64,000 bases of DNA from Methanolinea sp. (GTDB taxonomy: Archaea > Halobacteriota > Methanomicrobia > Methanomicrobiales > Methanospirillaceae): contig JALOPW010000001.1 of the NCBI GenBank assembly GCA_025453675.1, positions 62,001 to 126,000 of the forward strand, in the 5' to 3' direction. The notes below the pieces were generated by a model. The model was not told where the DNA came from, searched no databases, and saw only the letters and a program-made list of their open reading frames with translations. Shown one piece after another: positions 1 to 64,000 of this stretch (position 1 is its first letter; every line of letters starts with the position of its first letter). The position numbers were made by a program, and so were the translations under genes.

Positions 1-2
1 GG

Positions 3-770
3 GTGGCCATGGGTTCGGGCACAGACGTGGCAAAGGACACCGCATCCATGATCGTGACCGACGACAACTTCTCCTCCATTGTCGCAGGCGTGGAAGAAGG
101 GAGGTTTGCCTACGACAACATCCGGAAGGTGACGTATCTCCTCATCTCCACGGGGCTCTCGGAGGTGGTGCTCTTCATTCTGGCACTCATCGCCGGGCTG
201 CCCCTGCCGCTCCTGGCCGTCCAGCTGCTCTGGCTGAACCTGGTCACGAACGGCATCCAGGGCGTGGCCCTGGCGTTTGAGGCAGGGGAGAAGGGGGCCA
301 TGCAAAGGAAGCCCCGGCCGCCATCGGAAGGTGTGTTCAACAGCCTGATGGTGAAAGAGACCATGCTTTCGGGGATGACCATCGGCATCGTGGGATTCCT
401 GGTCTTTGGGTGGATGATTGGGAGTGGTGTCGAGGAGTCGATGGCCAGGAACCTCCTCCTCCTCTTGATGGTGCTCTTTGAGAACTTCCATGTCTTCAAC
501 TGCCGTTCCGAGTACCGCTCCCTGTTCCGGGTCCCGCTGCGGAACAACCTGTTCCTGGTGCTCGGTGTGGTCCTCATGCAGGGCCTGCATATCGTCTCCC
601 TCCAGATACCCTTCATGCAGGACCTGCTCGGGCTGGCCCCGGTGACCCTGGACCAGTGGTTGTTCTGCCTGGGCATCGCTGCAAGCGTTATCGTGGTGAT
701 GGAGGCATTCAAGTTCCTCGGGCTCCGGAATACATCAGGGGCGGAATCCAGGGGAGGGACTGCGGCATGA
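3..770 (+). CDS. P-type cation-transporting ATPase, C-terminal part (5' truncated by window edge)
   Basis: ORF starts with GSGTDVAKDTASMIVTDDNFSSIV (P-type ATPase hinge motif) followed by a C-terminal transmembrane cation ATPase domain. Confidence 0.9.
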   Translation: MAMGSGTDVAKDTASMIVTDDNFSSIVAGVEEGRFAYDNIRKVTYLLISTGLSEVVLFILALIAGLPLPLLAVQLLWLNLVTNGIQGVALAFEAGEKGAMQRKPRPPSEGVFNSLMVKETMLSGMTIGIVGFLVFGWMIGSGVEESMARNLLLLLMVLFENFHVFNCRSEYRSLFRVPLRNNLFLVLGVVLMQGLHIVSLQIPFMQDLLGLAPVTLDQWLFCLGIAASVIVVMEAFKFLGLRNTSGAESRGGTAA

Positions 771-821
771 GAGATGGGAAGCACCGCGACGGCCTGCCTG
801 GACCGGGGCCCATGAGTCGGG

Positions 822-2312
822 ATGCGGGATCTGGCCCCCGGGGAGGATGTGCCTGGAATGATTCCTGACCGGGAACACTGGTCATCGAAGACAGGGTTTG
901 TCCTCGCGGCGATCGGATCAGCGGTGGGAATCGGGAATATCTGGCGGTTCTCGTCGGTGGTCGGCCAGAACGGGGGAGGTGCCTACCTCATCCCCTATCT
1001 CATCGCCGTTTTCGCCTGTGCCATGCCCCTGATGATCCTCGAACTGGCCATGGGACGGCATTTCGAAGGTACGGTCGTGAGTGCGTTCCGGTCCGTGCGC
1101 CCGGAGTTCCGGGCCGTGGGATGGCTCCTCTGTGCCATCATCTTCCTCGTGCTCTGCTATTACCTTGTCATTGCCGGGTGGACGGCAGCCTATACCGTCT
1201 TCTCGCTCACGGGAGAGACCGTCGAGTTCTCGGCATTTACGGGCGGTTACCTCCCGGTTCTCTTCTTCCTGTTCACCGCGGTCTTCACCGCGGTCGTCAT
1301 CTCCCGGGGAATACAGAAAGGGATCGAACGGCTCTCCATCGTGCTCATTCCCGTATCCCTGGGAATCCTCGTGATACTGGCACTTTACAGTGCCACCCTC
1401 CCGGGATTCGCCCGGGGGGCGGCATTCCTTTTTACCCCGGACTTCTCTGTCCTCTCTGACCCGCTCCTCTGGAGCGCGGCATTCGGGCAGGCCTTCTTCT
1501 CGCTCTCGGTGGGGACCGGGATCCTGCTCACCTACGGTGCCTACATGGAGAGGGAGATGGATATCCCGGTATCTGCGCTGCTCATCACTCTTGCTGACCT
1601 TGCCGTTGCGATCCTCGCGGGACTGGTCATCTTTCCCCTGGTGTTCACCTTCGGCCTGACCCCCACGGCCGGGGCGGAACTCGCATTCACCACACTCCCG
1701 AGGGCGTTTGCGGCCATGCCAGCCGGGGCGGTCTTTGCAGTGGCCTTCTTCCTGGTGCTCTTCTTTACCGCTATCACCTCGTCTGTCTCCATGCTCGAGG
1801 TGAGCGTCGCCTCGCTGCACGAGTCCCTCGGCTGGTCCCGGGAGAAGACCACCCTGATCCTGGGCTGCCTCATGGCCGCCGTGGGCCTGCCCGCCGCCCT
1901 GAGCTACAGCGCCGCAGACCTGACATTCAACGGGATAAAGGTGCTCGATTTCATGGATGAGACGGTAGGGACCCTTGGGCTCCCGGTGGCCGGCGTCCTG
2001 CTGGCAGTGGTCTTCACCTGGTTCCTCCCCCGTAATGTTCTGGAGAAGGAGATCGGGCTGCCGATGTCCCGGATAGTCCATCCCCTGTGCAGGTTTGTGA
2101 TTCCCGCTGTACTCATCGTGACCACTGCCGCCCGTCTCCTCTCGGGGATCGATTCTGCCGACCTCCGGCTCCTCCCGGAAAGCAGGTGGATCGGGACACT
2201 CCTGCAGGCTGAGGGGATGGCCGCGATCATCGTGCTCGTCCTCATGCTGATCATCCTGCTCTGCCGCTTCAACAGATGCCCTTTCTGTGCCCGTCTGCTG
2301 AAAAAGAGATGA
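822..2312 (+). CDS. Sodium-dependent transporter, neurotransmitter:sodium symporter (SNF) family
   Basis: WSSKTGFVLAAIGSAVGIGNIWRFSSVVGQNGGGAYLIPYL is the typical NSS TM1 signature; about 11 hydrophobic segments. Confidence 0.92.
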   Translation: MRDLAPGEDVPGMIPDREHWSSKTGFVLAAIGSAVGIGNIWRFSSVVGQNGGGAYLIPYLIAVFACAMPLMILELAMGRHFEGTVVSAFRSVRPEFRAVGWLLCAIIFLVLCYYLVIAGWTAAYTVFSLTGETVEFSAFTGGYLPVLFFLFTAVFTAVVISRGIQKGIERLSIVLIPVSLGILVILALYSATLPGFARGAAFLFTPDFSVLSDPLLWSAAFGQAFFSLSVGTGILLTYGAYMEREMDIPVSALLITLADLAVAILAGLVIFPLVFTFGLTPTAGAELAFTTLPRAFAAMPAGAVFAVAFFLVLFFTAITSSVSMLEVSVASLHESLGWSREKTTLILGCLMAAVGLPAALSYSAADLTFNGIKVLDFMDETVGTLGLPVAGVLLAVVFTWFLPRNVLEKEIGLPMSRIVHPLCRFVIPAVLIVTTAARLLSGIDSADLRLLPESRWIGTLLQAEGMAAIIVLVLMLIILLCRFNRCPFCARLLKKR

Positions 2313-2547
2313 AAGAGATTGCTCTGTATTCTCGGATTGATCAATAAATGCCACGTTGTAGGAGTTTTGTGCTATCTGTTCCGTGAAAAATAAGAATCCA
2401 TGATTGTGAGGCTGAGAGGATGCATCCTCTTATTATGAAGAATGAGAGAAATACACAATCAACTGTGCAGGTTCACGGCACACGACGATAGTCCGGGCAC
2501 GAGTTATCTCAAAAGAGCATCCCGGGTACAATGCAGGGAACTGGTTC

Positions 2548-4260
2548 ATGACATATTTTACATTCACCTCTCTTGTCATTGCAGGCCTCGCGGTAACTGC
2601 GATTCTTCTCATCATCCTGTCCCTTGCCTGGAATCTCCGATCAACCGTCATTGGAAGGCTCGCGATGGGGATACTTGCATTTGGATCCCTCTACTCGCTG
2701 GTTTTTTCGCTCTCCCTTGGGTCAGCAGACCCCGCGCTCAGTCTCACCCTTGTCCTGCTCGAGCTTCCATTCCGGGTAATCCTTCCGGTGCTCTCGTTCC
2801 TGTTCATTCTCCTGTATATCGGGGAGATAGAGTATGTGTCCGCCCGGATCATTGCACTCACCTTCGGCATCCCTGTAGTTGTCCTCGTTGCGGCGGTGAC
2901 GAATTCATTACACTTCCTCTTTGTCAGGAATATCTCTCCGGTCATCGTGCATGGCTGTCTCATGTACCTGGTCACACCAGGTCCGCTCTTCTGGCTCGAC
3001 TTCACATACTCCGTAGCGTTGATTATCGCCGGAGTCAGCCTCGCAGTGAGCCGGTTTATTCATTCCCCCTCTATATTCAGGGTCCAGATTGCGGCGGTCC
3101 TTGCTGCATTTGTCGTTCCCTTCTTCATGCACCTCAGCCTGATCCTGATTCCTGCAACGTTGACCGCCATACTCATCAGCCTCGCAGCGTTTGTTATCCA
3201 GGCAATTGCAGTCTATGTTGCAACCTCGCGATTCCAGTTCCTCACCCTCTCACCGGTCGCGTTCCCTGTGCTCTTCAACCGGATGACTGATGGCGTCCTG
3301 ATTGTCAATACCCAGGGCCTGGTTGTCGGGGTGAATCCCGCCGCTTGCCGAATCCTTGGAGAGGACCGCGGCAGGCTCATCGGCAGTCCGGCATGCCCGC
3401 TCATTCCTGGCGTAGTGTTTCCGGGGGATGGATGCCAGCATGACCCAGGTGGCCCGATGACGATCACGCTGACGTTCGGCGGGGTTCCCCATTACTTCGA
3501 TATCCAGTATATCCCCCTCTGCGGACATGACAGGCATCCCGGGGGCGGCATACTGCTCCTCCATGACAGCCATACCCGGCATATCACCGAACTCGGGCTC
3601 CGGAAGGCAAACGAGAAACTCCAGCTGCTCACGTCCATCACCCGTCATGATATCGGAAACAGCCTCATGGCAGTCATGGGATTGCTGGAGATGGCCCGGA
3701 CAGAACGGCTTCCAGAAAAAGCCGATGAGTACCTGGTAAAAGCAGGGGAGTATGCGGACCAGCTCCAGGACCAGATCGAGTTCACCAGGGATTACCAGAC
3801 ACTCGGGCTCCAGTCCGCACAGTGGCAGAACGTTCAGAATGCACTTGTGCCCTGTCTCCGGAGGGAGGGCGGCCCGCATATCCACGTCGATCCTATCCTT
3901 GGAGAGACACTTGTCTTTGCCGATCCTCTATTCCCGAGGGTCTTTTACAACCTGATTGAAAATTCGATGCGGCACGGGAGTCATGTAACAGAGATAAGGA
4001 TAGGCGGGCACACCTCCGAAAAAGAATTCCTCCTCACATATGAGGACAATGGGATGGGGATTCCGCAGGGCGAAAAGGAGAAGATCTTCCAGAAGGGATA
4101 TGGGAAAAATACCGGCTTTGGACTTTTCCTTGCACGGGAAATCCTCGCATTAACCGGGATTAACATCCTCGAAAGAGGAAAAGAGGGAGAAGGCGCCCTG
4201 TTTGAACTGCATGTCCCGGATGGAGCATACAGATTCTTGAAAAGTGAGACATTCCCTTAA
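2548..4260 (+). CDS. Membrane sensor histidine kinase (N-terminal multi-TM domain, PAS, HisKA-like, HATPase_c)
   Basis: N-terminal TM region, ITRHDIGNSLMAVMGLLEMA phospho-acceptor region, ENSMRHG N-box, DNGMGIP and GFGLFLAREIL ATP-binding motifs. Confidence 0.88.
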   Translation: MTYFTFTSLVIAGLAVTAILLIILSLAWNLRSTVIGRLAMGILAFGSLYSLVFSLSLGSADPALSLTLVLLELPFRVILPVLSFLFILLYIGEIEYVSARIIALTFGIPVVVLVAAVTNSLHFLFVRNISPVIVHGCLMYLVTPGPLFWLDFTYSVALIIAGVSLAVSRFIHSPSIFRVQIAAVLAAFVVPFFMHLSLILIPATLTAILISLAAFVIQAIAVYVATSRFQFLTLSPVAFPVLFNRMTDGVLIVNTQGLVVGVNPAACRILGEDRGRLIGSPACPLIPGVVFPGDGCQHDPGGPMTITLTFGGVPHYFDIQYIPLCGHDRHPGGGILLLHDSHTRHITELGLRKANEKLQLLTSITRHDIGNSLMAVMGLLEMARTERLPEKADEYLVKAGEYADQLQDQIEFTRDYQTLGLQSAQWQNVQNALVPCLRREGGPHIHVDPILGETLVFADPLFPRVFYNLIENSMRHGSHVTEIRIGGHTSEKEFLLTYEDNGMGIPQGEKEKIFQKGYGKNTGFGLFLAREILALTGINILERGKEGEGALFELHVPDGAYRFLKSETFP

Positions 4261-4370
4261 GAGTCGTCCGGGTTTCCGGATAGGTGACGCAATCTTTCCT
4301 ATTCCTGTTGGATACTCCCATGACAGTTCACTTCTGCGGCATCCAGTTCTTCAAAAATACATGGAATTTT

Positions 4371-6929
4371 TCATGGAATGTGGGACGATCTCCCCTTTCC
4401 TTTCCCATACTTGAAGATCTCGAACCATATCACGCTGATCACTCCGGCAGCTGCACAGATGGCCAGGGTGTAGGTGGGTACAGGGTCGAAATGGAAGAGA
4501 TCCTGGAGTGCGGGGACGGTGAGGACGAGGAAGAGGCAGATCAGAGTCCCGGAGAATACCACCCAGAGTGACCTGTTCGGAGAACGGAGGGTTGACCAGA
4601 GGGTCTCTGTCCATGAGCGGTTGATGAGGATCAAACCCAGGTTCGCGATCACGATGGCAGTGAAAGTCAGTGTCCGTGCCCCCCCTTCCCCCATCCCTGA
4701 AGCGAGGGACAGGAGGTAGACGATGAGGACCGCACACAGCACGACACCTCCCTGGAGGAGGCTGATTGCGATGGTCCGTGGTGTGAAGAGCCCCTCGTCC
4801 CTCGTTCTCGGCGGGCGCTTCATCACACCCGACTCCTCCTGTTCTGATTCAAACACGATGGAGCAGGCAGGATCGATGATCAGTTCCAGGAACACGATAT
4901 GGACCGGGAGGAGGACCAGCGGGAGATTGAGGAGGACCGGGGCCAGGGACATCCCAGCGATGGGGACGTGTACAGAGATGATATAGGCCATCGCTTTCTT
5001 CAGGTTGTCAAAGATCCTCCGCCCCATGCGCACCGCCGAGACGATGGAGATGAAATTATCGTCGAGAAGGACAAGGGAGGAAGATTCGCGGGCCACATCA
5101 GTGCCTCTCCCACCCATGGCAATCCCGATGTCCGCTGACTTGAGTGCAGGGGCATCGTTGACCCCGTCCCCGGTCATGGCCACCACCTCGCCGTTTGCCT
5201 TCAGGGCATTGACTATCCTGAGTTTCTGCTCCGGGACAACGCGGGCAAAGATGGTAGCGGTGTTGATGTGGTGCTTGAGATCCTTGTCGTGCATCCTGTC
5301 CAGTTCCGCACCGGTGATGAGCAGGTCCGGGTTGTGCAGCCCGATCTGTTCTCCGATATTCCGGGCGGTAAGGGGATAATCCCCGGTGATCATGATGACC
5401 CGCATCCCTGCAGTGTAGCACTCGGAGACTGCGCCGGCTACATGCGGGCGAACTGGATCGGAAAATCCTACGAGGCCCAGAAATTCGAACGAGAACGCAT
5501 GCTGGTGATCGGGGAGTGCCGGGGCACGAAAAACCGATCTTGCAACCCCAAGCACCCGCAGGCCACCGGCTGCCATATCATTGATCTGAAATGCGAGTTC
5601 CTCACTCCTCTGCGGATCAAAGTGGCAGAGTTCCGCGATGGCTTCCGGTGCACCCTTGGCAGCGATGACATAGTCAGTGCCGTCCGGAGAGCGCCATACA
5701 TTTGACATGGCCAGGAGATCGGGTGACAGGGGGTATTCCTGGAGCAGTTCCCAGTTGGTATGGATGTGGTCGGTCTTCCCAAACTCACCGTCTTTGAGCC
5801 TGAGAAGGGCTTTCTCCATGGGATCAAACGGATCCTTCTTGCATGCAAGGATCCCGAACTCCGCGAGTTCGTGGCAGAATTCGGGGACCAGCACCGCCTC
5901 TCCCTCATTGAACTCACATATCTGTCCCCGGGAGGAGAACCTTGCGACAGACATCCTGTTCTCGGTAAGGGTACCGGTCTTGTCCACGCAGAGAACCGTG
6001 GCCGATCCCAGGGTCTCCACGGCCGGTATCTCCCGGGTGAGGACGTTGTTCCGGGAGATCCTCCAGGCTCCCAGTGCCAGGAAGACGGTGAGGACGACAG
6101 GGAACTCTTCGGGCAGTATGGCCATGGCGAGGGTGATCCCTGCAAGGAGCCCTCCAACCCAGTCGAGACGGGAGAGTCCGTAAACAATGACGATGAGAGC
6201 GCAGAGGGAGATTCCCACGACGGCGATATTCCGGACAATATACCTGATCTCCCGCGAGAGCGGGGTATCGTCCCGCTCTACCGTGTGCAGGACCGTCCCG
6301 ATCTTCCCCATCTCGGTCCGGGCTCCGGTCGATCTGACCCGGACCAGCCCCTGCCCCTGCACGACAAGGGTCCCGGAGAATACCTGTGCGAGGTCATCCC
6401 CCCCGGGGCGTCCGGCCTGCATTCCCTCTTTCCACACGGTCTTTCGGACGGGGACGGATTCACCGGTGAGGAATGACTCATCCACGGTGATATTGCTGGC
6501 ATAGAGGAGGACGCCGTCGGCAGCCACCCTATCGCCCTCCGAGAGGATGAGCAGATCTCCGGTGACCACTTCCCTGCCGGGGACGCGGACCTGTTCGCCA
6601 TCCCTGATCACCAGTGCACGGGGGCTGGAGAGGTTCCGCAGGGCATCAAGGGCCCGTTCAGTCTTCTGCTCCTGGTACACGGTTATCCCGATGATGATGA
6701 CTACAAAACTCATCATCATGAGACCCTCCTGGATATCGCCGAGCAGGAAATAGATCATGCCGGCGGCAACCAGGAGGATGAACATCGGCTCCCGGACCAC
6801 ATCAGTAATCACTTCGGGTATATTCCGTCTCTTTGAGGAGGGAAGTTCGTTATATCCCTCTTCTTTTCGCTTCTCCAGTGCTTCTGCGCCCGACAGGCCG
6901 GTTATTGAATCGAGGGTGTAGACCTGCAT
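4371..6929 (-). CDS. Cation-translocating P-type ATPase
   Basis: DKTGTLTENRM phosphorylation motif, TGDGVNDAPALKSADIGIAMG hinge, TGES motif; start chosen at MQVYTLDSITGLSG, whose ATG overlaps the upstream gene stop. Confidence 0.93.
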   Translation of the reverse strand: MQVYTLDSITGLSGAEALEKRKEEGYNELPSSKRRNIPEVITDVVREPMFILLVAAGMIYFLLGDIQEGLMMMSFVVIIIGITVYQEQKTERALDALRNLSSPRALVIRDGEQVRVPGREVVTGDLLILSEGDRVAADGVLLYASNITVDESFLTGESVPVRKTVWKEGMQAGRPGGDDLAQVFSGTLVVQGQGLVRVRSTGARTEMGKIGTVLHTVERDDTPLSREIRYIVRNIAVVGISLCALIVIVYGLSRLDWVGGLLAGITLAMAILPEEFPVVLTVFLALGAWRISRNNVLTREIPAVETLGSATVLCVDKTGTLTENRMSVARFSSRGQICEFNEGEAVLVPEFCHELAEFGILACKKDPFDPMEKALLRLKDGEFGKTDHIHTNWELLQEYPLSPDLLAMSNVWRSPDGTDYVIAAKGAPEAIAELCHFDPQRSEELAFQINDMAAGGLRVLGVARSVFRAPALPDHQHAFSFEFLGLVGFSDPVRPHVAGAVSECYTAGMRVIMITGDYPLTARNIGEQIGLHNPDLLITGAELDRMHDKDLKHHINTATIFARVVPEQKLRIVNALKANGEVVAMTGDGVNDAPALKSADIGIAMGGRGTDVARESSSLVLLDDNFISIVSAVRMGRRIFDNLKKAMAYIISVHVPIAGMSLAPVLLNLPLVLLPVHIVFLELIIDPACSIVFESEQEESGVMKRPPRTRDEGLFTPRTIAISLLQGGVVLCAVLIVYLLSLASGMGEGGARTLTFTAIVIANLGLILINRSWTETLWSTLRSPNRSLWVVFSGTLICLFLVLTVPALQDLFHFDPVPTYTLAICAAAGVISVIWFEIFKYGKGKGRSSHIP

Positions 6930-7801
6930 CAGGTGCTCTCCCGCCTTATCCGGGTCGGGTCTACACCCTGTAGACGAATCCTCTCGTATTGCCTCATATA
7001 GAGCATTTTTCGCCAGGAAAGTGTGCAGGCAGAAGGGGAGAATGATGCACCCTCTCTTTTGGAGGGATCGCCCGGGTCCTGGGGGCAGTTGCCCACCGTC
7101 TCTCGGGAGGAATGGGGTGATGTACCGGGGACTATTCTCAGCATCCGGTCCCCATTCCGCAGGAAATGAGAGCGGACTCTCTCCAGTGAACAGGTATATC
7201 CTGATCTCCTGAGCTGCCCGAGGATATCCCCGACAAGAGGAGGCACGGTGCAATCGAGGTCAACCAGGGGGTAGACCCTCACCTCTCGTGACACACGCAG
7301 CATCTCCCGGAGAGAATCGAGATGGAAGTCGGGGCCGAGGCGGGGGTACAGGAACAGGAGGTGTGAGCACAGGGCAAGATCAAATGATCCCGCATCAAAC
7401 GGGAGATCAGGAAGGCAGCAGGATATATACCTGCCCTCCTTCTTTCCCTGGTCATAATCCAGAAGGAATTCATGCATTGCCTTGAGCCGCACCTGTTCCA
7501 GCTCATCGGGATCACGTATTGAGTCCCACACAAAGTTGGACTGATTTGCACGGACCTGCACCATGACTTCAACCCTGGCTGACCGTATCCGTTCAGCAAT
7601 TTCCTCCCTGGAATGTGCATAGAGCGGATCACAGGAGACGACCCGAAAGCCCCTTGCATTCATGGCGGCATTGAAACCTGCCGGGCCGTCACCGCAGCCA
7701 AGGATGCGGCACCCCAGATCTTCCTCCCCCAGGTTGAACATATCCCTGTACTCCTGGAAAGAGCGTCCCCAGGGAACAATGCTCTTCAGTGCAAAGCTCA
7801 T
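6929..7801 (-). CDS. Class I SAM-dependent methyltransferase-like protein
   Basis: ILGCGDGPAGFNAAMNARGFRVVSCDP motif I-like; DLALCSHLLFLY. Confidence 0.7.
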   Translation of the reverse strand: MSFALKSIVPWGRSFQEYRDMFNLGEEDLGCRILGCGDGPAGFNAAMNARGFRVVSCDPLYAHSREEIAERIRSARVEVMVQVRANQSNFVWDSIRDPDELEQVRLKAMHEFLLDYDQGKKEGRYISCCLPDLPFDAGSFDLALCSHLLFLYPRLGPDFHLDSLREMLRVSREVRVYPLVDLDCTVPPLVGDILGQLRRSGYTCSLERVRSHFLRNGDRMLRIVPGTSPHSSRETVGNCPQDPGDPSKREGASFSPSACTLSWRKMLYMRQYERIRLQGVDPTRIRREST

Positions 7802-7954
7802 TCAACAGGTACATTCTGGTCTTGAGATATGAAATATAAGGGCATTTTACACTTCCGGACCGGACAAGTGGTATCCCTTCATCCCCACAGTGAAAGACAT
7901 CGAAGGGTGCACCCTGTGCCCTTTCTTCATTCCCCCTCGCATTGGGTGTAGGCA

Positions 7955-8635
7955 TCATTCATGCAATTCAGAGAAACGGCGCCGCAGCATGAGGTAGAGC
8001 ACAACGCCTGCAGTAATGACCACGAGGGCAATCCCGAGGCCCATGTACAGGTTCTCCAGGATAAGCCTCCATATCAGTTCTGATCCCAGGGCAAAGACAA
8101 GGCATTCTATAGTGGCGCCGATCCCAATAGCGAGGAGAATTTTTACTGGTGAGAGCCCTGTCATCATCCCCACCAGCGTTGCCCCAACCCCGCCGGTCCC
8201 CTGAAGGGGGAGAAGGACAAAGAGAGCGACACCCATCACGGACCACCGGGACAGCCAGGGGTGGTGCTTCATAAAAGTATCCCCGGAGGCGAGGAACCGG
8301 GTGATCCAGGGCCCCAGGACAGGGATGCGGAGTGCGATGCCGAAATTGAGGATCATGAAGAGGCTGGTGAGGACATCCAGCAGTGCCAGGGAGATGGCCA
8401 TCAGCCACCAGGGGATGCCAAGCCCTATCCCAAGGGGGATGATGGACTCTTTTCCCGCGGGCGGGATGTAGTAAATCATCATCAGGCCCCCGAGGATCAT
8501 GGACTTCTCGGGAGGGAGGATGAGGAAACTGCTGAAAAAATAGGTGAATGCCAGGAGGACAGGGAATAAAAAACGCAATACGGTGAAAGCCATGGGGCGT
8601 CCCATATTCCCAGGGAAGACAGAGGATCCATCCAT
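7955..8635 (-). CDS. Small multi-drug export / COG2426-like membrane protein
   Basis: Hydrophobic 226-aa protein with PPAGKESIIPLGIGLGIPWWLMA and GTGGVGATLVGMMTGL, resembling the COG2426 family. Confidence 0.65.
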   Translation of the reverse strand: MDGSSVFPGNMGRPMAFTVLRFLFPVLLAFTYFFSSFLILPPEKSMILGGLMMIYYIPPAGKESIIPLGIGLGIPWWLMAISLALLDVLTSLFMILNFGIALRIPVLGPWITRFLASGDTFMKHHPWLSRWSVMGVALFVLLPLQGTGGVGATLVGMMTGLSPVKILLAIGIGATIECLVFALGSELIWRLILENLYMGLGIALVVITAGVVLYLMLRRRFSELHE

Positions 8636-8764
8636 AAAAAGAATTCCAATACCATTAAAGTCTGGAAAGACACCTTATACCTTCCGCTCTCGTCCCGGCT
8701 AAGAGATGTGTAGCACTCGTGATAGGTGGCACATCGCCGATTTGGAACAAAACCATATGATTCC

Positions 8765-8813
8765 CTTCGAGACACATACACACCCATTCTTGAAACTGGC
8801 GAAGCCATTTTCA
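8765..8813 (-). repeat. Dispersed palindromic repeat copy (see findings)
   Basis: cttcgagacacatacacacccattcttgaaactggcgaagccattttca aligns with the reverse complement of 47386-47435. Confidence 0.7.
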
Positions 8814-9032
8814 AATTTTAAAATGGAGCGCATCTCCCATGGGAACACGAAATGTCACGAAAAAGATGGGCTTGAGAATGAGGAGAAAAAAGGCATGGTC
8901 TTCAATCAATTTTCCGCAGAACGGTGCCAGGAGATATCACCATTATTTCCAGGGTGCGATGGTCACCGGGAGCAGTCAACCAGGTCAAAATTTATGGTAC
9001 TTCCTGCCATATAGGAATTACATCTGACTGGC

Positions 9033-9488
9033 ATGAAACAGAATACCTTTTATTTGATGGCAGGAATTGTGGGCCTGATCGAGGTGGGATTGTTCTGGTT
9101 TTCCGTGGAGCTCAAAAATCCCCTCATCATTACTGCAGGCTTCATCATGGGAGTGGGATTGCTCTATGTAGCCAGGATGACCATCACTGACCTGCGGGAG
9201 GATGAAAGGGCAGTCCTGATCACCCAGAAGGCGGGGTCGAGGACACTTGAGGTCTTCTGGGTGCTCTTCTTTGCGGTGAGCCTCGGAAGTGCGGTCATCG
9301 GGTTCAGCACCCCGCTCGGTATTCCCCGGCCGAGAGAGTTGCCTCACGATTTTCCCCGGGATGAACCTCACCTCGGTTATTTTGGCATCCTCCAGATGAT
9401 CCTGCTCTGCTGCATCGCATTCCTGTATATCGCGTTCCGGGTGTATTATGCCCGGAAATATGGGGAGTGGGACACCGATGAAGAATAA
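9033..9488 (+). CDS. DUF2178-like membrane protein
   Basis: 151-aa membrane protein overlapping a downstream XRE regulator, the usual DUF2178/HTH arrangement. Confidence 0.6.
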   Translation: MKQNTFYLMAGIVGLIEVGLFWFSVELKNPLIITAGFIMGVGLLYVARMTITDLREDERAVLITQKAGSRTLEVFWVLFFAVSLGSAVIGFSTPLGIPRPRELPHDFPRDEPHLGYFGILQMILLCCIAFLYIAFRVYYARKYGEWDTDEE

Positions 9489-9681
9489 GATCAAGGTCTT
9501 TCGGGCCATGCATGACCTGACCCAGGAAGCGCTTGCCCAGGAACTCAGAGTCACCCGGCAGACCATCCTGGCAATAGAGAAGGGAAAATATGATCCCTCG
9601 CTTGAACTGGCCTTCAAGATAGCCCGTTTTTTTGGGGTATCCGTGGAAGAGGTCTTTTTCTACGATGAATTAAGGCACTGA
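9478..9681 (+). CDS. XRE-family helix-turn-helix transcriptional regulator
   Basis: MKNKIKVFRAMHDLTQEALAQELRVTRQTILAIEKGKYDPSLELAFKIARFFGVSVEEVFFYDE. Confidence 0.92.
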   Translation: MKNKIKVFRAMHDLTQEALAQELRVTRQTILAIEKGKYDPSLELAFKIARFFGVSVEEVFFYDELRH

Positions 9682-9774
9682 TTACCAGGGATCCGGGATT
9701 CCCGATTCTTTTCTTCTGATGATCCCCAATCTCCTGGGGAGCCGGGAAAGGACCCGACCTGAGAGATATATAAC

Positions 9775-9821
9775 TTTACCTTTAGTAAAATTTATATAAC
9801 ACAATGTAAAATATATTTTAC
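9775..9821. promoter_or_regulatory. Paired inverted-repeat operator-like sites upstream of 9854
   Basis: TTTAC-CTTTA-GTAAA at 9775-9789 and perfect 16-bp palindrome GTAAAATATATTTTAC at 9806-9821. Confidence 0.5.
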
Positions 9822-9853
9822 GTCGGTAAGGCGCCGACACGATATCTATCCAC

Positions 9854-10399
9854 TTGGAGGTTCATATGAAAAAAACCGTAACAATGGCCGCAGTTACCAT
9901 GGCACTGGCATTCCTGCTCTTCGTGTCATGCCCGGTGCAGGCTGGAAATGCCGGCGATTCACCCTTTTCCCCGCGAAATGCGGGGGATAAGGGCGACCGG
10001 ATGGCAAACCATCTCGACCGGCTGGAAGAGGCCGGGTATGACGTGAGCGCGATCCGTACCGCGGTGGAGAGCGGCGACATGGAAACAGCCCGTACCCTGA
10101 TGCAGCAGTTCATGGAAGCGCACAAGGACGAGTTCCCAGCCATGCCCGAAAAGGGCAACCGGATACAGGATCAGGCCGGTGAGAAAGGCGACCGGATGGC
10201 GAACCATCTCGACCGGCTGGAAGAGGCCGGGTATGACGTGAGCGCGATCCGTGCCGCGGTGGAGAGCGGCGACATGGAAACAGCCCGTACCCTGATGCAG
10301 CAGTTCATGGAAGTGCACAAGGACGAGTTCCCGGCTCCTCCTTCCGGAGGACGACCCGGGATGGGAGGAATGAAGGCAAGAGCATCACAAGAGGCGTAA
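9854..10399 (+). CDS. Secreted protein with two tandem 65-aa repeats
   Basis: Signal peptide MKKTVTMAAVTMALAFLLFVSCPVQA; repeat unit GDRMANHLDRLEEAGYDVSAIRxAVESGDMETARTLMQQFMExHKDEFPA. Confidence 0.85.
   Translation: MEVHMKKTVTMAAVTMALAFLLFVSCPVQAGNAGDSPFSPRNAGDKGDRMANHLDRLEEAGYDVSAIRTAVESGDMETARTLMQQFMEAHKDEFPAMPEKGNRIQDQAGEKGDRMANHLDRLEEAGYDVSAIRAAVESGDMETARTLMQQFMEVHKDEFPAPPSGGRPGMGGMKARASQEA
9993..10336 (+). repeat. Two near-identical tandem copies, 195-bp period
   Basis: gcgaccggatggc at 9993 and 10188; the ~149-nt homologous blocks differ at only a few positions. Confidence 0.9.
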
Positions 10400-10798
10400 T
10401 CAGAGAATCTACCTTGATCAAGTGGAGCATCCATACCCTCGATACCCCCCGGGGACGGGTGTTTCCACCGAAATTGTACCCCATTGGACATGGAGAGGGC
10501 ATGATATTGAGCCGGGATACCCGCCCCGGGAAACAATAGAGAGATATTTCCTGGTATCCCTGGCATGTTCCTCTTTCCGCTATGGATACCTCTCTCGAAC
10601 TACCCTGAAACGACATACCCCGGAACACTCCCGCAGGGTCCTTTTGGTGATTTCCGCCGTGAATCGCAGAGGGCAATCACCGGGAGAAGCCCGTGTAGTG
10701 CAGAAGGGGGGGAGGGAGGTCTACAATGGAAGCGTTTTGTATGCTCTTGCCGCAGGGTCCGGGAATGGCAGACACGATCCCCGGGGCTCTCTCATTCC

Positions 10799-11194
10799 TT
10801 ATACCTGCCGGGGCGTCTTTCGGTATACCATCCCCTGGAATATCGCTACCTTCTCCCCTCTGTCATCAGTCACTTCGACGGTGTAGGTGGCAAGTTTGGG
10901 ATTTTGTGCAAACTCCCGGGCCTCTGCATACAGTGTTCCGCTCCGGGCTGATTTCATGTAGGAGATATGGGCGTTGATGGCTGCCGCAGGAATGCCGTGC
11001 GAATTGGAGGCAAGAGCAAATGCGGCATCTGCGAGGGTGAATATGGCCCCCCCGTGCACGGTCCCATGGCTGTTGGCATGCATCCCCCTGATCTCCATAC
11101 TGACCCTGGCACGCCCGGGTGCAACCTCGAGGAGTTGTATCCCTGCATGTTGTGCAAAGGAATCCTTCTCAAAAAAACGTGTGAATTGATCCAT
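10799..11194 (-). CDS. PaaI-family hotdog thioesterase
   Basis: HANSHGTVHGGAIFTLADAAFALASNSHG motif. Confidence 0.9.
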   Translation of the reverse strand: MDQFTRFFEKDSFAQHAGIQLLEVAPGRARVSMEIRGMHANSHGTVHGGAIFTLADAAFALASNSHGIPAAAINAHISYMKSARSGTLYAEAREFAQNPKLATYTVEVTDDRGEKVAIFQGMVYRKTPRQV

Positions 11195-11298
11195 GGTCGT
11201 ATATGGGGCCGGATAGTAAAAAAAAGTGTATCGGGGGTGTCAGGGAAGAAGGAATTATATGACGCATCAGCAGGCGGAGGCCTGATCTTCCCTGGATC

Positions 11299-11790
11299 TC
11301 ACGAGGGGGAGTGGCCTCTCTCCATCATCCGTGATTCGATCAGGTTCTTCACCTTATATGGGCGGGAGATCTTCTCCATCACCATCTCAAATCCATCTTT
11401 TCCGGCGGTATTGATCGAGAGAGTCCCGGTATTGACGAGACGACCAAAGAGGGACTGCTCCAGGTGGAGATCCGTGATCTGGTGGTATGGCACAGTACTG
11501 CTGGTCCTGGAAATGACCCTTCTCTCTCTCACAATCCGCAAGTCGGTAAGGTAATAGGTGGTCCTCCGTCGCCGTATTTCGGTGTATCCCAGGTAGAACG
11601 CCCCGGCGAGAATAGCGATGATCCTGCCCTCCGTGATAGGTATGAATACGCCGGCCGCGAGGAGGAGAAACCCGAGAAGAAAATGCCAGGCATAGCCCCA
11701 GGCAGAGGGGTGCAGTATGAGGATGACCCCTTCACCGGGGTTCAGGGTTTCCCGGAGTGACCGGGGCACATCGGTATTCGCATTATTCAT
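11299..11790 (-). CDS. Bacterial-type PH domain membrane protein
   Basis: YYLTDLRIVRERRVISRTSSTVPYHQITDLHLEQSLFGRLVNTGTLSINTAG is characteristic of bPH2. Confidence 0.85.
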   Translation of the reverse strand: MNNANTDVPRSLRETLNPGEGVILILHPSAWGYAWHFLLGFLLLAAGVFIPITEGRIIAILAGAFYLGYTEIRRRRTTYYLTDLRIVRERRVISRTSSTVPYHQITDLHLEQSLFGRLVNTGTLSINTAGKDGFEMVMEKISRPYKVKNLIESRMMERGHSPS

Positions 11791-11935
11791 AGGTAAGAAT
11801 TAGGAATGCCCAGGGAAATTTAACCTTTTCATCGTATGATGGGAGTGTGGGCGAAGAGTCGTATTGACGAATGAAATTCTGACCGGGGTGTCATATCCAC
11901 CTGCCCGGGAAGAACCGACTGTCATTCTATCCCAT

Positions 11936-12349
11936 TCATTTCGTGGAATGGGGGATGCAGTCAATATCCCGGATATACGGCTTGATGTCAAGTATTGGCG
12001 AGCCGTCAAGGGCTTCTATCCCGGTGACACTGATGGTTCCCTCCCCGACGGCCTGGATCTCTCCGATTGAGAGGGCGATTGGGTTCGGACGTGCCGGGGA
12101 CCTGATGGAAAATACCGGCCGGGCCTCGTTCCAGTCGGACCTCCTGGCCGTCAGGAGGTGTCGATCTGCCCTGTCCATCCAGTAGAGGACCCAGATATGG
12201 CTGATCCCCTCCATGGTGCCCATGCACGGGATATATTCAGGGTAGAGTTCCAGGGTAGAGACGACCGGGGAGTCCCTCCCCTGCCTTGGTGCCTGGCCGG
12301 ATTCTGTATAGGGGGACCGTATCACTCCCACCGGTTCGAGCGAGATCAT
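11936..12349 (-). CDS. trmO: TsaA-like tRNA (m6t6A) methyltransferase
   Basis: PVGVIRSPYTE... SIRSPARPNPIALSIGEI...ILDIKPYI. Confidence 0.88.
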   Translation of the reverse strand: MISLEPVGVIRSPYTESGQAPRQGRDSPVVSTLELYPEYIPCMGTMEGISHIWVLYWMDRADRHLLTARRSDWNEARPVFSIRSPARPNPIALSIGEIQAVGEGTISVTGIEALDGSPILDIKPYIRDIDCIPHSTK

Positions 12350-12512
12350 ACCCAGTCATGGAACCCTCTGGCGGAAAAATGAAGGGGAACCGTTCCAGAG
12401 GAAGCGAGGTGACGGTCCGGATGGACCACTCCCACATTATCCCAGGTATGGACTGGTGCGCCTGGGGGCATTCAACCGGAACGTGCGAAAAAAAAGGGAG
12501 AAAAAACAGGGA

Positions 12513-12995
12513 TCAGCCATTCTTCAGGGCCACGATATCCTTCACTCCGACGAGTTTCCACACGAGGTTTCGCTCCTCCTGCAGGATCTTCTCGGGAGGG
12601 TCGTCCGGCGAATGACCAAGCGCTGACATCACCCGCGGGGAGAGGCCTCTCGTCCTGATCATGTCCACGAACCTGGCACGGATACCGCGCGACAGGTCCG
12701 GGTCCCGTATCTCCTCAAGTCTCCCCTGCAGGCTCACGAACCGGAAGGTGGAGAGGTCCTGCGAATATTGTTCAATTTCCACGGATACAGAGGGATTGTT
12801 CCTGAAATAGTCAATCTTCCGCCCGTATTTCGTCGGGAGGAAATAGAGGTATCTGCCATCGAACACATACAGGAAGGGGGCAATATAGGGGAATTCCATC
12901 CCCCGAAAGGCGATTCGGCTCACATGGCCTTCATCGATGATCCGGTCATACTCCCGCTTCTCCATCTTCGGTATCTTCAGGATGTCCATGCTCAT
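12513..12995 (-). CDS. Pyridoxamine 5'-phosphate oxidase family (flavin-binding) protein
   Basis: IIDEGHVSRIAFRGMEFPYIAPFLYVFDGRYLYFLPTKYGRKIDYFRNNPSVSVEIE. Confidence 0.85.
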   Translation of the reverse strand: MSMDILKIPKMEKREYDRIIDEGHVSRIAFRGMEFPYIAPFLYVFDGRYLYFLPTKYGRKIDYFRNNPSVSVEIEQYSQDLSTFRFVSLQGRLEEIRDPDLSRGIRARFVDMIRTRGLSPRVMSALGHSPDDPPEKILQEERNLVWKLVGVKDIVALKNG

Positions 12996-13057
12996 GAGTA
13001 TCCCAGAGCCGATAAGAATGTTTTCAACCGGGTAAGGGTGCCGATGATGCATCCCAC

Positions 13058-13537
13058 TCAATCAACGAAGCGGTATCCACTCTGTGTGAGCAATGCAGCA
13101 ATACGGTCTTCTGCGTCATCTGGATATGCGGCAATCATGCGCTCCACCGGTTTCCACGCCTCCCATAGAGCAGGGTCGCTGGTGTGGAGTGCCAGGGTCC
13201 CTGTCACATACCCTGCCGCTGCCCCGTCGGGGGAATGAATCCGGGCGATGACACAGCGGTAGGCCTTACATTGCGCCGGGCTTGTTTCGTGGATGGTGCA
13301 GACGATCCGGTCGCCTGAAGGGCGCAGGAATGGGCAGGCGCCGGGGTGTTTCCTGATCCAGGTGCGGTCGGAGAAGAGATGGTGCTTGTCATCGTCGACC
13401 CTGGCAGAGAAGGGGGTGCCTGTGGACACCGAGCATCCGACAAAGTCAAATGGTCCGGTCTGGCGTTCGATCACGATGAAATCCCCCATGTACCTGCAAC
13501 ATCTCCCGCACTGCCTGCACCCGAATACCATTGCCAT
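13058..13537 (-). CDS. YkgJ-family cysteine cluster protein
   Basis: CRQCGRCCRYMG ... CPFLRPSGDRIVCTIHETSPAQCKAYRC. Confidence 0.85.
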   Translation of the reverse strand: MAMVFGCRQCGRCCRYMGDFIVIERQTGPFDFVGCSVSTGTPFSARVDDDKHHLFSDRTWIRKHPGACPFLRPSGDRIVCTIHETSPAQCKAYRCVIARIHSPDGAAAGYVTGTLALHTSDPALWEAWKPVERMIAAYPDDAEDRIAALLTQSGYRFVD

Positions 13538-13710
13538 ACACCTCTCTCGCGTGATCTCATAAATACGGGGATGCGGGAGGAGGGAGTGCGAAACGCATCG
13601 TCCCCCGCCACTTCCATATTCGCTCGTGAATGTTGCCGCACCTCCCTGCCTTCCGGCAGGGAATGCAGCCTAAAGTCCAATAATCCCCCCTGGCCAGCTC
13701 ACCCTGGCAG

Positions 13711-14223
13711 GTGAAGAGTGAAACAGAGATAAGGGGGCGGGAGTACCATACCTGCAATGGTACCTGTGATTCGGGCAGACCGGGGGTTGGTCACATAGCA
13801 GGCGAAGAAGAGATCGAAGAATGCCTGCAGTGCGGACTGTGCTGCAAGATATTCGGGGATCGCATCTATCCCACTCCTGAAAATCTCTATCTCTGGCTGG
13901 AGAACGGGAGGGATGATATACTCCGGTTCTTCATGGCCTGCCTGGAAGACGGGAGATGGGTGTGGTGCACGGAGATTTCCCCAAACGACCTCGCGGGTAT
14001 CCACGCGGTGGAGATACGGGACCCTGCCACGGGTGGATACCTCCCGGTCTGCCCGTTCCTTCGCCGGGTTACAAAAACCCGTTACCTCTGTGGAATTCAC
14101 ACCATGAAGCCGGAGATGTGCAGGAATTTCCAGCCATGGATATGGGGTGAGACCTACTTCAACCGGTGTAAGGCATTGAAGAGGAGGGAGGAGGCGTCAC
14201 TGTGGGACAGGTTCCCCGAATGA
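13711..14223 (+). CDS. YkgJ-family cysteine cluster protein
   Basis: [15 protein letters not shown] ... [30 protein letters not shown]. Confidence 0.85.
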
Positions 14224-14347
14224 GCGGGCCGGGTACTCCGATCCGGGATTGGTTCGACGCATGCCCTGGCAGGACATGCCCTTCTCGGCATTCCACGGAA
14301 GGAAAAGGCGTCTTACAGGGATCGATGTGCAGTCCTGGGGCAATCGC

Positions 14348-14623
14348 ATGAGAGAGGTACGGGCACTGGTATCCGGGAGGGTGCAGGGGGTGGGCTATCG
14401 CTATTTTGCCAGGGACCAGGCCACCCGCCTGGAGTTATCAGGATGGGTCCGGAACAACCCTGACGGGACCGTGAGCGTCTCCGCGGTGGGAGAGGAGGGG
14501 CTCCTGCAGGAGTTCCTGAACGCACTCATGGCCCCGGATGACCCTTTTATCCGGGTAACCGGGATCACCGTTGAATGGCATGAAACAGAAAAGCCGGGGA
14601 ATGAATTTGAGATTCGCAGATAA
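14348..14623 (+). CDS. acyP: Acylphosphatase
   Basis: [37 protein letters not shown]. Confidence 0.95.
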
Positions 14624-14659
14624 ATCCCATATCAGGACTACCGGATCTGTCGAGGTTCC

Positions 14660-15946
14660 ATGTACTACGAGTTGAGCATCCTTCTCCTGACCCTGCTCTT
14701 CATCACCGTCATGAGCCTGTGGGTGCGGCCCCCTCCATTTTTCACCCTTTTTGCGGGGGCACTCTTCTATGGTCTGGCATCCGGAATGAACCTGGACCAG
14801 GTGATGATAGCCGTCATCGGGGGACTGGGAAAAGTCTTCGCCATCTTTGCCATCATCATCCTGAGCGGGGCCATCATTGCCAGGACTCTGCAGGCACAGG
14901 GGCTTATCGAGGGCCTTGTTGCTGATCTGCAGAGGAGAACAGGGGATTCTCACACGCTCTCTGGCCTGGCCGGATATCTCTTTGCCATTCCCACCACCTG
15001 CTGTATCACCGCATTTGTCATGCTCACCCCTGTCCTCGAGAGGCTGGGGAACGGTGGGGAGAACAGGAAGTACCTGTACCTTGCGGCGGTGGGAAGCGTG
15101 CTCTCCTATACCCTGATCTACCCCACACCCGTGGTCATCCCCCTCTTCAGCGGACTCGGTGAAGGTGCATCCCCGCTGGTCTTTGACCTGGTGGCCATCC
15201 CCCTCTCCCTCCTCGTCCTATTCGCCGTGATCCTGGTGTTCCGCGCCCGATCCGTCGCCCGTGGAGAGGGCGAGACACGTGATGAGGGGAATGATGCAGG
15301 GGACCAGGCATGGAGCGCCACAGCCGGCGGCATACACTGGAGGGCCTGGGCCCCCTTCCTGGCTATCCTGATCTCCATCCCCCTCTTCTACCTTGGCTTC
15401 TCACTCTCCCACGAGAGCCTGATCCAGTGTATCATGGTAGTGGGGCTGGTGACCGCACTGGCCCTGGCAACGCCTGCGGCAAGGACTGCAGGACTTCACC
15501 AGGGGACGAAGCACGCAGGCCTGATCATGTTTGATATCTGCGGAGCCGGGGCGCTGGGAAGCGTGATCGTCAGCAGTGGCTTTCCCCAGGCGGTCTTTCC
15601 CGGTATTTCGGGTTTCCTCCCCCTTGTGGTGATTCCTTTTGCGTTCACCGCCCTCATCCAGGCTGCCCAGGGTTCCCGTGTGGTCAGTGCGGTAATCTCG
15701 TCGCAGGTCCTGGCAGGGACTGCCATCGCAGCCTCTCTGCATCCCCTCCCCCTGATCCTCTCCGTTGCGGCCGGCACCTGCGTCATCTCCTACCTCTCAG
15801 ATCCCTACTTCTGGCTGCTGCAGCGGACCACGGGGGGGAGTGTCGGGGAGGTGGTGAGGAACTATACCTTTCCCCTGTGCATAGGCGGCCTTGCGGTGTT
15901 TGCGGCATCACTGGCACTCCAGGCAGCCCTCGGCCCGGTGGGATGA
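14660..15946 (+). CDS. GntP-family permease
   Basis: Multi-TM; IPTTCCITAFVMLTPVLERL, GFPQAVFPGISGFLPLVVIPFAFTALIQAAQGSRVVSAVISS. Confidence 0.8.
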   Translation: MYYELSILLLTLLFITVMSLWVRPPPFFTLFAGALFYGLASGMNLDQVMIAVIGGLGKVFAIFAIIILSGAIIARTLQAQGLIEGLVADLQRRTGDSHTLSGLAGYLFAIPTTCCITAFVMLTPVLERLGNGGENRKYLYLAAVGSVLSYTLIYPTPVVIPLFSGLGEGASPLVFDLVAIPLSLLVLFAVILVFRARSVARGEGETRDEGNDAGDQAWSATAGGIHWRAWAPFLAILISIPLFYLGFSLSHESLIQCIMVVGLVTALALATPAARTAGLHQGTKHAGLIMFDICGAGALGSVIVSSGFPQAVFPGISGFLPLVVIPFAFTALIQAAQGSRVVSAVISSQVLAGTAIAASLHPLPLILSVAAGTCVISYLSDPYFWLLQRTTGGSVGEVVRNYTFPLCIGGLAVFAASLALQAALGPVG

Positions 15947-15956
15947 TACCGCCGAA

Positions 15957-17066
15957 TCAGGGTAAGAGAAACTCGTGGATATCCCTGCGGGGTGCGGCAG
16001 GGACGGGGGATGCATACCCCATGCGAAAGAGCATCTGCACGGTATGGGTGTCCGGGATGCCCAGGTATTCATAGAGGCTGGACCGGAGTGTTGCCATCTC
16101 CGGGTAGTCTGCCAGGAACTGGGTGAAGGGATGGAGCGCCAGACCGAGCTCCGTGGCCTTGAGGTGCACCCGCTGGAAGGCCCGCCCTGCCCTCACCTGG
16201 TCGGTCCGAAAGTCCCCCTTGGTCGAGAGCCACCCCATACCCCCGGCGCTCACTGCCTGAGCCCGGGTATTCTTCTCCACCAGCCGGGAGAAGGATGAGG
16301 GAGAGGAGGCGGCCTTCTTCCTTGAGAGGAAGAACTTCCCGATGAAGAACCGTGCCACCTTCCCGTACCCGGCTTGGGCAAGCCCGAACCCGTCAGGTGA
16401 CTGGCGCGCCTCTGCATCCGTGAACCTGAAGTAGTGAACAGTCTCACGCCACCTCTCCCTGTCCGCCAGTTCGATCTTCATGGCCGTGGATGCCAGGTCC
16501 GCGACGGCCCCCATCAACCCGGCATCGTGTGAGAACCCGAGCGGCACCAGGGAGTAATCATAGGCTGCGGTGATCTCCCCGGCCAGGGAGAGGGGGACTT
16601 TATCTCTCCTGAACGTGCGCCGGTTAGTATGCCGAAGGGGGATCTGCCGGAAGAGTGGGTCATATTCCACTCTCTGGTCCTCCACCATGTCCACGTGAGC
16701 AACGGGAGTGTCAGGGACAATTTTCCCATCCGGCCAACCCCCCGGGAAGAGGTCGATATCGGCATGGAACCCGAATGACTTTGCGGCCAGGTCCAGGTTC
16801 TCCAGGAACGCCCCCAGGGAAATGAAGGCCTGCCTGCCCAGGGGATCACAACCGGGAATGCATCGTTCCCTGTCGATTGAGAGCACTATCCTCTCTTTTC
16901 CCAGAAATGACACGTTCCAGGGCTGGGTATTGTGAGGGCTCGGTGCCAGTATGGCGAATGGCAGCACCCTGCACCTGATGTCTGATGGATCGATCTGTGT
17001 CACAGGACAGGACTCCTCGGGGGTATGCACATTCTCTCCCCTTGTGGAAATAAGAGATGTGCACAT
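15957..17066 (-). CDS. Nitroreductase-like (Acg-family) protein
   Basis: APSPHNTQPWNVSF...IDRERCIPGCDPLGRQAFISLGAFLENLDLAAKSFG. Confidence 0.8.
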   Translation of the reverse strand: MCTSLISTRGENVHTPEESCPVTQIDPSDIRCRVLPFAILAPSPHNTQPWNVSFLGKERIVLSIDRERCIPGCDPLGRQAFISLGAFLENLDLAAKSFGFHADIDLFPGGWPDGKIVPDTPVAHVDMVEDQRVEYDPLFRQIPLRHTNRRTFRRDKVPLSLAGEITAAYDYSLVPLGFSHDAGLMGAVADLASTAMKIELADRERWRETVHYFRFTDAEARQSPDGFGLAQAGYGKVARFFIGKFFLSRKKAASSPSSFSRLVEKNTRAQAVSAGGMGWLSTKGDFRTDQVRAGRAFQRVHLKATELGLALHPFTQFLADYPEMATLRSSLYEYLGIPDTHTVQMLFRMGYASPVPAAPRRDIHEFLLP

Positions 17067-17351
17067 TCAGACGGATTTACATCCATTCCCGCTGCACCCC
17101 CTGAAGTGAACATAGAGTAAAAGGGCTATGACCAGAGTCCCGAAGGTGACGATATTTGCCACGGTGACTATGGGGTCCCCGATGTGCATCCCGTAGAGCG
17201 CCCAGAGCCCCACGCCTGCAAGGAACTGGATGAAGGTGAGCGGGCTCACATCTTTTACGTGGCGGGTCCGGTACATCTTCAGGATCTGGGGCACAAAGCC
17301 AAACGTGGTGAGCAGGGCAGCGACCACTCCCATGAAGAACCAGGAATTCAT
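17067..17351 (-). CDS. SemiSWEET-family sugar transporter
   Basis: TTFGFVPQILKMYRTRHVKDVSPLTFIQFLAGVGLWALYG. Confidence 0.9.
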   Translation of the reverse strand: MNSWFFMGVVAALLTTFGFVPQILKMYRTRHVKDVSPLTFIQFLAGVGLWALYGMHIGDPIVTVANIVTFGTLVIALLLYVHFRGCSGNGCKSV

Positions 17352-17474
17352 ACTGTCCTCTTTCTCTAGAATGAAGGAAAGGGGAGGTGAAATATACTTG
17401 GCTCTCCCTCTCATCAGGGATCGGCATGCGGGAGCGGTGGGATGTGAAACGAACCTGTCTGTTTCACATCCCCT

Positions 17475-18863
17475 TCAATGAGAGTGGACTCCCCTCCGCC
17501 AGGAGACTACCGCCCCACATATGCTGAGTGAGAACAGTACAAGGAATACGGCCTGCATGCTCTTGAGGAAAGGCCCGGCCATGGCAGGGGAGACGGGGAT
17601 GTTGCCGAGGAGAAGGGCAAACGCGATCATCACCATCCCCATGCTCATCATCATTCCGAGGGACCGCATGGTGGCGAGCATGGCGGATGCAACCCCGTAG
17701 TGATGGCGGGAGACTGCGCTCATGATGGCATTGGTGTTCGGCGCAGAGAAGAGCGCAAGACCGATCCCGAGCAGGACGAGGAGCAGGATTACCAATGAAA
17801 GGGAAGAGTCCTCCTGGAGGAACGAGAAGCCAAAGAGACTCGCGGCAGAGACGATGAGGCCAAGCGATGCCAGGTTTTCGGGGGGTACCCGGTCAGAGAG
17901 CTTCCCGGTGAACGGGGAGAAGATCATCTGGACCATTGGCTGCACGAGGAGGACAAGCCCTGCAAAGGCGGGGGAAAAGCCCTGTACGACCTGGAGATAC
18001 AGGCTCATCAGGAAGGTAACCGCGAATGTGGCAGAGTAATTAATCAGGGCTGATGCATTGGAGTAGGTAAAAGACCTGTTCTCACGGAAGAGGCGGACGG
18101 GGAAGAGGGGTGATGCAGTCGCCTCCTCCATCCGAATAAAGACGAAGAGAAGCCCCAGGGACGAGATGACCGCTACAACACCCGCGATCTCCGGGAGCGT
18201 GGAGATTCCCAGGAAGAAGAGGACCATGATCATGGCCGAGAAGGCGGCGCCGCGGATGTCAAAGGGCTCCTTCCTCCCCTCGGAGAGGGAGGGGGGGAGC
18301 AGGTGGGCTGAAGCGAGCACTCCTGCCCCGAGGAGGATGGTGATACCAAAAATACTCCTCCAGCCAAGGTACTGGGTGAGGAGCCCTCCAAGGAACGGAC
18401 CGAGCGTCAGGCCCCCGTATACGGCCATCACGTTCAGTCCAAGCGCCCTTCCCCGTTCACCCGGGGGATAGATCTCGGCAATGATGGCCACGGCGTTTGA
18501 AAAAACCATCGCACTCCCGAATCCCTGCAGGAACCGGCATCCCAGGAGGAACGGAACACTGGGAGTGAAGATCGTCAGGAACGAGGCGAATGTATAGATC
18601 AGGGTGCCCCAGACAAAGACCCGGCCCCTTCCCATGAGATCCCCGAACCTGCCGGCGGGAAGCAGGAAAATCGCGGTGGAGAGAAGGTAGGAGGTCGGTA
18701 TCCAGGAGAGGATCACGGCATCGATCCCGAACTCCTCTCCGATCACCGGGAGTGCCAGGTTGATGCTGGAACCGGTGAATGGATTGAGGAAGGTGGCGAT
18801 GGTCACCACCACGAGTATGATGGTCCGCGTCCGTGGATCAACCCTCTGCGCCTGATCTGACAT
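17475..18863 (-). CDS. MFS transporter (DHA2-type drug efflux)
   Basis: LSWIPTSYLLSTAIFLLPAGRFGDLMGRGRVFVWG; 14-TM like. Confidence 0.92.
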   Translation of the reverse strand: MSDQAQRVDPRTRTIILVVVTIATFLNPFTGSSINLALPVIGEEFGIDAVILSWIPTSYLLSTAIFLLPAGRFGDLMGRGRVFVWGTLIYTFASFLTIFTPSVPFLLGCRFLQGFGSAMVFSNAVAIIAEIYPPGERGRALGLNVMAVYGGLTLGPFLGGLLTQYLGWRSIFGITILLGAGVLASAHLLPPSLSEGRKEPFDIRGAAFSAMIMVLFFLGISTLPEIAGVVAVISSLGLLFVFIRMEEATASPLFPVRLFRENRSFTYSNASALINYSATFAVTFLMSLYLQVVQGFSPAFAGLVLLVQPMVQMIFSPFTGKLSDRVPPENLASLGLIVSAASLFGFSFLQEDSSLSLVILLLVLLGIGLALFSAPNTNAIMSAVSRHHYGVASAMLATMRSLGMMMSMGMVMIAFALLLGNIPVSPAMAGPFLKSMQAVFLVLFSLSICGAVVSWRRGVHSH

Positions 18864-19011
18864 GGACCGTTCACCAAAAAAAACACCGAAGGAAATACAC
18901 CCCCCGATGTACCTTTGTAGCTATTGATGGGGGGCAGTCATCAAATTTTGCAGGATCTCTCCCCCCCATCGGGAATTCTTCTTTGAAAAAAGAGGGTCGT
19001 GGTGAGATTTT

Positions 19012-19437
19012 TCAGATCTTCGGGCTCTCCTTCCCGATGATCCTCGCGATCTCCCCAAGTTCCCGTGCGAGCAGCCGGATGATGTCATCGAGGGTGATGA
19101 GGCCCACCAGGCGCCCTCCGGCATCGACAACAGGGAGCCTCCTGACATTCGACGATTTCATCTCCTGGATGGCATCGAAGATGCCGGTGTCCTTGCGGAT
19201 GGTGCAGACCTCCCGGGTCATGATGCGGGAGATAGGAGCCTGATCCTCATCCTCATTACAGGGGCTGGATCTTCTGAGAGCCAGGTCCCTGTCAGTGACA
19301 ATTCCGACGGGCTTCTGCTCCTCTGCGATCACCACGCAGCCAAGATTCTTGCTCCTCATCAGTTCGGCCACGAATTTGACCGAAGTGTCAGGGGTGACAC
19401 TCAGCACGCTCTTCTGGCAGACAGTGTAGATACTCAT
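19012..19437 (-). CDS. CBS-domain pair protein
   Basis: GIVTDRDLALR ... RRLPVVDAGGRLVGLITLDDIIRLLA. Confidence 0.93.
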   Translation of the reverse strand: MSIYTVCQKSVLSVTPDTSVKFVAELMRSKNLGCVVIAEEQKPVGIVTDRDLALRRSSPCNEDEDQAPISRIMTREVCTIRKDTGIFDAIQEMKSSNVRRLPVVDAGGRLVGLITLDDIIRLLARELGEIARIIGKESPKI

Positions 19438-19487
19438 TTGGGTTCCTGCCCCCTACAGTTGGCACCGATAGGATAAAAATAGCCCTT

Positions 19488-20264
19488 TCAGATCACAAGC
19501 CTCCTCTTCATCAGGAAGATGGAGAGGAAGAAGAATATGGCTGCACACAAGGTAATCCACACCAGGCTGTAGAGGAAGAGGGGGGAGAGGGATGCGAGGG
19601 TGAGCGACCTTGTCACTGTGACCACCTGAGCCAGGGGGAGGACCGTGATGGCAAACACCTGCAGGGCGTCAGGGAGCACCGAGAGGGGGAAGAAGGTCCC
19701 CGAGAAGAGGAACATGGGGGTGATGAAGAGAAACGCCGGGTAGTTGAGGGTATCGATACCGGGGGTAATGGCAGTGAAGCACATGGCAATACCTGCGAAG
19801 AGAAGGCCGGCCAGGAACGAGAAGGGGATAACCAGCAGAGAGGCAGGGAGGGATACCACCCCGAATGCGATCAGCACCGCCAGCATCGCCGTGGTGTAAA
19901 TGAGGCTCCGGGTGGCGCCCCACAGAAGCTCCCCGGCGATGACGTCCTCGATGGAAAGCGGAGTCGAGATCATGGCATCAAAGGTCTTCTGGTAGTACAT
20001 GCGCACGAAGGAGGAGTAGGTGCACTCGAAGAATGAGGAGTTCATCATGGAGATGGAGAGGAGTGCGGGGGCGATATAGAGGACATACGGGATACCCTCG
20101 ATCTCCCCGACGAACATGCCCAGGCCATACCCGATTGCCAGGAGATAGAGGACCGGTTCCACGAAGGGAGGGAGGAAGTTCACCTTGTATGTCTTGAAGA
20201 AGACGTCCCAGTTTCTTCGCCATACTTTCCATCCGGCCCAGGTGGGGTGAGGGATCATCAGCAT
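19488..20264 (-). CDS. ABC-2 type transporter permease
   Basis: TM profile; ISTPLSIEDVIAGELLWGATRSLIY; PMFLFSGTFFPLSVLPDALQ; overlaps ATPase gene. Confidence 0.9.
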   Translation of the reverse strand: MLMIPHPTWAGWKVWRRNWDVFFKTYKVNFLPPFVEPVLYLLAIGYGLGMFVGEIEGIPYVLYIAPALLSISMMNSSFFECTYSSFVRMYYQKTFDAMISTPLSIEDVIAGELLWGATRSLIYTTAMLAVLIAFGVVSLPASLLVIPFSFLAGLLFAGIAMCFTAITPGIDTLNYPAFLFITPMFLFSGTFFPLSVLPDALQVFAITVLPLAQVVTVTRSLTLASLSPLFLYSLVWITLCAAIFFFLSIFLMKRRLVI

Positions 20265-21172
20265 CAGTCCCGGAGCGCTCTCCCGGTGAGGGAGAGAAAG
20301 ACATCCTCAAGCGATCCCCGGCGCACGAACACCCTCCCCGGGTTGCAGGTCGAGAGAAGCCGGGTGGCCACCTCTTTCGGGCTGTCGGAAAAGACCTGGA
20401 CCATGTCCCCGTGGACCTCGAAACGGACACCCATCTCCTGGAGGCAGGCCACCACAGGGGGTGTGTGATCCGCCTCCACCATCTCCTCCCCGGCATACTG
20501 GCGGACCAGGTCTCCCGGAGTTCCTTCCACCAGGATCTTCCCCTGGTCCATGATAACCAGCCGGTTGCAGAGCCGCTCGGCCTCTTCAAGGTAATGGGTG
20601 GTGAGCACGATGGTGTTGCCCGCAGCCTGGAGGGCTTTTAACTTCTCCCACATCAGGTGCCTGGCCTGGGGATCCAGGCCTATGGTCGGCTCATCGAGGA
20701 TGAGAAGCCTCGGGCTGTTCACGAGCGCCCTCGCAAGGATGAGCCTTCGTTTCATCCCTCCCGAGAGTTTCTCGATGTTCACATCCTGTTTCTCCGAGAG
20801 CTGCACAAATGAGAGGAGTTCTTCAGCCTTTTTCCTGGCTGATGGAGGCGGGATGCCGAAATAACGGGCATACACGAGCAGGTTCTCGAGGCATGTGAAG
20901 TCCGGGTCAAGGTTCGTCTCCTGGGGGACAACCCCCAGCCAGCGCTTGATCCCGCGGGGGTCAACGTCCACATCCTGGCCAAAGACCGTCAGGATCCCGG
21001 CAGTTCGCGGGGAGACGCACTCAATCATCTTCATGGTGGTGGTCTTGCCAGCGCCGTTCGGCCCCAGGAATCCGAACACCTCCCCGGGCATCACTGAGAA
21101 GTTGATCCCGTCTACGGCCTTCAGCGCTCCAAACTCCTTCCGGAGCCCGTGTGCCTCGATAATAGGCTGCAC
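20264..21172 (-). CDS. ABC transporter ATP-binding protein
   Basis: GPNGAGKTTTMKMIE Walker A, LSGGMKRRLILARALV signature, LLILDEPTIGLDPQ Walker B. Confidence 0.95.
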   Translation of the reverse strand: MQPIIEAHGLRKEFGALKAVDGINFSVMPGEVFGFLGPNGAGKTTTMKMIECVSPRTAGILTVFGQDVDVDPRGIKRWLGVVPQETNLDPDFTCLENLLVYARYFGIPPPSARKKAEELLSFVQLSEKQDVNIEKLSGGMKRRLILARALVNSPRLLILDEPTIGLDPQARHLMWEKLKALQAAGNTIVLTTHYLEEAERLCNRLVIMDQGKILVEGTPGDLVRQYAGEEMVEADHTPPVVACLQEMGVRFEVHGDMVQVFSDSPKEVATRLLSTCNPGRVFVRRGSLEDVFLSLTGRALRD

Positions 21173-21300
21173 TGCCAGTCACACCTGAAATGAGAGATTG
21201 TCCACTGTTCACAACACTCTTTCGGTGAAGGCAGGCACCACGTCTCTGCCTCCGTAAGGAGTCACCTATTTGTTTTCCATCAGCATTCAATACAGAAATA

Positions 21301-22779
21301 ATGGATCCCCGGTACATTGTGCGCCAGATGCTCGGGATCGACACCGTCCGCCGGCAGGCACTCCTCTCAGTAGGTGCGAACGTGGGGATCACTGCTGTAG
21401 GATACCTGGCCACGGTCTATATCGCCCATGCTGCAGGTGCAGAGGTGCTGGGGGCGTATTTCCTCTTCCTGGCCTACTACAGCCTCGCGGCACTCGGGGC
21501 CGACGGGGGGATGGGGGGCGCGGCGGTCAAGCTCATCAGCGAAGGGAAGGACGAGGAGGCGTATTTTACTGCCCAGGCCGTCATCCGGCTCTCTCTCCTG
21601 GCACTCTGCACCGGCCTGATTGTCCTTGTCATCTCCCCGTTCATGAGGGATTTTTCCAGCGCCGGGCTCCTTCCCTGGCTGATTCTGGCACTCGGTGCAG
21701 GGGCCGTCGGCGGGATCCTGTCCACCGGGGTGTATGGAGGTGGGAGCGCCGGAGCTCTCCAGGTATCCGAGTTTGCCAGCACCGTGGTTCGGGTGGTGGT
21801 GCAGGTGGCGTCGGTCTATGCGGGTTTTGCCATGGCAGGGATGGCTGGGGGGTTCGTGGCAGGGATACTCGCGGCCATTCTGATCAACTCCCGGTTCCTG
21901 CGGTTTCATGTGGCCAGGTTCGGGTGGCGGCATGTCAGGGCCATGATCCCCTATGCCGCCTGGGGGTTCCTGACCGCGCTTGCAGGTGTCCTGGCAGGGT
22001 ATGCGGACACGGTCCTGGTGGGGTATTTTCTCGACAGCACGGAGGTGGGATATTACCGGGCGCCGATGCAGCTGGCGGTCCTGGCACTCTTCGTTGCCAC
22101 CTCCCTCTCCACCGCCCTCTTCCCCTGGATCAGCAGGTGGAAGCAGGAGCACGAGATAGAGTCCATTCGGCATACCGCGGGACGGGCACTCTCCTACTCC
22201 CTGGTGCTGGCGGTACCGCTGGTGACCGGAGGCCTGATCCTGGGAGAGCGGCTCCTCTATTTCCTGTATGGATCACCGTTCGTGGTGGCCACAACGGCAT
22301 TCTCTCTCCTCCTGCTGGCCCAGATAGGTATGGTCATCTTCACCCTGGACGCCATGGTTCTCGGGGCACTCGGCCAGCCCCGCACGGTCTTTTTTGTCAA
22401 TGCAGCCTCGGCAGCGCTGCTCATCGGGCTGGAACTGGTCATGATCCCGCTCTATGGCATCACCGGGGCGGCAACAGCAGTCTTCCTGGCATACCTGGCC
22501 AGGGCCGCCGCCGCCAGGTGGTCCCTTTCATGCCATATCCATATCGGTGGTGAGAGGAAGGTTATCGGAAATATCCTGGCAGCAGGTGCGGTCATGGCCG
22601 CAGTGGTCATCATTCTGCGGTCGATAATCCCTCTCGTTCATGTTGCGATCCTGGTGCTGGTTATCCTGGCAGGGGCCCTCGTCTTCTTCATGGTTCTCTT
22701 CAGACTGGACAGGGTAATGCATGATGAGCTCTCTCAATTAGGCAGGCACCTCGGCCTTCCATGGCCATCCTGGTTGTAG
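21301..22779 (+). CDS. Flippase / polysaccharide biosynthesis membrane protein
   Basis: 12-14 TM; YADTVLVGYFLDSTEVGYYRAPMQLAVL typical of the MATE-like flippase family. Confidence 0.9.
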   Translation: MDPRYIVRQMLGIDTVRRQALLSVGANVGITAVGYLATVYIAHAAGAEVLGAYFLFLAYYSLAALGADGGMGGAAVKLISEGKDEEAYFTAQAVIRLSLLALCTGLIVLVISPFMRDFSSAGLLPWLILALGAGAVGGILSTGVYGGGSAGALQVSEFASTVVRVVVQVASVYAGFAMAGMAGGFVAGILAAILINSRFLRFHVARFGWRHVRAMIPYAAWGFLTALAGVLAGYADTVLVGYFLDSTEVGYYRAPMQLAVLALFVATSLSTALFPWISRWKQEHEIESIRHTAGRALSYSLVLAVPLVTGGLILGERLLYFLYGSPFVVATTAFSLLLLAQIGMVIFTLDAMVLGALGQPRTVFFVNAASAALLIGLELVMIPLYGITGAATAVFLAYLARAAAARWSLSCHIHIGGERKVIGNILAAGAVMAAVVIILRSIIPLVHVAILVLVILAGALVFFMVLFRLDRVMHDELSQLGRHLGLPWPSWL

Positions 22780-22866
22780 GAGAAGAACCACCTTCACTGG
22801 TATGCGCGGAGGTCTCTTTGGTTTCCCCTGGGAAAACACCATATGGGTGGGAGACAATCCTAACTC

Positions 22867-24120
22867 ATGCCCATCCGGGAGCTTGTGGTATCTAATTTCA
22901 AGAGTTTCCGACACCTGGAGATCCAGCCGGACAACTTCAATGTCATCATCGGTTCCAATGCCTCGGGAAAGTCGAACTTCATCCAGGTGATCAAGTTCAT
23001 CCGGGATATTGCCAAGTACGGGCTCTCGAATGCCATCTCCCTGCAGGGGGGGGTCGAGTATCTGCGAAACACCATTATCGGCCCCGAAGAGCCCTTCTCC
23101 ATCCGGATCACCTATCTGCTGGAGGACAGGAGGGTGGATATCGTGGGGATGAGGAACGGCGTCCCTGTCTACTTCCACCCAGAAGAGATCCGCTACGCGT
23201 TCTCCCTTGCATTCCCTGATGCAGGAGAGGTGTATGAGATCGCTTCTGATGCCCTGGAGGTGAAGGGAGAGTTCCTTCGCCAGGAGGGGGGGGAGCAGAA
23301 GAGTGCAGGCGTCGGGACCATAGCGCTCGTGAGGGCAGGCGGCCCCACCCAGTACTGCATATGTCCACCGAAAGGTCTCGATATGCAGGAGGACGAGATC
23401 TTCCCGTACTACTTCCAGAGGCAGGACATCCCCGGGGGGACGCTGATCATGACCCTTCCACTCTTCGTCCCTGGCATTCCCTCCCTGGAATGGATATTCC
23501 GGGGAATGAAAGTGTATGACTTTGATCCCCGCCTGCTCAAGAGGGCGGTGCCCATCATGGGCAAGACCGATCTCGAGAAGGATGGGAGCAACCTGGCCAT
23601 CGTAATCAAGAAGATCCTCGATGATCCGGCGAAGAAGGAGACGTTCACCCGGCTGCTTCGGGATGTGCTTCCTTTCGTCGATGATGTCGCGGTCGAGAAG
23701 TTCATGGACATGTCCATGTTCCTGAAATTACGGGAGATATACAGCAAGGAGAAGTACCTGCCCGCTTCGATGATCTCCGACGGCACCATTAATATCTGTG
23801 CCCTCCTGATCGCCCTCTACTTTGAGGAAAGGCCGGTGACCATCATCGAGGAGCCTGAAAGAAACATCCACCCCTACCTCATCTCCCGGCTGGTAGAGAT
23901 GCTCAAGGATGCATCCCGCTCAAAGCAGGTTATTGTCACCACCCACAACCCCGAGATGGTCAAACACGTGGACATCCAGGATATTCTCCTCATCAGCCGG
24001 GACAGCGAGGGGTTCTCCCGCCTGACCCGGCCTGCAAATAAAAAGGAGATAAGGGAATTCCTGGAAGATGAGATTGGCATAGAGGAACTCTTCATACAGA
24101 ACCTGCTAGGGATGGAATGA
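22867..24120 (+). CDS. AAA-family (RecF/ABC-like) ATPase
   Basis: VVSNFKSFRHLEIQ..VIIGSNASGKSNFIQVIKFIRD Walker A; VTIIEEPERNIHPYLISRLVEML Walker B; VIVTTHNPEM. Confidence 0.9.
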   Translation: MPIRELVVSNFKSFRHLEIQPDNFNVIIGSNASGKSNFIQVIKFIRDIAKYGLSNAISLQGGVEYLRNTIIGPEEPFSIRITYLLEDRRVDIVGMRNGVPVYFHPEEIRYAFSLAFPDAGEVYEIASDALEVKGEFLRQEGGEQKSAGVGTIALVRAGGPTQYCICPPKGLDMQEDEIFPYYFQRQDIPGGTLIMTLPLFVPGIPSLEWIFRGMKVYDFDPRLLKRAVPIMGKTDLEKDGSNLAIVIKKILDDPAKKETFTRLLRDVLPFVDDVAVEKFMDMSMFLKLREIYSKEKYLPASMISDGTINICALLIALYFEERPVTIIEEPERNIHPYLISRLVEMLKDASRSKQVIVTTHNPEMVKHVDIQDILLISRDSEGFSRLTRPANKKEIREFLEDEIGIEELFIQNLLGME

Positions 24121-24788
24121 CCGAACGACGGCTCTTTATCCTTTTGGAAGGGAATGATGACGAGCGGTTCTTCTCCCGGGTCGTCGTTCCCCTCCTCGCC
24201 CCCCGCTATCGATCAGTGAGAGTGGTCAAGTATGCCTGCCTGAAGAGATCCAGGGTATGCCGGTTTGTCCGAAGTTTCCAGCGGACGGGGGACGAGTACA
24301 TGGTGGTCGCCGACATCGACCAGGCACCTGGAGTGAAGGCAAAGAAGGATGCCGTCATGGGAAGGTTCTGTGTGCTGAAACCAAGTGACATTGTGGTCAT
24401 CATCCAGGAAATAGAGAGCTGGTACCTGGCTGGTCTCGAGACATCAGACGCAAGGAGGTTGGGGGTGAATCCTCTCCCGTCAACCGATCATGTCACAAAA
24501 GAGGATTTCAATACTACTATCCCCCCCCAATATGTCTCCAGGATTGCCTATATGCTGGAGATCCTCTCCCGGTTCTCCATCGCTGCCGCCTGCCGGAAGA
24601 ACCGGTCCTTTCACTATTTCATGACCCACTATCACCTGGCGAGGGATATCCCATCCTTGCAGGTGGTGGCGGATACGACAGGCAGGGGGGGAGAGCATCA
24701 GGAAGGCTCTCAGGGAGAAGCATCGAGCAGGACTGGCGAAGACTCCACTGACCCGGAAGTAGGCCGCGGGAAGCCAGGGACTTTATGA
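24117..24788 (+). CDS. TOPRIM/DUF4276-like putative nuclease partner of the AAA ATPase; C-terminus uncertain
   Basis: ATGA overlap with the ATPase; FILLEGNDDERFFSRVV (acidic E motif), VVADIDQ (DxD), VVIIQEIESWYLAG. Confidence 0.65.
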   Translation: MTERRLFILLEGNDDERFFSRVVVPLLAPRYRSVRVVKYACLKRSRVCRFVRSFQRTGDEYMVVADIDQAPGVKAKKDAVMGRFCVLKPSDIVVIIQEIESWYLAGLETSDARRLGVNPLPSTDHVTKEDFNTTIPPQYVSRIAYMLEILSRFSIAAACRKNRSFHYFMTHYHLARDIPSLQVVADTTGRGGEHQEGSQGEASSRTGEDSTDPEVGRGKPGTL

Positions 24789-24845
24789 TATCATTTATGA
24801 ATATGAGAATCCACCCAATGAATACAGGAGTGGGGTGACAGAGTC

Positions 24846-26906
24846 ATGGGGGTATGGAAGTACAGGATCCCGGCAATCCTTGAACAGAAGTATTTCTGGA
24901 TGGCAATTCTCCTCGTCAGCACATTGTTTGCATTTCTGTTAAACCTGTACAGTCTTGAGAGGGGTCTCACCATCATTACCCCCCATCTCTTCTATATCCC
25001 CATTGTCATCGCCGCCTACTGGTTCCCGAGGAAGGGAGTCCTCTATACCGTGGCCATTGCCATGGGCTACCTGGCGATGGTCTATGTCCTGGGATACCCG
25101 AACCTGGAGATCCTCACCCAGGGAACGGCACAATTCTACGTCTTTGTCGCCATCGGGGTCATAGTGGCATCCCTTTCAAGCACTCTCAAGGAGCAGGAGG
25201 ACCGCTACCACGGGATCTTCGACTACTCGGAGGCAGGGGTCTTCCTTGCCATGAACCTCCGTTCCGGGTTCGTAATCGAGGAGGTGAACCAGCGTGGAGC
25301 CGATCTCCTGGGGTATAAGGCACGCGAACTGGCCGGGAGAGCGCTCCTGGATTTTTTCACCGAGCCTGAAGAGAAGGCCCTGATACAGGCCAGAGTCTCT
25401 CCCGGTGGAGCGGTGACCGAGTTCGAGTGCCATATCAGGAGAAAGGACGGCTACGTTCTCCACGGTCTCATGTCGGCAGGCCCTCTCCCCGGGAGAAAGG
25501 TGGTGTTCACCCTGGTGGACATCACGGGCATGAAAAAGGCAGAGGAGGCGCTTCGCGAGAGTAAAGAGCGGTACCAGGGGCTCTATAACAACGCCCAGGT
25601 GGGTCTCGTGCGCGCCAGCATCGCGGACGGCTGGATCCTCGAAGCGAATCAACAGATGGCAAATATGTTCGGGTACTCGTCTGTAGAAGAGTTTATCAAG
25701 GAATTTCGGTTTCCGGAGCACTACGTAGACCAGGGTGTCAGGGAGCAGCTCATTGCGCTGCTTGCAGATACCAGCACGATATCCAACTTCGAAGCTCGTT
25801 TCACCAAAAAAGACGGGACCATCCTCTGGACCCGGTTCTGGACCAGAATCTTTCCAGAGAAAGGGTATATGGAGGAAGTGTTCACCGATATCACCGAGGA
25901 GAAGCATTCGCACAGGGCGCTGGACGAGAGCGAGGAACGGTACCGGAAACTGGTGGACAATCTTCCGGATTATGTGCTGGTGTTTTCCAGGGACAGGATC
26001 CTGTTCGTGAACCCGGCAGCAGCACGCGCTTTGGGAAAATCTCCGCAGGATATGGTGAATCACTCCATATTTGAATATATCAGCCCGGCATCATGGGATA
26101 CACTCAGGACACACAGCGGTGGAAGGGCTTTGGGTATGCACATTGATCCCTATGAGATTATGCTCTCACTCCAGGAAGGACACTCCCGGACAGTGCTGGT
26201 GAATACCGCCCCCATCACCTACCGGAACGAGGATGCCACCCTTGCGGTGCTCACCGATATCACCGAACGGAAGCTGGCGGAAGAAGAACTGAAGGCATCC
26301 ACGGACCAGTACATGGCCACCATCGATGCCATGGTCGATGGTATATTCCTGGTAAACCGCGACCTGGAGATCGTCCTCGTGAATTCCACATTCAGGAGGT
26401 GGCTGAGACGTATCGGGAAGAGCCACGAGATGATTGGACAGGATGTGGAGGATACCCTCCCCTGCATTGCCGGTCCGGCACTCGATGCTATCAGGAATGT
26501 GTTTGACGCGTGTAAAAGCCTGGAGACGACCATCAACGTCCAGATCAACGGAAGGGAGTATATCTTTGAGACCCGCCATATCCCCGTGTATGAAGAGCAG
26601 CAGGTCGCCAGGGTCATGACTATCATGCGCGATGTCACCCGGCCCCGCAAGATCGAGGAGGAGAAGAGGCTTGCATACCATCAGATCGAGAAGAACATCG
26701 AGCAGTTTGCGATCCTGGGCGATCACCTGCGAAATCCCATGCAGGTGATCGTGGGTCTGGCTGACCTGGAAGGGGGCCCACTCGCAGAACAGATCCTCCT
26801 GCAGACACAGGAGATCGACAGGACTATCTCCCAGCTCGACCGGGGCTGGATACAATCAGAGAAGATTCGGGAGTTCATCCGCAAATATTACGGGATAGGT
26901 AAGTGA
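24846..26906 (+). CDS. Multi-PAS sensor protein with HisKA-like end but no HATPase domain
   Basis: Several PAS/PAC blocks (VDITGMKKAEEALRESKERY, TDITEEKHSHRALDESEERY); ends ILGDHLRNPMQVIVGLADL...IREFIRKYYGIGK with no N/G boxes. Confidence 0.85.
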   Translation: MGVWKYRIPAILEQKYFWMAILLVSTLFAFLLNLYSLERGLTIITPHLFYIPIVIAAYWFPRKGVLYTVAIAMGYLAMVYVLGYPNLEILTQGTAQFYVFVAIGVIVASLSSTLKEQEDRYHGIFDYSEAGVFLAMNLRSGFVIEEVNQRGADLLGYKARELAGRALLDFFTEPEEKALIQARVSPGGAVTEFECHIRRKDGYVLHGLMSAGPLPGRKVVFTLVDITGMKKAEEALRESKERYQGLYNNAQVGLVRASIADGWILEANQQMANMFGYSSVEEFIKEFRFPEHYVDQGVREQLIALLADTSTISNFEARFTKKDGTILWTRFWTRIFPEKGYMEEVFTDITEEKHSHRALDESEERYRKLVDNLPDYVLVFSRDRILFVNPAAARALGKSPQDMVNHSIFEYISPASWDTLRTHSGGRALGMHIDPYEIMLSLQEGHSRTVLVNTAPITYRNEDATLAVLTDITERKLAEEELKASTDQYMATIDAMVDGIFLVNRDLEIVLVNSTFRRWLRRIGKSHEMIGQDVEDTLPCIAGPALDAIRNVFDACKSLETTINVQINGREYIFETRHIPVYEEQQVARVMTIMRDVTRPRKIEEEKRLAYHQIEKNIEQFAILGDHLRNPMQVIVGLADLEGGPLAEQILLQTQEIDRTISQLDRGWIQSEKIREFIRKYYGIGK

Positions 26907-27133
26907 TCTCTTCCCGTTGGAAAATTTTTCACATTCATATCTTTCTCTCAAAATTGGCAGGAGAGCCCCGTCTTACCTGCTCTCCTGCCACTCTACAAAT
27001 GTGTACGCTCTGAAAAAAATTCATTTGAGGCTCTAATGTCTCCAGATGGGCAAAATATCTCCATGCAGAGGAGAATGTTGGGGTAAAAGGCTTATCTTCC
27101 CATGAGTGCTTATCTAACAGTACGGGTGAACCT

Positions 27134-27637
27134 GTGCAGGTATCCATGAAACTGGAGATGAAGGATGCCCCCGGGCAGCTGGTGGCAGCCCTAAAGCCTG
27201 TCTCCGAGGTGGGGGGCAACATCATCGCCGTGATCCATCAGCGCGATGAGAAGCAGCGGGGTGGTATGCTGAGTGTCCAGATCGTGCTTGAACTCCCCGA
27301 ACAGCGCGTGAAAGATTTGACACGGCTTATCAGGGAGCAGGGGGTCAATATCCAGCGGATAGGGCATGAACGCCTCCTGTACCAGAAGACGGTGATGGTG
27401 ATCGGGCACCTCATCCATACCGATCTCGGGGATACCGTGGACCGCATCGACTGCACAGGGTATGCCGAGGTGACCGAACTGAATATCAGCATGCCGGCAA
27501 TTACCCAGGTTTCTTCTGCCCGGCTTCTGATAAAGGCGGTGAACAGGGAGGATATGGAGCAGGCGATGGCTATCCTCCGCCGGGTGGCAAAGGAGAAGGA
27601 GTTCCTGCTGGTCGAACCTCTGGAGGAGATAGAATGA
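27134..27637 (+). CDS. ACT-domain amino-acid-binding protein
   Basis: MKLEMKDAPGQLVAALKPVSEVGGNIIAVIHQRDEK; located before homoserine dehydrogenase. Confidence 0.88.
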   Translation: MQVSMKLEMKDAPGQLVAALKPVSEVGGNIIAVIHQRDEKQRGGMLSVQIVLELPEQRVKDLTRLIREQGVNIQRIGHERLLYQKTVMVIGHLIHTDLGDTVDRIDCTGYAEVTELNISMPAITQVSSARLLIKAVNREDMEQAMAILRRVAKEKEFLLVEPLEEIE

Positions 27638-28632
27638 GAGTAGCCATTCTCGGCATGGGGTCGGTAGGCAGGGGTGTGCTGCAGATGATCGAGGAGAAGA
27701 ACCTTGGCATCACCGTCACAGCCGTGGCAGACTCAAAGAGCGCCCTTATGGACAGGGACGGTATCAGGATCGAGGAGGTGCTGGAGGCGAAGAGGATCCA
27801 CGGGTTCTGTGGTGACAAGTCCCTTGGTGCCATGGACGTGGTGACAGGGGCTGCGTACGATGTCCTGGTGGAGGTTACCCCGACGAACGCCGGCACTGGG
27901 GAGCCCGCCCTCACCCATATCCTCACCGCTATGGAGCGGGGACATCACGTGGTCACCTCGAACAAAGGCCCGATATCACGAGAGTTCTCCCGCCTCCGGT
28001 CAATTGCCGCAGAGAAGGGGGTACAGTTACGGTACGAGGCCACGGTGGGCGGGGCTATCCCCATCATACACACACTCACCCAGGGACTGGCCGGAAACAG
28101 GATCCTTGCAATATTCGGGGTTTTGAACGGGACCTGCAATTTCATCCTGACCAGGATGGCTGCTGAGGGTCTCACCTACGAGCAGGCCCTGCTGGAGGCC
28201 AGGGAGATGGGGTATGCAGAGGCCGATCCCACGTACGATGTGAAAGGTATCGATCCTGCGATTAAACTCGTGATCCTCGCGAATACGATCTGCCGGGAGA
28301 CCTTGAAACTGGAGGACGTGGAGATCACAGGGATCGATCTCCTCACCAACGATGCGCTCCGCCTTGCTGAAGAACAGCACTGCACCATCAGGCTGATCGC
28401 CGAGGCCATCCCTGACCGGGGAATTCTGCGGGTTGCCCCCAGGCTGCTGCCGATCTCACATCCCCTTGTGGTGGAGGGGACCCTCAATGCCATCACGATC
28501 GAGACGGATATGGCCGGGGAGATCACCCTTATTGGAAAAGGTGCGGGATCTGTGGAGACAGCAAGTGCCATCATCGGCGATCTCCTCTACATACGGGATG
28601 CCCATGCGGGGAGTCATTCAAAAACGACGTGA
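27634..28632 (+). CDS. hom: Homoserine dehydrogenase
   Basis: GMGSVGRGVLQMI, ATVGGAIPIIHTLTQGLAGNRILAIFGVLNGTCNFILTRM, EADPTYDVKGIDPAIKLVILAN. Confidence 0.95.
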   Translation: MRVAILGMGSVGRGVLQMIEEKNLGITVTAVADSKSALMDRDGIRIEEVLEAKRIHGFCGDKSLGAMDVVTGAAYDVLVEVTPTNAGTGEPALTHILTAMERGHHVVTSNKGPISREFSRLRSIAAEKGVQLRYEATVGGAIPIIHTLTQGLAGNRILAIFGVLNGTCNFILTRMAAEGLTYEQALLEAREMGYAEADPTYDVKGIDPAIKLVILANTICRETLKLEDVEITGIDLLTNDALRLAEEQHCTIRLIAEAIPDRGILRVAPRLLPISHPLVVEGTLNAITIETDMAGEITLIGKGAGSVETASAIIGDLLYIRDAHAGSHSKTT

Positions 28633-29719
28633 GTACCTGCACCTGATGCGGGCCTGCACCCTGGAACGCGGGTACTTCACGGTGACCGATATCCAGGGGG
28701 GTGTTTCGGTACCCCGGAGCACGGCCCAGGACTGGATCAACCGACTGCTTGACGAGGGGTGCGTGGTGGTCCGGGAGAGGAAGATAGGCCGCAGCCCTGC
28801 CAGGTATGCGGCAATAAGCGCGCTCCCCTCCAGTGCCTGCAGGAGGATCTTCACCACCATCGACCATGACCGGGTGGAGATCCATCATGAATGCATGAGC
28901 AGTGCCTGTGCCGCATTCTGTGCCTACCATCATTCCCATGCCGGGGGTATCCTGCAGGATATCCACAGGGATGGCACTCTTATCCGAGAGTGGGCCCGTC
29001 TTGGGTGTCAAGATGTCGATATCGGGCTGCACCCTTCGTCTGCAGTGGGGGTGGCGGGAGTGGAGAGGGAAGGGGAGGATATTGTACAGTATATCCGGTG
29101 CATCGGGGGGCCGGCGTACTCTCTCACGGACATGATGTCCCAGGCAGAGGGGGTGTGCGAGGTGAATATACAGAGATCAGGGGATATTGTTGAGGGCAGT
29201 GTCCGCACCCGTGCGCTCACTCACCTGATTATCGGCATCGATGACACCGACAGCCGGGAAGGGGGTGCCACCTTTGCTTTGGCCCTGGCCCTCCTCCAGC
29301 ACCTCGAGACCATGAAAGGAGTGCTTCCCATAGGCCACTACGTTGCCATGCTCAACCCGGGTGTGATGGAGAAGACTGCAGGCAATTCCTGCAGTTTTAT
29401 CGAGGTGGCAGTCCCGCCGGAGCTGTATGCACGTGTGCGGGACCGATCCCTCGTCTTTGTGGAGGACGAGGCGCTCTCACCGGACTGGGGGATGGCATTC
29501 AAGCAGGGATTCCGGATACCCCCGTCTCTTCGCTCTTACGGTGAGAGAGCCCGGCACGAGGTGATCACACTGGAGGAGACTGAAACGACCGCTGCGCAAC
29601 ACAACGTAGAGATATTCGGGGGACGGGGCGTCGTGGGAGCGCTTGCGGCAATCGCACTCTCAGGGCTCCCCCACGAGATCCTGCTCAGGGCTGAAGCCAG
29701 GGTGCCAGGTTCCCGTTAG
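28598..29719 (+). CDS. Winged-HTH protein fused to TiaS-like (GIDDTDS) domain
   Basis: N-terminal YFTVTDIQGGVSVPRSTAQDWINRLLDEGCVV HTH; LIIGIDDTDSREGGATFALALALL and VEIFGGRGVVGALAAIALSG as in TiaS-type proteins; overlaps end of hom. Confidence 0.75.
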   Translation: MPMRGVIQKRREYLHLMRACTLERGYFTVTDIQGGVSVPRSTAQDWINRLLDEGCVVVRERKIGRSPARYAAISALPSSACRRIFTTIDHDRVEIHHECMSSACAAFCAYHHSHAGGILQDIHRDGTLIREWARLGCQDVDIGLHPSSAVGVAGVEREGEDIVQYIRCIGGPAYSLTDMMSQAEGVCEVNIQRSGDIVEGSVRTRALTHLIIGIDDTDSREGGATFALALALLQHLETMKGVLPIGHYVAMLNPGVMEKTAGNSCSFIEVAVPPELYARVRDRSLVFVEDEALSPDWGMAFKQGFRIPPSLRSYGERARHEVITLEETETTAAQHNVEIFGGRGVVGALAAIALSGLPHEILLRAEARVPGSR

Positions 29720-30711
29720 CTGCTGACCGTGAGGAAAGGGATGAGGGCCAGGAGCAGGACAAGTATCACGAGAGTGATGATCACGCGCATGAGTATGGTT
29801 TTTGCAGCCATTTCCTCTCTGTAGGACCGGGGCTTTATCTGGAGAGCGATTGTTGCCACGATCCCCCCTGCCATCAGGCCTATTGCATTCTGGAGTGTGA
29901 GAATGAGTGCATTGAGGGTCCCTTCCGGGTAGAGTACAATAGAGAGGCCGCTTACGAGAGCCGGGGGCAGCAGAGCGGCAGCAACGGCGACTCCGGCGAT
30001 GCTGTCTGGGATCCCTTTTGACAGAGCAACAATGGTGGCAAAACCAAGGAATATCGCCATAATGGCATAGATGGGGCTGGAGTGTGTCCGGCTGAGTATC
30101 TCGCCAGTGATCTGCAGAGGGATAAAAAAATTGAGGATCCAGGATACGAGTAGCGAGAAGAGGATGAATGCGAGGATGAGGAACAAGATGTTGAGGACAT
30201 CACGGAGGACTCCTATGCCATTCCCGATCGCGGAATGGAGGGCAAACGAGTAGATAGGCCCGATCATCGGTGCAATCAGCATTGCCCCTATAATGATCCC
30301 CACATTGTTCAGGAAAAGGCCTACAAGGCCTACAATGCTCGCAACCGCGGCCAGGCTGAGAATATCAGCGTCCAGGCGTTCATAGGAGCTGACAGAGGCA
30401 AGGAGTTTCTCGATGGGAGAATGCTCTCTTCGTTTTTTCTCAGAATTTGGTGGTGATTCCTTCTCCTTCTTCTCATCAAAAAGCGGATAGATGGTGAAAT
30501 CAGGTGAATAGACCTCTACCAGGGTATTCTTGTCCATGTAGCCAAGGGTTACCCTGATCTTTGCCACCACCTCGTTCAGTTCCTTGTCCTCAACCATCAT
30601 GGTAAAGAGGGTCTTCTCGCCGATCACCTCCCTGAGGTGAAAGTGTCCCTGTACTACCTGAGAGAGGTTGGGAGCATCCTCGTTTTGTGCGGTGATGAGT
30701 ATCTTCTTCAT
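29716..30711 (-). CDS. DUF389 / TIGR00341-family membrane protein
   Basis: LDADILSLAAVASIVGLVGLFLNNVGIIIGAMLIAPMIGPI. Confidence 0.9.
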   Translation of the reverse strand: MKKILITAQNEDAPNLSQVVQGHFHLREVIGEKTLFTMMVEDKELNEVVAKIRVTLGYMDKNTLVEVYSPDFTIYPLFDEKKEKESPPNSEKKRREHSPIEKLLASVSSYERLDADILSLAAVASIVGLVGLFLNNVGIIIGAMLIAPMIGPIYSFALHSAIGNGIGVLRDVLNILFLILAFILFSLLVSWILNFFIPLQITGEILSRTHSSPIYAIMAIFLGFATIVALSKGIPDSIAGVAVAAALLPPALVSGLSIVLYPEGTLNALILTLQNAIGLMAGGIVATIALQIKPRSYREEMAAKTILMRVIITLVILVLLLALIPFLTVSS

Positions 30712-30904
30712 CTCAAGTCCTCGCCTGGAACAAGCAGCCTGAAAGGATTTCATTCCGCGAGTTATGTATACCTGCCGATCACCCGCCGTGATGCCGGAAT
30801 GGAGAGCGATCCTCCGGGAGATCTCCGGTATCAAATGCGTGAATGGTTGCTGTGGAGAGGGAATGGAGTATATTTCGCAAAAGAGGAATGATTAACTCTC
30901 CGGC

Positions 30905-31831
30905 ATGCTGACAATAAAACTACTGGGAGGATTTCGTCTGGCTGTTCACGTGACCCGGGTAGATGTTCCAGGGGATCTGAAGGATATACTCTATGGATTC
31001 CAGCGGGACGAGGTGACAGAGTGCCACATCTACGGGATGCTCGCGAAATCTGTCAAGGACCCTCACAATTCCGCGGTTCTCCATAAGATGGCAGATCAGG
31101 AATTTGGGCATTCCCTGACATGGAAGCACTACACCGAAAAAGAAGCCACGCCGGTTGTGCACAGGGTCTGGTTCTACTATCTCCTCGCCCGCCTCCTGGG
31201 GTTCACCTTTGCTATCAAGCTGATGGAGAACAGGGAGAATGATGCCATTCAAAACTACCGGGATCTATCCGGCAGGATCCCCGAAGTCGAACATATCATT
31301 GCTGAAGAAGAGCAGCACGAGATGGAGATCATCGGACTCCTGGACGAAGAGAGGCTCAAGTACGTGGGTTCGATCGTTCTCGGATTGAACGATGCCCTGG
31401 TCGAGTTTACCGGAAGCCTCGCAGGGTTCACTTTTGCCCTCCAGGACCCGAGGATCATCGCTGCAGTAGGGTGTATCATGGGGGTGGCCGCCGCGCTCTC
31501 CATGGCATCATCAGAGTATCTCTCCCAGAAGTCAGAACAGGCCGGCCAGGATCCCCGAAAAGCTGCGCTTTATACGGGAAGTGCGTATATACTGACCGTT
31601 TTTATCCTCGTGATGCCGTTCCTCCTCCTGGAGAATCCGTTCATTGCACTCGTTTTCACACTCCTCTTTGCCATTGGAATCATCGTCTGTTTCACATTTT
31701 ATACCTCGGTGGCAGCGGATCTCCCGTTCTGGAAGAGGTTTGTCGAGATGGCTGCCCTCTCCCTGGGCATCGCAGGAATTTCATTCCTCATCGGCCTGCT
31801 GATCAGGGGACTTTTCAACGTGGATGTCTGA
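30905..31831 (+). CDS. VIT1/CCC1-family transporter with N-terminal rubrerythrin-like domain
   Basis: ADQEFGHSLTWKHY/ EEEQHEMEIIGLLDEERLKYVGSIVLGLNDALVEFTGSLAGFTFAL. Confidence 0.9.
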   Translation: MLTIKLLGGFRLAVHVTRVDVPGDLKDILYGFQRDEVTECHIYGMLAKSVKDPHNSAVLHKMADQEFGHSLTWKHYTEKEATPVVHRVWFYYLLARLLGFTFAIKLMENRENDAIQNYRDLSGRIPEVEHIIAEEEQHEMEIIGLLDEERLKYVGSIVLGLNDALVEFTGSLAGFTFALQDPRIIAAVGCIMGVAAALSMASSEYLSQKSEQAGQDPRKAALYTGSAYILTVFILVMPFLLLENPFIALVFTLLFAIGIIVCFTFYTSVAADLPFWKRFVEMAALSLGIAGISFLIGLLIRGLFNVDV

Positions 31832-32002
31832 AGAAGACTCCCGGTTCCCAGGATCAAAGAGGGACGGAAAAGGGAGAAGGCAACTGGAAAAACCAGGGAC
31901 GTATCAGGGCTTCTCTTCAACCCTGCGTCGAGAAAAGAGAATTGGCTGGCATGGGGAATCCCGCATGTTATAGGGCGGATACGTAACCTGCTGCCAGCCT
32001 TA

Positions 32003-32332
32003 TTACCCTGTCTTCAATTGGTAGAGGGGTTTTCGTGCATCCCTGAAGTTGAATTTTGCCACAATGAGCCCGCTCTGCCGGAGCTTGTTCAGCGCATTGC
32101 GTATAGTCCGGGGCGAGAACGCCACCCTGCCGATTATTTCATTCAGGGTCCGCTCTTTTCCATCGCGAAGCAGCGCGAATACTGCTTTTGCCGAGGAGGG
32201 GAGGCAGTCGATGCTGGTGACCGGCCCCCTCATCTCCAGCCCGTTTGCCTGGGCCGGGGTTGATGCCAGTGTCATGCACATTTCTCCTGTGTTCACGAGA
32301 GGTTCTTTAGTCTCGCAGGCCCGGTCGCACAC
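32003..32332 (-). CDS. wHTH transcriptional regulator
   Basis: LPSSAKAVFALLRDGKERTLNEIIGRVAFSPRTIRNALNKLRQSGLIVAKFNFRDARKPLYQL. Confidence 0.85.
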   Translation of the reverse strand: MCDRACETKEPLVNTGEMCMTLASTPAQANGLEMRGPVTSIDCLPSSAKAVFALLRDGKERTLNEIIGRVAFSPRTIRNALNKLRQSGLIVAKFNFRDARKPLYQLKTG

Positions 32333-32409
32333 CCCTGGTCATTGAAGAGAGGGGGACTCCCGGAAGGCGTACCGAATGTGCCCATCAGGGTCTGTCGGCT
32401 CGCCGTATT

Positions 32410-32462
32410 GTTCGGTTGTATACGAACATTCTACTATATACGAACTATACTTATATATACTT
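32410..32462. promoter_or_regulatory. Repeated TATACGAAC operator-like sites and TATA box in divergent promoter
   Basis: TATACGAAC at 32419-32427 and 32437-32445; inverted half GTTCG at 32410-32414; A/T-rich ttatatatac downstream. Confidence 0.5.
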
Positions 32463-32494
32463 TTTGCCCATACTGAGTGGTAAGATCTGATCCC

Positions 32495-33268
32495 ATGACC
32501 TCTCCCCTCCCATACCCCGATACCACTGGGCCATTCATCCAGATATTGTCCTCTGATCAGGGGCTCAAAGCCATTGACAGCCCCCTCAAGGGGAAGATCC
32601 TCGAGATGCTGCAGGAGAGGGACATGGACTTCGAAGAGATCGTCTCCAGGTCGGGGAGGGCAAAATCAACCATCTCCGCACATTTAAAAGCGCTTGCGGA
32701 GGCGGGTATCACTGCCTCGCGCCCTGATCCCGTAGATGCCAGGAGGCGGATCTTCTCCCTGAATGGCAGGATCGTGGTGCGGGCCGACGCAGGAGACGCC
32801 GAGATGCTCTGGGCGGATCGGTTCTTCCCTGATGCGCTCCCTGACGATGCGACCACCCACGATGTCTTCCGTTTCATCCTCACCTCGCTTCGCGTAAGTC
32901 TCCTGACGGAAGGGATTCGCATACATCCCATCCTGGAAAGGGCCGGAAGAAAGGCGGGCGCAGCAATATACCTAAAAGTCAGGGATTCAGACATCGTGAC
33001 GTTTCTCAACAATATTGTGGACTTCTGGGCGCGTTTCGGGCTCGGGGAGATGGACATTGAGCGACATGATCCCCTGACTGTGGTCATCCATGATTGTTTT
33101 GAATGCATGGACCTGCCCATCACAGGAAGACCCGAGTGTGCATTTGATGCAGGGGTGCTATCCGCGCTGTTCTCGGCACATTACGGGGAAAAGAAGGAAG
33201 CGGTTGAGACCCACTGCTATGCCATGGGGAGCAACCTCTGTCGGTTCGAGATCTGGAACGCCCGCTGA
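32495..33268 (+). CDS. ArsR-type wHTH + V4R domain transcriptional regulator
   Basis: HTH block FEEIVSRSGRAKSTISAHLKALAEAGIT; C-terminal V4R-like domain ending ETHCYAMGSNLCRFEIW. Confidence 0.85.
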   Translation: MTSPLPYPDTTGPFIQILSSDQGLKAIDSPLKGKILEMLQERDMDFEEIVSRSGRAKSTISAHLKALAEAGITASRPDPVDARRRIFSLNGRIVVRADAGDAEMLWADRFFPDALPDDATTHDVFRFILTSLRVSLLTEGIRIHPILERAGRKAGAAIYLKVRDSDIVTFLNNIVDFWARFGLGEMDIERHDPLTVVIHDCFECMDLPITGRPECAFDAGVLSALFSAHYGEKKEAVETHCYAMGSNLCRFEIWNAR

Positions 33269-33284
33269 CCGGGCGATCCTGGCA

Positions 33285-33788
33285 TTACCCTCCTCGAGAA
33301 GCCCACTCCCTGACAAGGCCTGGCGTGAGAAGCCAGAGGAGCTCGCCGGTCCCCCTGTTTTCATGGAGTCGAATTCGGGCGATACCCCCTTTCTTGAGAA
33401 TGATCCCGCAATCAGCGCGGGCGCAGATGAGGAGGGAGACGATGGTTGAGAGCTGCGGCTCGTGGCCGACCAGTAACACACGGTTCTCTGAAGGAATCTC
33501 CCTGATCTTCTGGAGGACCGCTTCCGGTTGGGAACCAATTGAGAGTTCATCCCAGGTGTTGACATTGTCTGGTCCCCCCAGGATACCGGCTAAGATGGAT
33601 GCAGTCTCGGCCGCACGGCTGAGGGGGCTCGAAGCGATCACCGAGAACTCCATCTCCCTTCCCCTCATCCATGCCCCGATGCTGGCAATCTCTTCCCGGC
33701 CCTGTCGTGTGAGATGCCTCCCGCTGTCACCCGTGTCATCGTGATCTGCGACTCCCGCCTTTCCATGCCTGAGAATATAGAGGTCCAT
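33285..33788 (-). CDS. sixA: Phosphohistidine phosphatase SixA-like
   Basis: MDLYILRHGKAG ... VIASSPLSRAAETA ... VLLVGHEPQLS. Confidence 0.92.
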   Translation of the reverse strand: MDLYILRHGKAGVADHDDTGDSGRHLTRQGREEIASIGAWMRGREMEFSVIASSPLSRAAETASILAGILGGPDNVNTWDELSIGSQPEAVLQKIREIPSENRVLLVGHEPQLSTIVSLLICARADCGIILKKGGIARIRLHENRGTGELLWLLTPGLVREWASRGG

Positions 33789-34050
33789 GAGATGAGAGGT
33801 GAATGCTCCGGATAAAAATCTTCGTCTGATGTGGTGGCCAGGACATACATGTGAGAATAAAGCCAGATATCGGGGAAAAATAGATTCGCAACGAATTGCC
33901 TGAAGATTACACTGGAAAATGTGTTTGAGGAGGAAATTTCCACAGGAATCACTCAACAAAGGGGAACCAAGTCCCCCTCCCATGGAGGCGTCCTACGGAA
34001 ATGTATATGCTCTCTGCATGTGCAGGCGGGAAGGTGACACTATGTCCGGA

Positions 34051-34133
34051 TGCGAGGGAAGGGATTCGAACCCCTGAACTCCTGCGAGAATGGACCCTAA
34101 ATCCATCGCCTTTGACCGCTCGGCAACCCTCGC
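34051..34133 (-). tRNA. tRNA-Leu (anticodon UAG)
   Basis: RC gcgagggttgccgagcggtcaaaggcgatggatttagggtccattctcgcaggagttcaggggttcgaatcccttccctcgc; acceptor GCGAGGG/CCCTCGC, long variable arm, loop TTTAGGG. Confidence 0.95.
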
Positions 34134-34431
34134 TTCCTTGATACGTGGGATTGGCTAGGGGAAAAAACATGTCACCTCCCCACCATAGAGATGCCCCCTG
34201 TTTTTGCGCGTTCGATTCTCACAGTATTGGGAATGGTTTCTTAAACAGTGAGTAAGATGACTCTTTTCCCATTTTTTTTATCTCAAAAATATTATTTTGC
34301 GCAATTATTATATACGTGGAGATTGAATAGAAATGTGCCATATATGAAGGTCTGGTAACATATACCGGGCCGCAGACCTTGTCATCTCAGCACCAGCAAG
34401 GTCATGGCATCCCGGCCAATGGGTGAAAAAT

Positions 34432-34611
34432 ATGGTAAGAAAAGCCATCACGGAGAAGACAGGGCATGAGGAAGCGTCTGACCGTTCGCCACCTTTCGGT
34501 CAGCACATGCCCGATGGCGACTATTCCCTCCTACGAGCGAAGATTCTTGCCAAACTGGATGATGAGGACGTACGGGATGCACTCACAAGCCTGAACGCCA
34601 GGCCTTTGTAA
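34432..34611 (+). CDS. Small hypothetical protein
   Basis: Charged 59-aa ORF preceded by A/T-rich promoter-like sequence and followed by a hairpin. Confidence 0.45.
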   Translation: MVRKAITEKTGHEEASDRSPPFGQHMPDGDYSLLRAKILAKLDDEDVRDALTSLNARPL

Positions 34612-34625
34612 CTTCATATATGGTA

Positions 34626-34653
34626 TCTTTTCTGCTTTTTATGGCAGAAAAGA
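34626..34653. terminator. Hairpin / putative terminator
   Basis: tcttttctgc-tttttatg-gcagaaaaga inverted repeat downstream of a small ORF. Confidence 0.5.
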
Positions 34654-34884
34654 GCGGACCCAGGCAATGCATGCAGCCCTGTGCCCGGGTCGCATCCAAA
34701 TGACCCTAAAAAACTCCCCTTTTCCCACTTTTATCAATAGGAACTTGCGTCTCTTTGCAGTCATCTTTGCATTCCCCAGGGCGTTCTGAAATCTGGCCTG
34801 GTGAAGCACTAGGTGGTGTTCCCTGTGAGTCTGGTAATGTTTCGGGGAGAATGAAGATAATCTCTCCGTGCAAATGACCTGATC

Positions 34885-36357
34885 ATGAAGCGGCTGGAGA
34901 CCCTGGCCATCATCGCCCATGATATGGGGGTCATCTTCGAGTTCCTGGGGGTAGTTACCCTGGTTCCCTTCCTGGTGCTCCTGATCTTTGGGGAATGGGA
35001 TATGGTGGTGCCCATGGCTTCTGTTCCCCTTACGTTCGTGGTTCTTGGTCTCCTCATCTCCCGGATACCGAGAAGGGAATTTGTGCCGCAGCTCTCGGTA
35101 GCACTTGCAGCGGTTGCCCTCATTTGGCTGGCCATTGCCGTTATCGGGAGCCTGCCGTTCGTCATCGGGCTCCACATGAGCTGGACGGACAGCATCTTCG
35201 AAGCAATGTCGGGATGGACGGGGACGGGATTTACGGCGATTGCCACGCTCGATTCCACCCCAAAAACCCTCCTTTTCTGGCGATCGTTCATGCAATGGGT
35301 AGGAGGCATAGGTGTGATCGCCTTTGGCATTGCAATGCTCTCCCGGTCCAGCCTCATGCAGCACCAGCTCTATCGGTCTGAGGGGCGATCCGAGGAGCTG
35401 ATGCCGAACGTGGTCTCCACCGGGAGGCGGATGTGGGTCATTTACCTCTTCCTCACCATCGTCTTCACCGGGATGGTGATGCTCTCGGGAATCCCCCTCT
35501 GGGATGCCCTCAACCTTGTGATGGTCAGCCTGGCCACAGGGGGTTTTTCTCTGCATGACGCCGGGATCTCTTATTACAACAATGCATTCTTAGAAGCCCT
35601 GCTTGTCCCGGTGATGCTTGCAGGGGCGCTGCCGTTCAAACTCTATTTCCTCATGTACAGGGGAAAGATCAAGCCGTTCTTCAGGGACAGGGTCGTCTGG
35701 CTCATCTTTGCCCTGGCACTCCTGGGTTCGCTCGTGGTCACACTGGACCTCCATGTCTTCAACAGCTTCCCCCTGGAGACTGCAGTGCGACAGGGGTTCT
35801 TCTGCACCGTATCCGGGCTTACCTGCACTGGTCTGCAGAACTCGAACCTCCACTGGGTGGCCGGACCCCTCATCGTAATCACCCTCCTGATGATGATCGG
35901 CGGGGCGGCCGGAAGCACTTCCGGGGGTATCAAAGCTAACCGGGTGATCCTCGGGTACGAAGGGCTGGTGTGGTGGTTCAGGCGCTTTTTTGCCAGGGGC
36001 AGGACGATGGTCCCCTTCCGGCACGAGGGGAAGGCCATTCCCCTGAGGATATCAGAGGTGGAACTCTCCAAGAATATGCTGATCATCGTCCTCTATGTCC
36101 TGACCATCTTTGTTGCCACCGTCATCGGTCTGCACCTGGCAACAACCGACTTTAAAATGCACGAGGTGGTGTTCGAGGAGGTCTCGGCCATGAGCAACGT
36201 GGGACTTGGTTTGGGATACCTTGTCCCATCGAGCCCTGCCACCACGAAATGGATCTTTATCCTGTTGATGTGGATAGGGAGGCTTGAGATCATACCTGTC
36301 CTGATCCTGGCCATGGGGCTGGTCAGGGGTTTCGAGGCGAAAGTAGCCCGGAAATAG
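34885..36357 (+). CDS. trkH: TrkH-family potassium uptake protein
   Basis: SMSGWTGTGFTAIATLDSTPKTLLFWRSFMQWVGGIGVIAFGIAML; GGAAGSTSGGIKANRV. Confidence 0.92.
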   Translation: MKRLETLAIIAHDMGVIFEFLGVVTLVPFLVLLIFGEWDMVVPMASVPLTFVVLGLLISRIPRREFVPQLSVALAAVALIWLAIAVIGSLPFVIGLHMSWTDSIFEAMSGWTGTGFTAIATLDSTPKTLLFWRSFMQWVGGIGVIAFGIAMLSRSSLMQHQLYRSEGRSEELMPNVVSTGRRMWVIYLFLTIVFTGMVMLSGIPLWDALNLVMVSLATGGFSLHDAGISYYNNAFLEALLVPVMLAGALPFKLYFLMYRGKIKPFFRDRVVWLIFALALLGSLVVTLDLHVFNSFPLETAVRQGFFCTVSGLTCTGLQNSNLHWVAGPLIVITLLMMIGGAAGSTSGGIKANRVILGYEGLVWWFRRFFARGRTMVPFRHEGKAIPLRISEVELSKNMLIIVLYVLTIFVATVIGLHLATTDFKMHEVVFEEVSAMSNVGLGLGYLVPSSPATTKWIFILLMWIGRLEIIPVLILAMGLVRGFEAKVARK

Positions 36358-36514
36358 GAAAAACCCTCTTTTTCTCATGGAAATGAACTCTGTCCTCTGG
36401 AATCTCCATTCCGTTCATCCAATCCGAGGCTATTATTGGCCCCATTTGTTCTAAATTACCAAAAACAAAACATTATTCTTCTCCCAACACAACCACCTGT
36501 AGGTTGGCGGCCCG

Positions 36515-37012
36515 ATGGATATCTCTCTACTGGCTTTTGCCCATATCCTGGTTGCAGCAGCCGTCTGCTGGCTCAATTTCATAGTGATAGATGTTTTCTT
36601 CAGGCTCCCCGAGGCGGGTGGCGTGGTGGGGGCAACCGCCATTGGGAAGCATATTGAGAAGGGGGGAGGCGCCCTGCACGGCGGCTACATGATGGGCAAT
36701 ATCGTCTCATCCCCGGATGCGTCTGCAGGGACGCTCCTTGCCGCGTGTGGAGTATTCATCGCCGGAATCCCCGGTGGACTGCTCGCGGCACTCCTGGTGT
36801 ACATCGGCAACCGCATATGCCATGACCCCGGGTATGCCGGGACCACGGGATGCCTCACCGCTACGTTCATCATCTCGGGATTCACCCTGATCGGCTTCTC
36901 TCCGGCAGAGTTCATCGCCGGGATGGTCATCGCCATCCTGACCATCCAGGGCATCTCACACCGCCATTCCAGCCGGCTCCTCTCCACTCTCTGGAGGGTT
37001 CGGAGAGGATGA
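36515..37012 (+). CDS. ehaB: Eha energy-converting hydrogenase membrane subunit (EhaB-like)
   Basis: Hydrophobic 165-aa first gene of the Eha series; assignment mainly by gene order and size. Confidence 0.65.
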   Translation: MDISLLAFAHILVAAAVCWLNFIVIDVFFRLPEAGGVVGATAIGKHIEKGGGALHGGYMMGNIVSSPDASAGTLLAACGVFIAGIPGGLLAALLVYIGNRICHDPGYAGTTGCLTATFIISGFTLIGFSPAEFIAGMVIAILTIQGISHRHSSRLLSTLWRVRRG

Positions 37013-37266
37013 CCCCACAGGAGGCCGCCCTCGCGGTGTGTGGAATCATCGCGGTGTACGCTGCAGTGAGGGTGGCCCTGGAACCTGACACCCTGCGGAA
37101 ACTGCCTTTCTTCAATGTGCTCTCCTTCGCGGTGGCAGGAAGCATTGCCCTCATCATCCCCCACCCTCTGAGTATTATCGCCGCAGCTGCCTATTTCGTG
37201 GGTTCAACGCTCGAGTCGAATGCCATTGCCAGCACCTACGCAGGAGGACTGGACCGTCGTGAATGA
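37009..37266 (+). CDS. ehaC: Eha subunit C-like (DUF2109)
   Basis: 85-aa membrane protein; ATGA overlap with upstream gene; position and size in Eha order. Confidence 0.65.
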   Translation: MTPQEAALAVCGIIAVYAAVRVALEPDTLRKLPFFNVLSFAVAGSIALIIPHPLSIIAAAAYFVGSTLESNAIASTYAGGLDRRE

Positions 37267-37267
37267 G

Positions 37268-37489
37268 ATGGTGATCCTTGCGTTTGCGGCATTGATCATC
37301 GTAGGAGCCCTTCTTACCATCAAGGAGAGCGATCCCTTCAGGAAACTCATCTCCCTCGGCATCATGATCGGTGGAGTGATCCCATTCATAGTGGACAGAG
37401 GTCTCCTCGATGTCGCCATCGCGGTGGCTCTGATCGCCCCGCTCTCAACCATTTTTACGCTGATGGTCTGCGGGAGGGGGGAGGAATGA
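37268..37489 (+). CDS. ehaD: Eha subunit D-like (DUF2108)
   Basis: Small membrane protein KESDPFRKLISLGIMIGGVIPFIVDRGLLDVAIAVALIAP; Eha order. Confidence 0.7.
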   Translation: MVILAFAALIIVGALLTIKESDPFRKLISLGIMIGGVIPFIVDRGLLDVAIAVALIAPLSTIFTLMVCGRGEE

Positions 37490-37725
37490 ACCCGGAGTTC
37501 CTGCTCGGGGCTTTTCTCCTGCTTGCAGGTACAATAGCCGCGGCTTTTCCACGGCCGAAAACCTACCTGAACCGGCTGATAAACCTGGAGATCTCAGCAT
37601 GGGGACTTCTCCTGTTGATGCTTTCATATAATGAAGCCCTTGCCCTGTTGACATTCGGTGGGGTTTCAGCATTATCCGTGTATATATTCGTGAGAGTGCT
37701 GCAGAAGAAGGAGGCGGCAGGATGA
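37486..37725 (+). CDS. ehaE: Eha subunit E-like (DUF2107)
   Basis: 79-aa membrane protein; ATGA overlap; Eha order. Confidence 0.7.
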   Translation: MNPEFLLGAFLLLAGTIAAAFPRPKTYLNRLINLEISAWGLLLLMLSYNEALALLTFGGVSALSVYIFVRVLQKKEAAG

Positions 37726-38171
37726 TCATACAGAAGATCTCCCGGGCGCTCTCCAACTTTGACAATATCCTGCCAATATTTGCTGCAGCGTGTGCGGTGA
37801 TGTCAATCATCACACTCCTTTCCCTCCCCCTCGCGTATCATGAAGACCAGCTCTATCCCAAGCAGATAGTGCCGGGGAGCCCCCTCAATCCCTATGATCG
37901 GGGTGGGCCGCCATTCACTCAGGCAGTGATACACTCCCAGTACCCGGCGAATTCCCCTACTGCGGGGTATGTCACTTCGTACCTCACCCCGTTGTCCCTC
38001 TTCATCTCACAGCATACCTCTTACATGGGGACCACTATCGTGGCCCATCCCGGCGGAATCCTGGACGAGATCCTCTATAACACCCGGGGTTTGGATACGG
38101 TCGTCGAGCCGACTATCCTGTTCATTGCATTTGCTATCGCGGCCTATATCTTCAGGAAGCGGGAGGCCTGA
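37722..38171 (+). CDS. ehaF: Eha subunit F-like (DUF2106)
   Basis: 149-aa membrane protein; ATGA overlap; Eha order. Confidence 0.7.
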   Translation: MIIQKISRALSNFDNILPIFAAACAVMSIITLLSLPLAYHEDQLYPKQIVPGSPLNPYDRGGPPFTQAVIHSQYPANSPTAGYVTSYLTPLSLFISQHTSYMGTTIVAHPGGILDEILYNTRGLDTVVEPTILFIAFAIAAYIFRKREA

Positions 38172-38174
38172 AAG

Positions 38175-38777
38175 ATGTGGAACGAGTACTCCATTGGCCT
38201 TGCAGTGGCGTTTTTATGTGCACTCATCGGGTCCCTGGCGCTCACCCGGGAAAGGGATGACCTCCACAAACTCCTGCTGATCGACCTGGTGGAGACGGCG
38301 TCACTGGCGGTGATTGCGCTCATCGGAACCGACCTTGCCGAGGCGCTCATCCTCCCCGGCCTGGTAGTGGGAATCGCGGAACTCCTGGCCCTCTCGCAGA
38401 TCTACCTCACCAAGGAGGGGTACCAGTCATACCCGGTGAAGGGGTTGAATATCGAGGTGATGATGAGATCACCGGCCCCCGTCATCATCTCCACCTTCCT
38501 GGTGGTGTACGGCATCATCCTCTCCGGGTTCACCGGAGGGGGAATTGCCGGCCTTGGCGTCGTGTTCTTCCTGATGAGCAGGAGCTTTTGCGGTAATTTC
38601 CATATTCTTGAGATGGCGAGCGGCATCTCCTGGGCACTCTGGGTCGCGGCCTTCTTTGTCTTCATGTTCCTCCCTGAGTGGTGGTACCTTGCCCTGATGG
38701 GTGCCGCACTCGGGATCCTCCTGAAGGTGATCACCAAGATGTCCCTTGTCGGGGCCATGTGGGGTGAACCGGAATGA
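38175..38777 (+). CDS. ehaG: Eha subunit G-like (DUF2105)
   Basis: 200-aa membrane protein in Eha order. Confidence 0.7.
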   Translation: MWNEYSIGLAVAFLCALIGSLALTRERDDLHKLLLIDLVETASLAVIALIGTDLAEALILPGLVVGIAELLALSQIYLTKEGYQSYPVKGLNIEVMMRSPAPVIISTFLVVYGIILSGFTGGGIAGLGVVFFLMSRSFCGNFHILEMASGISWALWVAAFFVFMFLPEWWYLALMGAALGILLKVITKMSLVGAMWGEPE

Positions 38778-39427
38778 ATGAGATCGGGGGGGCTCCCCTC
38801 TTCTTCCTGGAGTTCGGGGACATCGTGATCTACTTCACTCCATTCACCATCACCCTCTTCCTCCTGGCGCTGGTCTTTACGGTGTTTGTACTGGTGAGCC
38901 GCCCCGAACGGCAGATCGATATCGCATTCGGGGGAGACGCGTACTATGCCAAGGAGATCTCGCTCTCTGAACTGCGGTTCCGCCGCTTCATGTCGATTGC
39001 CTGCGGCCTTGCCTGCATGGGTGCCATGGTGACCGGAGATGTCTTTGATTTCACCCTCTTCGTCTCCCTCGTGGGGATCTGCAACGTGGGTATAGTGGCG
39101 GCGGTGAAGAGCAGGCACGTGCAGAATGCTGCCTACCAGTACGGCCTGGTGGCGCTCGCGGGAACCGTTCCCCTGTTCGCGGCGGCAGCAATGGTTGCCG
39201 CAACCACGGGGACGCTCTCGATGCTCGAACTTGCAAAAGACACCATTCAGGTTCCGCTCGCAGCAAGAGCCCTCCTGGTGCTCGGGGTGATGGGAGAGGG
39301 GATGGCCCCGTTCTACGCGGCCAAGGCCGAGATGTTCCGTGCTCCAGGGGCCCCCTATGTGATTATGTGCTCGCTCTCCTCCCTCCTGATCTTCTTGAGG
39401 GTGGCTGAGGTGATCCTGCTGCTGTGA
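38774..39427 (+). CDS. ehaH: Eha subunit H-like membrane transporter subunit
   Basis: 217-aa membrane protein; ATGA overlap; Eha order. Confidence 0.7.
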   Translation: MNEIGGAPLFFLEFGDIVIYFTPFTITLFLLALVFTVFVLVSRPERQIDIAFGGDAYYAKEISLSELRFRRFMSIACGLACMGAMVTGDVFDFTLFVSLVGICNVGIVAAVKSRHVQNAAYQYGLVALAGTVPLFAAAAMVAATTGTLSMLELAKDTIQVPLAARALLVLGVMGEGMAPFYAAKAEMFRAPGAPYVIMCSLSSLLIFLRVAEVILLL

Positions 39428-39436
39428 GGTGAAGGA

Positions 39437-39640
39437 ATGAAGAAACAGTATGCCCTTGCATTGACGTTGATTGCGGCCGTGTCAGGAATTGGAGCCATGG
39501 CCCTTTCCCTGTGGAACCTCCTCCCCTCCTGGGCCTATGCGGGTGTGCTGGTGATCGGATTCCCGCTCTTCGTGCTGGGGCTCGGGCTGTACTGGATGGC
39601 TCGCGAGGGGGAGGCGGACATACCGTTCCTGGGGTACTGA
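39437..39640 (+). CDS. ehaI: Eha subunit I-like small membrane protein
   Basis: 67-aa membrane protein between EhaH- and EhaJ-like genes. Confidence 0.6.
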   Translation: MKKQYALALTLIAAVSGIGAMALSLWNLLPSWAYAGVLVIGFPLFVLGLGLYWMAREGEADIPFLGY

Positions 39641-39642
39641 AG

Positions 39643-40485
39643 ATGATCGCCGAGCTGCTCTTCGCCACGTTCTTCGGGCTCCTCCTCCTGGGCATTCACC
39701 GCAAGGTGATTGCCCGCATCCAGAGGAGGCCCGGTCCCCCGGTATGGCAGGAGATCCTGCACATGCTGAAATTCTCCTTCAAGACCACCTGGGTGCCCGC
39801 GACCGCGAGTACCACCCTCTTCGTGGGAGTGGTCCTGGTCGCCATCGGGATATGGACAGCGGCGCTCTTTGTGGTCCTGTCAGGAGGGAGCCTCCTCGTT
39901 ATCTTTGCTATCTACATGCTCCACAAGATCGTGGAGCACGGATTCGGGCTCTCATCGGGTTCCCCGTATGGCAAATTCGGCGGTGTCCGCTCGGTGATCT
40001 CCGCAGCTTCCGAGATCCCCCTCATGGTGAGCGTGGCCGCGATTGCCATATTCACCAAATCGCTGATGATATCGGATATAGTGGCATACCAGCAGTCATA
40101 CGGGCCCCTTCTCTTCACTGTCCCGCTCGCGGCGGTGGCAATGTACGTGGTCCTCCTCTCGAAGATGCCCTTTGGCCCCTTCTCTATCGTAGAGAGCAAG
40201 GAGCTCGTCAGCGGTTACAAGACCGAACACTTCGGGGTGTGGAGGGCAGGCCTCGAGATCTGCAACGGCCTGAAGACGTATGTCCTCCTCCTGACCTTTA
40301 TCCTGGTCTTCGCAGGCGGCCTTCCCCTGTGGACAATCCTCCTCCTGATGCTCCTGATAACCATGTCGCTCTCTTTTGTATGCGCCCTCTCCCCCATGTT
40401 ATCTCCATATGACAGTGTGACCATCCAGACCCTCATCGCCGGGCTCATGGTGCTCTACGTCGCCATCCTCGGGGTGGTGTCATGA
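39643..40485 (+). CDS. ehaJ: Eha subunit J (NuoH/complex I subunit 1-like)
   Basis: RIQRRPGPPVWQEILHMLKF is the NuoH-like motif; 8 TM-like segments. Confidence 0.85.
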   Translation: MIAELLFATFFGLLLLGIHRKVIARIQRRPGPPVWQEILHMLKFSFKTTWVPATASTTLFVGVVLVAIGIWTAALFVVLSGGSLLVIFAIYMLHKIVEHGFGLSSGSPYGKFGGVRSVISAASEIPLMVSVAAIAIFTKSLMISDIVAYQQSYGPLLFTVPLAAVAMYVVLLSKMPFGPFSIVESKELVSGYKTEHFGVWRAGLEICNGLKTYVLLLTFILVFAGGLPLWTILLLMLLITMSLSFVCALSPMLSPYDSVTIQTLIAGLMVLYVAILGVVS

Positions 40486-40724
40486 TCAGAGAAGTATTGG
40501 TGCTTGGGACGCTCATCTATATCCTGATTATCGCCGTGCAGTTGATCGACCGACCCTCCCTCTGGCTGCAGAGCCTTCTGATCGTGGTCGCGCTGGCCCT
40601 TGCCACCGGTGTGTACTGGTTCCGCGAGGAACTCCGTCTCCAGCGGTGGGAGGTCATGGCGTTGTGGGTTGCAGTATTCCTGTTCGTTGCCTACGGCCTG
40701 GCAAGATTCGGAGGCCTGCTATGA
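40482..40724 (+). CDS. Eha small membrane subunit (EhaK/EhaL-like)
   Basis: 80-aa membrane protein between EhaJ and EhaM. Confidence 0.65.
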   Translation: MIREVLVLGTLIYILIIAVQLIDRPSLWLQSLLIVVALALATGVYWFREELRLQRWEVMALWVAVFLFVAYGLARFGGLL

Positions 40725-41110
40725 AGGAGCCGCTCTATGAGAAAGATCTCATATCCATGAAATATGCGATCCTGGAGAGCAGGCGGCATGACCGGATGGT
40801 GCGAGAGATCGCCGCGGACCTGGGAGTCCCCCAGCTCAGGATGCGACGCTACCTCATGGACCGTTTCGACATGCTCCTCCTTGAGAACCTGCCAGCCCGC
40901 TATGAGCAGGGTAAGATGATGCGCCAGGACGCGCCTGAACCCGAACGGCAACTGGGAGCACACCTCTACACGCATGCCGTCCCCCTCATCGGCGAGGAGC
41001 GGATGGCACAGATACTCACCGGGGTGAAGGAGATGGTTCGCGGAGGGACTTCCATGGGCCAGGCAGTGCTCTCTGGAAAGGACAGGATAAGAAAGGAGAT
41101 CATCACATGA
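40721..41110 (+). CDS. ehaM: Eha subunit M (DUF1959)
   Basis: Soluble 129-aa protein KYAILESRRHDRMVREIAADLGVPQLRMRRYLMDRFDML; ATGA overlap. Confidence 0.8.
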   Translation: MKEPLYEKDLISMKYAILESRRHDRMVREIAADLGVPQLRMRRYLMDRFDMLLLENLPARYEQGKMMRQDAPEPERQLGAHLYTHAVPLIGEERMAQILTGVKEMVRGGTSMGQAVLSGKDRIRKEIIT

Positions 41111-41562
41111 CCCTTCTGCAGTCCCTGAAGAACCTGGTCAGGTCAAAGTCCATCCACGTCGCCTACGTGGACGTGGGCTCCTGCAATGGCTGCGACATCG
41201 AGGTGCTGGCCTGCCTTGCCCCGCGGTATGATATCGAGCAGTATGGCATCTACGTGCACAACAACCCGAGGGAGGCGGATGTGCTCCTGGTGATCGGGGC
41301 CTATACCCCCGGGTGGGAGGGGAAGCTGGAGGGCCTCTGGGAGAAGATCCCCGATCCCAAGGTGGCGATCGCCATCGGGAACTGCCCCATCTCCGGCTGT
41401 CTCTTTGCCCGCCCCCACACCCTGGTGGATCCCCCTGTCTCAAAACACATCCCTATCGCGGCACAGGTGCCGGGTTGCCCACCCAGGCCTACAGAGATCC
41501 TCTCTGCAATCCTCGCGGTGGCACCCACGGTCTTCGAGGACTACGAGGTGAGGAAGCGATGA
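41107..41562 (+). CDS. ehaN: [NiFe]-hydrogenase small subunit (EhaN)
   Basis: VDVGSCNGCDIEVLACLAPRYDIEQYGI; GNCPISGCLF. Confidence 0.9.
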   Translation: MTLLQSLKNLVRSKSIHVAYVDVGSCNGCDIEVLACLAPRYDIEQYGIYVHNNPREADVLLVIGAYTPGWEGKLEGLWEKIPDPKVAIAIGNCPISGCLFARPHTLVDPPVSKHIPIAAQVPGCPPRPTEILSAILAVAPTVFEDYEVRKR

Positions 41563-42647
41563 AACGGACGGTTGACGTCTCCATCCCCGTCGGCCCCGTC
41601 CACCCCTGCTGGAAGGAGCCTGCCCGGGTAAAGTGCGAGACCCGGGGGGAGCTCGTCCTCTCTGCCGAGGTCGAGCTTGGCTACATGAAGAAGGGGATCG
41701 AGCGGATCATGCGGGGGAGGCCCTGGCAGGAGGTGATGTTCCTCGCCGAACGCGTCTGCGGGATCTGCTCTGTCATCCACAACATGGTCTTTATCGAGGC
41801 GCTTGAGCACATAAGTGGTATCGAAGTCCCGGAACGGGCCGCACTGCTCCGGGTGATCGTGAATGAACTCGATCGTATGCAGAGCCATATCCTGGCCAAT
41901 TTCTCTTACTGTTACACGATAGAGCACGAGACGCTGGGGATGTACCTGCTGGATACCAGAGAGAAGGTCATGGACGAGCTGGAGCGGATAACAGGAGCCC
42001 GGGTCACCTGTGCGTATATCGTCCCCGGGGGGGTGCGGTTCGATCTCCGGTCCGAGGATGCACTCCATCTGAGGGCCAGTCTGGATGCCCTGGAGCAGAA
42101 TATCACCCGTTACATCGGAATGTTCGAGCACGGCCCACTCATTGCACTCAGAAGCCGGGGGATCGGTATCCTCACCAGAGACGCAGCCAGGGAAGCCTGC
42201 GCAGTCGGTCCCACGGCCCGGGCAAGTGGCCTAGCGGAGACCGACAGGCGGCTTATGCATCCCACCTATCAGAAGCTTCGCTTTACTCCTGTCTCCCGCG
42301 AGGAGGGGGACAATTTTGCCAGGATCATGGTCAGGTTCCAGGAGGTGCTCCAGAGCATCGCCCTGATTCGCACGTGTCTCGACACGCTTCCCGAGGGGCC
42401 CATCAGGGGCGGGGGAATCCCCGGGGCGGGCGAGATCGCCTATTCAGGGGAGGCACCCCGGGGGGAGCTCTCTTATTTCATCAAGACTGATGCTGCGGGC
42501 AGGGTGCTTGAGATCTCCATCCAGACCCCCTCCATCATGAATATCGAGGCCTGCTGCCACTACATGTTAAAGGGTGTAGCCTCCCTCGCGGATGTACCGT
42601 CGACTTTTGTCTCATCAGACCCCTGCATCGCCTGCACGGAGCGGTGA
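41559..42647 (+). CDS. ehaO: [NiFe]-hydrogenase large subunit (EhaO)
   Basis: RVCGICSVIHN and C-terminal DPCIACTER Ni ligands; ATGA overlap with EhaN. Confidence 0.92.
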   Translation: MKRTVDVSIPVGPVHPCWKEPARVKCETRGELVLSAEVELGYMKKGIERIMRGRPWQEVMFLAERVCGICSVIHNMVFIEALEHISGIEVPERAALLRVIVNELDRMQSHILANFSYCYTIEHETLGMYLLDTREKVMDELERITGARVTCAYIVPGGVRFDLRSEDALHLRASLDALEQNITRYIGMFEHGPLIALRSRGIGILTRDAAREACAVGPTARASGLAETDRRLMHPTYQKLRFTPVSREEGDNFARIMVRFQEVLQSIALIRTCLDTLPEGPIRGGGIPGAGEIAYSGEAPRGELSYFIKTDAAGRVLEISIQTPSIMNIEACCHYMLKGVASLADVPSTFVSSDPCIACTER

Positions 42648-42648
42648 T

Positions 42649-42924
42649 ATGCCACTCTCCATTGTCTATTACGCAAGAGAGTTTCTCAGGCGGGAATGGC
42701 TCACGAAGTTTTTCGCAGCAAGGACTGCCCCCCTGGTCATCCCCTCTTACTTCCGGAATTACCCCGAGCTGACAGGGAAGACCTGCACCCACCACCTCTT
42801 CTGCATGATGGCCTGCCCGGCCCCGGGGGCCATTGATGTGATCCACACCCCTGAAGGGTGGCAGCCCCGCATCCACATTGGCCACTGCATACAACACCAG
42901 GCTCTCCTTCTCTTTTTTGATTGA
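42649..42924 (+). pseudogene. N-terminal fragment of Eha-associated polyferredoxin
   Basis: IVYYAREFLRREWL...CTHHLFCMMACPAPGAIDV...HIGHCI then loses the expected second Cys motif and stops; rest is in another frame. Confidence 0.6.
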
Positions 42925-43183
42925 TGTGGATACCGAAAAGTGCATGGGGTGCGGGAACTGTGCAGTGGCATGCCCGGTGAACAAGCTGATCGATGCCCAG
43001 ATGGCTCATGGAGGGCGGGCGTCCACCGACGACCTCCTGCTCAAGGTGAGCGAGGGGAAATGCCGTGTGCTCCATGTGGAGAAATGCACGGGATGCAAGA
43101 CCTGTGAGCATCACTGCCCCAATGAAGCCATCCATGTCGCACGTCTCCTTGAGGCGGTCCATGCACCCGAGGAGGAGGTATGA
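42878..43183 (+). pseudogene. C-terminal fragment of Eha-associated polyferredoxin (different frame, no ATG)
   Basis: KCMGCGNCAVACPVNKLI and KCTGCKTCEHHCPNEAIHVARLLE 4Fe-4S motifs; first possible start is TTG. Confidence 0.6.
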
Positions 43184-43569
43184 AGTTCTTCCTGAACACC
43201 GGCCGGACAATCAAACAGGGATCTTTTGTTGAACGGAAGAACAGCCCCGCCTACCTGGAGGAGGCCTCGACCCTTCGCATGAACCCTGTAGACATGATGG
43301 ACCTGATGGTGGAGGACGGGGACCATGTCAGCGTAAGGAGCGGGGTTGGCGAGGTGGTGATGAGGGTCAGGCCAAATCCAGGGCTTGCCCGGGGGAGGAC
43401 CTTTGTCTGTCTTGGGCCGTACGCAAACCATATCGTCAGCCCCGAGACCCATGGTACCGGGATGCCTGATTTCAAGGCAACCATGGTGATTATTGAGCCA
43501 ACAGGGAACCCTGTGAGCTCTGTCGCCGCGCTGATGGGATCATGTGGAGGGGTCCCGTATGAAGATTGA
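43180..43569 (+). CDS. fwdD: Formylmethanofuran dehydrogenase subunit D
   Basis: Molybdopterin dinucleotide-binding-like 129-aa protein directly before FwdB; ATGA overlap. Confidence 0.88.
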   Translation: MKFFLNTGRTIKQGSFVERKNSPAYLEEASTLRMNPVDMMDLMVEDGDHVSVRSGVGEVVMRVRPNPGLARGRTFVCLGPYANHIVSPETHGTGMPDFKATMVIIEPTGNPVSSVAALMGSCGGVPYED

Positions 43570-44845
43570 GGACGTGGTCTGCCCGTTCTGCGGGTGCCTC
43601 TGCGACGACCTCGTGGTCCAGGTTGAGGGGAACAGGGTGGTGAACGTGGAGAATGGCTGCACGCTCGCGAATGAAAAGTTCATGGGAGATCACCGCCTGG
43701 AGACCCCAATCAGGAGATCTGGAAAAAAATGGGAACGTATCTCCTATGATGAGGCAATTGCCGAGACCGCGGGTATTCTGCTCGATGCAGACCGCCCCCT
43801 CCTCTACGGGTGGAGCGGGACCTATGGCGAGGCCCAGACCATCGGGGTCCACCTGGCCGAGGTCCTGGGGGCGGTCATCGACAACACCTCCACGGTCTGC
43901 CACGGCCCCTCCATCATGGCCATACAGGAGGTGGGCCATCCAGGCTGCACCCTCGGGCAGATCAAGAACCGGGCCGACGTGGTGATATACTGGGCGGCGA
44001 ATCCCATCGAGGCCCATCCCCGGCACATGAGCCGTTATACCACGTTCGCAGACGGATTCTTTGTGAAAAATGCATTCAGGGAGCGGAAGGTGATCGTGGT
44101 GGACGTTCGGGAGACCGACTCCTCACAAATTGCCGACGAGTTCGTGAAGGTGAATCCCGGTGGTGACTATGCAATCCTCTCCGCGCTCAGGGCGATCGTC
44201 CGGGGGAAGCGGGATATCATTCCGCCGAATGTGGAGGGGGTGTCGCGTGAGCAGCTCTTCCGGGTGGCGGAGATCTGCATGGCGGCAAAATTCGGGGCCA
44301 TCTTCTTTGGGGTGGGCCTCACGATGGCTTCGGGGAAGTACAAGAACATCAGGAATGCGATCGAGCTGACCGAGGAGCTGAACCGGCATACCAAGTTCAC
44401 CATCTCCCCCATGCGGGGGCACTGGAACGTATACGGTTCAAACGAGGTGTTCACCTGGATCACCGGGTACCCCTATGCGGTCGATTTCGCCCGGGGAATC
44501 GCATTCTATAACCCAGGGGAGACGACCAGCGTTGATATTCTCAGGCGGGGAGAGTGCGATGCCTGCCTGGTGGTGGCGAGCGACCCGGGGGCCCACTTCC
44601 CGCGAGCATGCGCCGAACACCTGGCCCGCATTCCCACCATCCAGATCGACCCCCATGTGAATGCCACCACTCACCTGTCACAAATCCAGATACCAGTGGC
44701 GGTGACCGGCATAGACGCCGAGGGGACGGCGTATCGCATGGACGGGGTACCCTTACGGACCAGGAAACTTTTCCAGGGGAGCCACCCCGACGACCTTGAG
44801 GTTTTGGAGAAGATATACGCCATCGTCAGGGAGGCGAAAGGATAA
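43559..44845 (+). CDS. fwdB: Formylmethanofuran dehydrogenase subunit B
   Basis: VCPFCGCLCDDLVV, STVCHGPSIMAIQEVGHPGCTLGQIKNRADVVIYWAANP. Confidence 0.95.
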   Translation: MKIEDVVCPFCGCLCDDLVVQVEGNRVVNVENGCTLANEKFMGDHRLETPIRRSGKKWERISYDEAIAETAGILLDADRPLLYGWSGTYGEAQTIGVHLAEVLGAVIDNTSTVCHGPSIMAIQEVGHPGCTLGQIKNRADVVIYWAANPIEAHPRHMSRYTTFADGFFVKNAFRERKVIVVDVRETDSSQIADEFVKVNPGGDYAILSALRAIVRGKRDIIPPNVEGVSREQLFRVAEICMAAKFGAIFFGVGLTMASGKYKNIRNAIELTEELNRHTKFTISPMRGHWNVYGSNEVFTWITGYPYAVDFARGIAFYNPGETTSVDILRRGECDACLVVASDPGAHFPRACAEHLARIPTIQIDPHVNATTHLSQIQIPVAVTGIDAEGTAYRMDGVPLRTRKLFQGSHPDDLEVLEKIYAIVREAKG

Positions 44846-46545
44846 TGCCGGGGATCCTGATACGAAACGCGTTTGTGATCGATCCCCTCTCAGGGGTGAA
44901 GGGGGAGGTCATGGACATCGCTATCCGCGACGGGAAGATCGTGGAGGAAGCATCAACCGACGCGGTGGTCATCGATGCTGCCCGCTGCCTGACCCTGCCC
45001 GGCGGAATCGACTCCCATTCCCACGTCTGCGGGACGAAGGTGAATTTTGGCCGTTACATGAGCCCCGAGGACATGAGGGCAGGAAGAACTGCCCGAAAAG
45101 GGGTGATGCACGTGACCTCCGGCTACAGTGTTCCCACCACTTTCGGGAACTCCTACCGGTACAGCACCATGGGCTATACCACTATCCTTGAGGGGGCAAT
45201 GGCCCCCCTGGAAGCCCGGCATACCCACGAGGAGTTCACCGCCACTCCCCACCAGGACATGCTCGCGAACACGCTCTTTGACGGGAACTGGTCCATCATG
45301 GAGGCGGTGAAGGAGAAGGATGTGAAGAGGGCAGCAGCAGTGGTGGCCTGGACCCTCTCCGCAGTCAAGGGCTTTGCCATCAAGCTGACCAACCCGGGGG
45401 GGACCGAGGCCTGGGGGTGGGGCGGTGACGTGAACAGCATCCATGACCAGGTCCCTCACTTCGGGGTAACGCCGGCCGAGATCATTGGAACCATGATCCA
45501 GGCGAATGAGCTCCTGAACCTCCCCCACTCCGTTCACCTCCATTGCAACAACCTGGGAGTGCCGGGGAATTACCAGACCACGCTGGAGACTATCGGCCTG
45601 GTACCGGATCTGAACCGGGATCGCCAGAGCCTGTACCTCACCCATGTGCAGTTCCATTCCTATGGGGGGTCGACCTGGAGGGATATCTGTTCGAAGTCCG
45701 AGGACGTCGCCCGGGCAGTGAACAACACGCCGCAGGTGGTCATGGACATGGGACAGATCATGTTCGGGAGGACCACCACCATGACCGCAGACGGGCCCAT
45801 GGAGTTCAAGCTCTATATGCTCCACCATAACAAGTGGAGCAACCATGACGTGGAACTGGAGACTGGGTCCGGGATTACCCCTGTCTATTACGGGAGAAAG
45901 AGCCTGGTCAATTGTGTGATGTGGTCCATCGGCCTTGAACTTGCACTTCTGGCGAAAAATCCCTGGCAGTGCCTCCTCTCTACTGACAATCCAAACGGAG
46001 CCCCCTTTGTGAAGTATCCCGAGATCATCGCACTCCTGATGAGCCGGAGATTCAGGGAGAACGAGAGGAAGATGATCGATCCGCGTACCGAGCATTTTGT
46101 ACCCCTGTTTGCCATCGAGAGAGAGCTGGACTGGTATGAGATCGCAGTGATGACCCGTGCAGCCCAGGCAAAAGCCCTTGGGATCACCCGCATCGGAAAG
46201 GGATACCTGGCGCCGGGAGCGGAGGCGGACGTGGCAATTTTTCCCCTGAAGCCAGATGAGATCGACCCGTCTGTTGATTACCAGCAGGTCATGGCCGGGT
46301 TTTCCCGCACCCGCTACACCATCAAGCGCGGACGGGTAGTGGCCCGGGACGGGGAGGTGGTGGTCGAGGGTGCGAACAGCACTATTTGGACGAGAGCGAA
46401 TGTTCCGCCCGCATATGATATGAGTTCCGATCCGGAATTCACGAAGAAGTTCGAGCAGTATTACACAGTCAGGATGCGCAATTACCCTGTCCAGGATATC
46501 TACCTCCCGCGGGGCGTGCGCATCGATACGGAGGCATCGCTATGA
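44845..46545 (+). CDS. fwdA: Formylmethanofuran dehydrogenase subunit A
   Basis: GGIDSHSHVCGTKVNFGRYMSPEDMR...amidohydrolase; VHLHCNNLGVPGNYQTTLET. Confidence 0.96.
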   Translation: MPGILIRNAFVIDPLSGVKGEVMDIAIRDGKIVEEASTDAVVIDAARCLTLPGGIDSHSHVCGTKVNFGRYMSPEDMRAGRTARKGVMHVTSGYSVPTTFGNSYRYSTMGYTTILEGAMAPLEARHTHEEFTATPHQDMLANTLFDGNWSIMEAVKEKDVKRAAAVVAWTLSAVKGFAIKLTNPGGTEAWGWGGDVNSIHDQVPHFGVTPAEIIGTMIQANELLNLPHSVHLHCNNLGVPGNYQTTLETIGLVPDLNRDRQSLYLTHVQFHSYGGSTWRDICSKSEDVARAVNNTPQVVMDMGQIMFGRTTTMTADGPMEFKLYMLHHNKWSNHDVELETGSGITPVYYGRKSLVNCVMWSIGLELALLAKNPWQCLLSTDNPNGAPFVKYPEIIALLMSRRFRENERKMIDPRTEHFVPLFAIERELDWYEIAVMTRAAQAKALGITRIGKGYLAPGAEADVAIFPLKPDEIDPSVDYQQVMAGFSRTRYTIKRGRVVARDGEVVVEGANSTIWTRANVPPAYDMSSDPEFTKKFEQYYTVRMRNYPVQDIYLPRGVRIDTEASL

Positions 46546-47306
46546 GGGTCATCCTGAAGACCCGGCCCAGGGAGAAACCGAGGATTCCTATCGAGGCAGA
46601 GGAGATCATCCCCCAGAATTTCCTGCGAAAGAATGACATGAAGGTCTTTGAAGGGAACAAGGAACGGACGCTCGAGGATCTCTTCTTTGTGACCATCGAA
46701 GGCCCGGCGGTCTCGCCTGACCAGGTCGAGGTGGTCCTCACCGGCAATACGGGGATGATCAAGAGGGTGGGCGAGTACATGAACGCAGGACGCATCATCA
46801 TAGAGGGGGATATCGGGATGCATTGCGGCAATTTCATGAGTGCGGGGGAGATCATCATCCGCGGGAACGCCGATGCATGGCTCGGACGGGAGATGAGGGG
46901 TGGCCGCATCCTCTGTGAAGGGAACGCAAGCCACTACTGTGCGGCAGGGTACCGGGGGGAGAAACGTGGTATGAGGGGCGGGATCATGGAGGTGAAAGGG
47001 AATGCAGGAGATTTTACTGCTGAATATCTCTCGGGCGGTGATGTCATCATTCACGGGAACTGCGGAGACCTCCCTGGCGTCGAGATGAGGGGAGGCACCC
47101 TGGTCATCGGCGGCGAATGCGCACGGCCCTGCGGCAACATGACGGGAGGGACCTGCATGGTATTCGGAAAGGCACAGCGGGTGCTTCCCACATTCCGCAG
47201 CAATGGATCTCAGGATATGGATTATGCAGGAAAGCGTTACCGGATGAATCTCTTCCGGGGTGACGTCGCCAACAGGGGAAAAGGAACCCTGATGATCAGG
47301 GCATGA
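46542..47306 (+). CDS. fwdC: Formylmethanofuran dehydrogenase subunit C
   Basis: GXGXXG-rich GltS-C-like beta-helix: AGRIIIEGDIGMHCGNFMSAGEIIIRGNADAWLGREMRGGRI. Confidence 0.95.
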   Translation: MRVILKTRPREKPRIPIEAEEIIPQNFLRKNDMKVFEGNKERTLEDLFFVTIEGPAVSPDQVEVVLTGNTGMIKRVGEYMNAGRIIIEGDIGMHCGNFMSAGEIIIRGNADAWLGREMRGGRILCEGNASHYCAAGYRGEKRGMRGGIMEVKGNAGDFTAEYLSGGDVIIHGNCGDLPGVEMRGGTLVIGGECARPCGNMTGGTCMVFGKAQRVLPTFRSNGSQDMDYAGKRYRMNLFRGDVANRGKGTLMIRA

Positions 47307-47317
47307 GCCCTTTTACT

Positions 47318-47342
47318 ATGAAAATGGCTACGCCATTTTCAT
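47318..47342 (+). repeat. Hairpin repeat ATGAAAATGGC-TAC-GCCATTTTCAT
   Basis: Perfect 11-bp stem, 3-nt loop, 12 nt after fwdC stop. Confidence 0.85.
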
Positions 47343-47385
47343 GATTTATGTCCGAAATCCTGAAAGGAGTTCATAGAGTGTGAAT

Positions 47386-47435
47386 ATGAAAATGGCTGCG
47401 CCATTTTCATGAATGCATATGCGTGTGTCTCGAAG
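47386..47435 (+). repeat. Dispersed palindromic repeat, reference copy
   Basis: ATGAAAATGGC-TGC-GCCATTTTCAT followed by GAATGCATATGCGTGTGTCTCGAAG. Confidence 0.85.
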
Positions 47436-47555
47436 AGAATCAGGTAGTTTTTTAAGATAGTGGGCCGTTTCCTGACAGGATATTCCCATACTCTTTTTTA
47501 TCCTGAAACTGCATCTATTTTTACCCAATTTCCCGAAATTTCACCGTGATACGCT

Positions 47556-50500
47556 ATGATCTCTGTGCTCCTTGTTGATGACGAACCTGCCCTCCTGGAT
47601 ATCGCCCAGATATTCCTTGAAAAGGACAGAAAAATGTCAGTAACCCTTTCAGAATCGGCAAAGGATGCCCTGGTGAAGATGGGGCAGGGGAGTTTTGACA
47701 TTATCATCTCCGATTATGAGATGCCCCAGATGAATGGCATCGAGTTTTTAAAGGCAGTAAAAGCGCAGGGCCTTGATATCCCCTTCATCATCTTTACCGG
47801 ACGAGGCAGGGAGCACGTGGCGATCGAGGCGTTGAACATCGGGGCTTCCTTCTATCTCCAGAAGGGGGGTGATCCCAAGTCGCAGTTTGCAGAGCTTCGC
47901 AACATGATCATGCAGGCGGTACAGCGGAAGAAGGCGGAAGAGGAGGTGCGCCTGAACCAGCGCAGGCTCCAGGCGATGATTGATCTCCACCAGATGTCAG
48001 GCGCGGATTCGAGGGAACTGTGCACCTATGCACTGGAGAAGGCCATCGATCTCACCGGGAGCACCATGGGCTACCTCGCATTCCTGAATGAAGATGAGAC
48101 AATCCTCTCCATGTATGCCTGGTCAAGATCCGCACTGGGCGAATGCAACATCACCGAGAAACAGCTGGTATATCCTGTAGAGAAGACCGGACTCTGGGGG
48201 GAACCAGTCCGCCAGCGCCGCCCGGTGATCATCAATGACTACCTGGCACCCCATCATGCGAAGAAGGGGTACCCACAAGGTCATGTGAAGATCTCCCGGC
48301 ACATGGGTGTCCCGGTGATGGACGGGACCAGGATCGTCATGCTGGCAGGGCTTGGCAACAAGTCAGGCGAGTACTTCGATGACGACATACGGCAGGTCAC
48401 CCACCTCATGGGGGGATTATGGCAGATCCTCAAGCGGAAGAGGATAGAGACCGAACTTGTGGAGAGTGAGAAGAAGTTCCGTTCATACTTCGAACTCCCC
48501 CTTGTCGGCATCGCTATCACCTCGCCCGATATGCACTGGATAACGGCGAACCAGAAACTCTGCCGGATGCTTGGATACCAGATAGAAGAACTGAAGGCCT
48601 TGAGCTGGACCGATCTCACCCCCCCCGAAGACCTCGAGAAAGAGATATCTCAGTATCACAAGGTGCTTTCAGGTGAGAAGGAATCGCATACCCTTGAGAA
48701 GAGGTATGTGAAGAAAGATGGACGGCTCATCGATGTGGAAGTCTCCTCCATGCCTGTCAGGAAGGAGAACGGCGAGGTGGAGTATTTCGTTGCCCTCATA
48801 CAGGACATCTCCCCGCTAGTGCAGGCGAAAGAGGAGTTGCAGGCGTCCAATAACCAGATGGCCGCCACCCTGGAGGAGCTCCGGTCTACCCAGGATTCCA
48901 TGAATGACTACTGCCACCGCCTGGAGAGGGAAGAACTGGCCCTACGCAAGAGCGAGGAGAAGTTCAGGACCATGGTGGAGACGGCCCCGAGCATCCTCAT
49001 CATCACAGATCTCAAGGGCAATTTCACGTATGCCAGCCCCAACACCCATGCATTCACCGGGTATTCCCCCGGGGAGGTGCAGACACTCGGGCTTTCCATG
49101 ATCCACCCTGACGATATGCCCCGGGTCAGGGAACTGGTTGCAGGAGTGTATGAGGAGCAGAAGGGATTGCGGAACCTGGAGTTCCGTGCGGTAAAGAAGA
49201 ATGGGGAGGTGTGGCATGCGTCCAGTTCCCTGGAACCCCTCATTGACGACCAGGGGTCGATGCTGGGTTTTCTCATCCAGACGATGGATATCACTTCACG
49301 GAAAAATGTAGAAGAGGCCCTTAAAAAGAGCGAGGAAAAATTCCGCGAGCTGGTGGAGACCATCAACGACCTGGTCTTCTCCCTTGATGCAGGGGGGGTC
49401 ATCACCTATGCCAGTCCCGCGGTCACCCGTATCTTCGGGTACCAGCCTGATGAGGTGGAAGGCCACCGTTTCATCGAGTACCTGCGTCCTGCGGATGTTC
49501 CAGAGGTCCTGGAAGGCTTCGCTCAATTCCAAAAAGAGCAGGATTCCGGGACATTTACCGTGGAATGGCAGGTAAAGACAAAAGAGGGGGATGAACGCTG
49601 GGTCAGGGTCTCCCTTCGCACGCTCTGGGACGGGGTTCAGTGCTGCGGTTTCACCGGGACTATCACTGATATACACGAACAGAGAAGAGCCAGGGATGAT
49701 CTCCTGGAGCGTGAAGCATTCCTCCAGGGCATCTTCCGGGCCACTCCCGTGGGGATAGGCATAGTACAGAACCGCGTCCTCTCCTGGATCAATGCGTCGG
49801 TCACCCGTATGACCGGGTACTCCCCCGAGGAACTGGAAGGGAAGAGTGCACGGCTGCTCTATCCCAGTGAGGAGGAGTTCACCAGGGTGGGGGAGGAGAA
49901 ATATCCCCTCATGTGGGAGACAGGGGTGGGATCCATTGAGAGCCGCTGGGCCAGGAAGGACGGCACCATTTTCGATGTCCTTCTCAGTTCATCCCCCCTG
50001 ACTCCCGGCGATCGCAACTCCCCCGTCATCTTCACTGTGTCAGATATCACCGACCAGAAGAGCGCAGAGGCTGCTCTCCGGTCCATGGAGCGTAAATACA
50101 GGGAACTGGTTGACAACATTCCGGATATCATCTACACCGCCGACCTGGAGGGGCGGATCACCTTCATGAACCAGGCCGGGCTGGAGGCGTTCGAGGTCAC
50201 GGGGGACGAAGTGGTGGGCCAGCCGTTTGAACCGAACCTTCATCCCGAGGATATTGCGGCAGGGAGAGCGACGTTCGAAGAAATTCTCCGCACCGGGATT
50301 CCGGCAATGAATTTTGAGTGCCGTTTCGTGGCCAGGAGGGGAAAAGGTCGCGTATTCCCGGTGATCAACAATGTGAGTGCCATTAAAGACGAGAATGGCC
50401 ACATAGTCGGGACCAGGGGGATTGCCCTCGATATCACTGGGAAGAAGAAGACAGAGGTGGAGCTGAGAGAGAGGGAGGAGCGCCTTCGGATGATCGCAGA

Positions 50501-51842
50501 ACAGGTTCCCGGGTCACTCTGGACCACCGATACCGATCTCGTGTTCACCTCTTCATACGGTGCAGGACTCATCGATATGGGGCTTGAGATCAACCAGGTC
50601 GTAGGGACGAGAGTGGATCTATTTTACGGGAACCAACCGGGAGCCGATGAGGCGGTTTCAGCACACCAAAGGGCGTTACATGGCGAATCTGTCAGTTATA
50701 CCGCGCAATTCAGGGATCGCATCTACAAAGCCCATTTAGAGCCACTCAGGGGGAATAAAGGAGAGATTATCGGGACCCTGGGGATAGCGTTCGACATCAC
50801 TGACCTGCAGAAAACAGAGGAGGCTCTCATGGAGAGCGAACTTTTGCTCCGCACTTTCATCAATGCGATACCCGAACCAGCCTACCTCGTTGATGCCAGG
50901 GGCCAGATCATCTCGGCAAATGCCGCGTTCTGTCACCTTCATTCGGTCACAGATGCCAAGGCGGCAGTGATGAATGTCTTCACCCTGATCGACGGGGAGA
51001 TGGGTGGAACGATGCAGGGGCGTATGCAGGAGGTTTTTTCAACGGGGAGAGAAGCCCGGTTTGAGATGGCGTATGGGGATCGTGTCTCCCTGATGAATGT
51101 GTATCCCATCAGGGATTCCCAGGGAACCATTACCCGTGCGGCAGTATTCTCCATGGACATTACCGACCAGAAAAAGGCCCAGGATGTGCTCGCCCTTCTG
51201 AATAAGAAGCTCTCTCTCCTCTCCGGCATCACCCGACATGATGCCCTCGGCCGGATTACTATCCTGAAGAGTTATCTGGAGCTGATGATGGAGCAGACCG
51301 ACGATCCCCTCCTCCTCACCTATATCAGAAAGGAAGAACGGGGAGTCAATGCTCTCCAGGATCTCCTGGAATTCACCGAGAGTTACCAGAATGTGGGAAT
51401 GACCTCTCCGTCATGGCAGGACGTGAGCGGGGCCATTCGGGAGAGTGCAGACAGCCAGGATCTCCACCATGTCACCATTTACCTTGACACCCAGGGTCTG
51501 GAACTGTATGCAGATCCCATGCTCGAGAAGGTCTTTTCCTCGCTGATTGAGAATGCCGTCTTGTATGGAGGCACTCTCACCAGGATGACATTCTCCACGA
51601 TGGAGGACGAGGGGGGCCTGCTGCTCATCTGCGAGGATGATGGCGTGGGTGTACCCCACGATCAAAAGGAGACCCTCTTTGCCCTGGGGGTGGGGCAGAA
51701 CACGGGGTATGGGCTGTTCCTTGTCAGGGAGGTGCTCTCCATCACCGGGTTCTCCATCCACGAGACCGGCGAACCAGGGAAAGGGGCCCGGTTTGAGATC
51801 CGCGTCCCCCAAGGTGCATTCCGGTTTTCCGAATCCCGTTAA
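47556..51842 (+). CDS. Response-regulator receiver + GAF + multi-PAS sensor histidine kinase (1428 aa)
   Basis: N-terminal SVLLVDDEPALLDIAQIFLE...IISDYEMPQMNGIEFL; GAF-like block; repeated PAS/PAC; ITRHDALGRITILKSYLELM; ENAVLYGG, EDDGVGVP, GYGLFLVREVL. Confidence 0.93.
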   Translation: MISVLLVDDEPALLDIAQIFLEKDRKMSVTLSESAKDALVKMGQGSFDIIISDYEMPQMNGIEFLKAVKAQGLDIPFIIFTGRGREHVAIEALNIGASFYLQKGGDPKSQFAELRNMIMQAVQRKKAEEEVRLNQRRLQAMIDLHQMSGADSRELCTYALEKAIDLTGSTMGYLAFLNEDETILSMYAWSRSALGECNITEKQLVYPVEKTGLWGEPVRQRRPVIINDYLAPHHAKKGYPQGHVKISRHMGVPVMDGTRIVMLAGLGNKSGEYFDDDIRQVTHLMGGLWQILKRKRIETELVESEKKFRSYFELPLVGIAITSPDMHWITANQKLCRMLGYQIEELKALSWTDLTPPEDLEKEISQYHKVLSGEKESHTLEKRYVKKDGRLIDVEVSSMPVRKENGEVEYFVALIQDISPLVQAKEELQASNNQMAATLEELRSTQDSMNDYCHRLEREELALRKSEEKFRTMVETAPSILIITDLKGNFTYASPNTHAFTGYSPGEVQTLGLSMIHPDDMPRVRELVAGVYEEQKGLRNLEFRAVKKNGEVWHASSSLEPLIDDQGSMLGFLIQTMDITSRKNVEEALKKSEEKFRELVETINDLVFSLDAGGVITYASPAVTRIFGYQPDEVEGHRFIEYLRPADVPEVLEGFAQFQKEQDSGTFTVEWQVKTKEGDERWVRVSLRTLWDGVQCCGFTGTITDIHEQRRARDDLLEREAFLQGIFRATPVGIGIVQNRVLSWINASVTRMTGYSPEELEGKSARLLYPSEEEFTRVGEEKYPLMWETGVGSIESRWARKDGTIFDVLLSSSPLTPGDRNSPVIFTVSDITDQKSAEAALRSMERKYRELVDNIPDIIYTADLEGRITFMNQAGLEAFEVTGDEVVGQPFEPNLHPEDIAAGRATFEEILRTGIPAMNFECRFVARRGKGRVFPVINNVSAIKDENGHIVGTRGIALDITGKKKTEVELREREERLRMIAEQVPGSLWTTDTDLVFTSSYGAGLIDMGLEINQVVGTRVDLFYGNQPGADEAVSAHQRALHGESVSYTAQFRDRIYKAHLEPLRGNKGEIIGTLGIAFDITDLQKTEEALMESELLLRTFINAIPEPAYLVDARGQIISANAAFCHLHSVTDAKAAVMNVFTLIDGEMGGTMQGRMQEVFSTGREARFEMAYGDRVSLMNVYPIRDSQGTITRAAVFSMDITDQKKAQDVLALLNKKLSLLSGITRHDALGRITILKSYLELMMEQTDDPLLLTYIRKEERGVNALQDLLEFTESYQNVGMTSPSWQDVSGAIRESADSQDLHHVTIYLDTQGLELYADPMLEKVFSSLIENAVLYGGTLTRMTFSTMEDEGGLLLICEDDGVGVPHDQKETLFALGVGQNTGYGLFLVREVLSITGFSIHETGEPGKGARFEIRVPQGAFRFSESR

Positions 51843-52100
51843 GGAGATTGCTCATTCCCTACATCCCGCGATTTGCGGAAAATGACCCATGAAGGATATC
51901 CCGGAATGGTGGGTCTGCAATCCCGTGCGCTTTCTGATTCCCTGTGGGGCAAGCGATCATTTCTCCACATGATGGAGGGTGGAGGATTGCTCCTCTACCT
52001 TTCAGCACAGTATTGGAACAGCAGTCCGGTGGATGCACCTTGAGCCTTGAATACATCGATCGCCGATTCAACCCATCCAAAAAACTACATGATCCTCTCT

Positions 52101-52143
52101 GAAATGCACGCATATGCATTCGTGAAAACGGCACAGCCATTTT
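52101..52143 (-). repeat. Dispersed palindromic repeat copy, reverse orientation
   Basis: cacgcatatgcattcgtgaaaacggcacagccatttt matches RC of 47386-47435. Confidence 0.8.
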
Positions 52144-52146
52144 GGC

Positions 52147-52215
52147 ATGAAAACCGCATCCGCGGTTTTCATCAGGGGGGCATGTGACCCGACGGTCTCA
52201 TGTGCGTGTCATTCG
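52147..52215 (+). repeat. Degenerate forward copy with hairpin ATGAAAACCGC-ATCC-GCGGTTTTCAT
   Basis: 11-bp perfect stem at 52147-52172, then a catgtg...atgtgcgtgtcattcgaaa tail resembling the reference tail. Confidence 0.6.
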
Positions 52216-52247
52216 AAAAAAGTGAAGAGTGATGAATGGAGAAAGAT

Positions 52248-52694
52248 TCAGGCCCTGAATTCCAGAACCTGATCATAGATCCGGTATCTCTCACCGTTCA
52301 TCATCCTTGCAGAGACGATCACCCGGTCTATTGCGGTGGTGCCCGTAACCTCCATGAAGTCACCGATTGCAGGTGTACTGATACTGGCGGTCCCGATGGT
52401 ACCATCCGCGCGGATGACCTCTGCATCGAGGGAGGAGACCAGCCGCATACCCTGCCCTCCCCTGAATTCAACCCTGATGACAGGGTTTGGGGAGAAAGTG
52501 CCCCTGGTCACTGTGACCAGGACCCTGTACTCTGCGGGAACCGTATCTGTCGGCCCTGGAACCAGGTCAGGAGCCGGCATTGTCGGGGTGGGCGGGGTAG
52601 GAAGGGGGGTAACCTGCGTCTCTGGTTGCGTGCATCCGGAGAAGAGAACCAGGCTGCAGAGGATCAGGACAGAGATGAGGATAGGGATTCTCAT
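52248..52694 (-). CDS. Secreted lipoprotein of unknown function
   Basis: MRIPILISVLILCSLVLFSGCTQPETQ lipobox followed by Pro/Thr-rich linker. Confidence 0.8.
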   Translation of the reverse strand: MRIPILISVLILCSLVLFSGCTQPETQVTPLPTPPTPTMPAPDLVPGPTDTVPAEYRVLVTVTRGTFSPNPVIRVEFRGGQGMRLVSSLDAEVIRADGTIGTASISTPAIGDFMEVTGTTAIDRVIVSARMMNGERYRIYDQVLEFRA

Positions 52695-52955
52695 GCCATG
52701 GGGTATGCACCCGGGTTTTTAAAAAAGGTTGCTCTCAGGGATTACCGGCATTCCAGAGGGATAACCTGCACCATTCCCATCTTCATATCAGGGAGTTACA
52801 GGGGAGAAGAAGAACAGTATTCTCTTTGTAACACATGCATACAAGAAGAAAAATGCAGGGAATTTTTTGTATCCAGCCGTTTTAAACCCCGTGCCCGGGT
52901 AAAGAGTATACTCCGTGAAAACAAGAATGATTCATTTCGCAACCGGCTCGACGCA

Positions 52956-52978
52956 TGAAAATGCCGGAGGCATTTTCA
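52956..52978. repeat. Hairpin repeat TGAAAATGCC-GGA-GGCATTTTCA
   Basis: Perfect 10-bp stem; same family core. Confidence 0.75.
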
Positions 52979-53005
52979 AATGTTAAAATAATCACGATAA
53001 TGCGA

Positions 53006-53161
53006 TTAAACCTCTTCCACGTCCTCGGATTGGCATGAAGGACACATGGGGTGCCGTCCCACACCCTTAAACTTCTCCCCGCAGTCCCTGCACTTGTAAT
53101 TCTTCCCTTTCACCCTTTCTGGAGGGACATCCATGTCAACCGGGCCTCCGACTGTGCACAT
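53006..53161 (-). CDS. Small zinc-ribbon protein (51 aa; below ORF track cutoff)
   Basis: Manual translation: MCTVGGPVDMDVPPERVKGKNYKCRDCGEKFKGVGRHPMCPSCQSEDVEEV*. Confidence 0.8.
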   Translation of the reverse strand: MCTVGGPVDMDVPPERVKGKNYKCRDCGEKFKGVGRHPMCPSCQSEDVEEV

Positions 53162-53266
53162 GCTCGTTTCACCTCACTAGGAGGGATGGAGAGGACAGGA
53201 TATAAGATTAACCCTTGGTGTTTCTGTGAATTCTGTGATTTTTTTTATAAAAACGGGTGAATGGAA

Positions 53267-54058
53267 TCAGACTGGATCCCTGAACAGGATCCCCACCATG
53301 ATCAGTATTCCAACCAGGTAAAGGCTATTCAGAGGTGCGGTAGTGGGGGCAGGAACCAGTGTCTCCACTCCAGGGAGGGTTTGCAGGGTGGTGGGTATAG
53401 GGGTAGTTCCCGGAGTAACGGCAGGTGAGAGAGTCCGCGTGAAACTGATGCGATCACCGGCCGCAAGGGTGATTGCTCCCTGTTCAGGTATGTAACCCTG
53501 CTTTTCGAGTTGAACCACATACTCACCCGGGGCCAGGTTCTCGAACACACGCGGACTGTCTCCGGAATATTTGCCATTCAGGTATATCGCGGCATCTTCC
53601 GGGTCCGATGCAACATCGAGGGAGCCGGTTGTCACTGCCCGTGTGAGGAGTACCTCGATTTCGGCATAGTTCACCCCGGAGAGGGCATTCGCCGCGACAG
53701 GTTGTGTCGAGACATACACGATATGGCTTCCGGGAGCCAGGCCCCCCGAAACCCTCCCCGTATTCCAGGTATATGCCCACCGCTCGTTCTCGACCATGAC
53801 CTGTGTGAACGTATCCGGGTTCCCGGTGACTACCGGAGCGTTGCTGTTGTCCATGCGTGCCCCGTTCGGAGGCATGCCAGGCCCGGTCACGAAGAGGTAG
53901 ACGGTGTCCACCAGCTGCACCGTGCCATTCAGGGGGATTGTGTCCCCGATAGTGGCGGTGATGGTCTTCGCAGAGCCGACCCCGCACAGGGCAGAGGAGA
54001 ACAGCAACAGGATGGCGAGGAAGACCATGACAGGCCGATTCGTTTCTTGGATGGTCAT
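53267..54058 (-). CDS. PEGA-domain surface protein
   Basis: Signal peptide; GSLDVASDPEDAAIYLNGKYSGDSPRVFENLAPGEYVVQLEKQGY; C-terminal TM. Confidence 0.85.
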   Translation of the reverse strand: MTIQETNRPVMVFLAILLLFSSALCGVGSAKTITATIGDTIPLNGTVQLVDTVYLFVTGPGMPPNGARMDNSNAPVVTGNPDTFTQVMVENERWAYTWNTGRVSGGLAPGSHIVYVSTQPVAANALSGVNYAEIEVLLTRAVTTGSLDVASDPEDAAIYLNGKYSGDSPRVFENLAPGEYVVQLEKQGYIPEQGAITLAAGDRISFTRTLSPAVTPGTTPIPTTLQTLPGVETLVPAPTTAPLNSLYLVGILIMVGILFRDPV

Positions 54059-54137
54059 ATATTCCCCTGTGATGTGTAGGGCTATGAATGGTGGTGTTCG
54101 GGGGAGTGATCCCAGAAAGAGGTGCGGCTGATTGGGT

Positions 54138-54266
54138 TCACAGGGGCCACCTGTTCCTGGCTATGGCCCTTTTCCACGCCTTATAGGAGTTTGCGAAGAT
54201 ACCTGCCGCTCCAGGCTTCTCCCTGTACTTCTGGATGAGCATTGCCTGGTACGGGTTGATCGCCAT
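54138..54266 (-). CDS. Small basic protein MAINPYQAMLIQKYREKPGAAGIFANSYKAWKRAIARNRWPL
   Basis: 42-aa ORF with ordinary protein-like composition within a longer ORF. Confidence 0.4.
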   Translation of the reverse strand: MAINPYQAMLIQKYREKPGAAGIFANSYKAWKRAIARNRWPL

Positions 54267-54322
54267 AAAAAGAAGTGTTGAATTCAACAAGATAGATAAC
54301 TTCCGGGAAAGATGGTAAAAAA

Positions 54323-54982
54323 TCACCTTGAGAGTGTGCTTGCCAGCATACCCTCGGGGGTATAGAGAAAGGCCGTGTCACCTGTATCGTCCCACATCTC
54401 CTCCGGCCAATAGAGGTGGAAGTCTGATGGAGTGCCCCCCATCCCGGAATGAATGGTCACCACGCTGTAGGGTTGAAGGATGAAGGTAAAGAACGAGCCG
54501 CCTTCCAGCGGATAGTCGATGAAGGTGATACTCTTTCCATCCCTGTTGCTGATCTTCCAGCCGGTCATAGGAACCCGGGTACTCCCCGTGTTGGTGATCT
54601 TTACGTAGTCTTCTTCCAGGTTCAGGTCACTTAAATACACAGGAGAGAGGGTTCCATCTGGTGTGGGCAGGGGTGCAGGGGTAGGAAGTGGAGAGACAGA
54701 GCCAGATGGAGTCGGAAACGACCTCTGTGCGGAGGCTGTTTTGTTTTTCATCTCCCTCCAGTTCAGCCGGTTCTGCTCTATGTTGCGTTTTCCCGGGATA
54801 TCGGGCACACTGAACCGGTTTTTTAGGGTCTCCACATTCAGTCCTTTTTGAATAGATTGCATCCCAATTGCCGGTATCCCCTCAGCAGGGGTGCTTATCA
54901 GGCTATCTGCAGCCACCAGTTGTACCATGGGGACACAGGCAAACACGGTGATAGCCAGTATCATCATGATCTTCTCTCTCAT
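54323..54982 (-). CDS. Secreted lamin-tail-domain (LTD) protein
   Basis: Signal peptide; LSPVYLSDLNLEEDYVKITNTGSTRVPMTGWKISNRDGKSITF. Confidence 0.8.
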   Translation of the reverse strand: MREKIMMILAITVFACVPMVQLVAADSLISTPAEGIPAIGMQSIQKGLNVETLKNRFSVPDIPGKRNIEQNRLNWREMKNKTASAQRSFPTPSGSVSPLPTPAPLPTPDGTLSPVYLSDLNLEEDYVKITNTGSTRVPMTGWKISNRDGKSITFIDYPLEGGSFFTFILQPYSVVTIHSGMGGTPSDFHLYWPEEMWDDTGDTAFLYTPEGMLASTLSR

Positions 54983-55075
54983 CTCAACGCTCCTCTGCAC
55001 TGGTGGAAGGAATTCATTTAAAAAATAGCTGGATACTCCAGGTTCAAGGCCGGGAGAACTCCCCAATATGGCGAT

Positions 55076-56308
55076 TCACTTGTCCCACGTCATGACCCTG
55101 TGTACCAAAGAAGCGGCAGGGGTCCTCTTCAGGGAAATAGCACCTTCGGTGCACATCTCGTGACAGCAGTAACAGCGTATGCACGTGCGAAGGCGGATAA
55201 GGGCATGACCACCTGAGATGGTGATGGCCCGGGCGGGGCAGATTGTCGCGCACTTTCCGCACCCGGTGCATCTGACAGTCTCCACCACTGGCCGCAGCCC
55301 ATACGCCCTTCCCAGCCGGTGCATCGCCCGAAAAAGGGGAGATATCCGCATTCCCCTATGGCTCCCCATATAGGTCCCCGGCTTCCTGATATCAGCACCG
55401 GTGTAAGCCGACAGGGGATCCCCCCGGAGATCCAGGTCACTCCCGTCGGGAGCACAGAGTCCGCGTTCAATGGCACACTTCAGGTAGGGGACATCCCGGG
55501 GCTCAAGGGACATGATTCTGCACAGGACCATGTCCAGCGCCAGAGGGCTTGGACTGACCAGGATGACCCCCAGATGCCTGGGGGTGCCAGATGTGGGGCC
55601 GTCCCCTTCCATGACCAGGATGGCATCTGCAACCTGGAGGGTGGGTTTTACCAGGAGGTTCAGGTCGATCAGCATATCCCCGAACCTCTCCCCGGTCTGG
55701 AACCGGGAGTGGAAAAGTGGTTTTTCCAGGCCTGGGATGAGCCCAAAGAGATTCTTGGTGGCGCCGGTTAGGAGCATCAGGACATGGGTCTTCGCCTTCG
55801 AGACCACTATGATGTGATCAGAGGAGATGGAGGGTGCAATAAGGGGGAATTCTTTACAGACCTTCCCCTCCATGAATTTCACCGTGGCAAAACCCGTATC
55901 CAGGTTCAGGACACAACCGGGATCCAGGGCAAGGTCCTGGTATCCTGCTCCATGGTACTGTTTCAACAGGTTCTTTGGGGTGTAGCGGATTCCCGCACCT
56001 GGGCTGTCGGCGAGGGTGACTGTACATCCATGTTCATTCAGGAGTCTTATGATCGCCCCCATCACGGCGGGGTGGGTGCATACCGCCCGTTCGGGAGGAA
56101 GTCCCTGCAGGAGGTTGGGTTTTGCCAGCACACGAGTTCCAGGGGTTATGAAGGCATCCAGCCCCCCTAACAGGAAGATAGCCCGGGCGAGTGCATCGTA
56201 GACATGGTCCGGCTGGTAATCTGCACATGCCACCAGTGCCACAGGAATTCTGGCATCCTCCATGCCCGGGTGAGCAGCATGCATATTCTCATTCACCTGA
56301 CGTGCCAT
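55076..56308 (-). CDS. DUF362 domain protein with C-terminal 2x[4Fe-4S] ferredoxin
   Basis: TLADSPGAGIRYTPKNLLKQ; VSKAKTHVLMLLTGATKNLFGLIPGLEK; CTGCGKCATICPARAI...CIRCYCCHEMCTEGAI. Confidence 0.92.
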   Translation of the reverse strand: MARQVNENMHAAHPGMEDARIPVALVACADYQPDHVYDALARAIFLLGGLDAFITPGTRVLAKPNLLQGLPPERAVCTHPAVMGAIIRLLNEHGCTVTLADSPGAGIRYTPKNLLKQYHGAGYQDLALDPGCVLNLDTGFATVKFMEGKVCKEFPLIAPSISSDHIIVVSKAKTHVLMLLTGATKNLFGLIPGLEKPLFHSRFQTGERFGDMLIDLNLLVKPTLQVADAILVMEGDGPTSGTPRHLGVILVSPSPLALDMVLCRIMSLEPRDVPYLKCAIERGLCAPDGSDLDLRGDPLSAYTGADIRKPGTYMGSHRGMRISPLFRAMHRLGRAYGLRPVVETVRCTGCGKCATICPARAITISGGHALIRLRTCIRCYCCHEMCTEGAISLKRTPAASLVHRVMTWDK

Positions 56309-58061
56309 CTGGACCCCTCTCCTCCCCGGAGGATCCGCCGTGGTGATCTCGGAGCTTCTCTTCGCAGGCTTCCAGATCTGATATGAGGTCCTGGAGAGTC
56401 TGATAGCGTTCAGCAGGGTCAACTGCAAGGCATTTCTGCAGGATTCCATCGAACATGCGGGCATCAGGGGCACGGGATGAGGGGAGTTCAATCTTTCCCT
56501 GCAGCCGCTCACGCGTCACTTCGGCGATACTCTCACCCGGGAAGGGCAACACGCCGTTGAGGAGCCGGTACAGGATGATGCCGAGCTGGTATACATCGGT
56601 CTTTTCAGTGGTGCGTCCGAATCTCCCGGGGTCCAGCTGCTCTGGGGCGGCATACGAGAGTGAGAACCCGTGCAGGGTTGTCTCTGCGGGAACGCGATCA
56701 TTCCGGGAGAGCCCCCAGTCTCCGATTTTTGGCTCCCCTTCAGGAGTGAGCAGTATGTTTCCCGGCTTGAGGTCACGGTGGATCACCCCCTGGAGGTGCG
56801 CGTACGACAGGGCCTGGGCGACTTTCCTGATGAGCACTGCTGCATACCCGGGGTCCACGGGTACCGGGATCTGCTCAAGACTCCCTGGCAGGTATTCCAT
56901 CTCCACGAATGGCACGGGAAGGATATTGGATGCATAGACCTGGACAATACCCGGATGGACCAGTGTCCGCCACACGTTCATCTCCCGGAAGAGTGATCTC
57001 CCGGTCTTTTCATCCGTCCTGATGGGGACTTTGACGGCGACCATGACCCCATCATCCCTGCGCCTGGCCGAGAAGACGCGGGCAATTCCTCCCTGGTGAA
57101 GGAATCTGGCCCCTGAGTATCTCTCTTCCAGTTCAGGAGGGAATAAGGGAGTGACGGAAGGAGTGTCATCTTCAAAGAGCATGGTATCACTGTAGGCGGA
57201 AGCACGTTCCAGGGGCGCCCCTCGGGGGAGCCACACCTGCAAAATGGTTATAATAAGCCCGAAGAGGAAAGTAAGGGCTGGAACCAGGGTGGACGGGGGA
57301 AGGGAGGGGGTCAGTAAAAACCCTGTATATGCCAGGAAACCGCAGGCAAAACATCCGGTATGCACGAGAGAGACCACCTTCAATCCAATCCCTCGATAGG
57401 AGGAATAGGCCATTCCCACCGATGAGACGGCTCCGTATGCCAGCAGGGCTCCGCCGACGATGACCCAGGCGATCCCCTGGCCTGAGTGCATGAACCAGAG
57501 GATTCCGGCGTCCAGGAACAGAAGAGCCTGGAGGAAGAAGAGGGCGGCAAGAAGGGCATGGACACCGGCAAATACCCTGTGCGAGGGATGCCGCCGGGCG
57601 ATTTCTCCAGCCGGGCTACGGATATCCCGGATCAGTATGGTGAGATGAAGGACGCCACTCCCGATGATAAGGACAAGGGTGAGGACTATGGTGAAGAAGT
57701 CGCCCGTCACCCACATCCCACGCCCATTACCTGAAGGAACCACTGTTTCGTTGGACGTGGGCGAGGGTGTTGTGGGAGGGAGATGAGGAGTCTCGAATGT
57801 GGTCGGGGCCGGGGTGATGGCAGGAGTGGGAATGGTGGCAGTGGGAGACGGGGTGGCGGTCTCCGCATTCCAGAATTGAGGGAAATCGTGTGTGATAATT
57901 TCTTTATATTTATCCTGAATTGCCTTCGTCTTCTCCAACAGGTCAGTCGGTATACCCCGTGAGGAGTTGACACCATACGTGATATTTGCCTCGCAGAGAG
58001 TGCCGAACATCACTGCACCTGCCAGGAGGAGAATGAGAATAAAGCGGTATAACTTCACCAT
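56289..58061 (-). CDS. Membrane Ser/Thr protein kinase
   Basis: N-terminal TM segments; YLPGSLEQIP, GVIHRDLKPGNILLTPEGEPKIGDWGLSR, YAAPEQLDPGRFG. Confidence 0.93.
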   Translation of the reverse strand: MVKLYRFILILLLAGAVMFGTLCEANITYGVNSSRGIPTDLLEKTKAIQDKYKEIITHDFPQFWNAETATPSPTATIPTPAITPAPTTFETPHLPPTTPSPTSNETVVPSGNGRGMWVTGDFFTIVLTLVLIIGSGVLHLTILIRDIRSPAGEIARRHPSHRVFAGVHALLAALFFLQALLFLDAGILWFMHSGQGIAWVIVGGALLAYGAVSSVGMAYSSYRGIGLKVVSLVHTGCFACGFLAYTGFLLTPSLPPSTLVPALTFLFGLIITILQVWLPRGAPLERASAYSDTMLFEDDTPSVTPLFPPELEERYSGARFLHQGGIARVFSARRRDDGVMVAVKVPIRTDEKTGRSLFREMNVWRTLVHPGIVQVYASNILPVPFVEMEYLPGSLEQIPVPVDPGYAAVLIRKVAQALSYAHLQGVIHRDLKPGNILLTPEGEPKIGDWGLSRNDRVPAETTLHGFSLSYAAPEQLDPGRFGRTTEKTDVYQLGIILYRLLNGVLPFPGESIAEVTRERLQGKIELPSSRAPDARMFDGILQKCLAVDPAERYQTLQDLISDLEACEEKLRDHHGGSSGEERGPDGTSGE

Positions 58062-58062
58062 T

Positions 58063-58863
58063 TCACGCCTCCTTTTCCACTCCTTGTGATACCTGTTCCA
58101 GGAAGAGGAGGGTGACCCCGAATTCCCCAAGGGAAAGGGTGATGCGGTCCCCGTCCTTCACCCGGACCTGATGCCGGTCCGGAATTCTCTTCCCGTTGAT
58201 ATATGTACCTCCTGTGCTCCCCCGATCCTCGATCAGGCACTTCTCATCCCTTATCCAGACCAGGGCATGTGGCCTCGTGATGCGGGTCAGGGACCGGTAG
58301 GATTCAGGAAAGGCCACAGGTTCATATTCCGGCATATTCAGACGTGCCCCGTCCTCGGCTCTCCCCAGTGCGGTGCAGGGGGAGGAGAGCGTGACAACCC
58401 TGCCATCCCATTCGCCTCCTACGACCAGGAGGTTATTCTGCAGTGTGCCGAACTCATGAGAGACCCTCTGCCTGGCGGTCGTGATCCGCTCCTGCAGGCT
58501 GGTTCCCTGGAGTTGGGGGGGCAGGGATGAGAAAAATCCAAGGTCCCGCTGAATTCTTGGGATAATTCCCGGCACTGGAGAATATTCCCAGGCAGGATGG
58601 ATACCCCTGGAAGTCTCCCTGCCCAGGCCCGGGCGCCGGGTAACAAGGCCGGCGTGGAGGAGCCTTTCCAGGTGTTTCTTGGTATTCTCATAACTTATAC
58701 CGATCTCCATTGAGATCGATCTTGTATCGAGGGGTTTCTTCTCCAGGAGTCGCAGGATGCGAAGGCGGGTGCTGTGACTGAGAATCTCCAGGTACTCGGA
58801 TAATTCCTCCAGGAATTCCCCATCATCGGCAGTCAGTATGGTACCCGGATTCTCAGCCATCAA
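58063..58863 (-). CDS. wHTH-FHA domain regulator
   Basis: LSHSTRLRILRLLEKKPLDTRSISMEIGISYENTKKHLERLLHAGLV (ArsR-like HTH) and ALGRAEDGARLN...SLTRITRPHALVWIRDEKCLIEDRGSTGGTYINGKRI (FHA). Confidence 0.9.
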   Translation of the reverse strand: MMAENPGTILTADDGEFLEELSEYLEILSHSTRLRILRLLEKKPLDTRSISMEIGISYENTKKHLERLLHAGLVTRRPGLGRETSRGIHPAWEYSPVPGIIPRIQRDLGFFSSLPPQLQGTSLQERITTARQRVSHEFGTLQNNLLVVGGEWDGRVVTLSSPCTALGRAEDGARLNMPEYEPVAFPESYRSLTRITRPHALVWIRDEKCLIEDRGSTGGTYINGKRIPDRHQVRVKDGDRITLSLGEFGVTLLFLEQVSQGVEKEA

Positions 58864-58993
58864 ATATTTCTCCCAGGAACCGTTCCTGCAGCTGAGATTT
58901 ATCCGGGGTTACCAAGAGGGTGCCGGTCAGGATCCGCTTCCCGGAATATCCATCACGTATAGTGATCTCTCTTCTCACTCCGGGGGTCCTCGG

Positions 58994-59476
58994 TTATTGT
59001 GCACTCTGTGCAGAGTCAAGAGGGGTAAAAGTGAGTGATGCGGAGTTAATGCAGTACCTCATCCCGGTAGGAGGGGGACCATCATCAAAGACGTGTCCAA
59101 GGTGTGCATCGCAGCGGGCGCAGAGAACCTCGGTCCTTCTCATTCCATAACTTCCATCCTCAACAAGGCGGACATTGTGTATATGCACCGGTGCCCAGAA
59201 ACTCGGCCATCCCGTGCCTGAATCAAACTTGGTCCCGGAGGAGAAGAGGTCTGTGCCGCAGCAGGCACAACGATAGAGTCCATCGTCATGGAGGTCGTGA
59301 TATGCGCCGGAGAAGGCGGGTTCGGTCCCCTTCAGCCTGGCCACCATGAACTGCCCTGGAGAAAGCCTCTTTTTCCACTCATCATTAGTATACTCAACCC
59401 TGCTCACCGGTTCCAGTCTGCCGGTTGACGTGTTGAAGATGAGTAGTAAAGGGGAGTGGTTCCGGTGCTGCTTCAT
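58994..59476 (-). CDS. msrB: Peptide-methionine (R)-S-oxide reductase
   Basis: [57 protein letters not shown]. Confidence 0.95.
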
Positions 59477-59591
59477 GCGATATGGATCCTATAATCCCAG
59501 GACGTATAAATGAGAAGTTCGTGGCACACCAGGATACGTCAATGCTATTAAGTCACCCGCTCCAACCCTTCCTCTGAAAGGTGATGTCCCC

Positions 59592-60893
59592 ATGGAGATA
59601 GCAGAGAGAAAGGAGAGCGGAGTGGTGGTGCTGGTCTGTCGGGGAAGGATGGACGGGCATGGTTCTGCCATTCTTGAGCAGGCAGCGAGGGAAGCCCTGC
59701 ACGATGACGATCGTTCACTGGTACTGGACATGAAGGACGTCCCCTACCTCTCCAGTGCCGGTATCCGTGTTATGCTCGCGTTACAGAAGAGACTCAGAGA
59801 GAGGGGCGGGAAAGTGGCACTCGCCGGGACAGGTGATTTCCCCAGGAAAGTCCTGGATATGGCCGGATTCCTCTCTATCTTCCCGAATTATTCCAGCGTT
59901 GAGGAGGCGGTGCGTGTCCTCGGGAGGGCGGAGGAGCGGTCTTCCCTCCTTATAGATTTGCAATCTCCATTTGTGGAGAAGAATGGGACTCGCATGAGTG
60001 CTGAGCCGGGATCTCCACAGCCAGCTGCGCTTAAGGTATGGGGGGACCTGGACCTGGTGTTGCATTCCCGCATCGATGACCAGCATATCGCGGTTATTCC
60101 TTTCAGCGGGACTCAATATGCACTCGGCCTGGGGGCACTTGGAAGGAATCCGGCAGAAGTCCTCCCGTTCCTTGGAGAGATGGTTGTGCTGCATGGATCC
60201 CTGGTCTGGCTGCCAACGGATGGCAATGATACACCCGATTTCTTTACTCCTGTGAAGGATACGGGTGAGGTGAAGATATTTTCCGGCTATTCGGTCTCCC
60301 TGGATGGACCTTTTCGTGAATACGTTATATTAGAGAGTCTTTCCAGGGATGGCATGCCTCTCCAGGAGATCTACAGTCTTCTCATTGAGAGGGCGAAGGA
60401 ACACTATAGGGACTACCGCGGAGTGCTGGCGGTTGCATGGTGGGCCGTCCTTGAAGGCCTGCAGAGCCAGGGTGTCTGCCGTTCACCCATCCCGGAGAAT
60501 GCCCCACCTGAAGGAAAATCTATCATGGATCCATCAATGTTCGACTCATGGTTCGAGCATGGAACGACACCCCGATACCGGGGTGATACCATGGTCGGGT
60601 TCGGAATCGCCGTGGATCTCGACATGGCCGCCAGGAGTTTTGACCAGACCTCTTTAGATCTCCTTATCTCTCCCAAGGAGGGAGAAGAGAAGGGAAAATC
60701 CAGTATATATTCCCACACTCACGCGGTGGTGTTCAGGAACGTGGCATATGACATGAGTGCCTCATTTGAGGTGCAGGTGAAGAAAATCCTCGGCCAGGGG
60801 GAGTTTGTGGACATGCGTCACCTCCTTCTGGATACCAGGATACGGAAGGCGAAAATCGGCGTTGCCCCTGTTTCTGCACTCAAACACGTCTAA
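59592..60893 (+). CDS. STAS-domain protein with long uncharacterised C-terminal region
   Basis: LVCRGRMDGHGSAILEQ...LVLDMKDVPYLSSAGIRVMLALQKRLRERGGKVALAGTGDFPRKVLDMAGF. Confidence 0.88.
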   Translation: MEIAERKESGVVVLVCRGRMDGHGSAILEQAAREALHDDDRSLVLDMKDVPYLSSAGIRVMLALQKRLRERGGKVALAGTGDFPRKVLDMAGFLSIFPNYSSVEEAVRVLGRAEERSSLLIDLQSPFVEKNGTRMSAEPGSPQPAALKVWGDLDLVLHSRIDDQHIAVIPFSGTQYALGLGALGRNPAEVLPFLGEMVVLHGSLVWLPTDGNDTPDFFTPVKDTGEVKIFSGYSVSLDGPFREYVILESLSRDGMPLQEIYSLLIERAKEHYRDYRGVLAVAWWAVLEGLQSQGVCRSPIPENAPPEGKSIMDPSMFDSWFEHGTTPRYRGDTMVGFGIAVDLDMAARSFDQTSLDLLISPKEGEEKGKSSIYSHTHAVVFRNVAYDMSASFEVQVKKILGQGEFVDMRHLLLDTRIRKAKIGVAPVSALKHV

Positions 60894-61043
60894 ATCCCCT
60901 CAATAATGCCAGGGGAAAGATGCGTGCCGGGTGTGAATATGAAAACAGATCCCCATCTCCTTGACGCCAGGCTGCGCTGGTCTCTGCGTTGAATGAGCAA
61001 GGGGTGGAGGCCTCTACGAAAAATGTTCCCTGAGGGGGGGGGG

Positions 61044-61928
61044 TCAGGGTTTTCTGAATACGAGCAGCAACCCCGCAATGGCCAGGCCCCCGACCATCAT
61101 CAATGATGACATGCCAGCCCTGGTACTTCCAGGTACCGGGGTTCCCGGGATGAGGGTCTCGCTCACCATGGTAGTGCTCCCCGCAGTCACCTCAACTGCG
61201 GATATCACGTCCTGGAATCCCTCACCTCTCATGGTGACAGAATGGCTTCCGGCAGGGAGGTCATTCAAAGTCAGGGGTGTCACTCCCCGGAACTGGCCAT
61301 CAAGAAAGACCGATGCACCAGTTGGCACCGAGGTCACGGTGATTGAACCGAGAGGGACAGGCTGCAGGGTGAGAGGCACTCTCATCACCTGGTTCTTGGG
61401 GACAGTGAGTACCTCGTTCAGGGTCACATATCCCTCTTTTGCCAGCATGAGAGTGTGCTTTCCCGGAACCACATTGTAAATGATGAAAATCCCAGTGGGT
61501 GGCACCTTTCCAAGCAGGGTCCCATCCCAGGTGACATCTGCATCAGTGGGGCTGACCAGCAGGTGCACTCTGCTGTATTCCACAAGGGGCAAAGCGCTCA
61601 TGGATACGTATATGTGGATGATCTGCCCTTTCGCGGGCACAGAATTAATGACACCAGCGTAGTTGTAATACCCCTCTTTCTGGAAGGTATAGGCGTGATA
61701 TGGGGTCCCGGTTACGCTCACCGGCACATCAAGAATTCCCTTGACGATCACACCCATCATCTGGCCATCGATGGAGACCTCGGCGCCATCGACATTTCCA
61801 TGAAACCGGTAGGTACCTGTATTCTCTCCCGCGACAGTGTCGGCCTGGACAGAGACAGGGATGAATAAGGTCAGCATGGCACAGAGGACCACATACTGAA
61901 GATACGAACGATGCATACACTCCACCAA
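61044..61928 (-). CDS. PEGA-domain surface protein
   Basis: Signal peptide; GSITVTSVPTGASVFLDGQFRGVTPLTLNDLPAGSHSVTMRGEGFQD; C-terminal TM. Confidence 0.85.
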   Translation of the reverse strand: MVECMHRSYLQYVVLCAMLTLFIPVSVQADTVAGENTGTYRFHGNVDGAEVSIDGQMMGVIVKGILDVPVSVTGTPYHAYTFQKEGYYNYAGVINSVPAKGQIIHIYVSMSALPLVEYSRVHLLVSPTDADVTWDGTLLGKVPPTGIFIIYNVVPGKHTLMLAKEGYVTLNEVLTVPKNQVMRVPLTLQPVPLGSITVTSVPTGASVFLDGQFRGVTPLTLNDLPAGSHSVTMRGEGFQDVISAVEVTAGSTTMVSETLIPGTPVPGSTRAGMSSLMMVGGLAIAGLLLVFRKP

Positions 61929-62153
61929 TCAACTATATATATCTGGGGGAAGTGTCGCTATTTAAATGTATCAGTTTATTGGCGGCAGTCTTGGTGTTTT
62001 CATCCCCATTTGCACGTAAATGTGTTCTCACACACGCACCAGTCCCAAGATGCACAGGCCAGATGAACATCCAGTCCTGAAGTTACGTGAGACCGGAGGG
62101 AGTATACCTATATATATGCATGAATTGAGTCTGATCACGAAGAAGGGGCTGAA

Positions 62154-62570
62154 ATGATGCGCATGGAGAGGCTCAGCGCGGAGGGAAAAGCCGGTAAGAT
62201 ACTCCTTCTCCTGGGAATTGTAGTAGGGTGGTCTTCGGTAATACTTTTCCTGCTTATGGGGGCATTTCCGCTTCATTCCCGGATGATTCCCCTTCATCTC
62301 TTTGCGGATCACGGCGTTCTCCTGATCACAATCAAAGTATCAGGGCTTATTCTTGCTATGATTGCACTTTATTGTGCGGAAAAAGATCGTTTTTCACTTG
62401 CCGGAATTCTTGGGCTCATTGCCACCATCCTTCCTCCGATTGATATCCTGCTCCTCCTGGGGAGCCTCCTTCTTCTCATCAGCCCCGAAGGGAGGGGATT
62501 TTCCGGCGGCGGCGGTGCAGACCCGGGTAAGGAGAAGACCGGGATCAGCGAGGGAAATGAAAACGCGTAA
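62154..62570 (+). CDS. Hypothetical membrane protein
   Basis: 138-aa, 3-4 hydrophobic segments. Confidence 0.6.
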   Translation: MMRMERLSAEGKAGKILLLLGIVVGWSSVILFLLMGAFPLHSRMIPLHLFADHGVLLITIKVSGLILAMIALYCAEKDRFSLAGILGLIATILPPIDILLLLGSLLLLISPEGRGFSGGGGADPGKEKTGISEGNENA

Positions 62571-62608
62571 TTTATCGGGTCTCCTGGTGTATGGAGTCAG
62601 TACAGGGC

Positions 62609-62770
62609 ATGGAACCGAATAAAGGCAGGATAAGAGGGTCCAGTGTGGGAGGAATGCCGGCAGGGGTATGTGTCTGTCCGATCTGTGGGTACAGGATGGA
62701 GCGGCCTCCTGCTGTCCCATGTTATACCCTTCACTGCCCCCGGTGCGAAGCGCAGATGGTCCCCGGATAA
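62609..62770 (+). CDS. Small zinc-ribbon protein (53 aa; below ORF track cutoff)
   Basis: Manual translation: MEPNKGRIRGSSVGGMPAGVCVCPICGYRMERPPAVPCYTLHCPRCEAQMVPG*. Confidence 0.65.
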   Translation: MEPNKGRIRGSSVGGMPAGVCVCPICGYRMERPPAVPCYTLHCPRCEAQMVPG

Positions 62771-62835
62771 GATCTGAAACGTGATATCGTCCCGGAGTGG
62801 AAGATCGTGTGAGGAAAGAATGAAAGGAACAAGAA

Positions 62836-62908
62836 GGCCAGGGCCGAGACTCGAACCCGGGTCGGGGGATCCACAGTCCCCTAGGATAACCAACTACCCC
62901 ACCCTGGC
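62836..62908 (-). tRNA. tRNA-His (anticodon GUG)
   Basis: RC gccagggtggggtagttggttatcctaggggactgtggatcccccgacccgggttcgagtctcggccctggc; stem GGGGA/TCCCC, loop CTGTGGA. Confidence 0.95.
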
Positions 62909-63122
62909 AGGATGTACCCTCCTTTATTTCACCCCGTTGCACTTTAATATATCTCACTTTTCAAAGTCTGTACCTTCCGGACTTCCGGTGCGTATTTAAT
63001 TTCTGGTGATACATTACATTGCACGGTTGATACCACGGGATGATCGACGGCGATATCAGGTCCGCGGTCTTGCCCGCTGATCCCGACGCGATTGATTCAG
63101 AATACCCCTGAGGTGGAGGAGA

Positions 63123-64000
63123 ATGACAGAGAAGAAGCATATCAGGACCCCCATTGTCTGCGTGCTCGGCCATGTGGATCACGGGAAGACATCGCTCCTG
63201 GATCGGATCAGGGGATCCTCGGTAGTGAGCACGGAGGCGGGTGCAATCACACAGCATATCGGCGCCACTATTGTTCCGATAGATGCTATCAGGAAAATGA
63301 GCGGGAGTATGGAGAAGGTTCCCCTCAATGTCCCGGGGCTCCTCTTCATCGATACCCCCGGTCACCATGCTTTCACTACCCTCCGTGCACGGGGCGGAGC
63401 GCTTGCGGACATGGCAATTCTGGTGGTGGATATCAACCAGGGATTCCAGCCCCAGACAGTTGAGGCCCTGCAGATACTGCGTACCTACAAGACGCCGTTT
63501 GTCATTGCTGCAACCAAGATAGATCGCATCCATGGCTGGAGGGTGCATAAAGACGAAGGACTCATGGCCAGTTTTTCGAAGCAGAACAGCAGGGTGAAAG
63601 AACTGGTGGAGACCCGGGTGTACGAAATCGTCGGGGAGCTTTCAGATCTTGGATTTTCGGGAGAACGCTATGACAGGGTCTCTGATTTCCGCAGGAACCT
63701 TGCCATTGTCCCGGTCAGTGCCCACACAGGGGAGGGTATCCCCGAGCTCCTGATGGTGATGATAGGACTTGCACAGCGATACATGGGTGAAGACCTCTCC
63801 CTTTCTGCAGAAGGACCCGGGATGGGCACCATTCTCGAGGTGAAGGAGGAGAAGGGCCTTGGGACAACCCTCGATGTCATCCTTTTTGACGGCCGGCTCG
63901 CAGTCGGGGACGAACTCGCGGTCGCGCGCCAGGAGGGCATCACGGTCACCAAAGTCCGTGCACTGTTACAGCCCCGCCCCCTCAAGGAGATCCTGGTGGA
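63123..64000 (+). CDS. infB: Translation initiation factor aIF-2 / aIF5B (3' truncated by window edge; absent from ORF track)
   Basis: Manual translation MTEKKHIRTPIVCVLGHVDHGKTSLLDRIRGSSVVSTEAGAITQHIGATIVPIDAIRK...FIDTPGHHAFTTLRARGGALADMAILVVDINQGFQPQT. Confidence 0.96.
   Translation, partial: MTEKKHIRTPIVCVLGHVDHGKTSLLDRIRGSSVVSTEAGAITQHIGATIVPIDAIRKMSGSMEKVPLNVPGLLFIDTPGHHAFTTLRARGGALADMAILVVDINQGFQPQTVEALQILRTYKTPFVIAATKIDRIHGWRVHKDEGLMASFSKQNSRVKELVETRVYEIVGELSDLGFSGERYDRVSDFRRNLAIVPVSAHTGEGIPELLMVMIGLAQRYMGEDLSLSAEGPGMGTILEVKEEKGLGTTLDVILFDGRLAVGDELAVARQEGITVTKVRALLQPRPLKEILV

Follow-up and report, generated by a model that had tools for sequence, protein, structure and literature searches.

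A vertically inherited OLD-type ATPase gene and its TOPRIM-like partner in Methanolinea resemble candidate defence pairs

Two overlapping genes lie on the forward strand of the 64,000-nucleotide stretch of Methanolinea sp. DNA analysed here (the window). Gene A (22867–24120) encodes a 417-residue ABC/OLD-type ATPase (AAA_21/AAA_15), and gene B (24117–24788) encodes a single-domain TOPRIM-like protein of 223 residues. The two share the sequence ATGA (24117–24120), and this −4 overlap recurs in nearly all loci of the Methanolinea clade. Upstream is a flippase gene (Polysacc_synt_3/MurJ; 21301–22779) that is present in some, not all, members of the genus. Downstream are a multi-PAS sensor gene (24846–26906) and a conserved syntenic block encoding an ACT protein and homoserine dehydrogenase (27134–28632), all on the forward strand. 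The reading frames, the overlap and the flanking MurJ/polysaccharide-type flippase and PAS sensor are as given in a preliminary description of this DNA, with exact coordinates for the frames and overlap, and every motif quoted there is present. A further open reading frame of uncertain start (28433–29719) overlaps the 3′ end of the homoserine dehydrogenase gene and encodes a TiaS-like TCKD domain with an N-terminal TrmB-type HTH; the ACT–homoserine dehydrogenase–TiaS-like block is kept in most of the family genomes examined.

A directly precedes B in every intact related locus that we read, making this a strict two-gene module. An A homologue adjoins B on the same strand at every locus scanned in bacterial and archaeal species genomes, with a spacing that is usually −4 to +12 nt and takes a few larger values in Methanocalculus. 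Apart from decayed remnants, neither gene was ever found alone among the scanned loci.

The ATPase motifs of A are strongly conserved among 26 relatives. The Walker A motif GSNASGKS (residues 29–36; 22951–22974) has invariant G29, N31, A32, G34 and K35, and the Walker B motif VTIIEEP (residues 324–330; 23836–23856), which runs into EEPERNIHP (residues 328–336), has invariant E328, E329 and P330. Between them MISDGTINICA (residues 302–312; 23770–23802), with invariant S304, G306 and T307, is judged from its sequence to be the putative ABC signature. The H-loop histidine H360 in VTTHNPEM (23944–23946) is nearly invariant, and T359 and P362 are fully so. A matches Pfam AAA_21 above the cut-off (6.5e-31), and its AlphaFold model (pLDDT 85) is nearest to PtuA, GajA, Rad50 and SMC heads in Foldseek searches (1e-10 to 1e-12). 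The assignment of A as a RecF/Rad50-type ABC ATPase of the OLD type is clear, in agreement with the RecF/ABC-like ATPase proposed in the preliminary description.

B carries three motifs whose conservation was scored over 26 relatives. The first, LLEGNDDERFF (residues 9–19; 24141–24173), contains the TOPRIM glutamate E11 and has invariant E11, G12, D14, D15, R17, F18 and F19. The second is the TOPRIM DxD motif, DID (residues 66–68; 24312–24320) within VVADIDQ (residues 63–69), which has invariant D66 and D68 and lies where predicted strand 3 ends. In the third, EIESWYLAG (residues 98–106; 24408–24434) within QEIESWYLAG (residues 97–106), E98, I99, E100, W102, Y103, A105 and G106 are invariant, and elsewhere K128, R142, N162 and S164 do not vary either. 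Judged by sequence, the motifs of A and B are not chance occurrences, given the AAA_21 match and the residue invariance across the 26 relatives. The C-terminal tail of B (residues 176–223; 24642–24785) is variable and modelled with low confidence; the last 45–50 residues, after about residue 175, are unconserved and predicted to be disordered. The DNA of this tail (24642–24788) is G-rich, and an alternative frame past its poly-G run looks protein-like and is absent from relatives. We considered a frameshift at the poly-G run near 24686, which would give the C-terminal frame ESIRKALREKHRAGLAKTPLTRK, and rejected it because no relative carries that tail; the variability and predicted disorder of the region also count against it.

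The AlphaFold model of B is a β-α-β sheet with pLDDT >90 over residues 1–170, in which E11 and D66/D68 sit at strand ends. The preliminary description had proposed an ATPase–TOPRIM pairing and suggested comparing B with TOPRIM folds. In the Foldseek search OLD C-terminal TOPRIM structures (6NK8, 6NJV, 6NJW and 6NJX) take ranks 1–4 and 7, with a best E-value of 2.8e-3 and a probability of 0.99 but low TM-scores of about 0.35, and the TOPRIM regions of BpOLD and XcOLD are thus fold neighbours of B. The window copy of B has no Pfam or NCBIfam match of its own, and a profile search of PDB sequences returned nothing credible and no significant match to any solved TOPRIM. Across the family, subsets of the 26 relatives weakly match DUF3226 (19/26), DUF4276 (16/26), DUF4435 (9/26) and OLD-like_TOPRIM (5/26, best 1.9e-4). 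This weak but concordant evidence would place B nearest to the TOPRIM domains of OLD nucleases. The proposed pairing is therefore clear for A and probable for B, where it draws on the fold and on sub-threshold profile matches.

Among PADLOC profiles the best family match of both proteins is HEC-01 (Hma-embedded candidate 01), which like A–B consists of two adjacent genes, HEC-01A and HEC-01B. A matches HEC-01A at 1.9e-52, compared with 6e-30 for AriA and 1.4e-28 for mad3; window B matches HEC-01B at 2.5e-4 and AriB at 0.035; and HEC-01B is matched at 0.01 or better by all 26 of the B relatives, mad4 by 12/26 and AriB by 10/26 (best 1e-5). HEC-01 is named for genes embedded in Hma defence loci, whereas A–B is vertically inherited and stands alone among metabolic genes, its neighbours encoding an ABC transporter, the flippase, the PAS sensor, the ACT protein and homoserine dehydrogenase. 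By sequence the pair would thus be filed with the candidate pair HEC-01, without the Hma context that gives the latter its name. HEC-01 traces to a preprint (reference 15 in PMC12988326) that lies outside the literature searched here, and no experimental test of HEC-01 was found within that literature.

PARIS (AriA/AriB), a class 4 OLD system, shares with A–B the split into an ABC ATPase and a TOPRIM effector encoded by adjacent genes. The AriA hexamer sequesters AriB and frees it upon a trigger; PARIS senses Ocr and cleaves tRNA-Lys, and its activity requires AriB E26, the glutamate of the first motif (PMC12409363), with which we would equate E11 of B. The kinship with OLD and PARIS systems advanced in the preliminary description is borne out, but the HEC-01 models score higher than those of PARIS. 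Resemblance to MADS is also partial: A matches the MAD3 model over its C-terminal half, but no methylase or other MADS genes adjoin the pair, and A scores 137.4 bits against the curated NCBIfam MAD3 model, which has a cut-off of 420. Its scores against the curated NCBIfam retron Eco8 and PtuA effector models are 51.7 and 44.8 bits, with cut-offs of 250 and 500. Membership of PARIS, MADS or retrons was rejected, the matches being weaker or below cut-offs. Class 1 and 2 OLD proteins (GajA, BpOLD and XcOLD) resemble the pair by fold, GajA being near A and the BpOLD and XcOLD TOPRIMs near B, but they are single-chain ATPase–TOPRIM fusions, and Gabija adds the GajB helicase.

A–B is present in all 13 Methanolinea genomes, with one copy in each, and no second A was found in the window's own genome. 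The order of neighbours is kept across the genus: ABC transporter, often flippase, A, B, PAS sensor, ACT protein and homoserine dehydrogenase. For 14 species of the Methanolinea clade, 9/11 splits are common to the trees of A+B and rpoB″. A evolves with dN/dS of 0.05–0.10, like homoserine dehydrogenase, and B somewhat faster, at 0.065–0.15; B is also the faster-evolving partner by identity within the genus (51–75%, against 66–88% for A). Purifying selection acts on the pair much as it does on the metabolic genes around it, and the dN/dS values of A show no arms-race acceleration. The patchy, laterally moving and defence-clustered profile of a defence island is thus not what is found in the genus.

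HsdR is a typical mobile defence gene. It occurs in only 3/13 of the Methanolinea genomes, so A–B does not behave like a roaming restriction gene. Cas1, however, is present in 13/13, and in a genus-level control it shares 7/8 splits with rpoB″, compared with 7/8 for A and 6/8 for B. Because Cas1 is equally vertical, descent alone cannot separate immunity from housekeeping. Flank sharing around Cas1 was uninformative as a synteny control (0.57 against 0.51), probably because the neighbours of Cas1 include its own operon mates. The preliminary description had set strict vertical inheritance as a housekeeping locus of the order against a defence role. Such inheritance holds for the genus and nearby genera and fails for the order as a whole, and the argument is itself overturned by the Cas1 control.

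Across the order Methanomicrobiales the pair is present in 99/232 genomes and occupies two or more sites; in a sample of the phylum it is found in 33/295 genomes, mostly Methanomicrobiales. A second fixed site is seen in Methanoregula, where A–B lies between a TspO gene and an FprA-type flavodiiron gene that is followed by TrkH and CfbC/D-like genes (L174:5453–9246 and other Methanoregula loci). The same TspO–A–B–FprA order is found in a different family, in Methanocalculus genome G034 (L054:8003–11675), with POR genes upstream, and Methanocalculus genome G039 retains POR–TspO–A–B. Spacing at this site is around 100 nt, gaps being mostly 55–108 nt before A and 50–150 nt after B, and TspO–A–B–FprA may be transcribed as one redox-linked unit. 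Copies from Methanoregula and Methanocalculus fall in separate parts of the A+B tree, which across the whole order agrees with rpoB″ in only 10/20 splits; these second-site copies may reflect displacement, or acquisition at a shared site.

Remnants at this site point to decay in place. In genome G048 a 71-residue piece of A alone remains between TspO and FprA (L184:5907–8285), and genome G015 retains fragments of both genes next to FprA (L034:8440–11145). Together, the second fixed site and the in-place decay suggest that A–B is an old, dispensable resident of the order. Genomes that lack the pair keep the ACT–homoserine dehydrogenase block, and none of the other flank genes adjoins it; an empty site beside homoserine dehydrogenase was sought there, but loss and original absence are indistinguishable.

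Beyond the archaea, relatives of A–B turn up singly in some ten bacterial phyla and have no neighbours in common. Their flanks are mostly metabolic with few defence-type matches; a defence-island setting was considered for them and set aside, the 92 flanking open reading frames yielding one Cas10, one RT_UG29 and methylase matches. Around the archaeal copies we saw no defence genes. The plasmids and the deposited or catalogued phages that we searched contain no copies of the pair, and the sole relative on an IMG/VR viral contig (L135:6001–6507) is distant, with 31% identity to B. In a Planctomycetota relative (L132:2416–3627), an FprA-like gene (ODP plus flavodoxin) lies two genes upstream of A, either by chance or through a functional link.

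From the computed families, pairing, motifs and fold class we infer that the two proteins assemble into a split OLD-like complex. In it, A would be the ATP-binding scaffold and sensor, a Rad50/GajA/PtuA-like ABC ATPase, and B a two-metal TOPRIM nuclease that A keeps inactive. On sensing a trigger, A would release or activate B, and the freed B would cut nucleic acid, either RNA or DNA. That A senses and gates and B cuts is most likely by analogy with PARIS and with GajA, an ATP-gated TOPRIM (as summarized in PMC12796447).

What the computed descent and selection describe in Methanolinea and its relatives is a long-settled, single-copy, vertical chromosomal module, and not a mobile cassette. 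Our preferred explanation, held with even measures of confidence and doubt, is that this module is a settled ATPase-gated TOPRIM nuclease of the HEC-01/PARIS kind, which would guard against viruses or foreign DNA and has become fixed in the lineage. The scatter of relatives through about ten bacterial phyla and the patchiness and decay within the order argue for a guard, because they mark the pair as dispensable and transferable. Counted against this explanation are the lack of a significant sequence match between B and a solved TOPRIM, the TM-scores of about 0.35, the scarcity or absence of defence neighbours, the absence of plasmid and phage copies, the absence of acceleration in A and the precedent of Cran1.

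Cran1 also anchors the main alternative, that A–B is a housekeeping or stress nuclease acting in genome maintenance, cell-cycle control or the response to redox or oxygen stress. Like the pair, this class 5 OLD protein of the Sulfolobales is an archaeal OLD-type ATPase/TOPRIM that is vertically inherited without defence neighbours; it is essential and not defensive, with a role in the cell cycle (PMC12796447). It is the closest biological parallel of A–B. The fixed synteny, single copy, rpoB″-like tree and neighbour-like purifying selection in Methanolinea all suit a housekeeping role, as does the second site between TspO and FprA. However, Cran1 is an essential, single-chain fusion, whereas A–B is split and has been lost in several relatives: the pair is not essential, because over half of the order lacks it and it has decayed in G048 and G015. 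The bacterial relatives without common neighbours also speak against a housekeeping role, and Cas1 is just as vertical in the genus. We consider this alternative a credible minority reading, and slightly favour an immune guard, itself an evenly balanced proposition, over a Cran1-like function. One specific version is possible but doubtful: that the Methanomicrobiales domesticated A–B into a resident nuclease switch, serving either genome maintenance or redox stress, and have inherited it at fixed sites from a time before Methanoregulaceae and Methanocalculaceae diverged.

An ordinary mobile PARIS-like anti-phage cassette, horizontally acquired and merely sampled here, would account for the way the two families match both candidate and established defence pairs and for the spread across phyla. 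It is improbable, and for the genus largely refuted, given the presence of the pair in 13/13 genomes with the same neighbours and a congruent tree, the lack of plasmid or phage copies and the occurrence of HsdR in so few of the same genomes. Least probable, by a hair, is that B, derived from a TOPRIM but inactive as a nuclease, partners A in a structural or regulatory capacity, or that the pair is a toxin–antitoxin unit, for which the faster evolution of B, its weak TOPRIM matches and the AbiEii toxin named in the Pfam AAA_21 description can be cited, but against which stand the invariance of all acidic TOPRIM positions in 26 relatives, dN/dS well below 1 and the confinement of solitary genes to decayed remnants.

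The immune label that defence databases attach to such pairs derives from homology alone, and the Cas1 control indicates that vertical inheritance by itself cannot decide between guard and housekeeper. If the domestication reading is true, A–B would join Cran1 as a second and independent example of an OLD-type 'defence' enzyme that serves a cellular function in archaea. The pair has a fixed address, a single copy and neighbour-like selection across a whole genus, yet is dispensable in relatives, and it allows the choice between these two roles to be put to the test for archaeal split OLD systems.
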